Source: Melioribacteraceae bacterium (GTDB lineage Bacteria > Bacteroidota > Ignavibacteria > Ignavibacteriales > Melioribacteraceae). Taken from it: a DNA stretch of 64,000 bases. The stretch's first letter is position 1, and the number at the start of each line of letters is the position of its first letter. Position numbers and translations under genes: made by a program. Positions 1 through 64,000 of the stretch are shown one piece after another. Location of the stretch: NCBI GenBank assembly GCA_030584085.1, contig CP129490.1, forward strand, positions 2,823,511 through 2,887,510. Reading direction: 5' to 3'. The notes below the pieces were generated by a model that saw only the letters and a list, made by a program, of their open reading frames with translations, was not told the origin of the DNA and did no database searches.

Positions 1-2
1 TA

Positions 3-641
3 CGGACGGCAAATTATACCTACATTACAAAGCGACAAAAAATTTACCGACTCAACCTCAAATATCCCTTAATTACAAAACCGGCTTTTGAAGATGCCAG
101 TGTTGGAATTGATGTTACTGCTGTTGTTACCAATCATAAGCAGCTTAAAGCGAGGATAGAATATATTCTTAATGAATTTCAGCAACCGGTATTAGTTGAA
201 GAATATATTGACGGACGCGAGTTGAACGTCGCGATTCTCGGTGATAAGAAACCGAGAGTTTTGCCAATAAGCGAAATAGATTTTTCGGAAATGCCGGATC
301 ATCTTTACAATATTGTAAGTTATCAAGCAAAGTGGGATCCGCTTCATGAAGCATATCATAAAACTATTCCAATTTGTCCGGCTCCACTAACAAAAAAAGT
401 AGAAGCTGAAGCTAAAGAAATTGCGTTAAAATGTTTTAAAACTATGGGATGTCGCGATTACTGCCGTGTTGATATGCGACTTAATAATAAAAATAAACTG
501 TATGTTTTAGAAGTAAATCCAAATCCTGATTTGACCGCAGATGCAGGATTTATGCGCTCGGCAAAATATGCCGGGATCTCATATAGAAAAGCATTAAAAA
601 GAATAGTTATGCTTGCTGCGAAGAGAGGCGGAGTACTTTAA
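3..641 (+). CDS. D-alanine--D-alanine ligase-like ATP-grasp protein (5' end outside window)
   Basis: The frame is open from the left edge of the window, so this is the C-terminal part of a longer protein. It reads KPAFEDASVGIDV, then VLVEEYIDGRELNVAILG, which is the ATP-grasp nucleotide-binding core. It ends with LEVNPNPDLTADAGF and AGISY, the Mg-binding and substrate region. Family knowledge: these enzymes join D-alanine or related amino or hydroxy acids using ATP in the cytosol. The NPNPDL...AGF form differs from classical Ddl (NTMPGFT), so it is more likely a Ddl-like paralogue than the housekeeping ligase. A TTG at 222 lies inside the domain and is not the start. The stop codon overlaps by four bases the end of the convergent RelE remnant. 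Confidence 0.8.
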   Translation, partial: RTANYTYITKRQKIYRLNLKYPLITKPAFEDASVGIDVTAVVTNHKQLKARIEYILNEFQQPVLVEEYIDGRELNVAILGDKKPRVLPISEIDFSEMPDHLYNIVSYQAKWDPLHEAYHKTIPICPAPLTKKVEAEAKEIALKCFKTMGCRDYCRVDMRLNNKNKLYVLEVNPNPDLTADAGFMRSAKYAGISYRKALKRIVMLAAKRGGVL

Positions 642-898
642 TTGTAGACATCTTTTCGATGACCTATTTTCAAAACTAAAATTAAAATTTCTTCAACTGA
701 CACTTTATACACCACTCTATATTCACCAATTCTAAAAAACCAAAAACCTTTGTATTGACCTTTTAAGGGTTTGCCCAACTCTTTTGGATTTAGAGCTAAT
801 TCATTTTCAATTTTGTTAAGAATTCTTAGACGATAGGTTTTATCAATCGATTTTCAATCCCTCTCAACACTTGCTTTATAAAGTATTTTATAAACCAA
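638..898 (-). pseudogene. RelE/ParE-family toxin interrupted by an in-frame TGA
   Basis: Reading the minus strand from a TTG at 898 gives YKILYKASVERD, a TGA codon (bases 854-856), then KSIDKTYRLRILNKIENE, GKPLKGQYKGFWFFRIG, EYRVVYKV and LKIGHRKDVYN. This is the full length and motif order of a RelE-type mRNA interferase: an N-terminal helix, then the GxxxxxRxGxYRVxY core and the GHRxxVY tail. The stop lies where relatives typically have leucine in a KDLKxID-like segment, and one substitution (TTA to TGA) would explain it. The gene overlaps the antitoxin stop by 11 bases, as in an intact toxin-antitoxin operon. A shortened protein restarting after the TGA would lack the first helix. A sequencing error is the main alternative. 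Confidence 0.8.
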
Positions 899-1106
899 GA
901 TGCTTTCTCATTTCTTGCGATGTAATTATTTCATCAGAAGCGTCTTCAAACCGATCTTTTGCAACTTGATAATCATAGTATTCACTGAAATAATTTTTTA
1001 GAGCTTCCACAACATAGAAAGTCTCTGTTTTGTTTGTTTTCTTAGCAGTTTTTTCCAGCAATAAAGAAATCTCGTCCTGAATTCTGAATGCTTTTACTTT
1101 TCCCAT
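888..1106 (-). CDS. RelB/RHH-type antitoxin
   Basis: A 72-residue protein. The N-terminal part (MGKVKAFRIQDEISLLLEK, then AKKTNKTETFYVVEAL) fits a ribbon-helix-helix DNA-binding domain of the CopG/RelB/DUF6290 type. The acidic C-terminal tail is expected to wrap the toxin. Family knowledge: such antitoxins neutralise RelE-like toxins and repress their own promoter as dimers. An AACGAGG ribosome site lies just before the ATG, and a perfect 23-base palindrome sits about 12 bases upstream. The partner toxin is interrupted, so the antitoxin may persist as a relic or act on other toxins in trans. Confidence 0.8.
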   Translation of the reverse strand: MGKVKAFRIQDEISLLLEKTAKKTNKTETFYVVEALKNYFSEYYDYQVAKDRFEDASDEIITSQEMRKHLGL

Positions 1107-1118
1107 ATTTATACCTCG

Positions 1119-1141
1119 TTATATGTGTAATACACATATAA
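1119..1141 (-). promoter_or_regulatory. Perfect 23-base palindrome, probable antitoxin operator
   Basis: Two 11-base arms, TTATATGTGTA and its exact reverse complement, flank a single central A. The site is immediately upstream of the ribosome site and start of the RHH antitoxin at 1106. RHH antitoxins bind such palindromes to autoregulate; the assignment to this protein is inference from position. Confidence 0.7.
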
Positions 1142-1319
1142 TATATTTGACAACTCATTCAAACCATAGGCTCCTTTCTGCAAATATGAAGTCAATATCG
1201 AATCCATTTGCGAAATATTTCTCTTTTTATTATGTTTCAATAGAGAATTTTTTCGCAATAAAAATTCTTCTCCGTTTTCAAGCAATTTGTAAGAAAAGGG
1301 AGAATAAATCATGAGTCAC

Positions 1320-1414
1320 TTCCTTATGTGAAGGAATAATCTAACACTAAGGGATGGAGACAAATAGCTTACTCACTTCTTTATTCCGAAGCACTCCATC
1401 TCATAAAGATGGAG
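1320..1414 (+). promoter_or_regulatory. Structured 5' leader with two mutually exclusive stems at the start codon
   Basis: A small hairpin (TTCCTT 1320-1325 with AAGGAA 1331-1336) is followed by GATGGAG at 1353-1359, CTCCATCT at 1394-1401 and AGATGGAG at 1407-1414. CTCCATC can pair either with the upstream GATGGAG (7 bp) or with the downstream copy (8 bp, 5-base loop). The downstream stem contains the ATG at 1409. This is the layout of a translational switch or attenuator. I could not match it to a known riboswitch; no B12 box or TPP motif was seen. Another hairpin lies at 1244-1268; nothing else is visible in 1142-1319. Confidence 0.4.
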
Positions 1415-1669
1415 AAAATTTTGGATACCAAATTTCACACACTAACAATTACAATTTACAATCGGGATGAAGTTTACGATCGCGTCGGTGAATTGCTGCA
1501 TTCATTTGCCGATAAGATTTCACTGCGTGTTGGATACCCGGTGCCAGATCAAAACATCTCAATAATATTTATAATTATCAAGGCAACTACCGATGAAATT
1601 GGAGCGTTAAGTGGAAAGCTCGGACAAATATCATCTGTAAAAGTAAAAAGCACAACATTGAAGATTTAG
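1409..1669 (+). CDS. TM1266-like iron-only hydrogenase system regulator family protein
   Basis: An 86-residue protein with an ACT/NikR-like ferredoxin-fold pattern. It begins with a beta strand (TLTITIYNRDEVYDRV), then LRVGYPVPDQNISIIFII, and ends with TTDEIGALSGKLGQI and VKVKS. The TTDEIGAL(S/T)GKLG...VKVKS string is diagnostic of the TM1266 family, small putative regulators named from [FeFe]-hydrogenase neighbourhoods. The molecular role is not settled and no hydrogenase gene is in the window. It ends 10 bases before the TonB receptor and is probably co-transcribed with it. The ATG lies inside a hairpin and has no clear Shine-Dalgarno sequence, so translation may be regulated. Confidence 0.75.
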   Translation: MEKILDTKFHTLTITIYNRDEVYDRVGELLHSFADKISLRVGYPVPDQNISIIFIIIKATTDEIGALSGKLGQISSVKVKSTTLKI

Positions 1670-1679
1670 AACGGAGTTT

Positions 1680-3977
1680 ATGATGAAAAAATTATTAGCA
1701 TTTATTTTAATTATATCCTTTCCAATTTTATCACTAATAGCACAAACCGGAACCATCAAAGGAATTGTAAGCGATAAAGAAACAGACCAACTTCTTATTG
1801 GGGCAAATTTGATTGTCAATCATACTAGTTATAACGGAACAACAAATAAGTTAGGTGAATTCTTAATTGAAGGAATTCCTACAGGTAAATATAATTTGAC
1901 AATTTCTTTTGTCGGTTATCAGACTTTAATTAATGAAATTAATGTAGAACAGAATGAAACTTTAGTTTTAAATGTAAAATTAAGTTCCACTCCTATTCAT
2001 TTAGGAGAAGTTATGGTAACAAGTACAAGAAGAGAAAATATTGTTAGAGAAATTTCATTACCTATTGAAGTTATTACCAAAACAAAATTAGAAGAAATTC
2101 CTTCTACCACAATTAGTGATGCTCTTACAAATGAACCCGGAGTAAATTTATCACGAGACGGAATTTGGGCAACTCATGTTAACATAAGAGGGTTAAGTAA
2201 ACAAAATGTAGTTACATTAATCGATGGCAACAGAATTGAAACCGCTACCAACATTGCTGCCGGAATGTCGTTAATAGATATTGATGATGTAGAAAGAATT
2301 GAAGTTATAAAAAGTGGTGTATCTTCATTATATGGAACGGGGGCAACTGGTGGTGTTGTTAATATTCAATCTTTAAAACCAGCTTACTCTGACGCACTAA
2401 ATATTTCCGGTAGTCTAAATAGCAGTTATAACAGTGTCAATGAAGGCTCAAAAGGAAATATTTCATTATCTGCAAGCCAATCAAATTGGTTTGCTAAATT
2501 CAGCGGAACTTTAAGAAATGCATCCAATACAGAAACACCGGAAGGTACTTTAGAAAACAGTCAATTTAAGGATAACAATATTTCTGCTGCTATTGGTTTT
2601 AGACCGTTTGTTAATCATGAATTAAAAATTAATTATCAACGCTTTAGTGCCAAGAATGTTGGAATACCCGGTGGCGATCCGTTCCCCGCAACGGCAGAAG
2701 CGAATTATCCAACCGAACTTAGAGAAATGTACAGCGTTGAGTACCAATTACAAAATTTATTTCCTTCTTTAATGACACTCTCCGCAAAATATTTTCATCA
2801 ATTAATTGAAAGAAGAGTTGAAATTATTCCGAACCAAAATGCAACAACAAACACAAGTGCCGATCATATTATTGATGGATTTCAATTTCAAACTGATTGG
2901 TATTTAAGCAATAACAACAGATTAATCGCCGGCATTGATTACTGGCAGAGAGAATATGACGGTTCACGAACTCGACATATAATTCCGCAAAAAAGATTTA
3001 TAATTGATTCGCCGGTGCCTAATTCAATTTATAAAAGTTTAGGAGTTTTCGCGCAAGATGAATTTATACTTTTCAATGATCAATTGAATTTAACTTTGGG
3101 CGGAAGGTATGATTTTATAAATGTATCGAATGAAGAAACCAATAATCCGAATTTCATAATCGTCGATGGAAATAGAAATGATCGCCCACCGATTATACCT
3201 GAAGCATCTTATCCCAAAAATGAAGACAGCGATAAATCTTGGAGTGCTAATATTGGATTGTTATTTAAGGCAACAGAGAACATTGATTTTACATTAAATC
3301 TTGCAAGAGCTTTTCGTTCGCCTACATTAGAGGAGCGTTATCAATATATTGATTTAGGTGGAACTGTTTATCTCGGAAATCCGAATTTAGATTCGGAGAA
3401 AAGTTACTCAATCGATTTGGGAATAAGATATTGGAGTGATTTCGCTTCAATTAAAGGAAATGTTTTCTATAATACTTTTACCGATTTAGTGGCTGATCAA
3501 TACGATGTAAATGACAGTTTATATAGAACTCAAAATATCGGTGAAGCGGAGTTATACGGATTCGAGTTAAGCGCGGAAGTTAATCCTTACAAAAAAATCG
3601 TCATGTATGGCAACACATCTTATGTAAGAGGAATAGATTCCGGGAATAAAACAGACTTAGCAGAAATTCCGCCATTGAATGGAGTTATAGGAATTAAGAC
3701 ACCAGTCAACGACTTATTCAGCGTTGATGTGAATTTCCAATATTCTGCCGAACAGAATAAAGTTGCACTTGGCGAAAAGTCCACTTCCGGATATGGAGTA
3801 TTAAATTTATTTGTAAATTCATTTCCTATTAATCTCGGTTTGGTTGATTTACAAATATTTGCAGGAATAGAAAATGTCTTCGATAAAGCATACAAAAATC
3901 ATCTTTCAACCTTCCGCGGTTTAGTCGCACTTGAACCTGGAAGAAACATCTTTACTAAAATTAAAGTTAGTTGGTAA
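1680..3977 (+). CDS. TonB-dependent outer-membrane receptor with N-terminal CarbopepD-reg-like domain
   Basis: A 765-residue protein. A signal peptide (MMKKLLAFILIISFPILSL, about residues 1-21) precedes a carboxypeptidase-regulatory-like beta-sandwich (about 23-105, GTIKGIVSDKE to LNVKLS). The plug domain follows (about 120-230, with VNIRGLSKQNVVTLIDG and GVSSLYGTGATGGVVNI), then a 22-strand-type barrel ending in an aromatic residue (IKVSW). Receptors of this kind import substrates such as cobalamin, siderophores or glycans using TonB energy. A GGAG site lies before the start; a second ATG follows at 1683. The substrate is unknown, but cobO nearby makes corrinoids a reasonable guess (inference). 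Confidence 0.9.
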   Translation: MMKKLLAFILIISFPILSLIAQTGTIKGIVSDKETDQLLIGANLIVNHTSYNGTTNKLGEFLIEGIPTGKYNLTISFVGYQTLINEINVEQNETLVLNVKLSSTPIHLGEVMVTSTRRENIVREISLPIEVITKTKLEEIPSTTISDALTNEPGVNLSRDGIWATHVNIRGLSKQNVVTLIDGNRIETATNIAAGMSLIDIDDVERIEVIKSGVSSLYGTGATGGVVNIQSLKPAYSDALNISGSLNSSYNSVNEGSKGNISLSASQSNWFAKFSGTLRNASNTETPEGTLENSQFKDNNISAAIGFRPFVNHELKINYQRFSAKNVGIPGGDPFPATAEANYPTELREMYSVEYQLQNLFPSLMTLSAKYFHQLIERRVEIIPNQNATTNTSADHIIDGFQFQTDWYLSNNNRLIAGIDYWQREYDGSRTRHIIPQKRFIIDSPVPNSIYKSLGVFAQDEFILFNDQLNLTLGGRYDFINVSNEETNNPNFIIVDGNRNDRPPIIPEASYPKNEDSDKSWSANIGLLFKATENIDFTLNLARAFRSPTLEERYQYIDLGGTVYLGNPNLDSEKSYSIDLGIRYWSDFASIKGNVFYNTFTDLVADQYDVNDSLYRTQNIGEAELYGFELSAEVNPYKKIVMYGNTSYVRGIDSGNKTDLAEIPPLNGVIGIKTPVNDLFSVDVNFQYSAEQNKVALGEKSTSGYGVLNLFVNSFPINLGLVDLQIFAGIENVFDKAYKNHLSTFRGLVALEPGRNIFTKIKVSW

Positions 3978-4008
3978 CAAACTAGAACACTGATGAGGCG
4001 GATTTATT

Positions 4009-4881
4009 ATGACATGGTTTATTATAGCACTTATTTCAGCAGTACTTTCAGCAACCGCATCGATTTTTGAGAAAAAAATTCTTTTTAGACTTGGGGCTTT
4101 AGAATTTTCATTTATGGCCGCTGTACTAACTCTGTTGTTTTCTATTCCCTTCTTTTTTGCAGTTGATTATGCCTTACTTCAACTAAATAGTTTATTTGTT
4201 CTTTATTTGAAATCAATTTTAGGAGCGTTGGCGTTTTGGTGCGTTATGCTCGCAATTAAAAATATGGAATTAAGCGGAGCGCTTCCCTTGCTTGTATTAA
4301 CTCCCGGCATTGTAGCATTTTTTGCATTTTTATTTTTAGGTGAAGCGCTATCCAATTTAGAAATCATTGGGATGATTTTACTGCTTGCCGGAACATATAT
4401 TTTGGAAAGAAAAGGAAAAGATTTTCTTGAACCTTTATTAATCTTTGTAAAATCAAGAAACCATCATTACATAATTTTTGCATTATCGCTTTTCACAATT
4501 ACTAGTCTCACCGATAAATGGTTACTGAGAGATTTTCAATTAGAACCAACTGTCTTCATTCCTTTCCAGCATTTGTTTCTTGCTGTTAATTTTTTAATAA
4601 TTGTTCTAGTAGTAGAAACAAATGTTTTTAAGAATATAAAAACTCATTCATCAGATATTTGGTTGTTTGTTATTGCTGTATCGATTTTTACAGTTGGTTA
4701 CAGATGGTCACAAGTAGAAGCAGTAAAGATTGCTCCCGTTGCATTAGTTTTAACGGTTAAAAGATCGTCGGTATTCTTTGCAACAATTATTGGCGGAAAA
4801 ATTTTTAAGGAACACCATCTAATAAGGAAAGCAATTGCAACATTGATAATGATTGGCGGTGCAGTTATTATGTTGTATTAA
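4009..4881 (+). CDS. EamA/DMT-superfamily transporter
   Basis: A 290-residue hydrophobic protein with about ten membrane helices in two repeated halves, as in EamA-domain drug/metabolite transporters. The first half contains MELSGALPLLVLTPGIVAFF and FLGEALSNLEIIGMILLLAG. The second contains VKIAPVALVLTVKRSSVFFA and a FKEHHLIRKAIA segment, the usual position of the second repeat's conserved FGE-like motif. It lies 31 bases after the TonB receptor on the same strand and probably belongs to that operon, so it could move the same ligand or an efflux product across the inner membrane. The substrate cannot be told from sequence. Confidence 0.85.
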   Translation: MTWFIIALISAVLSATASIFEKKILFRLGALEFSFMAAVLTLLFSIPFFFAVDYALLQLNSLFVLYLKSILGALAFWCVMLAIKNMELSGALPLLVLTPGIVAFFAFLFLGEALSNLEIIGMILLLAGTYILERKGKDFLEPLLIFVKSRNHHYIIFALSLFTITSLTDKWLLRDFQLEPTVFIPFQHLFLAVNFLIIVLVVETNVFKNIKTHSSDIWLFVIAVSIFTVGYRWSQVEAVKIAPVALVLTVKRSSVFFATIIGGKIFKEHHLIRKAIATLIMIGGAVIMLY

Positions 4882-4882
4882 T

Positions 4883-4963
4883 TTGTAAAGCGATGATCCC
4901 TCATCGCTTTTTATTAGGTTTTCAAAATTTTTAAGCAAGCGACCAAGGATGGTCGCTTTACAA
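4883..4963. repeat. 81-base double-hairpin repeat, copy 1
   Basis: The ends are perfect 11-base inverted repeats (TTGTAAAGCGA at 4883-4893 and its complement at 4953-4963). Inside are two hairpins: AAAGCGATGA/TCATCGCTTT with loop TCCC (4887-4910) and AAGCGACCA/TGGTCGCTT with loop AGGA (4937-4958). A second 81-base copy lies inverted at 33507-33587. The element fills the gap between the EamA stop and the convergent cobO stop, and may act as a bidirectional terminator. It resembles REP/BIME elements in architecture. Confidence 0.85.
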
Positions 4964-5497
4964 TTACGATTCGAATCCCTTTCGGCTGGTAATTCCCTTT
5001 TTGTAATAGTGTTTTACTTCTTTCATTTCTGTAACTAAGTCGGCGAGTTCTATTAATTCTTGTGGACAGTATCTTCCGGTTAATATTAATTCTTTGTTTA
5101 TAGGTTTTGATTTAACAATTTCGATTACATCTTGAAGTTCGACCAGCTTGAAATAAATTGAAACAATTATTTCATCTAAAATGATGATATCATAATTGTC
5201 TTTTGAAAACTCATCTTCTACTTTTTGCAACGCTAATTTTGCTTTCCTCTTTTCATTCTCACTCGGCAGTTCTTTTTTATACACAAAATCATCACCACAA
5301 TATTGTTCAACCGCTATATACTTTTGAAAATGTTGTAAAGCTTGCAATTCACTATAAGGATATTCCTTCATGAATTGAATAATTAGCGATTTGTACCCAA
5401 CACCGGCAGCGCGAATCGCTTGTCCGATTGCAGCGGTTGTTTTGCCTTTTCCGTTTCCGGTGTAAATTTGAGTGAAATATTTATTAACGTTTTCCAT
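4964..5497 (-). CDS. cobO: Cob(I)yrinic acid a,c-diamide adenosyltransferase (CobO/BtuR type)
   Basis: A 177-residue protein, close to the usual family length. It has a P-loop GNGKGKTT at residues 14-21, preceded by YFTQIYT, and a Walker-B-like DIIILDEI near residue 110. LILTGRYCPQELIELADLV and a C-terminal ITSRKGFES tail follow; all are typical of CobA/CobO/BtuR. The enzyme transfers the adenosyl group of ATP to Co(I) of corrinoids in the cytosol, for coenzyme B12 synthesis or salvage. Its start overlaps the end of the DUF1289 gene by 14 bases, suggesting translational coupling. No other cobalamin synthesis gene is in the window, which favours salvage (inference). Confidence 0.93.
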   Translation of the reverse strand: MENVNKYFTQIYTGNGKGKTTAAIGQAIRAAGVGYKSLIIQFMKEYPYSELQALQHFQKYIAVEQYCGDDFVYKKELPSENEKRKAKLALQKVEDEFSKDNYDIIILDEIIVSIYFKLVELQDVIEIVKSKPINKELILTGRYCPQELIELADLVTEMKEVKHYYKKGITSRKGFES

Positions 5498-5687
5498 CTT
5501 GTTGGAAACTTTTATAATTACCTAATCTTTGTGTAAGCGAATTCATAATTTCTACTCGTTTTTCATCAGAATAGAAAATCCAATTTGTGATTTCTTCGGA
5601 TGTTCTACCACATCCGATACAAATTGAACTAGAATTATCAAGTTTGCAGATATTATTGCATGGTGAGATTATTTTTTGATTATTCAT
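5484..5687 (-). CDS. DUF1289 family protein
   Basis: A 67-residue protein with the DUF1289 pattern: SPCNNICKLDNSSSICIGCG followed by RTSEEITNWIFYSDEKR. The spaced cysteines suggest a metal-binding knuckle. The function of DUF1289 is unknown. It overlaps the downstream cobO start by 14 bases, so the two are probably translated together. Confidence 0.8.
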   Translation of the reverse strand: MNNQKIISPCNNICKLDNSSSICIGCGRTSEEITNWIFYSDEKRVEIMNSLTQRLGNYKSFQQDGKR

Positions 5688-5738
5688 ATTAATAAGGAAC
5701 AGAATCTTCTATAAAATGAGTTCCCGAAAATATATAAG

Positions 5739-5780
5739 GTTCCGGATTTGGACACTTAGTATAAAGTGCCAAACCGGAAC
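5739..5780. terminator. Long imperfect hairpin downstream of S46 peptidase gene
   Basis: GTTCCGGATTTGGACACTT and its near-complement flank a short AT-rich loop. The hairpin lies about 20 bases after the stop of the peptidase gene that ends at 5800. It probably terminates that minus-strand operon and insulates the DUF1289-cobO unit. Confidence 0.6.
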
Positions 5781-5799
5781 AAATATATTTATACTTCTC

Positions 5800-7959
5800 T
5801 TAATTCGGTAACTTCCCTTCTAATAGTTCTTGAATCAATCTATCAGTTTTGTAAACATGTTTTAATGATTCGATTAATCCTTTTGAATCAACAGCGACGG
5901 CTCGGTTATTTTCCGGCATATACAAAAAGTTACCTGCTAAACTTTCTAAGTTACCATCAAAAACTAATCCGATTACTTCAGCATTTTGATTTATTATCGA
6001 ACTGCCGGAATTACCGCCAACAATGTCGAGAGTTGCAGCAAAGTTAATCGGTGTCTTGAGATCAAGTCCGTTTGGGGGAGTCTGCCAATTTGGAGTTAAA
6101 CCCCAAGGATAAAGTTTTTCATCAAATGAATAATATCTATCATACATTCCGTAGTAAGTTGTTTTACCGGGTGCAATTGTTCCATTATATTCATAACCTT
6201 TTATAACACCATCCGATAATCTTAATGTGGCGGTAGCATCAGGCGGCATTTGTTCGCCGAATAATTCGACAATCACTTTGCCTAATTTTTGGTTTAATAA
6301 AAGTAAAGCATCATCAAGTTCTTTATTCCTTTTCTTAAGTTCTTCTAATTCATCTTTCGTTGATTGAATAAAATATATAAAAGGATCGTTTGCATTCTTA
6401 ATTTCTTCATAGCTCATGATTTCTAATTCGAAAAATTTATCTCGACTTTGTAGAAATGAATTTGATAAAACATAATCAACAGCTTCTTCACCTCTGTTAT
6501 TATTAAATAATCGTTGTGCAAATTCATGTTCATTTCTAAATTCATGGTAGATTGAAGAAACAAATGCTCGCAATAATTTTCTTTGCAATTCTTCGTCAAA
6601 ATTTTCGGGATAAATACTTTCTAAAGTTGTACGCAAATTTTCTTGTCTAAATTTATCTGCTCGATCTTCATTTGGTAATCTCAATTCATTAATCAGTTTT
6701 TCCATTTCAATTGCCATTGATAAATATTGCGGTCTGCCGAACGGCATTAAGTTAAATACAAATTCTCTATAACCGTTTTTTCTTTTTTCTAAAAATAAAT
6801 TTTCTATATCGCTCCACAGTTCGCCATATTCGCTTTTTAATTCCGGATCATTCTGAACTTTATTAATTAGCTCGGTTTCAAAAAGTTTTTTACGAGACAT
6901 TAACGTTTCGTCAAGTAAACCTATATAACTTCCATAATATGATTTTCTTGAATTACCAAAACCCATAACCCTATTGAGCAACTCAGATTCACGTTCAGGA
7001 TATTTCATAAACATTTCGTAATACGCATCATAAATAGAATTAAGGTATTGCAATAAGAATGGATATCTCACATCTCTTTGCCATTCTAATTCAGCTACTG
7101 ATAATTGTCTATCCGTGTTACCGGGTCTTCCTATAATAAAAATTGGTTCATCTTCACTTGCACCTTCGGGATTATAATTAAAATAGAAATCTATTTTAGC
7201 GGGTTGATCGTTTTCGAAAGCTCTTAAAAACATATAATCCAGTTCATATCGTGGATATGTAAAATTATCCCAATCCCAACCGGTTGAAGCAATTTGAAAC
7301 TCAGGCGCCATTACAACTCTAATATCATCGTATCTTTTATAAAGATATAAAGAATACTTTCCACCATTATACAAAGTAACAACTTTTGATTCTAATCCGG
7401 TCTCTTCATTGTACTTTGTCTGAATCTCCTTTATTTTTTGATTTTTCACTTCAATTCTGGATGAATCGTTATCGGCTTGCTGCATAACGGAGAATATTTC
7501 ATCTGTCAGGTCAATAATTTTAACTAATTGATCAACGTATAAGCCATCAATTTTTCTTTCGTCAGCCAATGTCTCAGCATAAAAACCGGTTTTGAAAAGA
7601 TCTTCACCTTCTTTTTGAACAGTAAGTAAACCACCCCGTGCACAATGATGATTTGTCATTATCAATCCATCTTCCGAAAGAAATGCGCCCGAGCAACCAC
7701 CGCCGAATTGTAAAGCAGATTTTTGAACTTTTTCTATCCATTCTTCCGATGGTTCAAATCCGTATTGATCGTTAAAATAATCAAGAGGAAGATCGTCGAA
7801 AGTCCACATCTTTCCGAAGTCGGTTAAGTAATTTGTATTCGGTGAGAGTGTTTGTTGAGCAAAGTTAACCGCTGCGAATAAAAAGAAAGCAACAGTATAA
7901 ACCGTTGCTTTCTTGATAAAATTAAAAGTCATTTTGTGTCTATTAATTTTATTCATCAT
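5800..7959 (-). CDS. S46 family dipeptidyl-peptidase (DPP7-like), second of a tandem pair
   Basis: A protein of about 719 residues. A signal peptide (FIKKATVYTVAFFLFAAV) is followed by the chymotrypsin-like S46 fold, with catalytic His in LIMTNHHC (near residue 106) and Ser in GGNSGSS (near residue 651). The FDGN after the Ser motif carries Gly where acidic-specific DPP11 enzymes have Arg, so a DPP7-like preference for hydrophobic P1 residues is likely (family knowledge). S46 enzymes release dipeptides from oligopeptides in the periplasm or cell envelope. The frame opens at a TTG at 7968; I chose the ATG at 7959, and the ATG at 7932 (MTFNFIKK) is also possible. Twelve bases follow the upstream paralogue, so the two form an operon. 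Confidence 0.92.
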   Translation of the reverse strand: MMNKINRHKMTFNFIKKATVYTVAFFLFAAVNFAQQTLSPNTNYLTDFGKMWTFDDLPLDYFNDQYGFEPSEEWIEKVQKSALQFGGGCSGAFLSEDGLIMTNHHCARGGLLTVQKEGEDLFKTGFYAETLADERKIDGLYVDQLVKIIDLTDEIFSVMQQADNDSSRIEVKNQKIKEIQTKYNEETGLESKVVTLYNGGKYSLYLYKRYDDIRVVMAPEFQIASTGWDWDNFTYPRYELDYMFLRAFENDQPAKIDFYFNYNPEGASEDEPIFIIGRPGNTDRQLSVAELEWQRDVRYPFLLQYLNSIYDAYYEMFMKYPERESELLNRVMGFGNSRKSYYGSYIGLLDETLMSRKKLFETELINKVQNDPELKSEYGELWSDIENLFLEKRKNGYREFVFNLMPFGRPQYLSMAIEMEKLINELRLPNEDRADKFRQENLRTTLESIYPENFDEELQRKLLRAFVSSIYHEFRNEHEFAQRLFNNNRGEEAVDYVLSNSFLQSRDKFFELEIMSYEEIKNANDPFIYFIQSTKDELEELKKRNKELDDALLLLNQKLGKVIVELFGEQMPPDATATLRLSDGVIKGYEYNGTIAPGKTTYYGMYDRYYSFDEKLYPWGLTPNWQTPPNGLDLKTPINFAATLDIVGGNSGSSIINQNAEVIGLVFDGNLESLAGNFLYMPENNRAVAVDSKGLIESLKHVYKTDRLIQELLEGKLPN

Positions 7960-7971
7960 AATAACCAATTT

Positions 7972-10107
7972 TTATTTTACAATTTTGTTGTTTTCAATTT
8001 CTTTAACCAAACGATCAGCTTTGTAAATATAACGAAGTGCTTGAACAATACCTTCAGCAGCAACAGTAATTGATCGATTTGATTCCGGCATAAAAATAAA
8101 ATTACCAATAATTGATTCAATGTTTCCGTCAAACGCGACACCTACAAACTCACCGGCTCTGTTAACAATGGGACTACCACTTTGTCCACCGATAACATCG
8201 ATATCAGTAATAAAATTTACCGGAGTTGAAAGATTAAAATCATCCGGATAATTAACCCATCTTTCAGGTAAATCCCATGGAAACTTCTTATTGTGTGAAT
8301 AATATCTATCAAACAGACCATAAAAAGTTGTATGGTAAGGAGCAATAGTTCCGTTATATTCAACTTGTTTAACTTGTCCGTCGCCTATTCTCATTGATCT
8401 ATTTGCATCGGGCGGAATTGAAGTTCCGTAAACGCTGAACATAACCTCACCAAGAGTTTGGCTTAATACTTTTTCGGCTTCATTAATCTGATCATATTTT
8501 GCTTGAAGTTCTTTTAGTTCATCGGATGTACCGAGTATAAATTGAATGAAAACATCTTCACTTTCAAGAATTGCTTCATGTCCTTTAATTGCAATTTCTT
8601 TAATTGATTCGGCACTGGTTAAAACAGAGTTACTTTTAGCATATTCAACAGCTTCATAACCTGATTTATTGTCACTTAATAATTTTACCATTGGATCGTC
8701 ATTGCCTAGATTTAATCTGATATAATCAAGTTGTACTTTTAATTTTGCGTCTTCAAGTGCTTGATCAAATTTTGCCGGGTAGATTGAATTAATTGTTTCT
8801 TCCAAACTTTCTTCTTTATACTTTGGATTTCTCTCTTCTTCCGGTAGCTTTAATTCATTAGCTAGTTCAATCATATCTTTGGCAATTTTAAAATATGCCG
8901 GGGCTAATCTTCCCGAGACAGTATAGGCAGAAACTTTCTCTGCATATTTTCTTGCTTCGTCTCTATTCTCTTTAATTGAGTTCCAGAGATGACCATAATT
9001 TTTTTGTAAATCAGAATCTTTTGCAATTTCTTCTTGAAGCTTTTTATCGAATGCTTCTTTTCTAGCAATGAGATAAGGATCATTTAATCCTTTTACAATA
9101 TTTCTTGCAACTTTTTCAGAATTGCCGACCATACTCAACATACCCGCAAACTCGTCTTGACGTTCAGGATATTTATCTAATAACGAATAAATCTCGTCCA
9201 ACATAGATGTCATTAAAAACGAATAATTTCTATAAGTTATATCACGATAATATCTTAATTGATCAGCTGTTTTTAATCTGTTTGTTGAACCCGGACTGCC
9301 TATAATAAATAATAGTTCATCCAATTCAACGCCTGATGTATTCCAGTTATAATAGTTTTCAGTTTTTAAAGGTTTATCGTCTTCGTCATAAATTCTAAAA
9401 AATGCATAATCAAGATTATAACGTGGATAAGTAAAATTATCCGGATCACCGCCATACATTCCTACCCAATCTTCACCGATAAACACCAGTTTTACTTTAT
9501 CGTATCTTTTATAACCGTGAAGCGCATACTTCCCGCCGTTGTAATATGAAACTACTTCACATTTTAATCCGGTTTCTTCATTGTACATGTTTTCAATTTC
9601 TTTAATTTTCTCGTCTCTTGCTTTAATTTTATTTTCATCTCCGTCGGCTTCATGAATTGCATCCAAAATTTGATCAGTTACGTCTCTAATTAATTTTAAT
9701 TGATCTGCGTACATATTCGGAACCAAACGTTCTTCATCCAAAGATTCAGCGTAAAATCCATCGCGATAAAAATCTTCACTTTCCTCTTCAACTGCATCTC
9801 TATGCCAAGTTGAACAATGGTGATTTGTTACAATTAATCCATCTTCCGAAACGAATGAAGCAGTACAGCCGGGAATTCTTAGTGTTGCTAATTGAACATG
9901 TTTTATCCATTCTTCGGTCGCATCAAAATCATAGGTAGTTTTCCAATATTCATACGGTGGATAATCGAAAGTCCACATTTTACCTGTATCAAAACGTTTA
10001 GCTTTAACCGTGTCGGGGTTAAATACGGATTGGGCAAAACTACTGCTTGCTAAAAAAAGCAATATAAATATTGTCGAAAAAAGAGACTTAAATTTTACGG
10101 AATTCAT
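7972..10107 (-). CDS. S46 family dipeptidyl-peptidase (DPP7-like), first of a tandem pair
   Basis: A 711-residue protein with a signal peptide (FSTIFILLFLASSSFAQS) and all S46 landmarks: MWTFDYPP, FVSEDGLIVTNHHCS with the catalytic His, and GGQSGSPIV with the catalytic Ser, then VAFDGNIES. The Gly in FDGN again suggests DPP7-like hydrophobic P1 specificity. The start has an AAAGGATG ribosome site. It shares the whole layout with the following gene, and the pair probably arose by tandem duplication. The long alpha-helical middle region (about 270-560) is the cap that blocks longer substrates in this family. It probably acts in the periplasm in peptide scavenging. Confidence 0.93.
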   Translation of the reverse strand: MNSVKFKSLFSTIFILLFLASSSFAQSVFNPDTVKAKRFDTGKMWTFDYPPYEYWKTTYDFDATEEWIKHVQLATLRIPGCTASFVSEDGLIVTNHHCSTWHRDAVEEESEDFYRDGFYAESLDEERLVPNMYADQLKLIRDVTDQILDAIHEADGDENKIKARDEKIKEIENMYNEETGLKCEVVSYYNGGKYALHGYKRYDKVKLVFIGEDWVGMYGGDPDNFTYPRYNLDYAFFRIYDEDDKPLKTENYYNWNTSGVELDELLFIIGSPGSTNRLKTADQLRYYRDITYRNYSFLMTSMLDEIYSLLDKYPERQDEFAGMLSMVGNSEKVARNIVKGLNDPYLIARKEAFDKKLQEEIAKDSDLQKNYGHLWNSIKENRDEARKYAEKVSAYTVSGRLAPAYFKIAKDMIELANELKLPEEERNPKYKEESLEETINSIYPAKFDQALEDAKLKVQLDYIRLNLGNDDPMVKLLSDNKSGYEAVEYAKSNSVLTSAESIKEIAIKGHEAILESEDVFIQFILGTSDELKELQAKYDQINEAEKVLSQTLGEVMFSVYGTSIPPDANRSMRIGDGQVKQVEYNGTIAPYHTTFYGLFDRYYSHNKKFPWDLPERWVNYPDDFNLSTPVNFITDIDVIGGQSGSPIVNRAGEFVGVAFDGNIESIIGNFIFMPESNRSITVAAEGIVQALRYIYKADRLVKEIENNKIVK

Positions 10108-10230
10108 TATAAATCATCCTTTATTTGTGTATATGTTTAGTATTAATTAGACGTAATTGTCGTTTGAAAGTTATAAAGATTTTATCAGATATGAAATCAG
10201 TTTTGGCGTGAAAAGGTTCAATTTTGGTTA

Positions 10231-10257
10231 AAAAATAACCCGGAATTAATCCGGGTT
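10231..10257 (-). terminator. Intrinsic terminator of the zinc-ribbon ORF
   Basis: AACCCGGA and TCCGGGTT pair around a 5-base loop. On the minus strand the stem is followed by a TATTTTTT run, just after the stop codon at 10263. This supports a real minus-strand transcription unit upstream. Confidence 0.75.
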
Positions 10258-10262
10258 AAATT

Positions 10263-10616
10263 TTACATAAAAGCGTCCGGGAAGTACGAAGCGGTTATAT
10301 CTTTTTGATCTTCTTTAGAACCATGGCAGCGCGAACATCTTTCGATTGTGAAAACCACAGGCTCTTCGCTTGGTTCTGCTTCAATAAAATCTACTATCGA
10401 TTCACAATGCAGACATTGAACAATGTGATGTGTCTCCATTTTTGATCTGCATTCAGGACAAAGTAGATTATCCTCTCCCCCAACAATAAACTCATCGCAG
10501 TTATAAATTAATCCACATTTTCTGTTTGAACAAACTGCGAATTTTTTTGAAGAATTGTAGAAATGAGTTATAAGCCCCTCCGAAGTTTTGATGTCTAAAA
10601 ATAATTTACTGTTTAT
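10263..10616 (-). CDS. Cysteine-rich zinc-ribbon protein, start codon unclear
   Basis: An open minus-strand frame of about 117 codons. It reads SKKFAVCSNRKCGLIYNC, then LLCPECRSKM, IVQCLHCESIVDFI and IERCSRCHGSKEDQK, ending in SYFPDAFM. Four paired-cysteine knuckles indicate two zinc ribbons or a similar metal site. There is no ATG, GTG or TTG between the upstream stop at 10617-10619 and the Cys region. The first ATG (SKMETHH) would leave only 58 residues and discard half the cysteines. An ATA or ATT start, a decayed start, or a base error would explain this. An intrinsic terminator follows the stop. I do not recognise a named family. Confidence 0.55.
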   Translation of the reverse strand: MNSKLFLDIKTSEGLITHFYNSSKKFAVCSNRKCGLIYNCDEFIVGGEDNLLCPECRSKMETHHIVQCLHCESIVDFIEAEPSEEPVVFTIERCSRCHGSKEDQKDITASYFPDAFM

Positions 10617-10726
10617 CTAAATGCTATGCAAAAAATTGGTTATGCTTATTTTTCGGACTGTTTCTAATTTGAACTGCATTGAGTATCTTACTTTTTCAAA
10701 ATTTTGCAAATAGTTAAGGACATACA

Positions 10727-12073
10727 ATGGATAAGATAGCATCATTCAAAGCTTATGATATTCGTGGAAAAGTGCCCGGTGATCTGAATACCGATCTAGC
10801 ATATAAAGTTGGGAAAGCTGTTGTGAAGTATTTGGATGCCAAAAAGATTTTAATAGGCAGAGATGTAAGGAAATCCTCCCCCGAATTAGCCGAAGCTTTA
10901 AAGAGAGGAATTACTGAAAACGGTGCCGATGTTTATGATTTAGGTTTGTGTGGAACTGAAATGATCTACTTTGGAACACCACATTTAGATGCAGATGCCG
11001 GTGTTATGATTACCGCGTCACATAATCCACCTGAATACAACGGACTCAAATTTGTTAAAAAAGGTTCGGTACCGATGGGCTATGATTCCGGTTTGAGTGA
11101 TGTGGAGAGAATGGTTCTTAAAGGCAATTATGAAATTGATGGCGCAATAAAAGGAAAAGTTAAACAGATAGATTTGATGAAAGAGTTCATCGATAATTTA
11201 AGACAGTTCTATGATCCACAAAAAATTAACCCATACAAAGTTATTGTAAATGGCGGTAACGGTTGCATTGGTCCGGCTTTAGATGCTCTTGAACCACTGA
11301 TTCCGATAAAAATGATAAAGGTTTTTCATGAACCGGATTCAAATTTTCCAAACGGTGTTCCTAATCCATTATTGCCGGAAAACCGTCAACCAACAATCGA
11401 TGCATTGAAAGAACACAAAGCCGATCTTGGTGTTGCATGGGACGGCGATTATGACAGATGTTTCTTCTTTGATGAAAGAGGAAATTTTATAGAAGGCTAT
11501 TACATAGTCGGTATTCTTGCAAAATCAATCTTAAAGAAAGATCCCGGTGAAAAAATCGTACATGATCCAAGATTAACTTGGAATACAATCAAAGTAGTTG
11601 AAGCCGCTGGTGGTGAAGCTGTTGTCTCTAAAAGTGGTCATGCATATATAAAAGAAAAAATGCGCGAAGTAAATTCTATTTATGGCGGTGAAATGTCGGC
11701 GCATCATTACTTTCGAGATAATTATTATTCGGATAGCGGAATAATTCCCTTCTTATTAATTCTTCAATTGATGTCGGAAGAAAACAAAACTCTCGGTCAA
11801 TTGGTTGAAGAAATGGTTGCTGCTTATCCTTGTTCGGGAGAGATAAATACAAAATTGGATGACCCGGCAAAAAAATTAGAAGAAATCAAAACAAAATATT
11901 CCGATGGAAAAATGGATTTTCTTGACGGAGTTAGCGTTGAATATGATGATTGGCGTTTCAATGTAAGAATGAGTAATACAGAACCGTTAATAAGACTAAA
12001 TGTAGAATCCAAAGGTAATTATAAATTGATGGAAGAAAAAACAGAGGAATTGCTCAATCTAATTCGTTCGTAA
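10727..12073 (+). CDS. manB: Phosphomannomutase/phosphoglucomutase
   Basis: A 448-residue alpha-D-phosphohexomutase. The phosphoserine loop TASHNPPEYNG has the active Ser near residue 98. The Mg-binding loop is DGDYDRC near 240, the sugar-binding loop is GGEMSAHH, and the C-terminal phosphate-binding loop is RMSNTEPLIRLN. The enzyme interconverts mannose-6-P and mannose-1-P (and perhaps glucose phosphates), feeding GDP-mannose and surface polysaccharides. Length and motifs match CpsG/ManB/AlgC. Whether mannose or glucose is preferred cannot be told here. It is transcribed alone and divergently from the zinc-ribbon ORF. Confidence 0.92.
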   Translation: MDKIASFKAYDIRGKVPGDLNTDLAYKVGKAVVKYLDAKKILIGRDVRKSSPELAEALKRGITENGADVYDLGLCGTEMIYFGTPHLDADAGVMITASHNPPEYNGLKFVKKGSVPMGYDSGLSDVERMVLKGNYEIDGAIKGKVKQIDLMKEFIDNLRQFYDPQKINPYKVIVNGGNGCIGPALDALEPLIPIKMIKVFHEPDSNFPNGVPNPLLPENRQPTIDALKEHKADLGVAWDGDYDRCFFFDERGNFIEGYYIVGILAKSILKKDPGEKIVHDPRLTWNTIKVVEAAGGEAVVSKSGHAYIKEKMREVNSIYGGEMSAHHYFRDNYYSDSGIIPFLLILQLMSEENKTLGQLVEEMVAAYPCSGEINTKLDDPAKKLEEIKTKYSDGKMDFLDGVSVEYDDWRFNVRMSNTEPLIRLNVESKGNYKLMEEKTEELLNLIRS

Positions 12074-12182
12074 ATGATAATTTTCAATTTATCTTTTTAC
12101 GGAAAATGTTATATTGATAATTAGTTTGTTGAAACAAAGAAACAAATTCAGCGTCTAAAGTAGAAAATTTCTAGGAGGAAAA

Positions 12183-12401
12183 ATGGGCGACGCAAAAGAA
12201 AAAGCAATTGATGTCGATCGTTTATTAAAAAATAAACTGAAATCCGTGAGCGTAGATGCTCTCGAAAAAGGGATTGGTAAAGTAGTTAGCGATTTGGTAG
12301 GTGAAGATTATAAATGTACAATCGGAGATGTAAAATATACATTGTTCAGCGGAGCCGATTTTCACATAAAAGTCGAAATCACATATAATCCCGAAGATTA
12401 A
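12183..12401 (+). CDS. Conserved-looking hypothetical protein, 72 aa
   Basis: A 72-residue soluble protein with a very strong ribosome site (CTAGGAGG, 5 bases before the ATG) and an intrinsic terminator just after it, so it is very likely expressed. The N-terminal half is charged and helical (KEKAIDVDRLLKNKLKSVSV). The C-terminal half looks like beta strands (CTIGDVKYTLFSGADFHIKV). No cysteine pair, signal peptide or membrane segment is present. I do not recognise a family. Confidence 0.7.
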   Translation: MGDAKEKAIDVDRLLKNKLKSVSVDALEKGIGKVVSDLVGEDYKCTIGDVKYTLFSGADFHIKVEITYNPED

Positions 12402-12423
12402 TTCAAAGTTTTCGATTCTCATA

Positions 12424-12457
12424 AAGCGAAGCAATTTTTAATTGTTTCGCTTTTTTC
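12424..12457 (+). terminator. Intrinsic terminator after the 72-aa gene
   Basis: AAGCGAAGCAATT pairs with AATTGTTTCGCTT (one G-T wobble) around three T bases, then a run of T follows. It sits 23 bases after the stop codon. Confidence 0.8.
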
Positions 12458-12526
12458 TTATCACCGCTAATAAATTTTTTTATTCTCTTTCATTTCTTAT
12501 TTTCACACTTCACAATTTATTGATTA

Positions 12527-13450
12527 ATGACAATTGCACTTGACATACTTATAATTATCGTCTGCATTTTTGCCTTATGGGGTGGAGCTGTTTGGGTTGT
12601 TGAATCAGCTTCTCACATCGCAAAAAAAATCGGTCTCTCCGAATTAGTAATCGGATTAACGGTTGTTGCCATAGCAACATCGGCACCGGAATTTGCAGTT
12701 ACAGTTTATGCCGCATTAACTGACCAGTCAGCTATATCGGTAGGTAATGTTGTCGGGTCGAACATTTTTAATCTCGGAATTATTCTAGGTCTTGTAGCAC
12801 TTTATTCATCTCTAAAAACAACACGAGCATTGCTTTATCGCGATTCAATGCTTCTATTTTTCACGGGTATTTTGCTTTTAATATTTTATTCTGATTTAAG
12901 ATTAGTATGGTATGAAGGATTAATACTCGCCTCCATATTAGTGATTTACATCATCATTTTAGTAAGACAAAAACAACCAATTGAAGAAGAAGTACCCGAA
13001 GGTGAATTTAAGTTAATTGACATCCCAAAATTATTGATTGGAATTGTTTTAATAGTTGGGGGTGCTCACTTTTTGGTTGGATCAGCTAGTAGTATAGCTA
13101 GAATTTTTGGAGTTTCTGAATGGATGATTGGTATTACAATTGTTGCAGCCGGAACTTCAGCGCCCGAACTCGCAACATCTGTGGTTGCAATTATTAAAGG
13201 AAAACATGGGATCTCTGCCGGAAATTTAATAGGAAGTGATTTATTTAACTTACTTGGTGTGCTAGGCGTAGCTTCAATGCTAAAACCGCTTTCAATTACC
13301 TCATCAGAATATACAAGTTTGATTCTACTCGTCGTTACTTTGCTAGTTATTATGATTATGATCAGAACGGGATGGAAAATTTCTAAAGTTGAAGGAGCTA
13401 TTTTAATCGGAATTGCTTTATTCCGTTGGTCGTTTGATTTTATTTTTTAG
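12527..13450 (+). CDS. Calcium/sodium antiporter (YrbG/CaxA-type, CaCA superfamily)
   Basis: A 307-residue integral membrane protein with about ten helices and the two inverted alpha-repeats of K-dependent Na/Ca exchangers. The first reads TVVAIATSAPEFAVT with VGNVVGSNIFNLGIILG; the second reads TIVAAGTSAPELATS with AGNLIGSDLFNLLGVLG. Conserved acidic residues in the SAPE motifs bind Ca2+. It probably exports Ca2+ across the inner membrane. Its 3' end overlaps the convergent aminotransferase-fold gene by 11 bases. Confidence 0.92.
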   Translation: MTIALDILIIIVCIFALWGGAVWVVESASHIAKKIGLSELVIGLTVVAIATSAPEFAVTVYAALTDQSAISVGNVVGSNIFNLGIILGLVALYSSLKTTRALLYRDSMLLFFTGILLLIFYSDLRLVWYEGLILASILVIYIIILVRQKQPIEEEVPEGEFKLIDIPKLLIGIVLIVGGAHFLVGSASSIARIFGVSEWMIGITIVAAGTSAPELATSVVAIIKGKHGISAGNLIGSDLFNLLGVLGVASMLKPLSITSSEYTSLILLVVTLLVIMIMIRTGWKISKVEGAILIGIALFRWSFDFIF

Positions 13451-14576
13451 TTAACTCTAATAGCTTTTCTACAACTATATCAATTTCTTCTTTAGTATTG
13501 TAAAAATGAGGTGAAAATCTCAGCTTACCTTCCCTCAAGGAACAATCTATTCTGTATTCCTTTAATTTATTATAGATCGATTCCGCATTCTCAATTTTTA
13601 CGGTTGTAATTCCGGCAAGTTTATTTACCGGCTCATCTCTTAAAATCGGATTTAAATTATTGATCGATAATTTTTCAATAAAGTATTTTGTGTTTTCCAA
13701 GTTAATTGCTTCAATTTTATCAATTCCGAATCCACTAAATAATTCAAGTGATTGAGCCAACGCAAAAATTCCGATAACACTGTTTGTTCCTAAATGAAAT
13801 CTCGAAGCGTTATCTTTTAGCTTAAGATTATAGTCTAACAAATTCCATTCATCATCAACAGAAAGCCAGCCGACATATTTTTGATTTATTCTCTCCATCA
13901 ATTCCGGTGTTATATAAATATATCCCAACCCCTGTAAACTCATCAACCATTTGTGAGAACCACCGGCAAGGAAATCAATATTACAATCCTCAACATTAAT
14001 TTTAATTACACCAGTTGCTTGAATTGCGTCAACACAGAAAATAACATTAGTGGATTTACAAAGTTCACCGAGTGATTTTAAATCAGCCCTGTAACCGGAT
14101 AAAAATTGAACCGCACTAATTGAAATTAATTTGGTTTTAGGAGTAATTAACTTTTCATAATCTTCTACATCAACTTTACCGTTTTTTGATTTAACAATAT
14201 CAATTTCAACACCATATTGTTTTAGGTTGAGAAACGGATATACATTTGAAGGGAACTCCAAATCATTTATAATAACCCGATCACCGGAATTCCATTTTAA
14301 TCCTTGTGCAAGAATATTCAATCCGGCAGAAACATTTTCTGTCCATGCAATTCTGTTTTTCTTTGCATTTAACAATTTGGTTAGATGTTTCTTTGCAGAC
14401 GAAGAAGCTTCCAGTAACATTCCTAAATTTTCAATTGATCCGGAACTTCTTTCTTCTAAATATTGATGCAGCTTTTCTTTGACAGGAATTGAAAGTGGTC
14501 CAATTGCAGCGTGATTGAAATAGATTCTTCCAGTCTCAATATGCGGGAAAGTTTGTCTGATTTGTTTGATTGTCAT
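13440..14576 (-). CDS. Class V aminotransferase-fold PLP enzyme
   Basis: A 378-residue protein of the cysteine-desulfurase-like fold. It starts with RQTFPHIETGRIYFNHAAIG, has the TENVSAGLNILAQGL phosphate-binding region and CVDAIQATG for the cofactor Asp. It carries the Schiff-base lysine in AGGSHKWLMSLQGLGY (near residue 208). No catalytic cysteine loop typical of IscS is obvious, so it is better called a class V PLP enzyme of unknown substrate. Isopenicillin-N-epimerase-like and kynureninase-like enzymes share this pattern. Expression is probably monocistronic, as a strong terminator separates it from pepF upstream. Confidence 0.85.
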   Translation of the reverse strand: MTIKQIRQTFPHIETGRIYFNHAAIGPLSIPVKEKLHQYLEERSSGSIENLGMLLEASSSAKKHLTKLLNAKKNRIAWTENVSAGLNILAQGLKWNSGDRVIINDLEFPSNVYPFLNLKQYGVEIDIVKSKNGKVDVEDYEKLITPKTKLISISAVQFLSGYRADLKSLGELCKSTNVIFCVDAIQATGVIKINVEDCNIDFLAGGSHKWLMSLQGLGYIYITPELMERINQKYVGWLSVDDEWNLLDYNLKLKDNASRFHLGTNSVIGIFALAQSLELFSGFGIDKIEAINLENTKYFIEKLSINNLNPILRDEPVNKLAGITTVKIENAESIYNKLKEYRIDCSLREGKLRFSPHFYNTKEEIDIVVEKLLELTKK

Positions 14577-14587
14577 AATTGTTGGAA

Positions 14588-14618
14588 AAATCCCGGGATT
14601 TTGAAAATCCCGGGATTT
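14588..14618 (-). terminator. Strong intrinsic terminator of pepF
   Basis: Two perfect 14-base arms (AAATCCCGGGATTT, each itself palindromic) flank a 3-base loop. It lies 8 bases beyond the oligoendopeptidase stop, and the minus strand continues with a T run. Confidence 0.85.
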
Positions 14619-14626
14619 AATAAATT

Positions 14627-16507
14627 TTATTTCTTATCTAATATAACTTCAATCTGATCCATTACATCATTCATTCTTTTCATTGTTAAATCGAAGGCTT
14701 CAGATGACATTGGATCTAATCCGGCTTTCTTAATTAATTCGATAGGATAATCAGAACCGCCGCCTTTTAGAATTTCATAATATTTATCAACTGCGGGTTG
14801 ACCTTCGGCTTTAACTTTTTCTGCAAAGGCAGTCGCATAAATCAACGAAGTAGAATATTGATATACATAATATGTATAATTAATAAAATGAGGAATGTAT
14901 GCCCATTCGTACTTTATATAATCATCAACAACACAAACACCTTCATCGTTTCCATAATATCTTTTTACTATATCAAAATAAATTTCGCTCATCTTCTCAC
15001 CGGTTAAAGGTTCACCGGCTTCAATTCTTTTATGAATTTCCCATTCGAATTCAGCAAATGAAGTTTGACGGAAAATAGTAGTTCTCATTAGTTCTAAATA
15101 AGATCCGAGTAGGAATAATTTTTCATCATCGGATTTTGCATTTACAACCATATAATCATTCAATAAATTTTCATTCATTGTCGAAGCAATTTCAGCAACA
15201 AATGTTGCGTAATCCGAATAAATAAACGGCTGTGTTTTGTTTGAGAAATAACTATGCATTGTGTGACCAAGTTCATGAGCCAACGTTGACAATGCATTGT
15301 AATCATCGTTCCAGTTCATTAAAATGTATGGGTGATAATCATATGCAGCACCCGATGAGTACGCACCGCTTCTCTTTCCGGTTGACGGATAATAGTCTAT
15401 CCATCTTTCGTCAAATGATTTTTTTGTAGTACTTACATATTCTTCACCAAGAGGTTTGAAAACTTCCAACAAAATGTCTTGTCCTTCATCCACACTAAAT
15501 TGCATATCAACTTCTTTTACAATTGATGTATATAAATCATAATAATGAAGTTGATCAACACCTAGCATTCTTTGTTTTAATTTTAGGAATCTATGAAGTG
15601 TCGGTAAGTTCTCATTTATTTGAGAAATCAAGGTTTCATAAACAGAGGTAGGAATGTTTGCTCTGCTTAGAGACCATTCCAATGCGGAATTATATTTTCT
15701 GTTTTTTGCATAAAACCAATCAGCGGAAACTTTTCCGGCTAAGTTCGCTCCGATTGTATTTTGGAATTTTCCGTAGTTGTTAAATACAGCTTCAAAAACT
15801 TTTGCGCGATTATCCCTATCCGGAGAAGTTCTATATCTTACGAAATCTGATGAAGACAATTCTAATTCTGTGCCGTCAGTTAAAGTAACTTTTGGTTGTG
15901 GTTTTTCTGCGTTATCAAAAATGTTATAAACATTGGAAGGATTTCCGGTTACCATTCCTGCACTTGCAAGAATTTGTTCTTGTTCTTGTGTTAATGTGTG
16001 ATCACGGAGTCTTTGAATATCTTCAATAAAAAATGCGTACTCTTTTAGTTCCGGCTTATCTTGATAAAATTTTTCAATTGTTGCCGGATCAATTTTTAAA
16101 ATTTCAGGACTGACATAAGAACTTGCTTCCGAAAATTTTGTCCCGATGTTATCCATCTGTTGCACATATTCTTGATTTGTGCTGATTCTTAAATCTTCAT
16201 CAGCAACACGGAATGCGTAATCGTATGTCAAGTAATAGTCTTTTAGACAATCAATATAAATCGTTAATGTGTTGTAAAGATTGTCAGCACTTTCTGCAAG
16301 TTTACCCTTGTTGTCATCGATTAATTCGATTTTTTTTGCGAGTTCATCCTTTGCAGCTATCCAAGCATTTACATCAGCGAATACAACGGTATTATCCCAT
16401 TTGTATTTTGCATCGATTGCATCTCGTTCAGCATTTTGCGCAAATAAATTTGTTGAAAGAAATGAGATTAAAAATAAAGCAATGATAGTTTTGGTGAGCA
16501 CTTTCAT
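14627..16507 (-). CDS. pepF: Oligoendopeptidase F family (M3B) metallopeptidase, exported
   Basis: A 626-residue thimet-like peptidase. An N-terminal signal peptide (TIIALFLISFLSTNLFAQN) makes it a periplasmic or envelope form, whereas Gram-positive PepF is cytosolic. The zinc site is LAHELGHTMH (HELGH near residues 411-415), with the third ligand Glu in FVAEIASTMNE near 439. Late Tyr/His-rich segments (HFINYTYYVYQYSTSLIYA) bind substrate in this family. It cleaves short peptides and fits the peptide-degrading set in this window. It is transcribed alone, with a strong downstream terminator. Confidence 0.93.
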   Translation of the reverse strand: MKVLTKTIIALFLISFLSTNLFAQNAERDAIDAKYKWDNTVVFADVNAWIAAKDELAKKIELIDDNKGKLAESADNLYNTLTIYIDCLKDYYLTYDYAFRVADEDLRISTNQEYVQQMDNIGTKFSEASSYVSPEILKIDPATIEKFYQDKPELKEYAFFIEDIQRLRDHTLTQEQEQILASAGMVTGNPSNVYNIFDNAEKPQPKVTLTDGTELELSSSDFVRYRTSPDRDNRAKVFEAVFNNYGKFQNTIGANLAGKVSADWFYAKNRKYNSALEWSLSRANIPTSVYETLISQINENLPTLHRFLKLKQRMLGVDQLHYYDLYTSIVKEVDMQFSVDEGQDILLEVFKPLGEEYVSTTKKSFDERWIDYYPSTGKRSGAYSSGAAYDYHPYILMNWNDDYNALSTLAHELGHTMHSYFSNKTQPFIYSDYATFVAEIASTMNENLLNDYMVVNAKSDDEKLFLLGSYLELMRTTIFRQTSFAEFEWEIHKRIEAGEPLTGEKMSEIYFDIVKRYYGNDEGVCVVDDYIKYEWAYIPHFINYTYYVYQYSTSLIYATAFAEKVKAEGQPAVDKYYEILKGGGSDYPIELIKKAGLDPMSSEAFDLTMKRMNDVMDQIEVILDKK

Positions 16508-16596
16508 ATATACCCCAATTATTAAGTCAAAAATGTCTTATAAAATTAGGCAAATTGTTTCGGAAATTCTAAAGGAAAGTTTAGGAAGTAAGTGTT

Positions 16597-16866
16597 TCAA
16601 ATTACCATAATGACTTTTGAGTCGGATTCTAGTTTTCCGAAAATAAGATTTCTTTCTTCTTCACTTTCTACTTCAACTGATAGATTAATACTCACATATT
16701 TTCCCTTCTTGCTAATGTTGGAAGCCGTAATTTCAAATTTGAATCCTTTTGCCGCATCTTCCGCTGCTTGAACTGCCTCATCGGGAGTTTTTGAAATAAT
16801 TTTATACTTCCATTCACATGGGTATTCAATTTCCGGTCTATTTTGATTTGTGTTATCTAATATCAT
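16597..16866 (-). CDS. DUF493 (YbeD-like) family protein
   Basis: An 89-residue protein with the YbeD/DUF493 pattern YPCEWKYKIISKTPDEAVQA followed by NISKKGKYVSINLSVEVESE. The fold is a small ACT-like alpha/beta domain with a presumed allosteric or regulatory role that is not established. The gene is between pepF and the divergent cytochrome gene. Confidence 0.85.
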   Translation of the reverse strand: MILDNTNQNRPEIEYPCEWKYKIISKTPDEAVQAAEDAAKGFKFEITASNISKKGKYVSINLSVEVESEEERNLIFGKLESDSKVIMVI

Positions 16867-17170
16867 TTTTTCTCTCTTTTGAATCCCTCAAAAATACTCA
16901 AAAATGCTTAACTAGACTAAATTCATTATAAATTTTATTCAGATAGTTTATCTTTTTAATTGCATCATATCAAAATCTCCCTTATCTTTTTTCTCAATTT
17001 GAAGATTGGATGAGAAAACATAGCTTCTTTAATCTGCGATACATTAGAATTGGAAAATTTTTCTCAAATGAGTGGAAACTTTTCAAAACACCAAGCGTCC
17101 GAATATGGATTCTAAAAATCCAAACGTTAATTCATCAATAAACAACCAATTTGCTGGGAGGCAAAAAAGT
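16867..17170. other. Intergenic region without recognisable gene
   Basis: AT-rich, holding the divergent promoters of the DUF493 and cytochrome genes. An in-frame GTG at 17072 extends the cytochrome frame, but I take the ATG at 17171. I see no hairpin or repeat of note. Confidence 0.5.
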
Positions 17171-17746
17171 ATGAAGTTACACCATTATTTATTTTTTCTG
17201 ATTGTCGTTTTTTCAATGATAGCTGTTACTTCCTGCCAAACGGAAGAACAACCACAAAAAGCTGAGTTAACTCAGGAGGAATTAATCGCGCGGGGGAAAT
17301 ATATAGTTTCAACATCCGGATGTCATGATTGCCACACTCCAAAGAAAATGACTGAGCAAGGTCCTGTACCGGATGAGAATTATTTATTAGCAGGTCATCC
17401 GGCTGATATGCCGATTCCTTCATACGATAAAAATATTGTTCGAGAATGGGCATTATTTTCACACACTATGACGGCAGTAGTCGGTCCATGGGGTGTTTCG
17501 TTTTCTGCAAATATAACATCGGATGGAACCGGTATTGGGAATTGGACATATGATCAATTTAAAACTGCTATGACAAAAGGGTTATACAAAGGTTTGGAAG
17601 GTAGCCGACCGATTATGCCTCCAATGCCTTGGCAAGAATTTAAGAATTATACCGATGAAGATTTACGTGCAATCTTTGAATATCTAAAATCAACTCCGCC
17701 TGTTCAAAATGTTCCTCCGGCTTATATTCCACCGGATCAGATGTAA
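17171..17746 (+). CDS. Monoheme c-type cytochrome lipoprotein
   Basis: 191 residues from an ATG with an excellent GGGAGG ribosome site. A lipoprotein signal peptide (HHYLFFLIVVFSMIAVTSC) puts the mature N-terminal Cys near residue 22. One heme-binding CHDCH motif follows in YIVSTSGCHDCHTPKK, and candidate methionine ligands lie in RPIMPPMPW. The end has a typical cytochrome helix, YTDEDLRAIFEYLKSTPP. It probably carries electrons in the periplasm while anchored to a membrane. The heme fold resembles cytochromes found with sugar or alcohol dehydrogenases, but no dehydrogenase is adjacent. Confidence 0.88.
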   Translation: MKLHHYLFFLIVVFSMIAVTSCQTEEQPQKAELTQEELIARGKYIVSTSGCHDCHTPKKMTEQGPVPDENYLLAGHPADMPIPSYDKNIVREWALFSHTMTAVVGPWGVSFSANITSDGTGIGNWTYDQFKTAMTKGLYKGLEGSRPIMPPMPWQEFKNYTDEDLRAIFEYLKSTPPVQNVPPAYIPPDQM

Positions 17747-17759
17747 TATTTTATATTAA

Positions 17760-17792
17760 AAAGATGGCATCTTTTAGAAAGATGCCATCTTT
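17760..17792. terminator. Bidirectional intrinsic terminator
   Basis: AAAGATGGCATCTTT pairs perfectly over 15 bases with its complement around a TAG loop. It sits between two convergent stop codons, with T/A runs on both sides. Confidence 0.85.
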
Positions 17793-17799
17793 AAATTTG

Positions 17800-19929
17800 C
17801 TATTCTTCTATACCAACTAAATCCAACATAAATGCATATTGAAGAGCCGTTTTCTTATATGCTTTAAATCTACCCGATGCCCCACCGTGACCTGAATCCA
17901 TATCACAATCAAATAATAATAAATTATTATCGGTTTTCATTTCGCGTAATTTAGCAACCCACTTTGCCGGTTCCCAATACTGAACTTGTGAATCATGATA
18001 TCCGGTTGTTATTAACATGTTCGGATAATCTTGAGCTTTAACTTGATCATACGGAGAATATGACAACATATAATCATAGTAAACTTTAGCGTTTGGATTT
18101 CCCCATTCATCATATTCAAAAGTTGTAAGAGGAATTGAATCATCCAACATTGTTGTAACAACATCTACAAACGGAACTGCTGCCATTGCACCTTTGAATA
18201 ATTGCGGAGCCATATTTACAACCGCACCAACAAGTAATCCGCCGGCACTTCCACCATAAATAAATAGTTTATCCGGATTAGTATAATTTTCTTCAATTAA
18301 ATATTCGGAACAATCTATGAAATCTGTAAATGTATTTATCTTATTGAGAAGTTTTCCGTCATCATACCAATCACGTCCCAATTCTTGTCCACCGCGGATA
18401 TGAGCAAGTGCGTAAATAAAACCACGGTCTAATAAACTTAATATAGATGAGCGGAAAAATGCTGACTGCGAGTATCCGTAAGAACCATATCCGTAAAGCA
18501 ATGTTGGATTGTTGCCGTCAGTATTAATTCCTTTTCTATATACAATTGAGATTGGAATTTTTGTACCGTCATCGGCAATTGCATATAATCGTTTTGAATC
18601 ATAATTATTCGAATCGAAATCTCCGAGAACTTCATCTTGCTTCATTAGTTCTCTTTCTTTCGTAGTCATATTATAATCATAAGTAGAAGTTGGAGTAACA
18701 AGTGAACTATAAATGAATCTTAGTTTATCAGTATCATATTCAGGATTTGTTGAAGGGCGAGCCGTGTAAACTTCATCTTGGAATTCGACATAATAATCTT
18801 TGCCATCTTCCCAATTAATAATTCTAATTTGATCGAGTGCATTTGATTTTTCTTGTACAACAAAATAATCTCTAAAGATTTCAATTCCTTCAACTAAGAC
18901 ATCGTTTCTGTGCGGAATTACATCTTCCCAATTCTCTTTTATAGTATTATCGATCGGTGTTTTCACAACTTTGAAATTCTTTGCGTTATAGTTTGTTACT
19001 ATATAAAAGTGCTCGCCAAAATGATCAAGGCTGTATTCAAGATCTCTTTCACGCGATTGGATTATTTTGAATTCCGCATCCGGTGTGTCTGCATCAATAA
19101 ATCTATACTCGTTCGAAACAGTTTGGCTAGAACCGATTATGATAAACTTATTTGATTTTGTTTTATATACAAACGTTGAAAACTCTTCGTCTGTTTCATG
19201 AAATACAAGTTTATCATTATCTTCGGTTTCATTGATTCTATGTTTGAAAATTTTATAAGCTCTTAGGGTTTGTTCATCTTTGCGTGTGTAAAAAAGCGTC
19301 TTATTATCATTTGCCCAAACCGATCCACCGGTTGTTTTGGTAATACTGTAATCAAGTAAATCTCCGGTTTCGAGATTTTTGATATATATATCATAATTTC
19401 TTCGACTTAATGTGTCGACCCCAAAAGCCAACATTTTATTATCGGGACTAACATTTAATCCCGAAACAGAATAATAAGCATAACCTTCTGCCATCTCATT
19501 AACGTTGAGCAATACCTCTTCTTCAGCGTCAAGTGAACCTTTTTTCCTACAGTAAATCGGATACTCTTTGCCCTCTTCATACTTCGTATAATAGTAGTAA
19601 CCATTTTTTTTATACGGAACCGATTGATCGTCCTGTTTTATTCTTCCTATAATTTCGTCATATAATTTTTGCTGGAAGTCTTCCGTTTTCTTCATTACTT
19701 CTGAAGTGTATGAGTTTTCAGCGTTCAGGTAATCAAGTACTTTTTGATCATCTCGCTGATTCATCCAAAAGTAATTGTCTATACGTGTATCGCCGTGGGT
19801 AACTAATTCTTGCGGAATCTTTTCAGCTTTTGGAGGGATTACTTCTTTATTCATTAATACTTGACTCCATAGATTTGATGAGATGAATACTATTGCAATC
19901 ATTAATTGAAGAAATGATTTTGGCTTCAT
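17800..19929 (-). CDS. Prolyl oligopeptidase family (S9A) peptidase, oligopeptidase B-like, exported
   Basis: A 709-residue protein with a signal peptide (FLQLMIAIVFISSNLWSQ), a seven-bladed propeller region (about 80-420) and a C-terminal alpha/beta hydrolase. The catalytic triad is Ser near 561 (GGSAGG), Asp near 646 (GYHDSQV) and His near 681 (DSGHGG). ALAHIRGGQELGRDWYDDGK, TPEY-like YSPYDQV and Glu-rich S1 positions are typical of oligopeptidase B, which cleaves after Arg or Lys in short peptides; this specificity is inference. It probably works in the periplasm with the other peptidases of the window. Confidence 0.92.
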   Translation of the reverse strand: MKPKSFLQLMIAIVFISSNLWSQVLMNKEVIPPKAEKIPQELVTHGDTRIDNYFWMNQRDDQKVLDYLNAENSYTSEVMKKTEDFQQKLYDEIIGRIKQDDQSVPYKKNGYYYYTKYEEGKEYPIYCRKKGSLDAEEEVLLNVNEMAEGYAYYSVSGLNVSPDNKMLAFGVDTLSRRNYDIYIKNLETGDLLDYSITKTTGGSVWANDNKTLFYTRKDEQTLRAYKIFKHRINETEDNDKLVFHETDEEFSTFVYKTKSNKFIIIGSSQTVSNEYRFIDADTPDAEFKIIQSRERDLEYSLDHFGEHFYIVTNYNAKNFKVVKTPIDNTIKENWEDVIPHRNDVLVEGIEIFRDYFVVQEKSNALDQIRIINWEDGKDYYVEFQDEVYTARPSTNPEYDTDKLRFIYSSLVTPTSTYDYNMTTKERELMKQDEVLGDFDSNNYDSKRLYAIADDGTKIPISIVYRKGINTDGNNPTLLYGYGSYGYSQSAFFRSSILSLLDRGFIYALAHIRGGQELGRDWYDDGKLLNKINTFTDFIDCSEYLIEENYTNPDKLFIYGGSAGGLLVGAVVNMAPQLFKGAMAAVPFVDVVTTMLDDSIPLTTFEYDEWGNPNAKVYYDYMLSYSPYDQVKAQDYPNMLITTGYHDSQVQYWEPAKWVAKLREMKTDNNLLLFDCDMDSGHGGASGRFKAYKKTALQYAFMLDLVGIEE

Positions 19930-20008
19930 TGTGTTCCTCGATTTTTTTGGCAGGTAAAGTTATGAAATTTCCTTAATAATAAGATTTGCGGAAATATAAA
20001 TTTTTGTT

Positions 20009-20184
20009 GAACCCCGCCGGGGTTCTTTTTTTTGTGTTTCATTTTCTCCGTGTTTCACACGGAGCTATTCATATTCGACTGCTTTGCAGTCGTTTAACTC
20101 TTGCGTGTTTTACAACTCCGAAGGAGTTGAACATGAATAGACAAAATGATAAAAAGAAAATAATCCACAACTACGAAGTGGTTG
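20009..20184. repeat. Mosaic of five hairpins with three-base loops
   Basis: Five hairpins lie in a row. They are GAACCCC/GGGGTTC (20009-20025), CTCCGTGT/ACACGGAG (20046-20064), CGACTGC/GCAGTCG (20076-20092), AACTCC/GGAGTT (20114-20128) and CAACTAC/GTGGTTG (20168-20184). Each has a 3-base loop. CTATTCAT (20065-20072) and ATGAATAG (20133-20140) can close a larger cruciform around the middle two. This is the style of a dispersed palindromic element known from Bacteroidota (recollection, not checked). A 67-codon frame across it is not a gene. Confidence 0.75.
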
Positions 20185-20187
20185 AAT

Positions 20188-20221
20188 AAAAAACCCCGAC
20201 CAATTTTCATCAGCCGGGGTC
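20188..20221 (-). terminator. Terminator of the restriction-modification gene
   Basis: On the minus strand ACCCCGGC...GTCGGGGT forms a stem followed by a T run, 33 bases after the stop at 20254. Nearly the same hairpin and loop recur at 24615-24650. Confidence 0.75.
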
Positions 20222-20253
20222 TCAAATCTCACATCTTAAATCTCATATCTGCC

Positions 20254-23200
20254 TTACCCCTCAACCCCATCATACAATTCATCAATTTGCTTTTGTAATT
20301 CTATTGTATGATAAAGCGCTGTTACTATTTTGCAATAGGTTTCTCTTTCTTCGAGCGTGAGTTTTCTTCCTTTGCGGTCTTTTAACCATTTGTGGCAGAC
20401 TTGATATCCGCCAATGTGATAATTCCATACTTCTTCGGGAACGGGTTCAAAGTATTGGTCTTTGTTTATAAACACTTTTCCATCTGTCATCCCGGACTTG
20501 ATCCGGGATCTCGTTTTTTTGCCGGCAGATTCTGAATCAAGTTCAGAATGACCTTCTTTTTGGAAGCTTACCTTATCTACTTCATTACTTCCGTCTATTG
20601 GGAATTTGGTGATTGGTTTGTTTAACCGCTTTGATTTTAATAAATGTAAATCCGCAAGTTCTTTGCCGAGCTCACCGAGTTTTATGAACAACTTGTAATC
20701 TTTTGTGAACGGAATTCGCGGGAAATCAATTTTTAAAAACTCCGCATATTTTGTGCGGTAAGTGTTGCTATAAAGTACCGCGTAGATGTAGTAAAATATT
20801 TGTTCAGCAGTAATATCTTTTTTAAAATTTGTTTTTAGCTGCTCAAAAATCTCCGGTGCTATGTTTGGTTCTTTTTCGCCCGATGCAGAGCCGCTGAATA
20901 AGTCTTCTTTGGTTGTGTCGGGGTAGAGGTAGAGGGGAAAAACTAATTCACCGCCACGACGGTATAAATTAAAATCTACAATTGAATCAGAAACAAATAC
21001 TATATCATAATTATCTGAACCAATAACACTGAATTGACGACCAATTGATAACGCAATATTTTTAGAAACTAAATTTTTCATCACTTCACCACGCGGCATA
21101 CAGTGAAATCCTTTTGAGTTCCCAGTGTAATAGGTATAGCGTAAATCAAATGGACGATAAAGTACTTCAACTATTTTTTCCTTTTCTAATCCACTGTCAG
21201 TCAAATCTTTCTGTGCAAGATATACTTTCCAATCTCTAACATCATTCCCAAGTTTGTAAGTTTGCCGTGCTAATTCTGGATCGAGTTTGGCAAAATTTCT
21301 TACTGTTTTCCAAACATCCTCTTTTGTCCATTGTACTGTCAAGGAGTCTCTCGCAGTAACAATCCCCACACTATTCACCGGGAAAATCTCAGTAACTTTC
21401 GGCAGCTCATTATATTTTGCAAGGAGCGAAGAATCACTTTTCACAAAAAGATAAAACTCGCTCTGTGGTTTCAACTCTTTCCACTTAACAGAATTTATAT
21501 CTTTCTTTTCAAGCCATTCGTATTTCTTTTCGCGTGTTCCGTAAATTTCAGAATGTAAAACTTGCTTTTTCTTCTTTTCTTTTTTAATAAAAAATGCAAT
21601 CGCAACACCCTGACGAATATCGAAAACATTTTCGTCTTTACCGCCGTCGGGTGTTTTTTCTTTCTTTAAAGAATTGCCATGCAAATCGAGAATATAGATT
21701 TCATCAAAGCTGTTCATTAAAGATTGGCGCATTCCACGGAATGTAGGATTATCGAGATAGCTGTGATTTGTTATAAATCCCAATACACCTGTTCCCGCTT
21801 CGTCTATCTTCCATTGCGCGAACCGGATAAACTTTACGTAATCATCCTGCAGCCATTTGGGATTTTTTTCGCCAAGCGGTTTGCCGTCAACTTTGTAATA
21901 TTCTTTTATTTCGGAAGAAATCCACTCGCCTGTATTTGATGAATGTCCCGAATAAGGCGGATTACCGAGCACAACAAGAATGGGAACTTGTTTTTTCACT
22001 TTGCCGGCTTCATGAGATTCGTGCGAGATGGAAGTCATACCCGGAAATTTAGCCTCTTCAAGTTCTTCCATATCGAGCGTGTTGGTAAGGTAATATTTTA
22101 CGCGTTCGTCGTCTGCAAGTTTGTAACCGAGTTCTTCGAGAAGAAAAGACATTTTCATATGCCCGATAGCATAAGGCGCCATCATTAACTCAAAAGCATG
22201 GTAATTGTTGAGAATAGTTTTTCTGATAAAATCTTTAACAACACCTTTACCGTACTTTTCCTCTTTCTCTTCAACCGCTTTTTGAATTGCCTGCGCAAGA
22301 AAACTCAACGTTCCGCCGGCGGGATCGAGAAGCGTTACATTATCACCGGCTAAACCTTCGGCAATACCGAATTCCTTTTTCAAAATTTCGTGAAGCGAAC
22401 GAACTATGAAAGAGACAACAGGTTCGGGCGTGTAATAAACTCCTCGCTTCTCTCTTGTTTTGGGATCGTAAACTTCGAGGAATGTTTCATAAAAGTGAAG
22501 TACGGGATCTTTGCCTTTGCCCTGCACAAAGTATTCTTCCAAAATTTTTTTTGTGTCGGCAACTTCAAGCACTTCAGAAATATCATCAACAATTGAAATC
22601 ATTTGGTCGGGAATGTCGGTACTCGAAATAAAGCGGAACACATCGCGTAAAATACCGATTGATTTGGGAATGTAATCGTAAGCTAATTTTCTGTTAAACT
22701 TTTTGTCGGCGCGTAGACGAGCTGCAAAAAGTCCGTAAGTAATTGTCTGCGAATAAAGATCGGCAAATTCATCTTCGTCAATACCGGCAATTAAAAATTC
22801 TTTGAATGCATTATGAAACGATTGAATGTCCTTGTTATTTGCTTTTAATTCCTGTGCAACAACTTGATCTTTTAGAAAACGAGTACGTTTTGCAAGTTCG
22901 GTAGCAAGAGATTTTGCGTTGAACTTTTTCGGTATTGAATAATCGAGGAAATTATTGAGTAGTTCGAAAAATTTATCTTCATTTAATTCAGGCGGAACCG
23001 CCCCGAGTTTTGTAATATTTTTTGAATGAGCAATTTCAACTTTGTCGATAAACTTTCCGTCGCGATAAAACCGGAACTCGGTAAAATTAGTAAGCATCAC
23101 ATTAGGAAAAGTTGAAATGTAGCGCTCGAGTTGTTCGGAATCTTCAATTTTGTTTAAGTCTGTACCGATGGTTTTAGCTTCAATGTAACCTATTTGATTC

Positions 23201-23397
23201 CAATGTCCGTCGTTGACTTTAAAATCCGGGTTTCCGGCTTCGGTAGCTTTAGGCAGAATTGTAACATTAATTTTTCTTTTGCGTTTCTGATCAGAGAATT
23301 CAGTTAATAAATCTTTCAGGAAATCATAATAGGATTCTTCGCGAGCTTCGTCTTTGTTATAAAGGGTTGTTATTTGTTTGAGGTAGTTATTGAGCAT
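20254..23397 (-). CDS. Type IIG-like restriction-modification enzyme (nuclease, N6-adenine methylase and specificity domain)
   Basis: A single polypeptide of 1047 residues from the ATG at 23397. An N-terminal PD-(D/E)xK-like nuclease (NPDFKVNDGHWNQIGYIEAK, near residue 65-85) is followed by a helical connector. The adenine methylase has VYYTPEPVVSFIVRSLHEIL, LLDPAGGTLSFLAQAI for SAM and LGNPPYSG (motif IV). The C-terminal half resembles the LlaBIII-type ISP specificity domain. There is no helicase, so type IIG fits better than type ISP. It starts 2 bases after the AAA ATPase stop. A palindromic repeat adds about 22 residues near 950-970 without breaking the frame. An upstream in-frame start at 23430 is less likely. 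Confidence 0.88.
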   Translation of the reverse strand: MLNNYLKQITTLYNKDEAREESYYDFLKDLLTEFSDQKRKRKINVTILPKATEAGNPDFKVNDGHWNQIGYIEAKTIGTDLNKIEDSEQLERYISTFPNVMLTNFTEFRFYRDGKFIDKVEIAHSKNITKLGAVPPELNEDKFFELLNNFLDYSIPKKFNAKSLATELAKRTRFLKDQVVAQELKANNKDIQSFHNAFKEFLIAGIDEDEFADLYSQTITYGLFAARLRADKKFNRKLAYDYIPKSIGILRDVFRFISSTDIPDQMISIVDDISEVLEVADTKKILEEYFVQGKGKDPVLHFYETFLEVYDPKTREKRGVYYTPEPVVSFIVRSLHEILKKEFGIAEGLAGDNVTLLDPAGGTLSFLAQAIQKAVEEKEEKYGKGVVKDFIRKTILNNYHAFELMMAPYAIGHMKMSFLLEELGYKLADDERVKYYLTNTLDMEELEEAKFPGMTSISHESHEAGKVKKQVPILVVLGNPPYSGHSSNTGEWISSEIKEYYKVDGKPLGEKNPKWLQDDYVKFIRFAQWKIDEAGTGVLGFITNHSYLDNPTFRGMRQSLMNSFDEIYILDLHGNSLKKEKTPDGGKDENVFDIRQGVAIAFFIKKEKKKKQVLHSEIYGTREKKYEWLEKKDINSVKWKELKPQSEFYLFVKSDSSLLAKYNELPKVTEIFPVNSVGIVTARDSLTVQWTKEDVWKTVRNFAKLDPELARQTYKLGNDVRDWKVYLAQKDLTDSGLEKEKIVEVLYRPFDLRYTYYTGNSKGFHCMPRGEVMKNLVSKNIALSIGRQFSVIGSDNYDIVFVSDSIVDFNLYRRGGELVFPLYLYPDTTKEDLFSGSASGEKEPNIAPEIFEQLKTNFKKDITAEQIFYYIYAVLYSNTYRTKYAEFLKIDFPRIPFTKDYKLFIKLGELGKELADLHLLKSKRLNKPITKFPIDGSNEVDKVSFQKEGHSELDSESAGKKTRSRIKSGMTDGKVFINKDQYFEPVPEEVWNYHIGGYQVCHKWLKDRKGRKLTLEERETYCKIVTALYHTIELQKQIDELYDGVEG
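20486..20552 (-). repeat. 67-base palindromic repeat inserted in frame in a coding gene
   Basis: Two hairpins with 8-base stems, ATCCCGGA/TCCGGGAT and ATTCTGAA/TTCAGAAT, carry complementary 5-base loops (CTTGA and TCAAG) and are bounded by GTCAT/ATGAC. Translated on the minus strand it gives GHSELDSESAGKKTRSRIK and SGMTDG, low-complexity text foreign to the enzyme's C-terminal domain. A decayed copy lies at 53408-53473. It recalls in-frame palindromic elements such as those of Rickettsia. Confidence 0.8.
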
Positions 23398-23399
23398 GA

Positions 23400-24533
23400 T
23401 TATTTTCTCAAATAAAATTTTTGAAACCACAACTTGAATACTGGATCAACAAAAACAATATTGGAGTTTTCGAAGTCTATAATTTCTTTAGCAATCAAAG
23501 CATTTTTTATTTTAACCACATTAGCAGAAGACCCTAATTTATAATTCAATACTACTTCCTTAGAACTGAATCCGGAAGTGACTTCATCTGCAAGAGCAGA
23601 TAAAAAATTAATCTGAGTGTTACTTAAATTTTCGATTTCTCTTTCAAATAGAATCGAATTTTGCTCAAGTAATTTATTGAGTGAATATTCAAATATTTTG
23701 TCAGTTACAATTGATTCGGTATTATTCCATACAATATGAGAAAATTGTTGAACATAATACGAGTGTCTATCCATTGTGGTAACTATTAGTTCAGCAATTG
23801 ATTCTGAAATATCTTTCTTTGTTGAGTTAAAGCGACTGACAATAAATTTAGTAAGTTCTACTTTATCGATTTTTTCCAAATTCAAAAGATCACCGAACTT
23901 ATAAAAAGGCATTGACTTATTTTCAAATAGCTCCAACATCATGTGTCTTTTGCTTCCAAAGAGACAGTAAACGACTTTTTTATGATTCTGAAAAACTGAT
24001 CTCAGCAGTTTTTGAAATTTTAAAGAATCAGAAAAACTGCTCAAATTTTGAAATTCATCAATACAGTAAATCACATGGATATTTTTCTTCTCAGCTATTT
24101 TTTCGGGCAAGTTTAGAATATCCGATGCAGTTTTGGAATCTTTGTTTAGATTAAACTTAATATTGAAATCGTTGATAGGATCTGTGCCAATGGTTATTTG
24201 GGGTGCTACCCTACTCAAAAAGTCTTTTGATAACGCAATCCATTCTTCAACTTTTGTTGAAGTGGATTTAATAATTTCTCTTGCGAATAAAGAAAAGAAC
24301 TCATCTTCTGTTCTGACGCCAAATAAATCGATTAGACAAACCTTTACCTTATTGTTATTGTTGTACTTTACTAATGCTTTTTTAATTAGTGAAGTTTTAC
24401 CCCATCTTCTTGGTGATAAAAGGATTGTATTAATGCCATTGTCAAAATTTGATATAAGATGCTTCAGGTCCTCCTTCCGATTAGTAAAGTAGTTTCCTTC
24501 AACAACCTTTCCAAATTGAAATGGTGATTCCAT
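23400..24533 (-). CDS. AAA+ ATPase (archaeal ATPase_2-like), coupled to the restriction gene
   Basis: A 377-residue STAND/ORC-like AAA ATPase. The Walker A is LLSPRRWGKTSLIKK near residues 39-53, and Walker B is VIYCIDEFQNLSSF near 150. A sensor region CLFGSKRHMMLELF follows, and the C-terminal segment looks like a winged helix (LSALADEVTSGFSSKEVVLN). There is no transmembrane segment. The methylase-nuclease gene starts 2 bases after its stop, so the two are one operon. The role is not known; it may be a defence partner of the nuclease or a separate mobile gene. Upstream lies a cluster of TTACTAACC half-sites. Confidence 0.82.
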   Translation of the reverse strand: MESPFQFGKVVEGNYFTNRKEDLKHLISNFDNGINTILLSPRRWGKTSLIKKALVKYNNNNKVKVCLIDLFGVRTEDEFFSLFAREIIKSTSTKVEEWIALSKDFLSRVAPQITIGTDPINDFNIKFNLNKDSKTASDILNLPEKIAEKKNIHVIYCIDEFQNLSSFSDSLKFQKLLRSVFQNHKKVVYCLFGSKRHMMLELFENKSMPFYKFGDLLNLEKIDKVELTKFIVSRFNSTKKDISESIAELIVTTMDRHSYYVQQFSHIVWNNTESIVTDKIFEYSLNKLLEQNSILFEREIENLSNTQINFLSALADEVTSGFSSKEVVLNYKLGSSANVVKIKNALIAKEIIDFENSNIVFVDPVFKLWFQKFYLRK

Positions 24534-24556
24534 ATTCTAAATATAATAAATTCAAA

Positions 24557-24609
24557 TTACTAACCAAATGGTTACTAACCACTTAGTTAGTAACTATGCG
24601 GTTAGTTAA
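24557..24609 (-). promoter_or_regulatory. Cluster of TTACTAACC half-sites upstream of the ATPase-RM operon
   Basis: TTACTAACC occurs at 24557-24565 and 24572-24580. Inverted forms follow at 24586-24593 (GTTAGTAA) and 24600-24608 (GGTTAGTTA). Four half-sites in 53 bases just upstream of the start at 24533 look like an operator for a dimeric regulator. No controller gene is adjacent. Confidence 0.55.
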
Positions 24610-24614
24610 ATATT

Positions 24615-24650
24615 AAAAAAACCCCGACCAACATTAATCAGCCGGGGTTT
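24615..24650 (-). terminator. Intrinsic terminator of the OPT transporter operon
   Basis: On the minus strand AAACCCCGGC and GTCGGGGTTT pair and are followed by a T run, 24 bases after the stop at 24674. It matches the hairpin at 20188-20221 in stem and loop sequence. Confidence 0.8.
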
Positions 24651-24673
24651 GTCTTAAAACTTTCGTATTAAAT

Positions 24674-26659
24674 CTATTCTTCTTTCTTAGCTCTTAACGA
24701 ATCCCAAATCATATAACCGATTAGTAATGCAAACATAGCAAAACCAAGTAATTCAGCTGAGTGAGAGGCTGCCCAATCATCCATATGCCATTCAAATCCG
24801 AAGTAACGCAACATTGCGGCAACAACACCCATTAATGCACCGCCGGCAATAAATCCTGACGCAATCAATGTTCCGCGTTCACGACGTGATTTATTTAATG
24901 CTTCATCTTTACTTCTGGTTGAAACAAAGTGTGAAATTAGTCCTCCGACTAAAAGTGGAGTATTTAATTCGAGAGGTAAATACATACCTAAGGCAAATGC
25001 AAGTGCCGGAACTCCAATCATTGTCAATATTAAAGCCATAAATGCACCGGCAACATACATCAACCAAGGTGCAGGCTGGTTTGACATTAGAGGTTGAATC
25101 ACTGCAGCCATTGCATTTGCTTGAGGTGCAACAAGTGCTCCTTCGCCAACAAAACCATAAGTTTCGTTTAATATCAAGATAACCCAAGCAACTGTACCGG
25201 CTGAAACCGCTGTTCCTAAAAATTTCCATCTTTCTTGTTTGTATGGAGATGAACCAAGCCAATATCCAATTTTTAAATCGGTAATGAACGCACCGGCTAC
25301 GGAAAGTGCGGTACAAACAACACCACCAATTATTAATGCAGAGATCATTCCGGGAGCACCGGTTAATCCAACGCTTACTAATATGATGGATGATAAAATG
25401 AGAGTCATCAATGTCATTCCCGAAACCGGGTTTGTACCAACAATAGCAATTGCGTTTGCTGCTACCGTTGTAAATAAGAAAGAGATGATCATGACAATTA
25501 ATAAACCAACAAGCGCATGTGTAAAGTTGTCAACAACTCCAAACAAAAAGAATAAGAAAATAACAAGAGCTGTAAGAACGATTCCACCGGCAATTATTCC
25601 CATTGGGATATCACGCTTTGTTCTAATATTATTATCACCATTTTGATGCTTGCCAAAGATTTCCTTGAAACCAAGGGTAAAGGCAGTCTTGATAATTCCT
25701 GATGACCTAACTATGCCGATTATACCAGCCATGGCAATTCCACCAATACCTATATGACGAACATAACTTCCGAATATTTGCTCGGCTGACATATCTTTAA
25801 TAAGCAATGTTGCACTAGCACCCACCGGAATTGCTATATAATCGCCCAGGTAAGAGAATATGGGAATTATCACAAACCATGCTACAAATGAACCCGCGGC
25901 TATAATAGCAGTGTATTTTAATCCAACTATATAACCAAGACCCATAACCGCGGCGCCGACATTTATCTTGAAAACTAATTTAAATTTATCCGCTAACTGT
26001 TCACCGAATGCAACAACTCTTGTGGAAAAAACTTCACTCCACAATCCGAATGTTGCAATAATGAAATCATAGATACCGCCGATTAGACCTGAGACAACAA
26101 GCACGATTGCCTGCTTTCCTCCCTTTTCGCCGGCTACTAGAACCTCAGTTGTCGCAGTAGCCTCAGGAAAAGGAAATTTCCCGTGCATTTCCGCAACGAA
26201 ATATTTTCTAAAAGGAATAAGGAATAATATACCTAGGAAACCACCAAGTAAAGATGCCATAAATACTTGGAAGAAATCCGCTTCCAAATTTAAAATGTAT
26301 AACGCGGGAATTGTGAATATTGCTCCGGCGACAACGGAGCCCGAGGTTGAACCGATCGATTGAATAATTACATTTTCACCTAGAGCTTTATTTCTCTTAA
26401 TTAAAGTAGATAGTCCAACTGCAATAATTGCAATCGGTATAGCTGCTTCAAACACCTGCCCAATTTTTAAACCAAGGTAGGCTGCTGCAGCAGAAAAGAG
26501 AACCGCCATAATTAAACCGAGTGTAACCGAGTATGCACTAACTTCCGGATAATCCTTAGTTGGAGACATTATCGGGACGTATTCTTCACCTGGTTTCAGT
26601 TCGAAATACGCATTCTCCGGAAGTCCTACAATCGTCTGTTGATGCTCATGCTGACTCAT
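24674..26659 (-). CDS. OPT family oligopeptide transporter
   Basis: A 661-residue integral membrane protein with about 14-16 helices. It starts with a short hydrophilic N-terminus (ELKPGEEYVPIMSPTKDYPE) and a first helix SVTLGLIMAVLFSAAAAYLG, both typical of bacterial OPT proteins. FPFPEATATTEVLVAGEKGG and VGTNPVSGMTLMTLIL are conserved OPT signatures. It imports oligopeptides (or metal complexes in some members) using the proton gradient. The upstream subtilase gene ends 14 bases before it, so a secreted protease and a peptide importer are made together. Confidence 0.92.
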   Translation of the reverse strand: MSQHEHQQTIVGLPENAYFELKPGEEYVPIMSPTKDYPEVSAYSVTLGLIMAVLFSAAAAYLGLKIGQVFEAAIPIAIIAVGLSTLIKRNKALGENVIIQSIGSTSGSVVAGAIFTIPALYILNLEADFFQVFMASLLGGFLGILFLIPFRKYFVAEMHGKFPFPEATATTEVLVAGEKGGKQAIVLVVSGLIGGIYDFIIATFGLWSEVFSTRVVAFGEQLADKFKLVFKINVGAAVMGLGYIVGLKYTAIIAAGSFVAWFVIIPIFSYLGDYIAIPVGASATLLIKDMSAEQIFGSYVRHIGIGGIAMAGIIGIVRSSGIIKTAFTLGFKEIFGKHQNGDNNIRTKRDIPMGIIAGGIVLTALVIFLFFLFGVVDNFTHALVGLLIVMIISFLFTTVAANAIAIVGTNPVSGMTLMTLILSSIILVSVGLTGAPGMISALIIGGVVCTALSVAGAFITDLKIGYWLGSSPYKQERWKFLGTAVSAGTVAWVILILNETYGFVGEGALVAPQANAMAAVIQPLMSNQPAPWLMYVAGAFMALILTMIGVPALAFALGMYLPLELNTPLLVGGLISHFVSTRSKDEALNKSRRERGTLIASGFIAGGALMGVVAAMLRYFGFEWHMDDWAASHSAELLGFAMFALLIGYMIWDSLRAKKEE

Positions 26660-26673
26660 TTATTCTCTCCTAT

Positions 26674-29475
26674 TTAGAAATTGATATATATAGGTAATTC
26701 ATATTCAACTTTACCGTTAGAGTTTTCAAATTTAATTTTACCAATCGGTGATACATTTTCGTCAAAGTTACTTTCAGAAAAATCTATATCCAAGATAAAT
26801 TGTTCCGGAGTTGATGGATATAATACTGTATTCGATGAAGACTTATTTGTTACTTTAAATGACTTTTCCTCTTTAAGATTTGTAATTTCTTTTACAAATA
26901 CATTTAGCTCACTCACTGTATCAACAAACGCCGGAACAAAAGTTAATGTGTACTCCGTATTTTCTTTACTACTATTGGATAATGAAATTGAAGCATCTTT
27001 ATAACCGAACCCAGTATTCGAGACTATTTTGCCTTCATCATTATAAATGACTACGGCAAAATCTGTAACTTTATTGAAATGTTCAGGAGAAACTGAAAGC
27101 TCAAATACTTTCTCATCTTCATCTTCATTAAAGGTAAATTTATGACTGATAATTTCTTCATCCTTAAATTCTATTGTATATTCTTTTTCGTAGCCGGTAA
27201 TTGCGCCGGATAACTTATAACGAAGGATATCACTGTAATTATTTACAACCGTCACATTACTTTGCAGTTTTTCAACTTTATTGCCTTCCACAATTTGGAT
27301 TGATTGGAATTCAATATCTAAATTATAATCAACTGAATCAACGGCTGTGAATTGGCCAACTACAACCAACTCATAAACTCCCGGAATTAGATCATAATAA
27401 AATCTTTCCGATGAATTAACTCCTTTTTCAGATTCAAGTGCACGAATTCCGCCAACTCCTCTTCCTTCTGGATCATGCAAAGAATACCATGTATTGCAAT
27501 ATTTTCCTTCATCATATGAAAGAGTTACTTTCATAGAAGAAGCGGCTGGAGGTACCTCCAAGAAATATCTATTTATTTCAGCGGGAGCTAATTTACCAGA
27601 AGTTTTTAGTCGATATTTATTTTCCGGTGTAAACTTATGTGGTAAAACAACAGTTGCTATCATTTCAAATTCGGGAGTTTTAGAATTGTCGCTTCTATAT
27701 GCCACAACTTTTCCACTATATAATCCCGGTTCTGTTAATTTTGTTTTATCAAACTGAACTGTGACTTGTGCTTTTTGAGTATTGCGAATATAGGTTTTGT
27801 TTGATATAGGAATGATCCAATCGGCTTCACTTTTAATATTGTATGATCTGAAAAATTTATCTGTTTTATTGAAATTATTTCTGGCGATCGAATAAGTAAA
27901 CTTTTCAACACCGGTTAAGTATGAACCATTTCTAATATAAAGTTGATCAGCTTTTCCACTTGGTGTGGTTGGCGCATCGGAAGAAATGGTATATGTCTCA
28001 AATTTATTAATCTCGCCATCTTTGATATATTTTTTCAACAACTCATAAGCATTCATTACATTTATCAATCCACCGCCTTGATCTATCGGATCATATTCTT
28101 GTAATGGGACAGCACTTTCTCTCATAGCTTTATACAAAACAAGTGAAGGTACTTTTATATCAGGATGTTCCACTTTCATCGCGCTTAAAAGTAAAGACAT
28201 AACTCCGGCAGTATATGGTGCAGCCATACTTGTTCCCCAGAATCTATCGCCGCGAGTCCAATAAGGAACGGTTGAGGTTGCAGCACCCGGTGAAACCAGA
28301 TCGGGCTTGTTTACTTCACCGCCGCGTGAACTGAAATGTAATATAACATCTCTATCAATCGGCGCACTGTAAAGATCATGTCCAACTTCTTTAGCTAATA
28401 CCGCACCGGAAACAAAAACCGAATTTGAAGATGATGGTAATCCTACAGTAGAAATTCCGGGACCTTCATTTCCAGCTGAAACCGAGATATATAAATTTGG
28501 ATTTGCACTTACAAGTTTATCAAGATACTTCTCCATTTCTGCTAGACCATGAATTTCCGATCCTATTCCATAACTCATGTTGATAATAATCGGCATATCA
28601 AGTTCACGTGATAATTTGTCAGCATAATCATATGCTTCCTTCATACTTCCTGCGGTTGTTGCTCCACCGGAATAAATACTGCTTCCGATTTTTAGACTTC
28701 CTAAATAAGCTCCGGGTGCAACTCCATAAAATTCATCATTACCTATTTTATTTCCCAGAGCAATGCCGGCACAATGTGTTCCGTGAGATACTCCATCATA
28801 ATGGAAAACAACTTTTTTGTCTTCCGGGAAAATATTTAATCCCATTGTGTATTGTGGTTCATCAACTTCTGTCTTTATAATAAAATCATCTTGATTAATC
28901 TTATAGTTCATTATTGGCTTTTCATCATCAAGCTTTCCGTCATTATTCGAATCAAGATATACAACCCAATTCTTAGAATCGATTGGTTTAAAAACGATAA
29001 AAACAAATTTATCGTCAGTCTTGCCGTTATTATCTAAATCGGTTGTTCTTGAAGAAGAATTTTTCCAATGTTGTTCATCAATTGCTCCGATAAAAAACTC
29101 TTCATTATTTGAGAGAAGATTATTCTGATGAACTTTTACTTTTAATTTTTCATTTTCATTATAGATAAATAATGTATCACGTTCTTCATCAACTTCAGCT
29201 TCTAAATAATAAAAATCACCTTCGCCTGAAAAGTCTTGAACATCAAGAACTTTTTTCTCGCCTGTAGTAGTTGTTGTTAATCCATCAATTCCGAAATCAA
29301 CACCGGAATCCATTACTAAAATTAAAGTTCCTCTTCCATCGTATTCTGGAAATTTTTGTAGGAATTCTTTTACACCCGTCGATTTTAGTGCAATAAAACT
29401 TTGATCAAATTCTTGCGCAAAAATAATTGACGCAAAAAATAAGCAGCTAAATAAAAATAATTTTTTCATCATCAC
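26674..29475 (-). CDS. S8 family serine peptidase (subtilase, TPP II-like)
   Basis: A 933-residue protein with signal peptide (LFLFSCLFFASIIFAQ). The subtilisin catalytic residues are Asp near 56 (LILVMDSGVDFG), His near 233 (SHGTHCAGIALG) and Ser near 420 (WGTSMAAPYTAGVM), with oxyanion Asn in SVSAGNEGPG. A long insert separates Asp and His, and large beta-rich C-terminal domains follow, as in tripeptidyl-peptidase II-like subtilases. No T9SS sorting domain is seen at the C-terminus. It probably degrades proteins or peptides in the envelope. Its start overlaps the upstream membrane-protein gene by 4 bases (ATGA), and the OPT gene follows. Confidence 0.92.
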   Translation of the reverse strand: MMMKKLFLFSCLFFASIIFAQEFDQSFIALKSTGVKEFLQKFPEYDGRGTLILVMDSGVDFGIDGLTTTTTGEKKVLDVQDFSGEGDFYYLEAEVDEERDTLFIYNENEKLKVKVHQNNLLSNNEEFFIGAIDEQHWKNSSSRTTDLDNNGKTDDKFVFIVFKPIDSKNWVVYLDSNNDGKLDDEKPIMNYKINQDDFIIKTEVDEPQYTMGLNIFPEDKKVVFHYDGVSHGTHCAGIALGNKIGNDEFYGVAPGAYLGSLKIGSSIYSGGATTAGSMKEAYDYADKLSRELDMPIIINMSYGIGSEIHGLAEMEKYLDKLVSANPNLYISVSAGNEGPGISTVGLPSSSNSVFVSGAVLAKEVGHDLYSAPIDRDVILHFSSRGGEVNKPDLVSPGAATSTVPYWTRGDRFWGTSMAAPYTAGVMSLLLSAMKVEHPDIKVPSLVLYKAMRESAVPLQEYDPIDQGGGLINVMNAYELLKKYIKDGEINKFETYTISSDAPTTPSGKADQLYIRNGSYLTGVEKFTYSIARNNFNKTDKFFRSYNIKSEADWIIPISNKTYIRNTQKAQVTVQFDKTKLTEPGLYSGKVVAYRSDNSKTPEFEMIATVVLPHKFTPENKYRLKTSGKLAPAEINRYFLEVPPAASSMKVTLSYDEGKYCNTWYSLHDPEGRGVGGIRALESEKGVNSSERFYYDLIPGVYELVVVGQFTAVDSVDYNLDIEFQSIQIVEGNKVEKLQSNVTVVNNYSDILRYKLSGAITGYEKEYTIEFKDEEIISHKFTFNEDEDEKVFELSVSPEHFNKVTDFAVVIYNDEGKIVSNTGFGYKDASISLSNSSKENTEYTLTFVPAFVDTVSELNVFVKEITNLKEEKSFKVTNKSSSNTVLYPSTPEQFILDIDFSESNFDENVSPIGKIKFENSNGKVEYELPIYINF

Positions 29476-30299
29476 TCCATGGTTGAAGATTGCATCTCAA
29501 TTTGTTGTTCGTCGAGTTTATTATAATCGAGTTCGGAGCCGAGTAAGCTATGCGGAATTAAATATACTATCAGCATAACAATTGCAGCACCGAGAGCCCA
29601 AGTTTTAGGTCTATTTGATTTTTTGTACATAAAAAAGGCAATCAACCAAGCGATAAGAGCGATAAGAGTTTTGTTGTCGGTTAAATCCGTACCGAATGGG
29701 AATCCCGTCCACCATGCGCCAAAAGCATATAATTGCACTGCCGGACCAAGAACAAAACCTCCTAAAAGTAACAAGCCGAGTGTCCAATAAGTTAGTTTAA
29801 ATAAATTGTCTTTCCCTTTTCTAAAAAACTCCAACCCGGTTCTGGTGGCTAACAACATTGCGGCAAACATTCCAATAACGTGGGGAATTAATAACCAAGT
29901 TGGGACATCTCCCTTAAATCGAATAACTACATTTTGTTTGGCGGGAATTTTTTCATCGTTCATTTCAATATAATATTCAAGCTTGCCTGCCGGAGGTTGG
30001 TTGGGTAAATCAGCAATTAATTTTTCTCCAACTCTTTTCATTGGAACCGGAATAAATTCATCATCAGTTTTGAATCTCTTCCAATAAAGCGTTCCGCTGA
30101 CCGAAGCATCATCTATCTCTATCTCAACGGGAGCATCCTCTGTTCCGCCAAATGTTCTAAGAAGTTTGTAATTAATTGTTTTTTCGTTGATTGTAACTTT
30201 TCCGCTAAGCGGGTAAGTTGGGCCGGTTATTCGCTGATATACCGCGGATGAAATGGTGATTACAACAGCAATCAACCATAAGAGAATTGTATTTTTCAT
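29472..30299 (-). CDS. Membrane protein of unknown function, first gene of the subtilase-OPT operon
   Basis: A 275-residue protein. An N-terminal helix (TILLWLIAVVITISSAVY) anchors a periplasmic beta-rich domain (about 25-130, with PVEIEIDDASVSGTLYWKRF). Four C-terminal helices follow (LLIPHVIGMFAAMLLA, YWTLGLLLLGGFVLGPAV, TLIALIAWLIAFFMY, ALGAAIVMLIVYLIP). I do not recognise the family. The 4-base overlap with the S8 gene shows tight coupling, so it may assist export, folding or anchoring of the peptidase or the transporter (inference). Confidence 0.75.
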   Translation of the reverse strand: MKNTILLWLIAVVITISSAVYQRITGPTYPLSGKVTINEKTINYKLLRTFGGTEDAPVEIEIDDASVSGTLYWKRFKTDDEFIPVPMKRVGEKLIADLPNQPPAGKLEYYIEMNDEKIPAKQNVVIRFKGDVPTWLLIPHVIGMFAAMLLATRTGLEFFRKGKDNLFKLTYWTLGLLLLGGFVLGPAVQLYAFGAWWTGFPFGTDLTDNKTLIALIAWLIAFFMYKKSNRPKTWALGAAIVMLIVYLIPHSLLGSELDYNKLDEQQIEMQSSTME

Positions 30300-30367
30300 A
30301 CACCTTTTCTGAAAGTTTAGTCCTAAAAATAATCTTAATCGGACATCAATAGCAAATTAAAATGGCG

Positions 30368-30724
30368 TCAGAAAAGTTCGTCGATTTTATCAATTGGTCT
30401 GGCCAAAATTGCTTTATTGCCCTTCTCGACAATCGGTCTTTCGATTAAATCATGATCTGCAATCATGAAGTCCAAAATTTGTTCCTCTGTATAAGAATTG
30501 TTTTTAAAATCCAATTTCTTAAACGGGTCACCTTTCCTTCTCAAAAGCTCACTCGGTTTCAGATTCATTTTCTTTAAGAGTGCTTTCAATTTTATCTTTG
30601 AAAAAGGTTCGATGTAATAATTCACTTTTTCAAACTCAACTCCATATTCCGTTAACTTTTTGGCAAGCTTTCTGCACGTTGTGCATGTTGGTTTTTCATA
30701 AACAGTAAGTTGATATTTGGACAT
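30368..30724 (-). CDS. ArsC/Spx-family thioredoxin-fold protein
   Basis: A 118-residue protein of the arsenate-reductase-like family. YEKPTCTTCRKLAKKL at residues 9-24 gives the redox CTTC. LLRRKGDPFKKLDF and ERPIVEKGNKAILARP match the ArsC core, including the conserved Arg and cis-Pro region. Family members reduce arsenate with glutathione/glutaredoxin or act as Spx/YffB-like proteins. No arsenic resistance genes are adjacent, so arsenate reduction is not certain. Confidence 0.85.
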   Translation of the reverse strand: MSKYQLTVYEKPTCTTCRKLAKKLTEYGVEFEKVNYYIEPFSKIKLKALLKKMNLKPSELLRRKGDPFKKLDFKNNSYTEEQILDFMIADHDLIERPIVEKGNKAILARPIDKIDELF

Positions 30725-30808
30725 TATGTGATCTCCCTCTTAAGGTTTGGATAGTAAAAAAGAATAGAGTAATTTTTATCAATTAATAATTATCAATGAC
30801 AAAAAAAT

Positions 30809-31315
30809 ATGAAAAATTTAGCTCTTACATTTATTCTGGCTTTCTTAGTTATTTCATGCGGTGGATTTGATGTTACTAAAAATGTTTCAGAAACAAATCC
30901 TGATATCATTACTTATAACACACCTAAACTGCAAGTCAAAAGTGAATATGAAGCTCAAACATTCTTTACTGAGATACAATTATTCTGTTACCGTGAAAAG
31001 GATAAAAAAACTTACAGCATCTCAAATTCGTACGTGACAACTCAATGGCCGTTTTTTGAAAAAATGATTTTCACAATTGACGGAGTTGAAAAAGAATATT
31101 TTCCAGATAGACCGCCGTTAAGAGATCTTTATAATCTCCAAGGACCAACCGAAACTATAACAGTGATTCTTCCGGAAGAAACAATTATCGATATTTTTGA
31201 ATCAATGGACGCGAAAATGACAGTGAAAGGTGCTGAGATAAAATATACGATCTTATGGAAAGATGACATGAAAATGAAACTATACGAATTCTATAAAGCT
31301 ACAATCGAAAATTAA
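30809..31315 (+). CDS. Putative lipoprotein, unknown function
   Basis: A 168-residue protein beginning with a lipoprotein signal (NLALTFILAFLVISCGG), with the acylated Cys near residue 17. The remainder looks like an alpha/beta domain with no motif I recognise (YEAQTFFTEIQLFCYREKD, VILPEETIIDIFESMDA). It ends with a 4-base overlap with the convergent Cys-rich gene. Confidence 0.65.
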   Translation: MKNLALTFILAFLVISCGGFDVTKNVSETNPDIITYNTPKLQVKSEYEAQTFFTEIQLFCYREKDKKTYSISNSYVTTQWPFFEKMIFTIDGVEKEYFPDRPPLRDLYNLQGPTETITVILPEETIIDIFESMDAKMTVKGAEIKYTILWKDDMKMKLYEFYKATIEN

Positions 31316-31494
31316 TTTACTGCAAAACATTTATTGTGTTTGTTGTTGTATCGTTTAAAATGTTTGCACCAGACAGCTAATTCTTTTCTGCAAGCTCCAA
31401 TAGAATTCGGATCGGTGAAATCAGCGTGTTTACATGAAAAATCACAATGACTTGGGAAGTTAAAATTATCTTTTACATTTCTTTTTTTAGCCAT
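31312..31494 (-). CDS. Small cysteine-rich protein, 60 aa
   Basis: Sixty residues with six cysteines: FPSHCDFSCKHADFTDPNS, then GACRKELAVWCKHF and NKHNKCFAVN. There is no signal peptide, so a cytosolic metal site or disulfide knot is possible. The regular spacing argues for a real gene, and I believe similar short proteins occur in related genomes but cannot name a family. It is convergent with the lipoprotein gene and overlaps it by four bases. Confidence 0.6.
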   Translation of the reverse strand: MAKKRNVKDNFNFPSHCDFSCKHADFTDPNSIGACRKELAVWCKHFKRYNNKHNKCFAVN

Positions 31495-31574
31495 ATTATA
31501 AAATAATTTAATTATATGAGAATTTTGTTAATCTTTCTTATTTTTCAATTCAATTATAATAAAGAACAAAGCAA

Positions 31575-32333
31575 TTGAAAACATATCAATATTTACAAGA
31601 TACGATCGCAAAAAAAGGTGCGGCATTTTTAATCTTAATCGATCCGGATAAACTTTCAAAAGATAAAACTGCTGAGTTTGTAAAACATTGTGAAAGATCC
31701 GGAGTAGATGGATTTTTAATTGGCGGAAGTCTGCTCATCGATGGCAATATTTACGAAACGATTGAAATGATTAAATCAAATTGTTCGCTGCCGGTAATTA
31801 CATTTCCCGGTGGTGTTGAACAAATAACAAATAATGCCGATGCACTATTATTTATTTCAGTTATAAGCGGCAGAAATGCCGATCAGTTAATTGGTAAACA
31901 TGTTTTAGCCGCTCCTTATATAAAGAAAATCGGTGTTGAGACAATTTCAACAGGTTACATGTTGATTGAATCTGGTAAACTAACCGCGGCTCAATATATA
32001 AGTAATAGTTTTCCAATTCCGAGAAATAAACCGGAAATTGCCGCATCAACAGCTCTAGCCGCGGAATTTATGGGTATGAAATTAATTTATCTGGAAGCCG
32101 GTTCCGGAGCAGAAGATTCAGTTCCAAATGAAATGGTTAAATTGGTTTCAAAAACTTGTTCAATTCCTGTTATAGTCGGCGGCGGAATAAAAGACGCTCA
32201 AACAGCCGGTGAAAAAGTTCAAAACGGTGCAAGCATAATTGTTGCTGGTAATCATTTTGAAGATGAAAGTAATTGGAATAAAATAAAAGAGTTTGCGGAT
32301 GCGGTGCATAAAAAAGTGCCGCATGAGATTTAA
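31575..32333 (+). CDS. Geranylgeranylglyceryl/heptaprenylglyceryl phosphate synthase (PcrB/GGGPS family)
   Basis: A 252-residue TIM-barrel protein. It opens with AAFLILIDPDKLSKDKTA, the family's glycerol-1-phosphate pocket, then VDGFLIGGSLLIDGN, VITFPGGVEQITNNADALLF and IYLEAGSGAEDSVP. It ends with the phosphate-binding PVIVGGGIKDAQTAGEKVQN. Family knowledge: GGGPS joins glycerol-1-phosphate and a polyprenyl diphosphate, the first ether-lipid step in archaea; Bacteroidota carry group II homologues of uncertain product. The start is a TTG at 31575 with no strong ribosome site. A VapBC-type pair follows on the same strand. Confidence 0.9.
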   Translation: MKTYQYLQDTIAKKGAAFLILIDPDKLSKDKTAEFVKHCERSGVDGFLIGGSLLIDGNIYETIEMIKSNCSLPVITFPGGVEQITNNADALLFISVISGRNADQLIGKHVLAAPYIKKIGVETISTGYMLIESGKLTAAQYISNSFPIPRNKPEIAASTALAAEFMGMKLIYLEAGSGAEDSVPNEMVKLVSKTCSIPVIVGGGIKDAQTAGEKVQNGASIIVAGNHFEDESNWNKIKEFADAVHKKVPHEI

Positions 32334-32374
32334 CGAATTTTTTCATAAGTTCAATTCCAAAGGAATATTAAGTA

Positions 32375-32524
32375 ATGGAAAAAGAGAAAAAACATAAAAA
32401 AAAGCCTGGTCCTGAAGTTCGAAAAACTATTCAAAGATGGGAAAAGTTACGAGAAGAGATTTCCAAGGCATGGGATAATAAACTCACTGCATTAGAGGAA
32501 ATACGTGCTCAACGTAGTAAGTGA
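32375..32524 (+). CDS. Small antitoxin-like protein preceding a PIN toxin
   Basis: A 49-residue, strongly basic N-terminus (MEKEKKHKKKPGPEVRK) followed by a helical stretch (TIQRWEKLREEISKAW) and KLTALEEIRAQRSK. AAAGGAA precedes the ATG. The next gene starts inside its last codons (20-base overlap). Size, order and overlap fit a VapB-like antitoxin, but no AbrB or RHH domain is clear. Confidence 0.6.
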   Translation: MEKEKKHKKKPGPEVRKTIQRWEKLREEISKAWDNKLTALEEIRAQRSK

Positions 32525-32933
32525 AAAAAAAATTTATACAGTAGATAGTTCTGTAATAATTTCCTATCTATTAAAGACTGAAGTTTACTCTGATCGAGCA
32601 AAAATATTATGGGGAAAAATATTAGAACATAAGATTCTCTGTTACCAACCTAGTATTACTTTACTTGAAATTTCCAGTGCAATTAAAAGACGTACTAATA
32701 ATCACAAGTTAGTCAACAGCGTAATAAAAGAATTAAGCAGACTAACTCATTTCCAAAGTATTGAACTTAACGAAAAACGTTTAATGGATTCAATAGAATT
32801 AAGTTTACAATATGGATTAAAAAGTTTGGATTCAATTTACATTCAAGTCGCTAACGAATTCAAAACGGAATTTATTACATTCGATAAAGAAATTATTTCA
32901 AAACTAAGTCTAAATAATTATGCTGATGGATAA
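32505..32933 (+). CDS. PIN-domain ribonuclease (VapC-like toxin)
   Basis: A 142-residue PIN domain. Acidic active-site residues are visible in order: Asp in YTVDSSVIISYLL (near 14), Glu in TLLEISSAIKRR, Asp in KSLDSIYIQVAN and Asp in EFITFDKEI. VapC-type toxins cut tRNA or other RNA until bound by their antitoxin. It starts at a GTG inside the preceding small gene, and its own 3' end overlaps the start of gmhA by 14 bases. All four residues are present, so it appears intact. Confidence 0.85.
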   Translation: MLNVVSEKKIYTVDSSVIISYLLKTEVYSDRAKILWGKILEHKILCYQPSITLLEISSAIKRRTNNHKLVNSVIKELSRLTHFQSIELNEKRLMDSIELSLQYGLKSLDSIYIQVANEFKTEFITFDKEIISKLSLNNYADG

Positions 32934-33504
32934 ACAAAAATTCATACACGAATCACTCACGGAAAGTGCAGAAGTAAAACTGCAGATTGAGAAAGAATGT
33001 TCGACTGAAATCCTACACTCGGTTGATATTTTGATTGAGGCATTTAAGAACGGACATAAACTTTTACTCTGCGGAAACGGAGGAAGCGCAGCCGATAGTC
33101 AGCACATAGCTGCGGAATTTATGATAAGATTATCTCACGAAATTAATCGTCCGGCAATTCCCGCAATAGCCTTAACAACCGATACATCAAACCTGACAGC
33201 CGGCGGTAACGACATTGGATTTGAAAATGTGTTTGCGAGAAATGTTGAAGGTCTCGGTCAAACCGGTGATGTATTAATTGCAATTTCTACAAGCGGAAAC
33301 TCAAAAAATATTTTACTTGCCATAGATAAAGCAAAAGAAAAAGGAATGAAGGTAATCGGTTTCCTCGGCGGAACCGGTGGAAAGTGTAAAGACAAAGTTG
33401 ATATTCCAATTATTATCCCCTCCACAAATACTCAAAGAATTCAAGAAGGTCATATAACAGTGGCTCATATTATTTGTGAGCTGGTTGAAAAGGGTTTGTA
33501 TTAA
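32920..33504 (+). CDS. gmhA: D-sedoheptulose-7-phosphate isomerase
   Basis: A 194-residue SIS-domain protein of normal GmhA length. LLLCGNGGSAADSQHIAAEF (near residue 48-67) holds the substrate loop. ALTTDTSNLTAGGNDIGFE follows, with LIAISTSGNSKNIL and the C-terminal IQEGHITVAHIICELVE. The enzyme converts sedoheptulose-7-P to D-glycero-D-manno-heptose-7-P, first step of heptose synthesis for LPS inner core. An alternative ATG lies at 32926. Its 5' end overlaps the PIN toxin gene, so both share one transcript. No other heptose gene is in the window. Confidence 0.9.
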   Translation: MLMDKQKFIHESLTESAEVKLQIEKECSTEILHSVDILIEAFKNGHKLLLCGNGGSAADSQHIAAEFMIRLSHEINRPAIPAIALTTDTSNLTAGGNDIGFENVFARNVEGLGQTGDVLIAISTSGNSKNILLAIDKAKEKGMKVIGFLGGTGGKCKDKVDIPIIIPSTNTQRIQEGHITVAHIICELVEKGLY

Positions 33505-33506
33505 AT

Positions 33507-33587
33507 TGTAAAGCGGCCATCGTTGGTCGCTTGCTTTGGGGTTACCAAATAAGTTAGGGTAAGCAACGAGGGATCGTCGCTTTACAA
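33507..33587. repeat. 81-base double-hairpin repeat, copy 2 (inverted)
   Basis: The same length as copy 1 at 4883-4963 and in reverse orientation. The 10-base ends TTGTAAAGCG (33507-33516) and CGCTTTACAA (33578-33587) match, as do the inner hairpins. One stem base pair changes from T-A to C-G with both partners altered, while the central spacer differs freely. It begins 2 bases after the gmhA stop codon. Confidence 0.85.
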
Positions 33588-33655
33588 AATCCCACTGAGA
33601 AAAAGTCCCTCATTTTCACTATATTCGCACAAATTAAAATACAAAAGGTGATAAA

Positions 33656-35917
33656 ATGACTGAAAATTTAGATATGATACAAAAAGTTTTCGAGGGTATG
33701 AGAGAAAAACAAGAATCTGCCCGCAAAGTACTTAACCGGCCAATGACTTATTCTGAAAAAATTCTTTATGCACATTTATGGGATTCACCTAAAAAAGAAC
33801 TTGCAAAAGGAAAAGATTACGCCGACTTATCTCCCGATAGAGTTGCAATGCAGGATGCAACGGCTCAAATGGCTTTGTTGCAATTTATGCACTCAGGAAG
33901 AAAAACGGCTGCCGTTCCTTCAACAGTTCATTGCGATCACTTAATTCAAGCACAAGTTGGTGCAAAAGATGATCTACTTCGTTCTAAAGACGAGAACAAG
34001 GAAGTGTTTGATTTCTTAGAAAGTATTTCAAAAAAATTCGGTGTAGGATTTTGGAGACCGGGTGCCGGTATTATTCACCAAGTTGTCCTAGAAAATTATG
34101 CATTCCCCGGTGGAATGATGATCGGGACAGATTCACACACTCCGAATGCTGGTGGTCTCGGGATGATTGCAATCGGTGTGGGCGGTGCAGATGCAGTTGA
34201 TGTTATGGCAGGAATGCCGTGGGAATTGAAATGGCCGAAACTTATCGGTGTTAAACTAACAGGTAAATTGAATGGTTGGACTTCGGCAAAAGATGTTATC
34301 TTAAAAGTTGCCGGAATTCTTACCGTTAAGGGTGGAACAGGCGCTATTGTTGAATATTTTGGTGAAGGCGCACAATCACTTTCGTGCACTGGTAAAGGAA
34401 CAATCTGTAACATGGGAGCAGAGATTGGTGCGACGACTTCAATTTTTGAATTCGATAATAAAATGGTTGAGTATCTTAGAGCAACCGGCAGAAATGATGT
34501 TGCCGAATTAGCCGAGCAACATAAAGATTTACTTAAGTCCGATGATGAAGTTCACGCTAATCCGGAAAAATACTATGATCAAGTTATAGAAATAAATCTA
34601 AGTGAATTAGAACCACACTTAAACGGTCCGTTCACACCGGATTTGGCTTGGCCGATATCAAAAATTAAAGAAGCCGTTGAAAAAGAAGGTTACCCGGATA
34701 AAATTAGTGTAGCATTAATAGGAAGCTGTACAAACTCTAGTTATGAAGATATTGACCGCGCTGCAAGTATAGCAAAACAAGCGTTGGATAAAGGATTAAA
34801 AACAAAATCACAATTCACAATTACGCCAGGTTCAGAACAAGTCAGAGCTACAATAGAGAGAGACGGACAATTAAAAATTCTTACTGATGTAGGCGGTCTT
34901 GTGTTAGCAAATGCATGCGGACCTTGCATAGGTATGTGGAAACGAATGGATATAAAAAATGGTGAACGAAATACAATTGTTACTTCATTCAATAGAAACT
35001 TTGCAAAACGAAATGATGGAAATGCCGAAACTTTAGCTTTCGTTGCAAGTCCGGAATTAACAACAGTTCTTGCATTAGCCGGAAGATTATCTTTCAATCC
35101 TGAAACTGATGAATTAGAAAATGAAAAAGGTGAAAAAATAAAATTAGATCCGCCAAAAGGATTAGAACTTCCGACAAAAGGATTTGATAAAGGCGAAAGT
35201 GGCTATGTACCCGGAGGTGAAGGTCATCCGGAAACTGATGTTATTATTCAAGATGATAGTGAAAGACTTCAGTTCCTTGAAAAATTTGAACCCTGGAATG
35301 GTGAAGATTACAACGAACTTCCATTATTACTAAAAGCACAAGGTAAATGTACTACCGATCATATTTCGATGGCTGGTCCTTGGTTGAGATTCCGTGGACA
35401 CTTAGATAACATTTCCAACAATATGTTCCTCGGTGCAATTAATGCTTATACAGGAAAAGCCGGTGAAACTAAAAATCTATTAACCGGCGAATACAAACAA
35501 GTTCAGCAAGTTGCTCGTGATTATAAAGCCGAAGGTTTGGGTTGGGTTGTTGTAGGTGATGAAAACTACGGCGAAGGTTCAAGTCGTGAACATGCCGCAA
35601 TGGAACCTCGTTTCTTAAATGGCAAAGCAATTATTGTAAAAAGTTTTGCGAGAATTCACGAAACAAACCTGAAAAAACAAGGGATGCTTCCGCTTACTTT
35701 TGCAAATCCAAGTGATTATGATAAAATTCAAGAGGATGATAGACTAAGTATAATCGGCTTAAAAGAATTAGCTCCTGGTAAACAATTGACTCTTAAGATT
35801 CATCATAAGGACGGATCGGTTGAAGAAGTTAAATTGCATCATACTTATAATGAAAATCAAATAAAGTGGTTCCGAGCCGGAAGCGCGTTAAACCTAATTG
35901 CCGAACAGAATAAATAA
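33656..35917 (+). CDS. acn: Aconitate hydratase (mitochondrial-type aconitase A)
   Basis: A 753-residue protein. [33 protein letters not shown] and [19 protein letters not shown] match the mitochondrial-type aconitase. [4Fe-4S] ligand cysteines occur in [12 protein letters not shown] and [11 protein letters not shown] (near 360 and 420). The C-terminal swivel domain includes [20 protein letters not shown]. The enzyme isomerises citrate and isocitrate in the TCA cycle, in the cytosol. AAAGGTG lies before the ATG. It is monocistronic, with a terminator directly after it. Confidence 0.95.
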
Positions 35918-35926
35918 GTAAATATC

Positions 35927-35960
35927 AAAAAACCCAACTTCTTAGAGAAGTTGGGTTTTT
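35927..35960 (+). terminator. Intrinsic terminator of aconitase gene
   Basis: AAAACCCAACTTCT pairs with AGAAGTTGGGTTTT around a TAG loop, and is followed by T bases. It starts 10 bases after the stop codon. Confidence 0.9.
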
Positions 35961-35973
35961 ATTTCCTGTATAA

Positions 35974-36102
35974 TTAAAATAAAGAAAAGATCACAAATCC
36001 TATCGAAACAAGAAATCCTATTCCTAAAGCACCAACCATGACATAAAAACTAAAATCGGTTGTTTTATCAGTATTCAGTTGATTCTTCTTTTGCGTACTC
36101 AT
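35974..36102 (-). CDS. Small single-helix membrane protein, 42 aa
   Basis: Reads MSTQKKNQLNTDKTTDF followed by one membrane helix (VMVGALGIGFLVSIGFVIFS). The ATG at 36102 has a good GGAG site 6 bases upstream. The hydrophilic head and single C-terminal helix resemble small accessory subunits of membrane complexes, but no partner is evident. No family recognised. Confidence 0.6.
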   Translation of the reverse strand: MSTQKKNQLNTDKTTDFSFYVMVGALGIGFLVSIGFVIFSLF

Positions 36103-36163
36103 TTTATTCTCCAAGTTTTAAATGAAATATTTTTTTTTACTACAGACGATATTTCAATAAAAC

Positions 36164-36502
36164 TCAGATTGCCGATGAAAAGTACGAAGTACTGCAACTA
36201 GTATGAATTATTTGAAGTGATAACGATCGAGGTAAAAACTGATTGTGAATATAAAAAATCGATGCTCCTTTACTACAAGTAGCAGCTTGTTCAGAATCGC
36301 TGATTTTATATTCAATTGTTCGTTCGGAAATTCTTTTTGTTAAGCGAAAATTATTTGGAAGTAGTTCAGCAGATTCGTTTGCAAAAGTAATGATTGCTTC
36401 AGGAGATTTATCTTTTAATCCAAGTGAATGAAATGGTATAACTGTTGTAATTTGGAATACAAACAGTAATAAAAATATTCTATGCAAAAACGTACTTCTC
36501 AA
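36164..36502 (-). CDS. Hypothetical secreted protein
   Basis: 112 residues from a TTG start preceded by a weak GGA. A signal-peptide-like N-terminus (FLHRIFLLLFVFQITTVIPF) is followed by a soluble region with three cysteines (QAATCSKG, HTSCSTS). No domain recognised. The start is uncertain, and the low-quality initiation context makes the call moderate. Confidence 0.45.
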   Translation of the reverse strand: MRSTFLHRIFLLLFVFQITTVIPFHSLGLKDKSPEAIITFANESAELLPNNFRLTKRISERTIEYKISDSEQAATCSKGASIFYIHNQFLPRSLSLQIIHTSCSTSYFSSAI

Positions 36503-36573
36503 GTTACAAATCCATTAAAAAAATCGGTTTCATATATAATTATAAGTAAATCAATTTCCTAAATAAATTATTG

Positions 36574-37107
36574 TTAATTCAATCTCCAGCTAATTTTATC
36601 ACCTTCTTTAATTCCAAATTGTACGGTGTATCCGGCGTTGACTTCTACGACATAAATCGAAGGAGCAGTGGATGGATAAGATGTTTCGGCAAAAGGTGTT
36701 GTGTCTCTATGGATAGTGACAATTTCCATTTTTTTATTTACGAATAGTATGTCGAGCGGAAGTACAGTATTCTTCATCCAAAAGGATTGATATTCTTCGT
36801 TAGGAAAGATAAAAAGCATGCCTTGATCAGATTCTAATTTTTCGCGATACATTAAACCAACAGCGCGTTCCACTAAATCATCGGCGATTTCAACATCAAT
36901 TTTAGAAATAAATTTTCCGTCAGAATTTTGAAAAGTGAGTTCACCGTCTTTTCTGAAATCAAACTGTTGATGACCGGAAAATTTATTTTCTGCGGATTCA
37001 TCGTTTGAATTACCGAACATGAAATATCCCCCGATCAATAGCACTAAAAACAATGTAATATAATGCGGCATATAATTTTTTTTGATAACCTTTTTCTTTT
37101 TAGACAT
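36574..37107 (-). CDS. DUF192 family membrane-anchored protein
   Basis: A 177-residue protein: a basic N-terminus, one membrane helix (MPHYITLFLVLLIGGYFMF), then the DUF192 domain. The domain reads ERAVGLMYREKLESDQGMLF, FWMKNTVLPLDILFV and PSIYVVEVNAGYTVQFGIKE. DUF192 proteins are small periplasmic beta-barrel-like domains of unknown function. The gene is divergent from the alpha/beta hydrolase gene. Confidence 0.88.
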   Translation of the reverse strand: MSKKKKVIKKNYMPHYITLFLVLLIGGYFMFGNSNDESAENKFSGHQQFDFRKDGELTFQNSDGKFISKIDVEIADDLVERAVGLMYREKLESDQGMLFIFPNEEYQSFWMKNTVLPLDILFVNKKMEIVTIHRDTTPFAETSYPSTAPSIYVVEVNAGYTVQFGIKEGDKISWRLN

Positions 37108-37176
37108 ATTTTTATTGTATGAGTATCTTTGTTATTTAAGCACGAACAAATTTAACACATTTTACTAAGAGAAATC

Positions 37177-38025
37177 ATGTCAAAAATTATTGATAGAAAA
37201 GTAATCGAACTATCCCCTATTCAAGAGAAGATGATACGAAGCGGTTGGGGAAATGAAACTATAGATAATACAACCGTGGAAAAGATCACTTATGAATCCG
37301 ATAGTTTGAAAGTAAAAGGATATATCGCAAAGCCGAATGACGATTCAAAAAAATATCCATGTATAATTTGGTGTCGCGGCGGAATAGGTAATGCCGGTGC
37401 GATTGATTCTTTTAACGCACGAGGAATTTTCGGTCAGCTTGCAAGTTGGGGTTATGTTGTTCTTACATCCCAATATCGTGGTAATGATGGTGGTGAAGGA
37501 AAAGATGAATTCGGCGGAAGTGATGTAAATGATGTCATAAATTTAAAATCCGTCGCAGAAGAAATCGAATGTGCTGATACAAAGAATTGGGGAATTGAAG
37601 GATGGAGCCGCGGCGGTATGATGACTTATTTAACTTTAACAAAAGATCACGATTTTAAGTGTGCCGTTGTAACCGGAGGTATTGCTAATCTTCGTTGTAA
37701 TTCCGATGAAAGTAAATTCATGAAAAAATTATATGAAGTTACAATGGGTAAGCACGGTACGGGGAGTTTCAATCAAAAATGTGAATCGAGATCAATTGTA
37801 AATTTTGCGAACAAGCTCTCGAAGAACACTCCCCTTTTATTAATACACGGAACTGCCGATAACAGAGTTTTACCTCATGATTCACTTGATCTTTCTTACA
37901 AACTTTTAGAGCACAACATTCCATTCGAATTAGTCATGCTGAAAGACGGAGATCATTTCTTGAAAGGACACAGAAAAGAAGTTGATAGAATGAGGAAGGA
38001 GTGGTTTGAGAAATATTTGAGATGA
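37177..38025 (+). CDS. Alpha/beta hydrolase, S9C/dienelactone-hydrolase-like
   Basis: A 282-residue cytosolic protein without signal peptide. PCIIWCRGGIGNAG gives the oxyanion region. The nucleophile elbow is GWSRGGMM (Ser near 146), and the acid and base are Asp in HGTADNRVLPHDS and His in DGDHFLKGH. The fold is that of the catalytic domain of prolyl-oligopeptidase-like enzymes, without a propeller. Substrate unknown; an esterase or acylaminoacyl-peptidase-like role is possible. A small terminator follows at 38058. Confidence 0.82.
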   Translation: MSKIIDRKVIELSPIQEKMIRSGWGNETIDNTTVEKITYESDSLKVKGYIAKPNDDSKKYPCIIWCRGGIGNAGAIDSFNARGIFGQLASWGYVVLTSQYRGNDGGEGKDEFGGSDVNDVINLKSVAEEIECADTKNWGIEGWSRGGMMTYLTLTKDHDFKCAVVTGGIANLRCNSDESKFMKKLYEVTMGKHGTGSFNQKCESRSIVNFANKLSKNTPLLLIHGTADNRVLPHDSLDLSYKLLEHNIPFELVMLKDGDHFLKGHRKEVDRMRKEWFEKYLR

Positions 38026-38057
38026 ATTAAATTAGAAGATGCTGCTAGAAAATTTCG

Positions 38058-38085
38058 ATCAAGCAATAGTGCTTGATATCTTTTT
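38058..38085 (+). terminator. Intrinsic terminator after the hydrolase gene
   Basis: ATCAAGCA pairs with TGCTTGAT around ATAG, and is followed by ATCTTTTTA. It lies 32 bases after the stop codon. Confidence 0.75.
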
Positions 38086-38102
38086 AATTTTCTTCTATTC
38101 TT

Positions 38103-38145
38103 AATTGATTATAAGCTGCTACTCTGTCCCAGCTCATAATCAATT
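38103..38145 (-). terminator. 16-base-pair hairpin overlapping the stop codon of the AAA_14 gene
   Basis: AATTGATTATAAGCTG pairs with CAGCTCATAATCAATT; the one mismatch becomes a G-U pair in the minus-strand RNA. The stem includes the TGA stop at 38140-38142. There is no clear T run, so it may protect the mRNA end as well as terminate. Confidence 0.55.
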
Positions 38146-39489
38146 ACTTGTAATAAAATACTCTAGATAATCAAAAATTTTTGTCCCCAAATAATAAGGC
38201 ATATTCATCAATAGAAATTCTTTTTTATTTGGCGATACTACTTTTTGAACTGAAAATTCACCACCGTAAATCCGCACAGCAAATTTATGATTTGTTCTTT
38301 CCATAAACTGATGTAGCGACCTTAGCTTACCGACACTTCCCGATTTAATTTCGACTGGAATTACTTTCCCTTGAAATGGAATTAATAAATCAACCTCCGC
38401 TGATGATTGAGTTTTTTCTCTCACCCAAAAATTTGGTTTAGTATTAGTTAAATTGTTTAGAGAAATAACTTCTTGTGTAACAATATGTGGAATTAAATAT
38501 CCTTTGTAATATGTACTCAAGTCTTTAATCGCTAATAGTTCATTTTGAATCCCGTTTTTATAATTAATTAATCCGGTATCCAAAAACTGTAATCGCGGTG
38601 ATTTTTTCATATCCGGTTTTATCGGAATTTGCACTTCTGTTGAAGGATATATTAAAAATAAAAATCTTGCACTTTCCAATGTTCTCATTGCTTCACCGAC
38701 TTCACGCGATCTATAATTTGAGTTTCCGAAATTTTGAAATTTAACTCGTTCATCTAAGTTGAGATAAGCAGTATTTACTATGTGCCGTATTACATTCAAC
38801 TCTGTCTTATTTGATGCATACTTTGTCATATCATCTTTGAAAGTTTCCCAAAGACTCTCATAAATCCTTTTTAAGTCTGCCAAACTTCTCTTTTCAACAT
38901 AAGTTTTTATTATTTCCGGCATTCCACCAATTATTGCATAATTATTAAAAAGTTCCATCAAAACTGAATGAGCATTTTTTTCAACCGGAATCTTATTTAG
39001 CTGCATAAGAATATTACGGTTTCCTATAGCACTTAAGTATTCTAAAAAATTAATTGGATGCATATAGAGATACTCAACTCTACCTACCGGAAAATTTTCT
39101 ATTTCTTTTAAGGAAAATTCCAAAAGTGACCCTGCGGCAATTACGTGAATCTTCGGGTACTCTTCATAAAAGTATCTCAATAATTTTATCGCTCTAGGAG
39201 ATTCTTGTATTTCATCAATAAAAAGAAGTAACCCATCTATATTCTCGGTAGTTAAATTGTACTTTAAGAGAAGAACATCAATAATGTCTTTAACATTATT
39301 AAATTCTTCAAAAATTTGTTTATCAGATGATTTTTCAAGATTAAGTAGAATTTTATATTTATATCCTTCTGCAAATGACTTTATTAAAGTAGTTTTTCCA
39401 ACTTGCCTTGCTCCGCGTATAATTAGCGGTTTCCGTGAGGGATTTTCTTTCCACTTCAGAAGATCTTCATATATGTTTCTTTTTATCAA
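38140..39489 (-). CDS. AAA_14/DUF4143 family ATPase
   Basis: A 449-residue protein. The Walker A is IIRGARQVGKTTLIKSF (near residues 23-39) and Walker B is LLLFIDEIQESPRAI near 90. YPKIHVIAAGSLLEFSL and GRVEYLYMHPINFLEYL follow. The C-terminal DUF4143 domain resembles a restriction-like nuclease (EVDLLIPFQGKVIPVEIKSG). Family knowledge: such ATPases are often multicopy in Bacteroidota and archaea; their role is unclear. The start is TTG at 39489 with AAGGTG 7 bases upstream. Three 33-base-spaced repeats lie upstream. It is different from the ATPase at 23400-24533. Confidence 0.88.
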   Translation of the reverse strand: MIKRNIYEDLLKWKENPSRKPLIIRGARQVGKTTLIKSFAEGYKYKILLNLEKSSDKQIFEEFNNVKDIIDVLLLKYNLTTENIDGLLLFIDEIQESPRAIKLLRYFYEEYPKIHVIAAGSLLEFSLKEIENFPVGRVEYLYMHPINFLEYLSAIGNRNILMQLNKIPVEKNAHSVLMELFNNYAIIGGMPEIIKTYVEKRSLADLKRIYESLWETFKDDMTKYASNKTELNVIRHIVNTAYLNLDERVKFQNFGNSNYRSREVGEAMRTLESARFLFLIYPSTEVQIPIKPDMKKSPRLQFLDTGLINYKNGIQNELLAIKDLSTYYKGYLIPHIVTQEVISLNNLTNTKPNFWVREKTQSSAEVDLLIPFQGKVIPVEIKSGSVGKLRSLHQFMERTNHKFAVRIYGGEFSVQKVVSPNKKEFLLMNMPYYLGTKIFDYLEYFITSN

Positions 39490-39507
39490 TTTTCACCTTT
39501 ATGTAAT

Positions 39508-39586
39508 ATAACAAGGGTAAATTTAATAATTTTTTGCAGCATAACAAGGGTATTTTTGATTAATTTACGTAACATAGCAAGGGTTA
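39508..39586. repeat. Three direct repeats at 33-base spacing upstream of the AAA_14 gene
   Basis: ATAACAAGGGTAA (39508-39520), ATAACAAGGGTAT (39541-39553) and ATAGCAAGGGTTA (39574-39586) start exactly 33 bases apart, close to three helical turns. The AT-rich spacers also share AATTT. They begin 19 bases upstream of the TTG start, so a promoter or operator array is likely. Confidence 0.75.
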
Positions 39587-39859
39587 ATTTGAAGTGAGAG
39601 AAGAAAACAATTTGGGGTAGACTGGAAATATAAACTGAATACCGATTGATTATCTTTTAAATAATTTTGCCGGTTTTGAGATAGTTAATTTTTTAAAATA
39701 AACTTTTACCTATGTCGATGAATGAACTCGACAGCCGTGAAACTATCATTAATGAATCGCATTAAGAGAAAATAAACCTAGTGAAATCAATTGGACATTG
39801 TTTAGTGAAATAAAATGATACAGAACTGAGGAAGAAAATTAATACGAATTCTATTCTTT
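39587..39859. other. Intergenic region with one possible dispersed stem-loop motif
   Basis: No gene seen. At 39708-39747 the sequence TACCTATGTCGATGAATG, with GTCGA/TCGAC arms and then CAGCCGTGAAA, resembles one at 40732-40771. The remainder is AT-rich. Confidence 0.4.
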
Positions 39860-40678
39860 TCACTTATTCACCCCCTTAAATTCATTTTCCCTAAAAAAAT
39901 ATTCTTTCTCTAGTATTTTTTTAAAATCGATCCAAGATTTTTGATTATTTTCTGAGTACAAGAGAGGCATGGTCACATTCCCATTCTCAATTTTATAAAA
40001 TGTATCCAGTCCGTTTAATTTCATCATTAGTTCATCATAATTAGCCATTGACGGTCTAAACCAGTGCTTTAATGGAAAGGCATAAATAGAATTTATTTCA
40101 AAATTTGGTTGCGGTGATTCTTTAAATGTATGAGGCAGGTAACTTACGGTTATAATATCCCCATTTGAGTAGGCGTGATTACCTTTAAGCACATCGATTA
40201 CTTCAACCACAAGATTTATCTTGGGGACTTTTATTTCTCTTCCTGGTCTACTTACAACATACTCAGATCGTTGTATGTCTAATGCTCTTATTTTAAGGAA
40301 ATATGGTGTTTCCAGGTATAATACATACTTTTTACCGTATCTAATAATGAGCTGATTTTTGAGTGAATCCAATAAAATGTTTGGTTTTATACTCTGTTTC
40401 TCTTGTGACTTTTCCCAACTTTCAATTCTTTCAAGTAATTCTCTTTCAAATTCCATCGGCCAAAAAGCATAACACTGGTATAGGTAATTTTCCAATTTTA
40501 TTATAAATGTTGTATCAGATTGTAAATCTTTTATCATTTCGTAATCATTCTGCGTATTTAAACTTACTTTATCCATAAGAGCAAATAGACTATCAATACT
40601 TTTATTTGTTTGTTGAAATCCCAACAGACTTATACCGCTTAGCACTATTATCAAAAAAATTGTTTTTATTTTTTGCAT
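39860..40678 (-). CDS. Hypothetical secreted protein, 272 aa
   Basis: A signal peptide (IKTIFLIIVLSGISLLGF, about residues 3-20) is followed by a soluble domain. The N-terminal half is helical. The C-terminal half, with VPKINLVVEVIDVLKGNHAY and GDIITVSYLPHTFKES, has the beta-strand pattern of small secreted OB/beta-barrel-like domains. No catalytic motif recognised. Related stem-loop motifs flank the gene on both sides (39708 and 40732). Confidence 0.65.
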   Translation of the reverse strand: MQKIKTIFLIIVLSGISLLGFQQTNKSIDSLFALMDKVSLNTQNDYEMIKDLQSDTTFIIKLENYLYQCYAFWPMEFERELLERIESWEKSQEKQSIKPNILLDSLKNQLIIRYGKKYVLYLETPYFLKIRALDIQRSEYVVSRPGREIKVPKINLVVEVIDVLKGNHAYSNGDIITVSYLPHTFKESPQPNFEINSIYAFPLKHWFRPSMANYDELMMKLNGLDTFYKIENGNVTMPLLYSENNQKSWIDFKKILEKEYFFRENEFKGVNK

Positions 40679-40790
40679 TCTAGTCTCTTATAGTTTTAAA
40701 ATTATTTTTACTTTTTTTGTAAATTAAAATACTACCCATATCGAGGAATGGTCCTCTCAGCCGAGAAAAGATTATCTATCTTTATTCAAC

Positions 40791-41348
40791 CTAAAAATTA
40801 AAATTAACGCCTCCTTTCAGTGATGGACTTACAAGAATATGTGCTTCTTTAGCGGCACTTACACATATTCCAATAGACCAGAAAAAATTGAATCCGTTTT
40901 TCTTGATATTTTCTTTTCCGACATTAAATTCAAAATAATGTCCTTTTACGAATGGTTCATAACCAAGCTTCCAGGGCTGTTTCTTACTTTCCCAGTCTAA
41001 AGTACTATTAAAATAAACTAGATAATCGATTGAGGTTGTATTAAAAAATAGAAAAGGTTTGTGATACGATGCTTTAATCCCAAATCCACTAGCACTATTG
41101 GGAAGCCCCATTGCTGAGGAGCCGATCCAAGTTGCCGACCCTTTTAACGCAATCGAAAAATCATCATTCATCTGATAACCGATCCCGACTGAAATAAACT
41201 CCAAGATGCCAGTATTAAAAGTTACAAAGATGTTTCGTAATTCATTTTCATTAGCTGAATTGGTGGAATCGATTTCTTGAGGAAAGACATTATTGGTTAC
41301 TATAAATAAAAAGAAAACCGAAATAAATTTTCTCACTCTAACCTCCAA
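40791..41348 (-). CDS. Putative outer-membrane beta-barrel protein
   Basis: 185 residues with a signal peptide (KFISVFFLFIVTNNVFPQ) and alternating hydrophobic strands: NIFVTFNTGILEFISVGIG, FSIALKGSATWIG, FGIKASYHKPFLFF and GHYFEFNVGKENI. It ends in an aromatic residue (GVNFNF), as many outer-membrane barrels do. About eight strands fit the length. Function unknown. Confidence 0.65.
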   Translation of the reverse strand: MEVRVRKFISVFFLFIVTNNVFPQEIDSTNSANENELRNIFVTFNTGILEFISVGIGYQMNDDFSIALKGSATWIGSSAMGLPNSASGFGIKASYHKPFLFFNTTSIDYLVYFNSTLDWESKKQPWKLGYEPFVKGHYFEFNVGKENIKKNGFNFFWSIGICVSAAKEAHILVSPSLKGGVNFNF

Positions 41349-41358
41349 TTAGAATAAC

Positions 41359-41392
41359 AAAATCCCACAAGCTTATAAATTGTGGGATTTTT
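41359..41392. terminator. Intrinsic terminator hairpin
   Basis: AAATCCCACAA pairs with TTGTGGGATTT around a 9-base loop, with T or A runs on each side. It follows the stop at 41425 on the minus strand. Confidence 0.8.
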
Positions 41393-41424
41393 CAAGTTCC
41401 ATTCTTTGTATTGGGTACTTGGTA

Positions 41425-43988
41425 CTACTTGACCAACAACATTTTTTTCGTGAAGTTAAAATTATCTGATGTCAGTTGGTAGAGATAAAATCCGCTCGAT
41501 AGATTCCTTCCATCAAACTTAACTTCATGTCTGCCTGCTGATTTTGTCGTTTCTTCAAGAACTTCAACCAACCTTCCAAGTGAGTCGAATATTCTCAAAC
41601 TTAAATGCATAGGTTCTTTTATCTCATATTTTATCACTGTTGTCGGGTTAAATGGATTTGGATAATTATCAAATAACTTGTTTTCTTTAGGTAGTTCTTC
41701 ATCATCATTTGATATTCCATCATCATTACCTTTACTTGCAAGTAGTCCGCTATTTTCTTCTTTTTCATATCGGCCAACAATCTTTAAAACATGTTTTATC
41801 TTTTCCTTTTTATCAAAATTCTGTTGGGTATTATACTTAAACCGAATTTCCTCACCGGGGAATAATTCTGCATAGCTGCCGTCTTTTGTTAGTAAACTGT
41901 TACGTAAGTTTTCACTACCCTTTTGTGAGCTTATTAGCTCAAGTTTTTCTGCTTTTATTGTCTTTAAGTTTCCGGTTAAGACAAAATAATCAATTTCAGT
42001 TATGTTATTGAAGACTATTTCAACTGCATCATCGTCAGTTAAATCACCTATCTTCTTTGAGACTGTGCTAAGGTTATCCCGGAAGTAAAATCCGCCTAAC
42101 CCATAATCTTCACCTGTTACATTTGGGAGTTTGTTCTTAGAATTTTTTACATAAATATTTCCTGCTACAACTTTCTCAACCGGAGGCGGTATTATTCCGA
42201 TGGCTGTTGCATACATTGTCTCGGTTTCTTGAATCACTCCTTGTGTTTTACTTTTTTCTATCTCAATTCGTAAAAGATCACCGGGCATAAACGGATACAT
42301 TTTACCATCTTCTGCTTCAAGATAATCAGTTATATCTGTTTCATTATTCAGTATAAACTTATAATTTCTTTTTGTCTCTTTAAAGTTAACAAATTCACCT
42401 TCGTCGGTTACAGCAATAAACTCCCCGTGATTTGCTTTTAATTCCCACAGTTCTATTTCATCAAACCAGCTATGTTCTTCTGTAGGTTCGTGGATTATGA
42501 ATTCTATATTACCGTTATTGTATTTATCGGAAGTATTAATCAAGTAGTAATCGGTTACATCAACATCGGGGTTTGAGAGTGAATTGATTAATAATGTATT
42601 CTCATCCGCTTTCTCTGTGCCATTGTTAAATGCTAAAGTTGGGCAGCCCCCGCAATTTGTACTAAATGAAGGAGTCATTGATTTATTGTCTGATCCGGCT
42701 GAGTTTGATACTGTGCAATATATTTGTGCTATCGGCGCCATGATTTGATCTACACCCGCATCCTTTGCTGATAATGCAGTTGAATATGTTACTTTACATT
42801 TGTTCCCATCAGGAGTTATGTATGCTCCTGCGGGTAAATCTGTAGCTGACCAAGTATAAGTTAATGTTCCGTTCCCTTGCGATAAATTGCAGTATACATA
42901 TCCGTATGAACTTTAACAGATTGGATCAGGAGTTTGGCTTAGTCCAGATATTATTGGTGGAATTGATAGTGGAGGTGGGATTAAATTGCATTCGTCTGCA
43001 ATCCAGAGCAGCAACCCAGCAATTGCACGAATTCCGTAAACGAAAGCGTAATCTGAGGTCCCAGAAAGCCATTGAATTGTTTTATCTGGAGGACCATTAA
43101 ATTCATTATTTAAATTTTGCAGCATTTCCGAAAGTCCCGGATAAAGCTGGAAGGAATCATTAATTCCATTTGTATCATTGCCATCCACATCATTACTGCT
43201 AAAAAAATTTGCAATTTGTGCAACTGGATAAAACAAAGACTTTAAGGGATTTGAACTGTTTGGGATTATTACACCTCCTTGATCTAAAGCATTTTGAAAT
43301 GTCCATTGATAATAATTCCATGGTTTACTCATATAATTTTCGTAAAAATCTGGATTGGTAGGTGGATGTGGATCATTGTGAACATGGGCAGGTACAGACA
43401 TATCACCTAATAGATGACAAACCCTGCCCAATATTTCCCAAAACACCTTTTTTCTGAATTCAAGAGAGGCAGTATCCATCGATTACGGGAAATAAACTGT
43501 CCTAAAGAGTTGTAATAGCCTCTATAGAATATTAGACCATCTTTATAGAATTGAAATATATTTGTTGGAGCCGTATAAGCTTCTATAATTTGATTTGCTG
43601 GATAAGGAACTCTTAATTCATATCCACCATATACATATTTTTTAGCCTTTTTATATGCATTAGAATATGAGTTTCCAGCATAATCAAACGTCGAATTATC
43701 ACCTTGATCCGGATCCCAAAAATGAGTATTTGTAACAAACCAACCCAAAAAGCCATATCCTTCGTTCGTTGCATCTGTATGATCTTCTTGATACGCTCCA
43801 ATTACTAATAGACCGCCAGGGTTAAACTGACCATTACCTTGCTCACTATAACCAACATGGTCTTTCATTTCCCATAATTCCTGACCAACATAGTTCTTAA
43901 GCAATTTATACGCTTCACGCACCATATATTGATGAACTTCCTCTTTATGAGCAAAAATTGTGTTAAGTGAAAGAAGACAAAATACCAC
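41425..43988 (-). pseudogene. T9SS-exported zinc-dependent phospholipase-C-like protein, split by a frameshift and a premature stop
   Basis: Three minus-strand pieces join into one protein of about 850 residues. Piece 1 (43988-43407) has a signal-like start, HKEEVHQYMVREAYKLLKN and a His/Asp-rich region. It loses frame near 43475-43485, and piece 2 (43479-42913) resumes with MDTASLEFRKK and HLLGDMSVPAHVHND, the zinc-phospholipase-C/S1-P1-like metal site. TAA at 42913-42915 cuts ISGLSQTPDPIC from SSYGYVYCNLSQGNGTLTYTW, which continues in the same frame into piece 3. That piece is Ig/PKD-like and ends in a type IX sorting domain (YPNPFNPTTVIKYEI). The GTG start lies after basic residues, so the true ATG may also be lost. 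Genome decay or sequencing error would both explain it. Confidence 0.78.
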
Positions 43989-44024
43989 TATACCAATAGA
44001 CTTTCTCGTACCTCTCCATTAAAG

Positions 44025-44516
44025 TTAATTGATCTTAATTATTGTTTTGCTAGGATTAATTAATCCATAAATTACACCAGCAACAGCACCTGTTATTGCT
44101 GAATAAAGAATAAAATAAATATCTCCCTTAGGGGCACCTCCTAAGTTTATTAATTGACTAGACAAACCTACACCCCCTCCTATCATTGCCCCGTACAAAA
44201 AACCTTCAAAAGCTCCGCGAGACATTTCAGAAAAACTGATGGATGATATTTCTTGTGTATTCTTAACAATAAATTGATTAGTTCTATAGTCAATAAAACT
44301 GGTAGTATCTAAGGTAATACTCAATTCTCCCCCCTGATACTTAACCTTATCAACTGTTTCAACTGTAATATCATCCTTGCTCTCGCATATTTTCCCAATT
44401 CTATTATAAAACTCAAGTTCCTGTTCATTACTATATTTTGAAATAGTATGTGTACAACTGCTAACAAGCAGTGATATGAACAATATGAATAAAATGAATA
44501 AATATTTGTTCTTCAC
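44025..44516 (-). CDS. Putative lipoprotein with glycine-zipper segment
   Basis: 163 residues: a lipoprotein signal (LFILFILFISLLVSSC, Cys near 21), a soluble mid-region with beta strands (VKYQGGELSITLDTTSFID), then glycine-rich helices (FEGFLYGAMIGGGVGLSS and YSAITGAVAGVIYGLI). The pattern resembles glycine-zipper lipoproteins of the envelope. Function unknown. It starts a minus-strand run toward the broken phospholipase gene. Confidence 0.65.
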   Translation of the reverse strand: MKNKYLFILFILFISLLVSSCTHTISKYSNEQELEFYNRIGKICESKDDITVETVDKVKYQGGELSITLDTTSFIDYRTNQFIVKNTQEISSISFSEMSRGAFEGFLYGAMIGGGVGLSSQLINLGGAPKGDIYFILYSAITGAVAGVIYGLINPSKTIIKIN

Positions 44517-44899
44517 TTCAATTTCTCCTTAATAATTAATCGATCCTGAAAAAACCATATAAATTTTCTCACCAATACACCAATACTATGATTACGATGA
44601 ATCAAAAATTTCCCCTCCCTATTTAAAATTACACTTTAATTAATTAAATGAACTAAAGACTTTATTCTCCCCTTATAACATGAATAATTTTATATTAAAT
44701 GGCAATAAAAAAATTCTATTTTGAATTTTATCATGTTTAATAAACTATCAAAAATAATGGAGACGAATTTTTACCCTTTCGTGGATAATTAGTGCGATTT
44801 TAATTATAAGAAGGAATAATTAAAAACTATAAACTTAATTTCATGTTTTTCATTGTCTTTCAGGAGGGATGAACTACAACAAGTGTGGTCAAAAAATCA
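44517..44899. other. Intergenic region, no gene seen
   Basis: Strongly AT-rich, 383 bases, with scattered stop codons in all frames I followed. No hairpin of note; it probably contains the promoter for the lipoprotein gene at 44516. Confidence 0.5.
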
Positions 44900-46585
44900 C
44901 TAACGTGGCAACTTAACTTCTTTACCCGAACTAACGTACTGAATTATCAAACTTTCAGTATCAGATGTATTTAAAGAAATGATATTCTTCCCGGCAAAGA
45001 CATTAGCTTCTTTTACAATTTTACCGCCGGAATCAAGAATTTTTATTTGATCTTCTTTATTTGAGTAAAGCAAAATTTTTGGTGTTTCATTTTTTTCTTT
45101 TACAAGAACCGGGCTCTCATAAATCTTATTCATATCGGCGACAACACTTAGTTCCCGGAATGTAACTTCAACCATATTTGATGTATTTATACTTTCATTC
45201 CAAAGTTTGTTAAGAGATTTTAGTGTGAAGTAATAGTTAATTCTTTTCGGTTTATCTATGGCAATTTTAATTGAATTTTTATCCGATGAAATAATTTCAA
45301 AAAGTGTATCACCGCTCGGCTTGGCATTTCTATCCGGTAAACTATAAAGAGCAAAATAACTTGTGCTGTCAAGTTGATTTGAATAAGTTGGTTTTTCCCA
45401 TTCCAAAGTTACGATACTTGCATCGAACGAATCGTAGTTGAACATTAAGTTAGCCGGTTCAAGCGGGATAGAAGATTCAATCCATGGCATTTTTGCCGGA
45501 AGTGCGACATAATCATTTGTAAATGGAAAAACATCCTTAATATTGCCGTACCGGAAAAACGCAATTCCGTCGGCTTTTGTTGTGCGTGTAAAATCGATAA
45601 TTCTTTTTAATTGTTTTTTAACTTCCGGTTTGTAAGGCGCAACACCGAGGACAACACTTCTTCCGAATGTGTCATTTGTCCAATCAAGAGCAAGTTTATC
45701 AAATCTGGGCGGACCTTCCAACGGCCAATAAATTTGCGGAACTAAATAATCAATCCATTTTTGTTTAAGCCATTCTCTTGAATCTTGATAAACTTCACCA
45801 TAACCTTCAAATCCGCTGCCGCTTGAGCTGTTTTTATAAATCCCGATTGGTGCAGCTCCTATTTTTATAAGCGGTTTTACGGATTTAACTTTTTGCGATA
45901 GTTCTTTTACGAAAACATTTAAATTATCTCTACGCCAATCATCAAGTGAAAGTCCTTCACCGTAAAGATTAAATGAAAAGTCATCGTTAAAATCCTTGCC
46001 TGGATAACGCAAAAAATCCAGATGTAATCCGTCAACATCATAATTTTTTACAAGCTCATCAAAAATTGCTATGAGATAAGTTCTAACTTCGGGCAAGCCC
46101 ATATCAAGCCAATATGATTTTCCGTCACGATTGTTTTCAATTACCCACTGAGGTTTTCTCTGCGCGATGTGATACGGATGCTCAAAAATAAATTTTTCAT
46201 TTCCGGTAAAACACCTTACAACATTTACCCAAGCGTGAATTTCAATTCCCCTTTCGTGAGCTAATTCAATAGCATATTTAAGTGGATCGTATGATGATTT
46301 TCCGTCAACTTCACCGCTTATATAAGGTGATAATGGTTCAAACGATGAACGAAACATCACGGTTCCATTGCTTCTTACTTGGAAGTAAACAGTGTTGAGA
46401 CGTTTACTTTTAATATCGTCAAAGATTTTTTTTAATTCACTTTTTTGAATTTTAGGATCGGTTGAAGTTGGAGGCCAATCAAGACGAAAGTTTGTAGTGA
46501 GCCAAACAGCACGAGTTTCTCTATTAACTTGAGCTGTTAAGGAAATTGAAATGATTATTAGAATAAATATGAATGCTTTTTTCAT
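44900..46585 (-). CDS. Family 10-like glycoside hydrolase (GHL10/DUF187), secreted
   Basis: A 561-residue protein. A signal peptide (FIFILIIISISLTAQV) precedes the YddW/GHL10 domain: RETRAVWLTTNFRLDWPP, LNTVYFQVRSNGTVMFRS, IHAWVNVVRCFTG, and DVDGLHLDFLRYPGKDFND with the likely catalytic Asp. The domain ends around DYLVPQIYWPLEGPPRFD. A fibronectin-III-like segment (about 400-480) and a small beta domain follow. Such enzymes are thought to cleave peptidoglycan or related glycans in the periplasm. Three bases separate it from aroB, so it is in the aroK-aroB transcript. Confidence 0.88.
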   Translation of the reverse strand: MKKAFIFILIIISISLTAQVNRETRAVWLTTNFRLDWPPTSTDPKIQKSELKKIFDDIKSKRLNTVYFQVRSNGTVMFRSSFEPLSPYISGEVDGKSSYDPLKYAIELAHERGIEIHAWVNVVRCFTGNEKFIFEHPYHIAQRKPQWVIENNRDGKSYWLDMGLPEVRTYLIAIFDELVKNYDVDGLHLDFLRYPGKDFNDDFSFNLYGEGLSLDDWRRDNLNVFVKELSQKVKSVKPLIKIGAAPIGIYKNSSSGSGFEGYGEVYQDSREWLKQKWIDYLVPQIYWPLEGPPRFDKLALDWTNDTFGRSVVLGVAPYKPEVKKQLKRIIDFTRTTKADGIAFFRYGNIKDVFPFTNDYVALPAKMPWIESSIPLEPANLMFNYDSFDASIVTLEWEKPTYSNQLDSTSYFALYSLPDRNAKPSGDTLFEIISSDKNSIKIAIDKPKRINYYFTLKSLNKLWNESINTSNMVEVTFRELSVVADMNKIYESPVLVKEKNETPKILLYSNKEDQIKILDSGGKIVKEANVFAGKNIISLNTSDTESLIIQYVSSGKEVKLPR

Positions 46586-46588
46586 CAG

Positions 46589-47683
46589 TTATTGAAAAAA
46601 CTTAATCCCGGTTTTAATAGCCCAGTTAACATCATCGTTTTCGGCTTCAACATCAACTAATACTTTTCCAAAATCTTGCAGTAAAACAAATCTATAAACT
46701 TCGTCTTTGGATTTCTTATCGCGTTTCATCAAGTTCATAATTTTCTTTCTGTCGTACTTCTTAATTTTTATACTGTTCGAAACTCGTTTGATAAGAGTTA
46801 GTCCTTCTACCAATTTTTTATCATTCAAGTAACCGAGTTTATGTGATAGATATAATGCACACGCCAGTCCGACTATAACACATTCACCGTGTTTAAGTTT
46901 GTGTCCTTGTTCAATTTCAATTGCATGCCCGAAAGTGTGACCTAAATTCAAAATTTTTCTTAATCCCGATTCTTCTTTTTCATCTTGAACTACAACCGCT
47001 CCTTTGTACTTTACGGATTCCGAAATAACTTTTGTCACAACTTTGTTGTCGAGTTCGATCAACTTCTCTAAATTTTTATCAACGTAACTATAGAAATCAT
47101 CACCGATTAGAAATGCGTACTTAACAATTTCACCTACGCCGCTAATTCTTTCCCGCGGAGAAAGTGTTTTAAGAAATTCCGTATCGATTAAAACAAACTT
47201 GGGTTGATAAAAAGCGCCGACGATGTTTTTAGTCTTACCAAAATTTATTCCGGTCTTTCCACCGACAGAACTATCAACCGCTGCTAAAAGTGTTGTTGGA
47301 ATTTGAATGTATTGAATCCCGCGCGAATAAGTTGCAGAAGCAAATCCACCTAAATCACCAATTATTCCACCGCCGATTGCAATAAGCAGTGAATCTCTTC
47401 CATAGTTAGGTAATACTAGCGATGAATATATCTTACCTAAAGTTGAGAGCGATTTATTCTTTTCCTTTGAATCAATCGTTAAGTATGAAAATTTTCCGGG
47501 TTGCGGAGTGAATACTTTTTCTAATTCATTTTTGTAGAGAGTGTAAACTGTTTTATCGATCAAACAAAATATATGTTTGTTAAGTTTTTTTGAATCAACA
47601 ATTTCCGATAAGTTTTCAAAAATATTTTGACCGACTACTATCTCGTAAGGATAATCTTTTAGATCTACTTTAATTTTTTCCAT
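46589..47683 (-). CDS. aroB: 3-dehydroquinate synthase
   Basis: A 364-residue protein of normal AroB length. GRDSLLIAIGGGIIGDLGGF binds NAD, IQIPTTLLAAVDSSVGGKTG is the substrate loop, and KILNLGHTFGHAIE supplies the zinc-binding His residues, with HGECVIVGL near 260. It converts DAHP to 3-dehydroquinate in the shikimate pathway, in the cytosol. It overlaps aroK by 14 bases, and the two are translationally coupled. The glycoside hydrolase gene follows after three bases. Confidence 0.94.
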   Translation of the reverse strand: MEKIKVDLKDYPYEIVVGQNIFENLSEIVDSKKLNKHIFCLIDKTVYTLYKNELEKVFTPQPGKFSYLTIDSKEKNKSLSTLGKIYSSLVLPNYGRDSLLIAIGGGIIGDLGGFASATYSRGIQYIQIPTTLLAAVDSSVGGKTGINFGKTKNIVGAFYQPKFVLIDTEFLKTLSPRERISGVGEIVKYAFLIGDDFYSYVDKNLEKLIELDNKVVTKVISESVKYKGAVVVQDEKEESGLRKILNLGHTFGHAIEIEQGHKLKHGECVIVGLACALYLSHKLGYLNDKKLVEGLTLIKRVSNSIKIKKYDRKKIMNLMKRDKKSKDEVYRFVLLQDFGKVLVDVEAENDDVNWAIKTGIKFFQ

Positions 47684-48224
47684 TTAGTAAACTCAATATT
47701 TGTTTAGCAATTTTATCAACAGTGTAACCAATTCTAGTTTCATCAGTGTTAATTATTAGATCGGCTTTGTTATAATAATTTTCTCTTCTTTCGAGGAGAT
47801 CTTCAATTTTTTGTACAAATTCTTCTTCGCTTTTCTCACCGAGAACCAAATCCTTAAATAAAGGACGATCGATTTTGTTTCTTAATCTTTTATATAAAAC
47901 TTCGGGCGACACTTTTAAGTAAACTAAAATACCCGAATTTTTAATTATATCTAAATTTTCGTCGTTGGTTAAAGTCCCACCACCGAGCGCGATAACGGTG
48001 TTTGCTTGTTCGGATAATTCTTTCAATGTTTTGTTTTCAACATCCCTAAAATATGCTTCTCCGTTGATATCGAAAATTTCAACTACTGATTTATTTTCTT
48101 TTTCTTCAATAACTTTATCCAGGTCATAAAAATTCCAACCGAGCACATTTGCAAGTATCGGTCCGATTGTACTTTTACCGCTGGTCATAAATCCGGTTAG
48201 ATATATAAGTTTGTGCTCAATCAT
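47670..48224 (-). CDS. aroK: Shikimate kinase
   Basis: A 184-residue P-loop kinase. LTGFMTSGKSTIGPILANVL is the nucleotide-binding loop (residues about 10-29). FYDLDKVIEE gives the shikimate-binding Asp, AYFRDVENKTLKEL the conserved Arg/Glu, and VIALGGGTLTNDENL the GGG loop. RNKIDRPLF holds the lid arginine. It phosphorylates shikimate at the 3-OH with ATP. It is the first gene of the aroK-aroB-hydrolase operon and overlaps aroB by 14 bases. Confidence 0.94.
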   Translation of the reverse strand: MIEHKLIYLTGFMTSGKSTIGPILANVLGWNFYDLDKVIEEKENKSVVEIFDINGEAYFRDVENKTLKELSEQANTVIALGGGTLTNDENLDIIKNSGILVYLKVSPEVLYKRLRNKIDRPLFKDLVLGEKSEEEFVQKIEDLLERRENYYNKADLIINTDETRIGYTVDKIAKQILSLLNGKN

Positions 48225-48279
48225 AATTATTTATAAATAGAATATATTGAAAATAGAGATGGAATGAGAAGTTGATATG

Positions 48280-48999
48280 TTAAAAATGAAATACTAATCC
48301 GATTGCAAATGTCATCCCATCAATATTTACTTTTGTAGGAAAGGGTTCTTGAGGCAGCGATCTAGCTTCACCGCGGAATACAAAAAATTCTTTGTTGTAT
48401 TTACTTTCCATTCTAAAATCGGGATCGCGGAACTTCATCTCACCGCGAACGGAAAAATAATTTGTAACCATATAATCCATTCCCATTCGCCCGTGAATTC
48501 CCCACGCAAAATCTCTACCGGTATTTTCGAGACTCACATTTGCAAAATCACGAATGTATTCACCAAAATAGATTCCGAGTCCGCCGCCCATATAAAACTT
48601 AAGATCATCCGTTGAGAAAGGAATAAAATAATATATACTGGCTTCAACGGGAATCATTCGATAACCTTCTTCTACTTCAACTCCGGCAAGTTGAGGATGA
48701 AAACCTATGACATTTCTTTCTTTGGAAACTTTTTCAATGTACTCTGTCCCGAGTCCGATGATAATCGATTCGGTTAAACGATACCGAAACTCAATTGATC
48801 CGCTATAATTATCAACGAGTTCAACGTTGTCTTCTCTGATTAATTTTTGAGTTGCATCGGGATTAAGAAAGAATCGAGCACTGGTTGTATAATTTGCCGC
48901 CAAATAAATTCCGAAATCGTTTCCGTTATATTGTGCGAAAAGTGTGGTCGTAAAAAGAATTAAAATAACCGGAAGATTTTTAAATAGTTTGTATTCCAT
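48280..48999 (-). CDS. Outer-membrane beta-barrel protein
   Basis: 239 residues with a signal peptide (NLPVILILFTTTLFAQ) and repeated amphipathic strands: FGIYLAANYTTSARFF, YSGSIEFRYRLTESI, KFYMGGGLGIYFGEYI, HGRMGMDYMVTNYFSVRG and a final MTFAIGLVFHF ending in Phe. The pattern fits the eight-stranded OmpW/OmpA-barrel type, without a peptidoglycan-binding domain. Function unknown. It lies upstream of aroK on the same strand. Confidence 0.75.
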   Translation of the reverse strand: MEYKLFKNLPVILILFTTTLFAQYNGNDFGIYLAANYTTSARFFLNPDATQKLIREDNVELVDNYSGSIEFRYRLTESIIIGLGTEYIEKVSKERNVIGFHPQLAGVEVEEGYRMIPVEASIYYFIPFSTDDLKFYMGGGLGIYFGEYIRDFANVSLENTGRDFAWGIHGRMGMDYMVTNYFSVRGEMKFRDPDFRMESKYNKEFFVFRGEARSLPQEPFPTKVNIDGMTFAIGLVFHF

Positions 49000-49090
49000 A
49001 TAAATGAAAATATGAAAAAAAGAAATCTTATTGAAAGGGTAAAAATGGGGGCTTAGTTTATTTCTCTCAAGCTGTATTAAAAATCTGAAA

Positions 49091-49534
49091 TTACTTTAAC
49101 CGTTTTACAAATGTGATTTGAGGTAATTTCGGTTTGGTGTGTTTTAATTTTTTTATTAGGAATAATCCGCTAAAGTAAAGTGAAGTTAATCCGATTGCAA
49201 ATATGAATGAAAGCAATTCGGGTAATTTAGTGCTATGAAAGAAATCCATTCCTATCACTATACCAAAGATGATTAAAATAAGCGGTATTCCATACAACAT
49301 AAATGATGCTTTAAGCACATCGCTACCTTTAATTTCTATATCAACTTCATCACCTACTTCTACTCCAAATGAATCTTCTACCTCGAGGATTTTCGAATCT
49401 TTATTTTCGGAAGTTTTACAGAATATTTTTGCAGAACATTCCTCACAAGCTCCGGTCTGAATTAAAGCAATTTCAGCATGTCCGTTGCCGGAAGAAATTA
49501 CAATTCCTTTTTCTATGATGTTTTCGTTTTGCAC
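49091..49534 (-). CDS. rseC: RseC/MucC family protein (SoxR-reducing type), last gene of the Rnf cluster
   Basis: 147 residues. The N-terminus has EKGIVISSGNGHAEIALIQ and the four-cysteine cluster ACEECSAKIFCKTS. VEVGDEVDIEIKGSDVLKAS follows, then two membrane helices (YGIPLILIIFGIVIGM and LPELLSFIFAIGLTSLYF). RseC homologues sit with rnf genes in many bacteria and assist SoxR reduction or Rnf regulation. It is 131 bases after rnfB, and a dispersed repeat lies in that gap. Confidence 0.88.
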   Translation of the reverse strand: MQNENIIEKGIVISSGNGHAEIALIQTGACEECSAKIFCKTSENKDSKILEVEDSFGVEVGDEVDIEIKGSDVLKASFMLYGIPLILIIFGIVIGMDFFHSTKLPELLSFIFAIGLTSLYFSGLFLIKKLKHTKPKLPQITFVKRLK

Positions 49535-49550
49535 GTTTTATATACCAAAT

Positions 49551-49652
49551 GGCATTCACAAGGAGTCGTTTTTCTGACGACCGAGGAACCTCACTTTGAA
49601 AATGATTTGGGGTGAGATTCTTCGTCCCGATTTTATCGTGACTCTGAATGAC
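49551..49652 (-). repeat. GTCATTC...GAATG element, degenerate third copy
   Basis: On the minus strand it begins GTCATTCAGA and contains GAAGAATCTCACCCC and GTGAGGTTCCTC, and the far end reads GTGAATGCC. It is related to the 115-base copies at 58893 and 61684. It lies between rnfB and rseC. Confidence 0.65.
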
Positions 49653-49664
49653 AGTTTTGTTTTA

Positions 49665-50519
49665 TCAATTCTTTTGTTCTTCTTTTATTTCTAATAATTT
49701 CTTTTCTCTTCCATCAAGAAATCCGATTGCATGGGTTTTACATTTATCAAATGGAATCTTATCCGTATCGAGATGATCGTAATTAATAACAGCTAAATTA
49801 TCTACCATCTCAACACCGCCATCGGATTTGCGAGCACAAATTCCGCAACCCATACAAGAAACTGTACAAACATCTTTTGCTTTCTTGGGATCATCATGAT
49901 TTTTACAGAATACAAATATTTGTCTATCTGCCGGATGCATTTCAATTACATTTCGCGGACAAGCTTTTTCACAATTACCGCAGCCGGTACATAATTCTTC
50001 AATTACTTCGGGTAGACCGTTATCATTCATAACCATAGCATTGAAAGGACATGCTTCAACACAATCGCCTCCGCCAAGACATCCGTAATAACATTGTTTA
50101 TCACCGCCGGAAACAATTGTCATTGCCGAACAGCTCAACGGTCCATAATACTCAACCATTTTTTCAACAGCTTCTTGATGACCACCTTTACATAAAATTC
50201 TAGGAAGCAATTTAACACTTGAACCGGCATCAACTCCCATGATATTTGCAATATCTTGAGCACAATCTTCACCACCAACAGGGCAACCGGTAACAGAAGC
50301 CTTTCCGCCAACAACATTGACGGCAAAATCATAGCAACCTGCATATCCGCAGCCACCGCAATTTGCTCCGGGTAATGCTTCATTTATTTGAGCAATTTTG
50401 GGATCTTCATAAACTCTTAATTTTTTATCTGCAATAGCTAATCCACCGGCAAAAATAAATCCTAGTCCGCCCATTGTTGCAATTGCAATTAAAAGTACAT
50501 CTTCCATTTTGAATTCCAT
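49665..50519 (-). CDS. rnfB: Rnf complex ferredoxin subunit RnfB
   Basis: A 284-residue protein with an N-terminal membrane anchor (LLIAIATMGGLGFIFAGGLA). The four-cysteine cluster is CGGCGYAGCYDFA...CPVGG. Ferredoxin-type motifs follow, YGCLGGGDCVEACPFNA and CTGCGNCEKACPRNVIE, with a further cysteine group in CTVSCMGCGICARKS. RnfB passes electrons from reduced ferredoxin into the Rnf pump. It is the sixth gene of the rnfCDGEAB order and ends before the rseC-like gene. Confidence 0.94.
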   Translation of the reverse strand: MEFKMEDVLLIAIATMGGLGFIFAGGLAIADKKLRVYEDPKIAQINEALPGANCGGCGYAGCYDFAVNVVGGKASVTGCPVGGEDCAQDIANIMGVDAGSSVKLLPRILCKGGHQEAVEKMVEYYGPLSCSAMTIVSGGDKQCYYGCLGGGDCVEACPFNAMVMNDNGLPEVIEELCTGCGNCEKACPRNVIEMHPADRQIFVFCKNHDDPKKAKDVCTVSCMGCGICARKSDGGVEMVDNLAVINYDHLDTDKIPFDKCKTHAIGFLDGREKKLLEIKEEQKN

Positions 50520-50567
50520 TTATTTATAAAAATTTAAATCAATCAACGTACTGTTTTAAACTATTAC

Positions 50568-51146
50568 TTAGACTGATATCAGTCCGGAGAAACCCATAAA
50601 AGCCAAGGCAAGCAAACCGGCGACAATTAGAGTTATTGGTGCACCTTGAAATGGTTTTGGAACATCCGCTAAATCAAGTTCTTCTCTTATTCCAGCCATA
50701 ATTGTTATCGCTAACGTAAAACCTGCACCTGCGCCGACTCCATAAACGACGCCTTGGACAAATGAGTAATCTTTCAATACCATAAATAAAGCCAAACCTA
50801 GAATCGCACAGTTCGTAGTAATTAAAGGAAGGAAAATTCCCAACGCACGATATAATGGCTGACTAACTTTTTTAATAAACATTTCAACAAACTGAACAAG
50901 TGATGCAATGACAAGAATAAATGATACATACTGTAAAAATTCCAAATGATATGGAACTAGTAATAGATGATAAATCAACCATGTTACAATTGCAGTAATT
51001 GTCATAACGAAAGTAGTAGCAAGTCCCATCGAAAATGCCGAAGTAATTTTACCGGAAACTCCAATGAAAGGACAAATTCCTAAAAAGTATGCAAGTACAA
51101 AGTTGTTAACAATAGCAGCGGATAAAAATATAAGTAATAGTTCCAT
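50568..51146 (-). CDS. rnfA: Rnf complex membrane subunit RnfA
   Basis: 192 residues with about six membrane helices. FLSAAIVNNFVLAYFLGICP is the classical RnfA/NqrE start, with a conserved Cys implicated in the intramembrane [2Fe-2S] centre. ITTNCAILGLALFMVLKD gives the second half of the inverted pair. RnfA and RnfE form the symmetrical core of the Rnf ion pump. It starts immediately after rnfE. Confidence 0.94.
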   Translation of the reverse strand: MELLLIFLSAAIVNNFVLAYFLGICPFIGVSGKITSAFSMGLATTFVMTITAIVTWLIYHLLLVPYHLEFLQYVSFILVIASLVQFVEMFIKKVSQPLYRALGIFLPLITTNCAILGLALFMVLKDYSFVQGVVYGVGAGAGFTLAITIMAGIREELDLADVPKPFQGAPITLIVAGLLALAFMGFSGLISV

Positions 51147-51827
51147 TTAGATCGCCTCCCCTGCTTGTTCTGCATCTCTTTTTGCTTTAAGATATTTTTC
51201 CACGAGATAATTCTTTTCAATTTTATCTTTTCTTTGCAAATAACTATTTGCCGCACCAAATAATAATCCTAATGTTAAAAACGCACCGGCAGGTAAAATC
51301 ATAACTAACCAAGGTTCATAGAATGACGGCATTATTGTATAACCAAGAATTGTACCGGTACCAAATATTTCACGTAAACTTCCTAAGACAAATAATGCGA
51401 TTAAAAATCCTGTTCCCATTCCTAATGAATCTAGTAAAGATCTGAAGACCGTATTTTTTGATGAAAACGCTTCTTGTCTTCCAAGTATTAAACAATTAAC
51501 AACTATCAATGGGATATATGGTCCTAATGATTTACTTAATTCGGGAAATTGTGCTTTCATTACTAAATCGACTATAGTTACAAATGTTGCAATTATTAAA
51601 ATGTAAGCCGCAATTCTAACTTGAGTTGGAATTAATTTCCTAATAGATGAGATTATCAAACTAGCAGAGACTAATACAAATGTTGTTGCGAGCGCCATCG
51701 CAATTCCGTTTATTGCAGAAACTGTCACGGCAAGAGTTGGACACATTCCAAGTACTTGTTTGAAAACCGGATTCTGATCCCACAATCCTTTAAGGAATTC
51801 TTTACTTAGAGTTACTTTCTTTTTCAT
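51147..51827 (-). CDS. rnfE: Rnf complex membrane subunit RnfE
   Basis: 226 residues with about six membrane helices. FLKGLWDQNPVFKQVLGMCP contains the hallmark NPVF...LG.CP, with the Cys matching that of RnfA. IPLIVVNCLILGRQEAFSSK supplies the second conserved Cys. It pairs with RnfA in the membrane core. Its start overlaps the rnfG end by 4 bases, and its stop abuts the rnfA start. Confidence 0.94.
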   Translation of the reverse strand: MKKKVTLSKEFLKGLWDQNPVFKQVLGMCPTLAVTVSAINGIAMALATTFVLVSASLIISSIRKLIPTQVRIAAYILIIATFVTIVDLVMKAQFPELSKSLGPYIPLIVVNCLILGRQEAFSSKNTVFRSLLDSLGMGTGFLIALFVLGSLREIFGTGTILGYTIMPSFYEPWLVMILPAGAFLTLGLLFGAANSYLQRKDKIEKNYLVEKYLKAKRDAEQAGEAI

Positions 51828-52387
51828 AAATTTCCTCCATTTTCAACAGAACGGAGTTTTGTTAATCCTGCATTAATAATTTCTACAAGAGCTTTTGAGG
51901 AAATTGTTGCTCCCGTAATTGCCTGAATTTCATTATCGCTTGATGGAGCAACACCTTTTACCCATTCAATTTTTGGCTCAGCAATTAGATTTACAAATTG
52001 ACTTGTGAATGGTTCTTCTGTTATCTTCGTTCCAAGTCCGGGAGTTTCAACTTGTTCGAGAACTTCTAGTCCAACAAGTTCTTTCAAATCTGATTTTATT
52101 CCAAACATTAATCTTATTTTTCCTTGGAATCCGTTTCCTTCGTAAGGTAAAGCAAAACCAATTCTATTATTGTTTTCATCCAAGACTTCATACAATTCAA
52201 AGTCCAGGTTCTCAATTTTGTTATAAGATTTTGCATCAGGTTGAACAAGGAAAATTGCTTGTTCAGTAGCAGCTTTTCTGTGCATTTCAATTTTAGGTTC
52301 TGCCCATTTACTTATTTCTGAAAGTAAACCGCCGGAAACCACACCTATCAATGAGAGAGTGATCAACATTTTAATTACTGTTTTCAT
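51824..52387 (-). CDS. rnfG: Rnf complex FMN-binding subunit RnfG
   Basis: 187 residues with an N-terminal membrane helix (KMLITLSLIGVVSGGLLS) and a periplasmic FMN-binding domain. The covalent FMN site is the Thr in AITGATISSKALVEI near residue 160. LEQVETPGLGTKITEEPF is the conserved preceding segment. The flavin carries electrons across the periplasmic face of Rnf. It overlaps both neighbours by four bases. Confidence 0.93.
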   Translation of the reverse strand: MKTVIKMLITLSLIGVVSGGLLSEISKWAEPKIEMHRKAATEQAIFLVQPDAKSYNKIENLDFELYEVLDENNNRIGFALPYEGNGFQGKIRLMFGIKSDLKELVGLEVLEQVETPGLGTKITEEPFTSQFVNLIAEPKIEWVKGVAPSSDNEIQAITGATISSKALVEIINAGLTKLRSVENGGNL

Positions 52388-53355
52388 TTCACCTCCCCGA
52401 ATACTCTTGGTCTTGTGTATCTATTTATCAATGGAACGAATGCATTCATGAATAAAATTGCGTACATAACACCTTCGGGTAAACCTCCGAATAATCTGAT
52501 AATTATAAGTACTAGAGAAATTCCAAGTCCATAAATCCACATTCCTTTCGGTGTCATTGGCGAAGTAACCCAATCGGTTGCCATAAAGAAAAGTCCGAAC
52601 AAAAATCCGCCGGCTAATAAATGGAATAATGGATTGGGATAAGCAATAGGATCAATCATCCAAAATACACCACCGAATAATATGGCACCAATTAACATCG
52701 CAGCCGGAACTCGATAATTTACTACACCAATTGCGATTAAAAATATTCCACCGAGCATTACAGCAATCGCAGAAGTTTCTCCCAATGAACCGCCGATATT
52801 TCCGATGAACATTGACGATAATTCCGTTGCAACCGAATCGAATTTGAATGCAGAAAGTGGTGTTGCCGTGGTTACAGCATCAACTTGTGAAAAATTAGGA
52901 TTCGTCCATGTTGTCATTGGTACCGGGAAAGCAGCTTGAAGAAAAGCTCTACCGACTAAAGCCGGATTAAAAATGTTATACCCGATTCCACCAAAAATTT
53001 CTTTGCCTAAACCAATTGCGACAATTGATCCTAGTGCGGTAAATGCTAAGTTAAAATTTGGTGGAAGAATTAATGCAAGTAATAATCCGGTTATTATACC
53101 ACTTCCGTCAGTTATTGTAACCTTTCTTTTACGAATCGTTTTTATTGCAGCTTCGGTTCCAACAGCAAAACCAACGGCAACGGCAATAACCAATAATTGA
53201 TAAATTCCAAAAAAGATCACCGCTGAGATAACAGCCGGAATCAATGCAATCACTACCAGCCACATAGCTTGTTTAGTATTCCAACGTGAATGCACGTGCG
53301 GTGAACTTGCTAGTTCTAATTTGTAAGTAGGATTTTCTGTAGTTGTTATAGTCAT
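52384..53355 (-). CDS. rnfD: Rnf complex membrane subunit RnfD
   Basis: 323 residues with about nine to ten membrane helices. SPHVHSRWNTKQAMW is the typical N-terminus. KEIFGGIGYNIFNPALVGRA and VTTATPLSAF, with the covalent FMN Thr near residue 160, are signatures. FFMATDWVTSPMTPKGMWIY lies later. It overlaps rnfG by four bases. The gap of about 130 bases to rnfC holds a decayed repeat. Confidence 0.94.
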   Translation of the reverse strand: MTITTTENPTYKLELASSPHVHSRWNTKQAMWLVVIALIPAVISAVIFFGIYQLLVIAVAVGFAVGTEAAIKTIRKRKVTITDGSGIITGLLLALILPPNFNLAFTALGSIVAIGLGKEIFGGIGYNIFNPALVGRAFLQAAFPVPMTTWTNPNFSQVDAVTTATPLSAFKFDSVATELSSMFIGNIGGSLGETSAIAVMLGGIFLIAIGVVNYRVPAAMLIGAILFGGVFWMIDPIAYPNPLFHLLAGGFLFGLFFMATDWVTSPMTPKGMWIYGLGISLVLIIIRLFGGLPEGVMYAILFMNAFVPLINRYTRPRVFGEVK

Positions 53356-53407
53356 TTATTTTTTCCAGTAATCTAAATCTTTCTCTTAATCATAGTCTTA
53401 ATCGCTT

Positions 53408-53473
53408 TTCATTCTCAACTTGATCTAGAAATTTTACCAAATTAAGCTGAGATTCCAGATCTAGTCCGGAATG
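53408..53473 (-). repeat. Decayed copy of the 67-base palindromic repeat
   Basis: TCATTCTCAACTTGATCTAG on the plus strand, then CCAGATCTAGTCCGGAATGA, match the element at 20486-20552 in ends, loop (CTTGA) and length (66 against 67). It lies between rnfC and rnfD inside the operon. Confidence 0.7.
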
Positions 53474-53484
53474 ATAAGTTTTGT

Positions 53485-54822
53485 TTATGCGGATTTTCGT
53501 TCTCTCTGCATAGCCAAAACTCTTTGCTTACCTAATCTTATCCATTGTACAAGTGGTATGTTAGCCGGACAAGTATAAGTACAAGTTCCACATTCCATAC
53601 AAACTGTTATATCAAGTCCTTCGGCATCTTCTAATCTATCTAGTTGTGAATACCTTGCTAACTTTGAGGGAACTAAACCGAGCGGACAAACATCTATACA
53701 TTTACCGCAGCGTAAACATGGCGTTTCTTCATGTAAATTTTCTTCTTTAGCAGTAAGGACTAATAATCCGGATGTGGCTTTCATGACCGGTGCGGCAAAA
53801 TCAAATTGTGCAACGCCCATCATTGGTCCGCCTACTACAACTTTTATTGCGTCATCTTTAACGCCATCGCAATATTCAATTACGTCTGCTAATGGAGTTC
53901 CAACACGAACAATAACATTTTTAGGTTCTTTAATTCCGTAACCGCTGACTGTCATTGCGGCTGTTATTTGAGGTTCACCTTTTACAACTGCGTCAAAAAT
54001 TGCAACTGCAGTTCCGATATTCTGAATTACTACACCGACATCAAGCGGAAGTTTACCGGGAGGAACTTCTCTATCAAGTACGGCTTTAATCAACATCTTT
54101 TCCGCACCTTGCGGATATTTTGTCTCTAAAATTTCAACAGTGATATTGTCATACTTTGCAGTCACTTCTTTTAATTTTTTTATTGCTTTGGGTTTATTAT
54201 CCTCAATTCCTATCGCACCTTTTTGAACTCCAAGTGATCTCATTATTAATCTTAAACCGTCAACAACTTCCTCGGTTTTTTCCAGCATGTATCTGTAATC
54301 TCTGGTAAGATATGGTTCACATTCGCAACCGTTTAAGATTACGGCATCAATTTTTTTATCGGGTTGAGGAGTTATTTTAACAAATGTAGGGAATGCCGCT
54401 CCGCCTTGACCAACTATACCAGCCCATTTAACTCTTTCTTGAATTTCTTCAGGCGTTACCCAATCAAGATTCAACGAAGGTTGTAATTCCAATTCATTTG
54501 ATTCATCCGCGGAAATTAAGATTGACTCTTTGGGAAATCCCGAAGCACTAATTTCATTAGAAATTTTTGTGACTTTACCTGATACCGGACTATGTATGGG
54601 AACAGATATATATCCATCTTGTTCTGCAATTATTTGTCCCGCTTTGACAACATCACCTTTTTTAACGAGAGCTTTTGCCGGTTTACCTAAATGTTGTGAT
54701 AGAGGAATTATCACCTGCTTTGGATTCGGCATAATTTCAAATTCGCAACTCTCACTTAACTCTTTTAACTCGGCAGGATGAACACCACCGCGGAATGTTT
54801 TAATTGATTTAAATAATTTCAT
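53485..54822 (-). CDS. rnfC: Rnf complex NADH-binding subunit RnfC
   Basis: 445 residues. The N-terminal RnfC barrel contains FRGGVHPAELKELS. GIVGQGGAAFPTFVKITPQP and VILNGCECEPYLTRDYR bind FMN and NAD(H), as in NuoF-like proteins. Two ferredoxin motifs, PCLRCGKCIDVCPLGLVP and CMECGTCTYTCPANIPLV, carry [4Fe-4S] clusters. It exchanges electrons between NAD(H) and ferredoxin through Rnf. It is the first gene of the operon, with a 440-base upstream region for the promoter. Confidence 0.95.
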   Translation of the reverse strand: MKLFKSIKTFRGGVHPAELKELSESCEFEIMPNPKQVIIPLSQHLGKPAKALVKKGDVVKAGQIIAEQDGYISVPIHSPVSGKVTKISNEISASGFPKESILISADESNELELQPSLNLDWVTPEEIQERVKWAGIVGQGGAAFPTFVKITPQPDKKIDAVILNGCECEPYLTRDYRYMLEKTEEVVDGLRLIMRSLGVQKGAIGIEDNKPKAIKKLKEVTAKYDNITVEILETKYPQGAEKMLIKAVLDREVPPGKLPLDVGVVIQNIGTAVAIFDAVVKGEPQITAAMTVSGYGIKEPKNVIVRVGTPLADVIEYCDGVKDDAIKVVVGGPMMGVAQFDFAAPVMKATSGLLVLTAKEENLHEETPCLRCGKCIDVCPLGLVPSKLARYSQLDRLEDAEGLDITVCMECGTCTYTCPANIPLVQWIRLGKQRVLAMQRERKSA

Positions 54823-55263
54823 TCTGTTTTCATTTTATGATTGTCATAATTTGGTTTCACATACTATGCCAGTAAATCATAAAAATTGGAGAATATTTCT
54901 CATAACTTTCGCCTAAAAAAGCTGTTTCTTTAGTAAAAATCTTATTTCAAATAGAGAATTTTTTCATTAATGAAAAATTGGAATCGTCTATTGAGAATAA
55001 AAGGATAGAATGTGGGGTTATCTTTATTTTACTTCTGCACCTGTTTGACAATCACAATTCAGAGAAGATACATAATCAAACAAAATTCATTATAGAATAA
55101 AATCACACACCAAGAGGTAGTTAGTCATTACTTTTTAGTATTTTTCATTTCTAATATGATCAATTTCTGCAACTAGGGCTTAACTATAATTTAATACTCG
55201 ATTAACAGAATAGTAACATAGACTTATTAAATTATCATTATTTGTTAATTACTTTTGGGAACT
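54823..55263. other. Divergent promoter region between rnfC and the sugar locus
   Basis: AT-rich, no gene seen. A near-perfect palindrome TTTTTCATTAATGAAAAA lies around 54959-54976. The stretch ATAGAGAATTTTTTC just before it also occurs at 1240-1254. Confidence 0.4.
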
Positions 55264-56295
55264 ATGTCGAAGAAAAAAATACTTTTTATATGCGGTTCGC
55301 TAAACCAGACCACAATAATGCACCAAATCTCACAAAATTTATCCGATGATTATGATTGTTGGTTCACACATTACTATGCAGATGACTTTGTTAAGATGTA
55401 TGCAAAACTAAGGTTAATAGATTTTACAATTGTAGGAAATGGGAATTTCCGAAAACAAACTTTAGCTTACTTCAATACACATAATTTACAAGTCGATTAC
55501 AGAGGAGAAAAGTTTAATAGCGAGTATGAGCTTGCTTTTACTTGTTCAGATTTGATAGTTCCAAAAAATATTAGGGACAAAAAAATTCTTCTTATTCAAG
55601 AAGGGATGACCGACCCGGAAACATTTGCATATTATTTGGTAAAATATTTACACTTACCTAGATGGTCTGCAAGTACATCAACAACCGGGATGTCTAACCT
55701 GTATACTTATTTTTGTATTGCTTCGGAAGGTTACCGGGAATTATTCATTCGCAAAGGAGCCGATCCCTCTAAACTGATTGTAACCGGTATACCGAACTTT
55801 GATGATGTTCATAAATATTTTGATAATGACTTTCCTCATAAAAACTATTTACTTGTTGCTACTTCAGACATGCGAGAAACTTGGAAATATGAAAACAGAA
55901 AAAAGTTGATTAAGCGTGCGGTTCAAATTGCCGAAGGCAGACAGATAATTTTCAAACTTCACCCAAATGAAAATATTAAACGGGCTACCGAAGAAATTAA
56001 CAAATATGCTCCGGGTTCATTAATATATACTAACGGCAACACAAATTATATGATAGCCAATTGTGACATTTTATTAACGCGGTATTCATCTGTTGTACTT
56101 GTTGCTGCCGTCCTCGGCAAGAAAGTTTACTCGGATTTATCTGAAGATGTATTAAAAAAATTAACACCAATTCAAAATAGCGGGACTTCTGCAGAAAGCA
56201 TAGCAAGACTTGGACGAAGTCTCATTGAACAACCTGCAAAAAATGAAAAAGAAATCCACGAAGAGTTTGAATTAAAACAAGCTCTTTCTCATTAA
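55264..56295 (+). CDS. CDP-glycerol glycerophosphotransferase/GT-B-like protein
   Basis: 343 residues from ATG 55264; a TTG at 55255 extends the frame. The N-terminal half has KKILFICGSLNQTTIMHQIS and the C-terminal half GRQIIFKLHPNENIKRATEE, then YMIANCDILLTRYSSVVL and AAVLGKKVYSDLSED. The KLHPxE and DxLLTRYSS strings are typical of GT-B-fold transferases of the CDP-glycerol and polysaccharide type. It probably transfers a sugar or alditol-phosphate to a surface polymer. It is the first gene of the sugar operon. Confidence 0.7.
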   Translation: MSKKKILFICGSLNQTTIMHQISQNLSDDYDCWFTHYYADDFVKMYAKLRLIDFTIVGNGNFRKQTLAYFNTHNLQVDYRGEKFNSEYELAFTCSDLIVPKNIRDKKILLIQEGMTDPETFAYYLVKYLHLPRWSASTSTTGMSNLYTYFCIASEGYRELFIRKGADPSKLIVTGIPNFDDVHKYFDNDFPHKNYLLVATSDMRETWKYENRKKLIKRAVQIAEGRQIIFKLHPNENIKRATEEINKYAPGSLIYTNGNTNYMIANCDILLTRYSSVVLVAAVLGKKVYSDLSEDVLKKLTPIQNSGTSAESIARLGRSLIEQPAKNEKEIHEEFELKQALSH

Positions 56296-56309
56296 GCTGA
56301 CGATGATTT

Positions 56310-57131
56310 ATGAATGAAATTAAAATTGTAACCGTAGTTCAAGCAAGAACAAGTTCTTCGCGTTTACCGAATAAAGTTCTACTCTCTATAAAAAATAAAC
56401 CTCTACTTTTGAGAATGTTGGAAAGAGTTCAAGCTTCTAAATATGTCAAATCTATTGTAATTGCAACTTCAACTGACAAAGAAGATAATCCGATTGAAAA
56501 ACTTTGCAAAGAAAACAATTTAGAATATTACAGAGGTAGTCTAAATGATTTACTTGATAGACATTATCAAGTTGCGAAACAATATAACGCTGATGCAATT
56601 GTAAAAATTCCTTCCGATTGCCCGTTAATAGATCCGACTGTGATTGATAAAGTCATTAAACATTTTCTTGATAACATTGATAAATATGATTTTGTGAGCA
56701 ATCTTCATCCGGCAACTTACCCTGATGGAAATGATGTAGAAATAATGTCATTCAAAACAATTGAAACAGCTTGGAAGGAAGCTTCAAAAGATTTTGAAAG
56801 AGAACATACAACACCATACATCTGGGAAGATAAAAATAAATTCAGAATCGGTAATGTTGAATGGGAAACCGGATTGGATTATTCAACAACTCATCGCTGG
56901 ACGATTGATTATGAAGAAGATTATTTATTTATAAAAACTGTTTATGATGAATTGTTTGATATTAATCCCAACTTCGGAATAAATGATATTCTAAATCTGC
57001 TGAAAGAAAAACCTTATATTTATAAAATAAATGAAAAGCATCTCGGTAAATATTGGTATGAAAATCATCTTGATGAATTAAATAACATTAGTGAATACAA
57101 GCAGAAGAGAGAATTCAAGAACAATGACTAA
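56310..57131 (+). CDS. SpsF-like cytidylyltransferase family protein
   Basis: 273 residues. The nucleotide-binding N-terminus VTVVQARTSSSRLPNKVL and then VIATSTDKEDNPIEKL are typical of the CMP-sugar synthetase-like (PF02348) family of SpsF. KIPSDCPLIDPTVIDKVI gives the metal-binding Asp, and THRWTIDYEEDYLFIKTVY the C-terminal signature. Such enzymes attach CMP to an acidic sugar. The product sugar is unknown; the locus suggests an ulosonic acid. The transketolase gene overlaps its end by 8 bases. Confidence 0.85.
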   Translation: MNEIKIVTVVQARTSSSRLPNKVLLSIKNKPLLLRMLERVQASKYVKSIVIATSTDKEDNPIEKLCKENNLEYYRGSLNDLLDRHYQVAKQYNADAIVKIPSDCPLIDPTVIDKVIKHFLDNIDKYDFVSNLHPATYPDGNDVEIMSFKTIETAWKEASKDFEREHTTPYIWEDKNKFRIGNVEWETGLDYSTTHRWTIDYEEDYLFIKTVYDELFDINPNFGINDILNLLKEKPYIYKINEKHLGKYWYENHLDELNNISEYKQKREFKNND

Positions 57132-57981
57132 GGATGAAATAAAAAAATTACAAGATCAGGCTTTACGCGTTAGAGAACATATTATCCGAATGTCTGGCAA
57201 CGGAGGATGTTTTATTGGCGCATCACTGAGCTGCGCTGATCTTACTGTTTTTCTCTACAATAAATTTCTTAACACAACAAAAGATAATTTACAAGACCAG
57301 AATCGTGATTATCTTTTTCTATCAAAGGGACATGACGTTCCGGCTCTTTACGGAACTTTTGTTGAATTAGGTTGGATGGAAAAGGATAGATTAAAAAATC
57401 ATCTTAAAACAAATGATAACATTTACTGGCATCCAAATAGGAATATTCCCGGTATTGAATTCCATTCGGGTTCTTTGGGACATTTACTTTCAGTTTCTCT
57501 CGGCGTTGCGGTTGATTGCAAACTAAAGAAACAAAACAACAAAGTTGTTACAATTGTCGGTGACGGTGAACTTAACGAAGGTTCTAATTGGGAAGCTCTT
57601 TTAGTTGCATCTGCACATAAAGTTGATAACTTATGCATCGTAGTTGACAGAAATGCATTTCAAGCTAATATGCAGACAGAAGATTTAATTCCCCTCGAAC
57701 CGCTCGAGAAAAAGTTTGAAGCTTTCGGATGTTCGGTTAAAAGAATTAATGGACACGATTTTGAAGAGATGGAAAAAGCATTCTCTTCTTTCCCCTTTCA
57801 AAAGAATAAAGTCTCTGTAATAATTGCCGATACAATTCGAGGTAAGGGTTTACCAAGCATTGAAAAACGTGCAGATAGATGGTTCGTAAATTTCAAAGAT
57901 GAAGAAGTAGAAGCACTATTAAAAGAATTACACGGTGTTGCGAAAGCTGAACTTACATCAGAAACATTGACGGTGCGATAA
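57124..57981 (+). CDS. Transketolase, N-terminal (TPP-binding) subunit
   Basis: 285 residues from ATG 57124; a GTG at 57091 is inside the previous gene. DYLFLSKGHDVPALYGTFVE, FHSGSLGHLLSVSLGVAVDC and VGDGELNEGSNWEALLVASA (TPP and Mg) match the N-terminal half of transketolase. GKGLPSIEKR follows. Split transketolases need the partner encoded next. They move two-carbon units between ketoses and aldoses. In this setting they probably serve a special sugar rather than central metabolism. Confidence 0.9.
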   Translation: MTKDEIKKLQDQALRVREHIIRMSGNGGCFIGASLSCADLTVFLYNKFLNTTKDNLQDQNRDYLFLSKGHDVPALYGTFVELGWMEKDRLKNHLKTNDNIYWHPNRNIPGIEFHSGSLGHLLSVSLGVAVDCKLKKQNNKVVTIVGDGELNEGSNWEALLVASAHKVDNLCIVVDRNAFQANMQTEDLIPLEPLEKKFEAFGCSVKRINGHDFEEMEKAFSSFPFQKNKVSVIIADTIRGKGLPSIEKRADRWFVNFKDEEVEALLKELHGVAKAELTSETLTVR

Positions 57982-58880
57982 TGAACTACGAAGATTTGCT
58001 ATACGAACTTGCAACTAATGATAAAAGGTACATTATTATCACAGCCGAGAATAGAGCAGCGATAAGAACATTACCTCAAAAGATTTCAGATCAGTTTTTA
58101 GATACCGGGATTACAGAACAAACAATGGTTGGCGTTGCAGCCGGAATGGCGTTGCGCGGTAGAATCCCGATTGTTCACGCACTTGCAACATTTTTAACAA
58201 TGCGCGCATTTGAGTTTATTCGTACCGATGTCGGAATCGGTAATTTACCAGTTAAAATTGTCGGAGCTGTCCCGGGATTTTTATCTGATGCAAACGGACC
58301 AACGCATCAATCTATAGAAGATATTTCTTTGATGCGCGGAATTCCCAATATGAAAATATTCTGTCCCGCAGATGAAGACGAGATGTTAAAAGGATTAACA
58401 AAAGTCTTCGCTGATGAATCACCTTTTTACATTAGATATAACAATCAAAAACCATTGGTTGAACATGATGATTTTGAAATCGGTAAAGCGGAAATTTTTG
58501 GTGACGGGAAAGACATTGCAATTTTAACTTACGGTTTTCTGTTTAATCAAGCATACCAAGCAAAGGAATTACTTGAAGAAAAAGGTTATAACATAAGATT
58601 GATCAATCTTCGAACACCAAAACCCATTGACGAAGATGCAGTATTGAATGCTGCAAACGATTGTAAACTATTAGTCACATTAGAAGATCATTTTATTACC
58701 GGAGGTTTGTTTTCTATCTTGTCTGAATTATTATTAAAAAATAAAAGGACAGCCGATGTTCTGCCAATTGCATTGATGGACAAGTGGTTTAAACCGGCAT
58801 TGCTAAATGATGTTTTAGAGTATGAAGGTTTTACAGCAATACAAGTTGCCGAGAAAATAATTAATAAATTAAAGCCGTAA
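57981..58880 (+). CDS. Transketolase, C-terminal subunit
   Basis: 299 residues. It contains the pyrimidine-binding domain (FLDTGITEQTMVGVAAGMAL, IVHALATFLTMRAFEFIR) with the conserved Glu, and the C-terminal domain with VTLEDHFITGGLFSILSEL. Start and stop share one base with the N-terminal subunit gene (TAATG), a strong sign of a heteromeric enzyme. A 115-base dispersed repeat follows directly. Confidence 0.92.
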   Translation: MNYEDLLYELATNDKRYIIITAENRAAIRTLPQKISDQFLDTGITEQTMVGVAAGMALRGRIPIVHALATFLTMRAFEFIRTDVGIGNLPVKIVGAVPGFLSDANGPTHQSIEDISLMRGIPNMKIFCPADEDEMLKGLTKVFADESPFYIRYNNQKPLVEHDDFEIGKAEIFGDGKDIAILTYGFLFNQAYQAKELLEEKGYNIRLINLRTPKPIDEDAVLNAANDCKLLVTLEDHFITGGLFSILSELLLKNKRTADVLPIALMDKWFKPALLNDVLEYEGFTAIQVAEKIINKLKP

Positions 58881-58892
58881 ACAAATGAGACT

Positions 58893-59007
58893 GTCATTCA
58901 GAACGTAACGAAGTGGAGTGAAGAATCTCAACCCTACTAAATGTAAAATATTATTTTGTTTTAGTTGAGATTCCTCTCTCACCAAAATACGGTTCGATCG
59001 GAATGAC
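58893..59007 (+). repeat. 115-base GTCATTC...GAATGAC element, copy A
   Basis: Ends are GTCATTC and GAATGAC. The inside carries GAAGAATCTCA and, after an AT-rich spacer, TGAGATTCCTCTCTC. Another 115-base copy in the same orientation is at 61684-61798, and a degenerate one at 49551-49652 is reversed. Confidence 0.8.
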
Positions 59008-59060
59008 AATGATATACAGTTTCTTGATTAATAAAATTGCTTGCAAGGGAGTTTAACTTC

Positions 59061-60392
59061 ATGCCCAACAAGATTGACTTAAATAATGACTATCCCGTTA
59101 TTGAAAAATCAGAAGAACTTTATAAAAGATCACTTGGATTGATTCCTTCAAATACTCAGACACTCGCAAAAGGTCCAACACAATATGTAAACGGAATGGC
59201 ACCTAAATATTTAGTTAAAGGTAAGGGCTCTCATGTTTGGGATGTGGACGGAAATGAATACATCGATTATAATATGGGTATCGGTCCCCTTTCGCTCGGT
59301 TATGCATACGATAAAGTTGATGAAGCAGTAAAAAAACAATTGGAAGACGGAATTACATTTTCTCTCGTTCATCCTTTGGAAGTTGAAGTTGCGGAAATTA
59401 TTCGTGATATAATTCCAAATGCGGAAATGGTTCGTTATAGTAAAACCGGTGCGGATGTTACTAGTGCGGCAGTCAGACTTGCGCGAGCTTATACAGGTAA
59501 AAATAAAATTTTATGCTGCGGTTATCATGGCTGGCATGATTGGTATGTTTCCGTTACCGCACGCAACCACGGTATTCCCGAAGCAGTTCAAGCAATTACA
59601 TACACATTCGATTATAATAATATTGATTCACTAAAAGACTCAATTGATGATGATGTTGCTGCGGTAATTTTAGAACCGGTTGTTTTTCAAGAACCAAAAG
59701 ATAACTTCTTACATAAGGTCGCCGATCTATGTAAAGAAAAAAATGTTATACTTATCTTTGATGAAATGTGGACCGGATTTAGAATGGCACTCGGCGGAGC
59801 GCAGGAATATTTTGGAATTACTCCCGATCTTGCAACCTATTCTAAAGCTGTTGCCAACGGTATGCCGATTTCAATCTTGACCGGCAAAAAGAAAATTATG
59901 CAATTGGCAGATGAAGATATTTTCTTTTATACAACATTCGGAGGCGAAGCTTTATCACTCGCTGCAGTTAAAGCAACAATAAAAGAAATGAAAGAGAAAA
60001 ATGTTCCGGCATATCTTGATAAGCAGGGTGCTAAATTAAAAGAGGGTTATAATAAAATTGCAGAAGAACTAGGATTAAATTACACCAAAGCAAGCGGATA
60101 TAATTGGCGTTCAATTGTTACATTTGATGCTAAAGCCGGTGACCCACTGATATTAAAATCTCTCGTTCAGCAGGAAATGATTAAGCGTGGTGTACTTTGG
60201 GGTGGATTTCATAATATGTCATTCTCTCATACTGATGAAGATATTCAATATACGTTGAAAGCTTACGAACAAGTTTTATTAATATTGAAAAAAGCTGTTG
60301 AAGAGAATAACGCAAAGGATTTATTGAGAGGTAAACCAGTACAACCTGTTTTCCGTAAGACAGACAACTTTAACATGAAACCGAGACACTAA
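59061..60392 (+). CDS. Class III aminotransferase, glutamate-1-semialdehyde-aminomutase-like
   Basis: 443 residues from ATG 59061, which has an AAGGGAG ribosome site; an upstream GTG/TTG-type extension to 59037 is less likely. GSHVWDVDGNEYIDYNMGIG is the HemL-like N-terminus. YSKTGADVTSAAVRLARAYT binds cofactor phosphate, LIFDEMWTGFRMALGG has the cofactor Asp, and TYSKAVANGMPISILTG the PLP Lys. True HemL would sit with haem genes; here it probably aminates a ketose or aldose (inference). A GxxExxY gene separates it from the SDR gene. Confidence 0.88.
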   Translation: MPNKIDLNNDYPVIEKSEELYKRSLGLIPSNTQTLAKGPTQYVNGMAPKYLVKGKGSHVWDVDGNEYIDYNMGIGPLSLGYAYDKVDEAVKKQLEDGITFSLVHPLEVEVAEIIRDIIPNAEMVRYSKTGADVTSAAVRLARAYTGKNKILCCGYHGWHDWYVSVTARNHGIPEAVQAITYTFDYNNIDSLKDSIDDDVAAVILEPVVFQEPKDNFLHKVADLCKEKNVILIFDEMWTGFRMALGGAQEYFGITPDLATYSKAVANGMPISILTGKKKIMQLADEDIFFYTTFGGEALSLAAVKATIKEMKEKNVPAYLDKQGAKLKEGYNKIAEELGLNYTKASGYNWRSIVTFDAKAGDPLILKSLVQQEMIKRGVLWGGFHNMSFSHTDEDIQYTLKAYEQVLLILKKAVEENNAKDLLRGKPVQPVFRKTDNFNMKPRH

Positions 60393-60819
60393 TTTCACGA
60401 ATTACACAAATGAGATATTAATTGACTAAAGAATTGTTATATAAAGATGAAGCTTATTCCATTGTTGGTTGCTGTATGGAAGTGCACAAAACATTAGGCA
60501 AGGGGTTTAATGAAATCGTGTATAAAGATGCATTAGAGATTGAGTTTAAATTAAATAACATCCCTTATGAAAGAGAAAAGAAATTTGAATTAACATACAA
60601 AAGTTTTCCTCTTCCACGCCAATACAATGCTGATTTTGTTGTTTATGATAAAATAATTTTGGAAGCAAAAGCAATTGAATCGCTATCTAATTCAAACATA
60701 AAACAAACATTGAATTATCTTGCAGCATCTAAAATGAAATTAGGTTTATTAGTAAATTTCGGAGAAGATTCATTAAAATACAAAAGAGTAATTCTATAAT
60801 TAGCGTAATTGGTGAAATT
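60391..60819. mobile_element. GxxExxY gene bounded by 23-base imperfect inverted repeats
   Basis: AATTTCACGAATTACACAAA at the left end (60391-60413) and the reverse complement of the right end (60797-60819) match at 19 of 23 positions. The left end overlaps the aminotransferase stop; the right end begins at the stop of the GxxExxY gene. This looks like a small cassette inserted into the operon. No transposase is inside. Confidence 0.55.
60422..60799 (+). CDS. GxxExxY family protein
   Basis: 125 residues. EVHKTLGKGFNEIVYKDALE contains the GxxExxY motif that names the family. YNADFVVYDKIILEAKAIES has the D...ExK arrangement of a PD-(D/E)xK nuclease-like fold, and IKQTLNYLAASKMKLGLLVN ends the domain. 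Start is TTG at 60422 (MTKELLYKDEAY). The role is unknown; members are very common in Bacteroidota and often lie as single genes in unrelated operons. The flanking inverted repeats support mobility. Confidence 0.85.
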   Translation: MTKELLYKDEAYSIVGCCMEVHKTLGKGFNEIVYKDALEIEFKLNNIPYEREKKFELTYKSFPLPRQYNADFVVYDKIILEAKAIESLSNSNIKQTLNYLAASKMKLGLLVNFGEDSLKYKRVIL

Positions 60820-60826
60820 CGTGTCT

Positions 60827-61624
60827 ATGTTTTCATTAAAGAATAAGATTGCAATCGTAACCGGTGCACTTGGGTTAATCGGGAAGGAACATTGTATAGC
60901 CTTATCCGAAGCCGGTGCAAATGTAATTGTAGCCGACATTGATGATAAGAAATGTGAAGAATTTGCGAAGACATTGAAATCAGAATCAATCGGAATTGGA
61001 ATAGATGTAACAAACAAAGATTCATTAATTTCTGCACGAGATAAAATTTTAGAAAAGTTCGGTCACATCGATATACTTGTAAACAACGCAGCAATTAATG
61101 ATATGTTTGAAAATCCTAAAGCCGCAAGCGAACAAAGCAAATTTGAGAATTATCCGTTAGAACTCTGGCAGAAATCGGTTGATGTGAATTTAACGGGAGT
61201 GTTTCTCTGTTCACAAGTTTTTGGGACAGAAATGTCAAAGCAAAAATCCGGCAGTATAATAAACGTTGCATCGACTTACGGTATAACCGCCCCCGATCAA
61301 TCATTATATATTAAGAAAGACGGTACACAGGATTTCTTCAAACCTCCGGCTTATTCGGCAACAAAGGGCGGAGTGATAATGTTCACTCGTTACCTTGCCG
61401 CTTATTGGGGAAAGGATAATGTCAGAGTAAATACATTAACTCCCGGCGGAGTTGAAAATAACCAAGATGAATTTTTTATTGAGCAATACTCAAAACGGAC
61501 TATGTTAAACAGTATGGCAAAACCGACCGACTACAAAGGCGCACTTATTTTTCTCGCAAGTGATGCATCAAATTATATGACAGGTGCTAATCTTGTTGTT
61601 GATGGTGGGTGGACGGCGTGGTAA
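60827..61624 (+). CDS. SDR family oxidoreductase
   Basis: 265 residues from ATG 60827. NAD(P)-binding AIVTGALGLIGKEHCIAL, the NNAA strand DILVNNAAINDMF, catalytic Ser in IINVASTYGI and YxxxK in PPAYSATKGGVIMF are all present, and the end has ASNYMTGANLVVDGGWTAW. Classical SDR length. In this operon it probably oxidises or reduces a sugar hydroxyl/keto group, comparable to PtmA-like enzymes of nonulosonate loci (inference). Confidence 0.9.
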   Translation: MFSLKNKIAIVTGALGLIGKEHCIALSEAGANVIVADIDDKKCEEFAKTLKSESIGIGIDVTNKDSLISARDKILEKFGHIDILVNNAAINDMFENPKAASEQSKFENYPLELWQKSVDVNLTGVFLCSQVFGTEMSKQKSGSIINVASTYGITAPDQSLYIKKDGTQDFFKPPAYSATKGGVIMFTRYLAAYWGKDNVRVNTLTPGGVENNQDEFFIEQYSKRTMLNSMAKPTDYKGALIFLASDASNYMTGANLVVDGGWTAW

Positions 61625-61683
61625 GTTCTAACTATATTTTTTATGTAATGAATTACCGTTATCTATATGTTTGTTTAATAATT

Positions 61684-61798
61684 GTCATTCTGAATGGAGC
61701 GAAGCGAAATGAAGAATCTCATTTTATGTAGATTGAGATTTCAAGTAGTAGAGTGGTGAGATTCCTCTCTCGCCAAAACCTTGCTCGTTCGGAATGAC
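61684..61798 (+). repeat. 115-base GTCATTC...GAATGAC element, copy B
   Basis: The same length and orientation as copy A at 58893-59007. It shares GAAGAATCTCA, TGAGATTCCTCTCTC and TCGGAATGAC, with a divergent centre. It lies between the SDR and phosphatase genes. Confidence 0.8.
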
Positions 61799-61863
61799 AT
61801 TTTTTGAGTTTTGCATCACTCATTTAAACGGAATACAAGTTATTTAAAATCTTTAAGGGAAAA

Positions 61864-62382
61864 ATGAAATCAAACACACTAGAAAAAGCACGAAAAATTA
61901 AATTAGTCCTAACCGATTGTGACGGTGTTTTAACCAATACCGGAACTTACTATACCGCGAACGGTGAAGAGATGAAACGATTTTCTATCCGTGACGGAAT
62001 GGGAACCGAACGATTACGAAAGTTCTGTAACATAGAAACGGGAATTGTTACCGGAGAAAATAGCGGAATTGTAACAAGTCGCGCAATTAAGTTAAATATT
62101 ACCGAAGTGCATCTCGGTATTAAAGATAAAGTCTCTTGCGTAAAAGAAATCTGTGAACGACTGAATTTACAATTAGACGAAATTGCATTCATCGGTGATG
62201 ACACAAACGATATTGAAATTATGAAAATTGTCGGTTTAACAGCTTGTCCTTCCGATGCAACGAGTTTCGCAAAAGAACTGGCGGATATAATTGTTGAAAG
62301 TAAAGGCGGGCATGGTGCATTTCGTGATTTTGCGGAAATGATTATCGAGGCAAACTTGAATAAAAATGAGGATCAAAATTAA
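61864..62382 (+). CDS. KdsC-like HAD phosphatase
   Basis: 172 residues, typical for the C0-type HAD family of 3-deoxy-D-manno-octulosonate-8-phosphate phosphatase. KLVLTDCDGVLTNTGTYYTA has nucleophile Asp and acid Asp, FSIRDGMGTERLR follows, TGIVTGENSGIVTSRA carries motif II, and FIGDDTNDIEIMKIVGL motif IV. The substrate in this locus is probably a phosphorylated ulosonic acid. It shares its stop with the ATG of the next gene (TAATGG). Confidence 0.88.
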   Translation: MKSNTLEKARKIKLVLTDCDGVLTNTGTYYTANGEEMKRFSIRDGMGTERLRKFCNIETGIVTGENSGIVTSRAIKLNITEVHLGIKDKVSCVKEICERLNLQLDEIAFIGDDTNDIEIMKIVGLTACPSDATSFAKELADIIVESKGGHGAFRDFAEMIIEANLNKNEDQN

Positions 62383-63254
62383 TGGCAAAAGTAAAAGTCG
62401 GCGATCGTTATATAGGTGAGGGCGAACCGGTTTATATTATTGGTGAAATCGGAATTAACCATAACGGATCACTTGAGATTGCAAAAAAGTTAATTGATGG
62501 TGCGGCTGCAGCAGGATGTGATGCAGTCAAATTCCAAAAACGAACACCGGAATTATGCGTGCCTGCAGATCAATGGTATATTGAACGTGAAACTCCTTGG
62601 GGAAGAATGACGTATATCGAATATCGTCATAAAATTGAGTTCAAAGAAAAAGAATACGAGATTATTGATAAATATTGTAAAGAGAAAAACATTCATTGGT
62701 TTGCTTCGCCTTGGGATGAAGAAGCAGTAAACTTTTTGGAAAAATTTAATCCGGTTTGTTTTAAACTTGCTTCGGCTTCGTTAACGGATAATTTTCTGCT
62801 GAAAAAAGTTAAGTCAACCGGCAAACCGATTATGCTTTCCACCGGCATGTCAACATTGGAAGAAATCGATAAAGCAATTTCAATTATTGGATCTGATAAC
62901 TTAATGATTGCTCAATCAACTTCGTCTTATCCGTGTAAACTTGAGGAACTAAATTTGAAAGTAATTAGCTCATTCAAAGAAAAATATCCGGAAGTACCAA
63001 TTGGTTATTCCGGACATGAAACCGGTCTGGCGCCGACACTTGCCGCGGTTGCATTAGGCGCTACATTTGTTGAACGACATATCACTTTAGATCGCGCAAT
63101 GTGGGGAACAGATCAAGCGGCATCGGTTGAAATGGTTGGTATGTCAAGACTGGTAAAAGATATCCGAGATATTGAATTAGCTCTCGGCGACGGTATTAAA
63201 AAAGTTTACAACTGTGAAAAACCTTCGCTGGTAAAATTGAGAAGAGTAAAATAA
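62382..63254 (+). CDS. NeuB-family sialic-acid-synthase-like enzyme, without SAF domain
   Basis: 290 residues. YIIGEIGINHNGSLEIAKKL, GCDAVKFQKRTPELCVP, FASPWDEEAVNFLEKF, KPIMLSTGMSTLEEIDKAI and PIGYSGHETGLAPTLAAVAL are conserved NeuB/PseI/LegI motifs; VERHITLDRAMWGTDQ binds metal. It condenses phosphoenolpyruvate with an aldose or its phosphate. The C-terminal SAF (antifreeze-like) domain of most NeuB proteins, which reaches about 340-350 residues, is absent. KdsC precedes it with one-base overlap. Confidence 0.9.
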   Translation: MAKVKVGDRYIGEGEPVYIIGEIGINHNGSLEIAKKLIDGAAAAGCDAVKFQKRTPELCVPADQWYIERETPWGRMTYIEYRHKIEFKEKEYEIIDKYCKEKNIHWFASPWDEEAVNFLEKFNPVCFKLASASLTDNFLLKKVKSTGKPIMLSTGMSTLEEIDKAISIIGSDNLMIAQSTSSYPCKLEELNLKVISSFKEKYPEVPIGYSGHETGLAPTLAAVALGATFVERHITLDRAMWGTDQAASVEMVGMSRLVKDIRDIELALGDGIKKVYNCEKPSLVKLRRVK

Positions 63255-63261
63255 CATTAGT

Positions 63262-63336
63262 GTTACTTTGAGTGTACTTTGTGGTACTTTGTGAAACTTA
63301 AACACAAAGAACCATGGAGAAGGCACGGAGAACCAC
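63262..63336. repeat. CTTTGTG/CACAAAG-type repeat cluster
   Basis: CTTTGTG at 63277-63283 and 63287-63293 faces CACAAAG at 63303-63309 and CACGGAG at 63324-63330. It forms a partial stem-loop of the kind often scattered in this group. It lies between the NeuB-like gene and the last, partial gene. Confidence 0.4.
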
Positions 63337-63347
63337 AGAGTTTCCTT

Positions 63348-64000
63348 ATGATAGATTCGGTCATAAATTTCATAACAAATTATTATAACTCACTTTCCTT
63401 ACCGGAATTAATTTCGTTTGGATTAATAATCGGTGGGGCGTTTGTTATAATTTTACTCGAAAGAATTTTCCCTTATTCAAAGGGACAAAAATTTTTACGT
63501 GAAGGATTCTTTAATGATCTTGCTTTATATACAATCGCACAGAGTTATATCCTCGGAATAATAATTTTCGGTGGAATAATTTATTACATCGACAATACAA
63601 CGGGTTTATCGAGACTCGGTTTATTTGCAAATATCCCGATCTGGCTTCAGTTATTATTTTTCTTAATCACACATGATATTTACATTTACTGGATGCATCG
63701 CTGGCAGCACAAGAATAAATGGTTATGGCGAATTCATGAAGCACATCACTCACCAAAGAAAGTCGATTGGCTAAGCGGTTCTCGTTCACATGCATTCGAA
63801 ATTCTTATCAACCAAACAATTGAATTTGCGCCGATTGTTTTACTCGGTTCACCACCGGAAGTGATTGCATACAAAGGTGTCATTAGTGCCGTTTGGGGAA
63901 TGTACATTCACTCAAATATTAATGTAAATACCGGAAGATTGCAGTATATAATTAACGGACCGGAAATGCACCGTTGGCATCATGATGTTGGTAAAGGTCG
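63348..64000 (+). CDS. Sterol desaturase/fatty acid hydroxylase family protein (3' end outside window)
   Basis: An open frame from ATG 63348 runs off the right edge. It has several membrane helices (IIGGAFVIILLERIFPYS, YILGIIIFGGIIYYID, LLFFLITHDIYIYWMHRW). Histidine clusters typical of di-iron fatty acid hydroxylases are THDIYIYWMHR, IHEAHHSPKKV, MYIHSNIN and MHRWHHDVGKG. It would hydroxylate or desaturate a lipid in the inner membrane. It lies downstream of the sugar operon and may belong to the same unit or a lipid locus beyond. Confidence 0.85.
   Translation, partial: MIDSVINFITNYYNSLSLPELISFGLIIGGAFVIILLERIFPYSKGQKFLREGFFNDLALYTIAQSYILGIIIFGGIIYYIDNTTGLSRLGLFANIPIWLQLLFFLITHDIYIYWMHRWQHKNKWLWRIHEAHHSPKKVDWLSGSRSHAFEILINQTIEFAPIVLLGSPPEVIAYKGVISAVWGMYIHSNINVNTGRLQYIINGPEMHRWHHDVGKG

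Follow-up and report, generated by a model that had tools for sequence, protein, structure and literature searches.

The stretch of DNA analysed here, called the window throughout, comprises 64,000 nucleotides of contig CP129490.1 of a Melioribacteraceae bacterium. On the reverse strand of this 3.74-Mb contig lies a gene for an AAA_14/DUF4143 ATPase, and three copies of a 24-nt motif core stand directly upstream of it on the gene strand, at steps of exactly 33 nt (Table 1). The TTG start codon is plausible, judging from a 76% identical relative of the same genus which has ATG at the homologous residue. The PADLOC profile PDLC04788 (PDC-S01) matches residues 1-446 of the protein with an E value of 9.2e-186, and the Pfam families PF13173 (AAA_14, 93.5 bits) and PF13635 (DUF4143, 59.3 bits) are both above their cut-offs. 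AAA_24 and ATPase_2 were matched below the cut-off, no Rep initiator domain is among these four Pfam matches, and the NCBIfam search gave no match at an E value of 0.001. The Walker A (G26-T33) and Walker B (D92-E93) motifs are intact and conserved in the alignments. Towards the C-terminus, D367 and K382 are invariant and E365 and E380 nearly invariant among 78 sequences; they form a PD-(D/E)XK-type signature, by which this part is a putative nuclease. PDC-S01 is described as an ATPase fused to a domain of the PD-(D/E)XK superfamily whose role in phage defence is not validated, and as the fourth commonest defence entry in prokaryotes, with 9,986 archaeal and 29,494 bacterial detections (PMC12988326). 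It is also given as the most frequent single locus in rumen genomes, with 10,358 occurrences (PMC13356809).

Table 1. Features of the AAA_14/DUF4143 locus and its upstream array (positions within the window).
Feature	Position	Strand	Basis or remark
AAA_14/DUF4143 ATPase gene, 449 aa, TTG start, PADLOC PDC-S01	38140..39489	-	
Codons of the PD-(D/E)XK-type signature, E365-x-D367 ... E380-x-K382	38344..38397	-	conservation
Codons for residues 245-303, winged-helix-like, a candidate for DNA binding	38581..38757	-	inferred from predicted helices and strands and from fold matches
Walker A codons, G26-T33 (GARQVGKT)	39391..39414	-	alignments
Motif core copy 3, ATTTACCCTTGTTATATTACATAA	39499..39522	-	adjoins the gene
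Linker of 9 nt between copies 2 and 3	39523..39531	-	weakly conserved; agreement within locus 0.48 over 56 loci
Motif core copy 2, AAATACCCTTGTTATGCTGCAAAA	39532..39555	-	middle unit
Linker of 9 nt between copies 1 and 2	39556..39564	-	weakly conserved
Motif core copy 1, ATTAACCCTTGCTATGTTACGTAA	39565..39588	-	distal from the gene

The array had been drawn to our attention by an earlier note which described three 13-base repeats with starts 33 bases apart, ending close to the TTG start. Both statements hold: the 13-base copies lie at 39508-39520, 39541-39553, and 39574-39586, and the array ends 9 nt ahead of the start codon (39489). The repeat unit is the full 33 nt, since Tandem Repeats Finder reports 39498-39592 as 2.9 copies of period 33, with a score of 106 that is the highest of the 43 rows obtained for the window. 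The self-match score of the upstream region is 28 at a shift of 33 nt, against a best value of 14 among 100 dinucleotide shuffles. The reference unit has 73% identity to each of the other two, and a search with the 24-nt consensus at up to three mismatches recovers two of the three copies, with 0.00 expected. By contrast, the short core alone is not special, and what stands out is the phased array. With one mismatch allowed, AACAAGGGTA is found five times in the window against 3.6 expected, and the 43 matches of TAACAAGGGTA in the whole genome, at up to one mismatch, are fewer than those of the backward control pattern. Therefore, a scattered regulon of the core motif is not indicated. A CRISPR array can be ruled out, because the locus has imperfect 24-nt cores with 9-nt linkers instead of near-identical repeats with unique spacers of repeat length.

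Further upstream, a 22-nt element is common to 39716-39737 (CGATGAATGAACTCGACAGCCG) and 40742-40763 (CGAGGAATGGTCCTCTCAGCCG), each of them intergenic. A search for it at up to three mismatches gave two matches against 0.05 expected, and a 71-nt BLAST query detected no further complete copy in the genome.

The AlphaFold2 model of the protein, built from 78 sequences, has a mean pLDDT of 92.7 and a pTM of 0.91. Among solved structures phmmer found no related sequence at E values up to 1. The first Foldseek matches are ORC subunits and DNA-bound Cdc6/Orc1 (E values of 2.7e-06 to 1e-05, TM-scores of 0.23-0.27), followed by RuvB. In VIA-align the best match is the archaeal ATPase 2qen (PABY2304), with a Z-score of 16.5 over 264 residues and an rmsd of 3.7, and the second is the archaeal ATPase 2fna (SSO1545), with a Z-score of 15.2. 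CED-4 and plant NLR proteins come next (Z-scores of 14.8-14.5), and Cdc6 (1fnn) has a Z-score of 11.6. It is thus well supported by the model that residues 1-313 form two modules, first AAA+ and then winged-helix-like, the part beyond residue 313 being barely covered by the matches. In the predicted structure the N-terminal 310 residues resemble AAA+/winged-helix proteins of the archaeal-ATPase, STAND, and ORC/Cdc6 kind.

Arrays of this kind are found upstream of many related genes. The first set of relatives consisted of 97 genomes (the genome of the window and 96 others), of which 48 hold homologues and from which 30 loci were taken. The upstream self-match, for which 46 shifts from 15 to 60 nt were allowed, was best at 32 or 33 nt and above 100 shuffles in 22 of these 30 loci. 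The threshold score of 15 for an array was chosen after the scores of this first set were known. In an independent scan, of named genomes, 62 of the 80 loci of the long subfamily listed among 570 confirmed relatives score at least 15, with the best shift at 33 nt in 57, at 32 nt in four, and at 27 nt in one; an array at 32/33 nt is present in 61 of the 80 loci listed, and 19 are without one above the threshold. Three of the 80 loci (L124, L126, and L174), which have stops within the match, are included in these counts and were left out of the correlation of motif and protein described below. The second DUF4143 gene of the genome of the window is preceded by two units 33 nt apart (score 17, reached by none of 100 shuffles), with a palindrome-like motif that is unlike that of the window. 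The reading of the earlier note, a cis-element whose periodic sites suggest cooperative binding, would by its own terms fail if no similar arrays preceded paralogues or orthologues; such arrays exist, and the reading is thus supported. What was expected of other DUF4143 genes is borne out for the 32/33-nt arrays and not for the literal sequence CAAGGGTA, which is not conserved across the family: the motifs drift, and those of paralogues differ.

None of the records surveyed is archaeal by title, and the host groups were assigned by hand from the titles. Among the 80 named loci listed, arrays at 32/33 nt were found in 47 of 53 from Bacteroidota, five of five from Spirochaetota, two of two from Cloacimonadota, two of seven from Desulfobacterota and allies, one of two from Acidobacteriota, and in the single locus each from Neomarinimicrobiota, Gammaproteobacteria, Fibrobacterota, and an unclassified bacterium. 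In the same 80 loci they were absent from Aminicenantes (0/2), Verrucomicrobia/Lentisphaerae (0/2), Saganbacteria (0/1), Elusimicrobia (0/1), and Patescibacteria (0/1); paralogues examined later in the Saganbacteria and Elusimicrobia genomes (L257 and L211, respectively) do carry arrays. On contigs called as viral, seven of 19 loci, some of them near-duplicates, have 33-nt arrays above 100 shuffles, 19 of the 20 such loci having been scored. Among six plasmid loci, two have arrays at 32/33 nt (L303, reached by none of 100 shuffles, and L301, reached by one of 100), L306 has an array at 23 nt, and the other three stay below the threshold. Genes of the RteC, AbiEii, and Fic families are annotated next to three plasmid copies, an uncounted observation that fits mobile or defence surroundings.

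When distinct upstream regions were pooled and proteins of 425 aa or more were taken as the long type, an array was present in 92 of 121 regions of the long types (33 nt in 79, 32 nt in 11, other shifts in two) and in 23 of 83 regions of the short types (32 nt in 11, 33 nt in three, the rest at other shifts). Arrays at 32/33 nt thus precede 90 of 121 long types and 14 of 83 short types. In one pooled subset, 13 of 71 loci were left out because the Walker A pattern was unmatched, including L039, which had scored 15 at a shift of 32 nt in the first set, and L031, which was scored in a separate run; in another subset, 19 of 90 loci were removed by the gene filter. The expectation of upstream arrays therefore stands for the long subfamily and for part of the short types, and not for every DUF4143 gene. 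None of the 20 genes examined in a Vicinamibacteria genome with 42 DUF4143 genes has an array at 32/33 nt. In other subfamilies of PDC-S01 the upstream period is 23 nt (L223, L231, L276, and L306), or 46 nt (L200), and the 200 nt upstream of the L276 gene hold about nine near-identical copies of the 23-nt period. The number of DUF4143 genes per genome was noted as 42, 30, 23, 22, and 21 in the genomes G104, G101, G097, G105, and G102 (those of L147, L185, L152, L138, and L159, respectively), the 30 genes of G101 being contained in 1.5 Mb.

Controls were taken from the same loci. Out of 1329 other windows, 41 score at least 15, and only two of these have their best shift at 32/33 nt, both of which precede another AAA_14 gene. 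When the background was limited to shifts of 31-34 nt, six of 1265 windows score at least 15. Three of them precede other AAA_14 genes, two resemble simple or AT-rich repeats, and in the last (L141) two imperfectly matching units precede a different gene. The regions upstream of 215 further genes from these loci, each coding for 150 aa or more, gave 14 scores of at least 15, three of them at shifts of 31-34 nt, and all three belong to AAA_14 genes. In the sample surveyed, hardly any gene outside the AAA_14 family thus has a 32/33-nt array.

Across 74 long-type arrays there are two to six copies per array, and successive spacings are 33 nt in 146 cases, 32 nt in 32, 34 nt in two, and 31 nt in one. 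The consensus AATTACCCTtAcTTTGTTACAAAA could be aligned in 60 of 89 arrays, and a motif model on the reverse strand was better in nine of the 89, mostly where neither strand fits. Within loci, the agreement between units is 0.80 for the 24-nt core and 0.48 for the 9-nt linker (56 loci). This difference speaks for selection on the sites, and against fresh or plain tandem duplication. When the array of the window is compared with that of the 76% identical relative, 17 of 24 core positions are kept in each of the three proximal units, and four, four, and one of nine positions in the linkers. In one locus (L164), and also upstream in L132 and L162, two versions of the motif take turns along a single array, examples being CTTTGGAAATGTTACA and GTTTGGTTTTGTTACA, and TGCCCTGACTTTGTG and TGGGTTGACTTTGTG.

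The distance from the last core to the start codon has a median of 18 nt in the 74 loci. A TAnnTTTG box, which we take to be the -7 box of Bacteroidota promoters, starts 27-30 nt past the start of the last core in 12 of these 74 loci, with about 0.25 expected from 20 shuffles. At this distance from a -7 box, the last site would cover the region from about -40 to -18. In the window only 9 nt separate the array from the start codon, and the promoter of this gene must therefore be sited inside the array or above it. Upstream of L135 and L138, from hosts outside the Bacteroidota, the motif holds TTGACT, which is like a sigma-70 -35 element, and an AT-rich sequence like a -10 element follows about 16-17 nt on.

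The similarity of the motifs follows that of the proteins. For 89 arrays, from a set of 113 long-type genes in which six duplicates were merged and some relatives were hand-picked, motif similarity correlates with protein identity with an r of 0.491, the best of 999 permutations reaching 0.214. Between host groups r is 0.486, against a best permutation of 0.304; here the order of the window was merged with the named Bacteroidota, which a first comparison had kept apart and which may be one phylum. At similar protein identity, motifs are about equally alike between and within host groups, and 19 pairs of paralogues from the same genome have a motif similarity of 1.088, compared with 1.073 for other pairs matched in identity. 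By these values, the drift of the motif follows the protein, not the host group. The array and the gene are physically linked, and therefore common descent alone could yield such a correlation, which by itself is no proof of recognition. In the search for covariation beyond overall identity, 10 of 56 winged-helix columns fall in the top decile, where about 5.6 are expected, and the best single column is G387, near the nuclease.

Taken together, these observations make it probable that the array is the cognate multi-copy operator of the AAA_14/DUF4143 (PDC-S01) gene, bound by the ATPase that this gene encodes and serving autogenous control. Repeated sites lie directly upstream of the gene and are above chance, as expected for an autogenous operator. 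The ATPase would bind its own 24-nt motif, and the steps of 32/33 nt, about three helical turns, would line up several protomers along the same side of the helix. Beside or across the promoter of their own gene, these protomers may assemble cooperatively, and once assembled they would set the transcription of the gene. Repression is the most likely sign of this control and promoter occlusion the likeliest effect. With each gene having its own version of the motif, related genes in one cell could stay clear of each other's control. Should the protein be a defence nuclease, control of this kind would hold its level down until it is needed, presumably upon infection. As an outside hint, a DUF4143 gene of Thermus thermophilus HB27, TT_P0211, is reported to be 6.6-fold up when a plasmid and Argonaute are both present (PMC4406477). 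This gene is of another subfamily and has a CRISPR locus upstream of it, and read-through is possible.

The array could alternatively be a platform on which an ORC/STAND-like ATPase-nuclease is assembled, and stored, activated, or aimed there, with any effect on transcription being secondary. Gene-adjacent arrays with integral-turn spacing are reminiscent of plasmid iterons and of the archaeal origin boxes beside cdc6. The fold matches include DNA-bound Cdc6/Orc1 and RuvB, the two to six copies per array exceed what a simple repressor needs, and the PD-(D/E)XK signature at the C-terminus is conserved. Nonetheless, the constant distance of the TAnnTTTG box from the last motif, seen in 12 of 74 loci, points to transcription, and the annotations around the few plasmid copies covered showed no partner gene for replication or partition. 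This alternative appears unlikely.

It is improbable that the ATPase gene is under the control of a different protein, from the host or from a neighbouring gene, which binds the array. At similar protein identity, motifs from different host groups resemble each other about as much as those from one group, the paralogues within a genome are hardly more alike in motif than other pairs, and each array tested, in two complete genomes, is single-copy; BLAST with the 151-nt array region of the window found no second copy in its own genome, the next best match being 21 nt with an E value of 0.02. The encoded protein is thus a simpler candidate for the reader of the array than a host factor, which would need to be shared across phyla and yet to recognize a different motif before each paralogue.

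That a mobile element which includes the ATPase gene has its end in the array, or its target for transposition, homing, or integration, is a similarly remote prospect. In its favor, when 1.5 kb on each side of the 76% identical gene from the same genus (L034) are compared with the window, only the gene, with the frames inside it, matches, and relatives occur on plasmids (539 records) and on contigs called as viral (20 loci). Against it, arrays were sought and found upstream only, no second end was found, the downstream side having been covered as background windows only, and the two complete genomes hold no matching copy elsewhere, where a target site would be expected. An action of the repeats as RNA, or as the code for a leader peptide of 11-residue repeats, can be rejected with little hesitation, since, even though 33 nt equal 11 codons and one gene-strand frame is open through the array of the window, the 181 spacings include 32 of 32 nt and three of 31 or 34 nt, which breaks any frame, the array of the window folds as by chance (z of 0.03; four other arrays, L278 left out, have z from -0.47 to -1.90), and the Rfam scan of 39400-41000 gave no family at the gathering score.

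Returning to the cognate operator, the closest known systems each share part of its features. The likeness to PDC-S01 extends over residues 1-446 of the protein, and the upstream array is what is added here. Archaeal Orc1/Cdc6 proteins have origin recognition boxes beside cdc6, and resemble the system of the window in the AAA+/winged-helix fold, as modelled here, and in the repeated motifs that adjoin the gene. They are among the fold matches, but 2qen, 2fna, and the STAND proteins score higher and the whole-model TM-scores are low (0.26); moreover, the protein of the window differs by its nuclease-type C-terminus, and no origin function is known for the array. Plasmid iterons are alike as direct repeats upstream of the gene of the presumed binder with phasing near whole turns. 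Their spacing is about 22 nt, however, while that of the window is 32-33 nt, next to a gene without a Rep domain on the 3.74-Mb contig. For the archaeal ATPases 2qen and 2fna, the best structural matches, the alignment covers residues 1-313 and omits the nuclease-like C-terminal part. The STAND proteins, with Z-scores of 14.8 (CED-4), 14.6 (RPP1), and 11.7 (Avs5), are alike in the AAA+ and winged-helix modules, whereas the 449-aa protein of the window is without sensor repeats; to our knowledge, STAND proteins have no upstream arrays.

Operator arrays and iterons are known kinds of elements, and what appears to be new, in that it was not found in print, is the family-wide occurrence of self-specific arrays at 32/33 nt upstream of a leading defence candidate that is not validated. 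The search covered open-licence papers in PubMed Central, and in these neither an upstream array nor a mechanism was found described for PDC-S01.

A further and rather doubtful extension is that the ATPase-nuclease is held on its private boxes at 32/33 nt, perhaps at 23 nt elsewhere, which would act both as a switch and as a safe harbour, and that foreign DNA, replication, or loss of the gene displaces and releases the complex. If this holds true, the divergence of the boxes would insulate the copies from each other, which would explain how 20 to 40 such genes can exist in one genome.

From this pattern, a very common gene family seems to come with a control switch of its own, the arrays spanning several bacterial phyla. 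The conserved, self-specific, and phased site offers a handle on this family, given that it provides for each protein a candidate DNA ligand of known sequence and a regulatory circuit that can be tested. The array is also a signature from which gene starts can be set and subfamilies told apart. Provided that the proteins do bind their boxes, dozens of orthogonal pairs of protein and operator would already be present in genomes.
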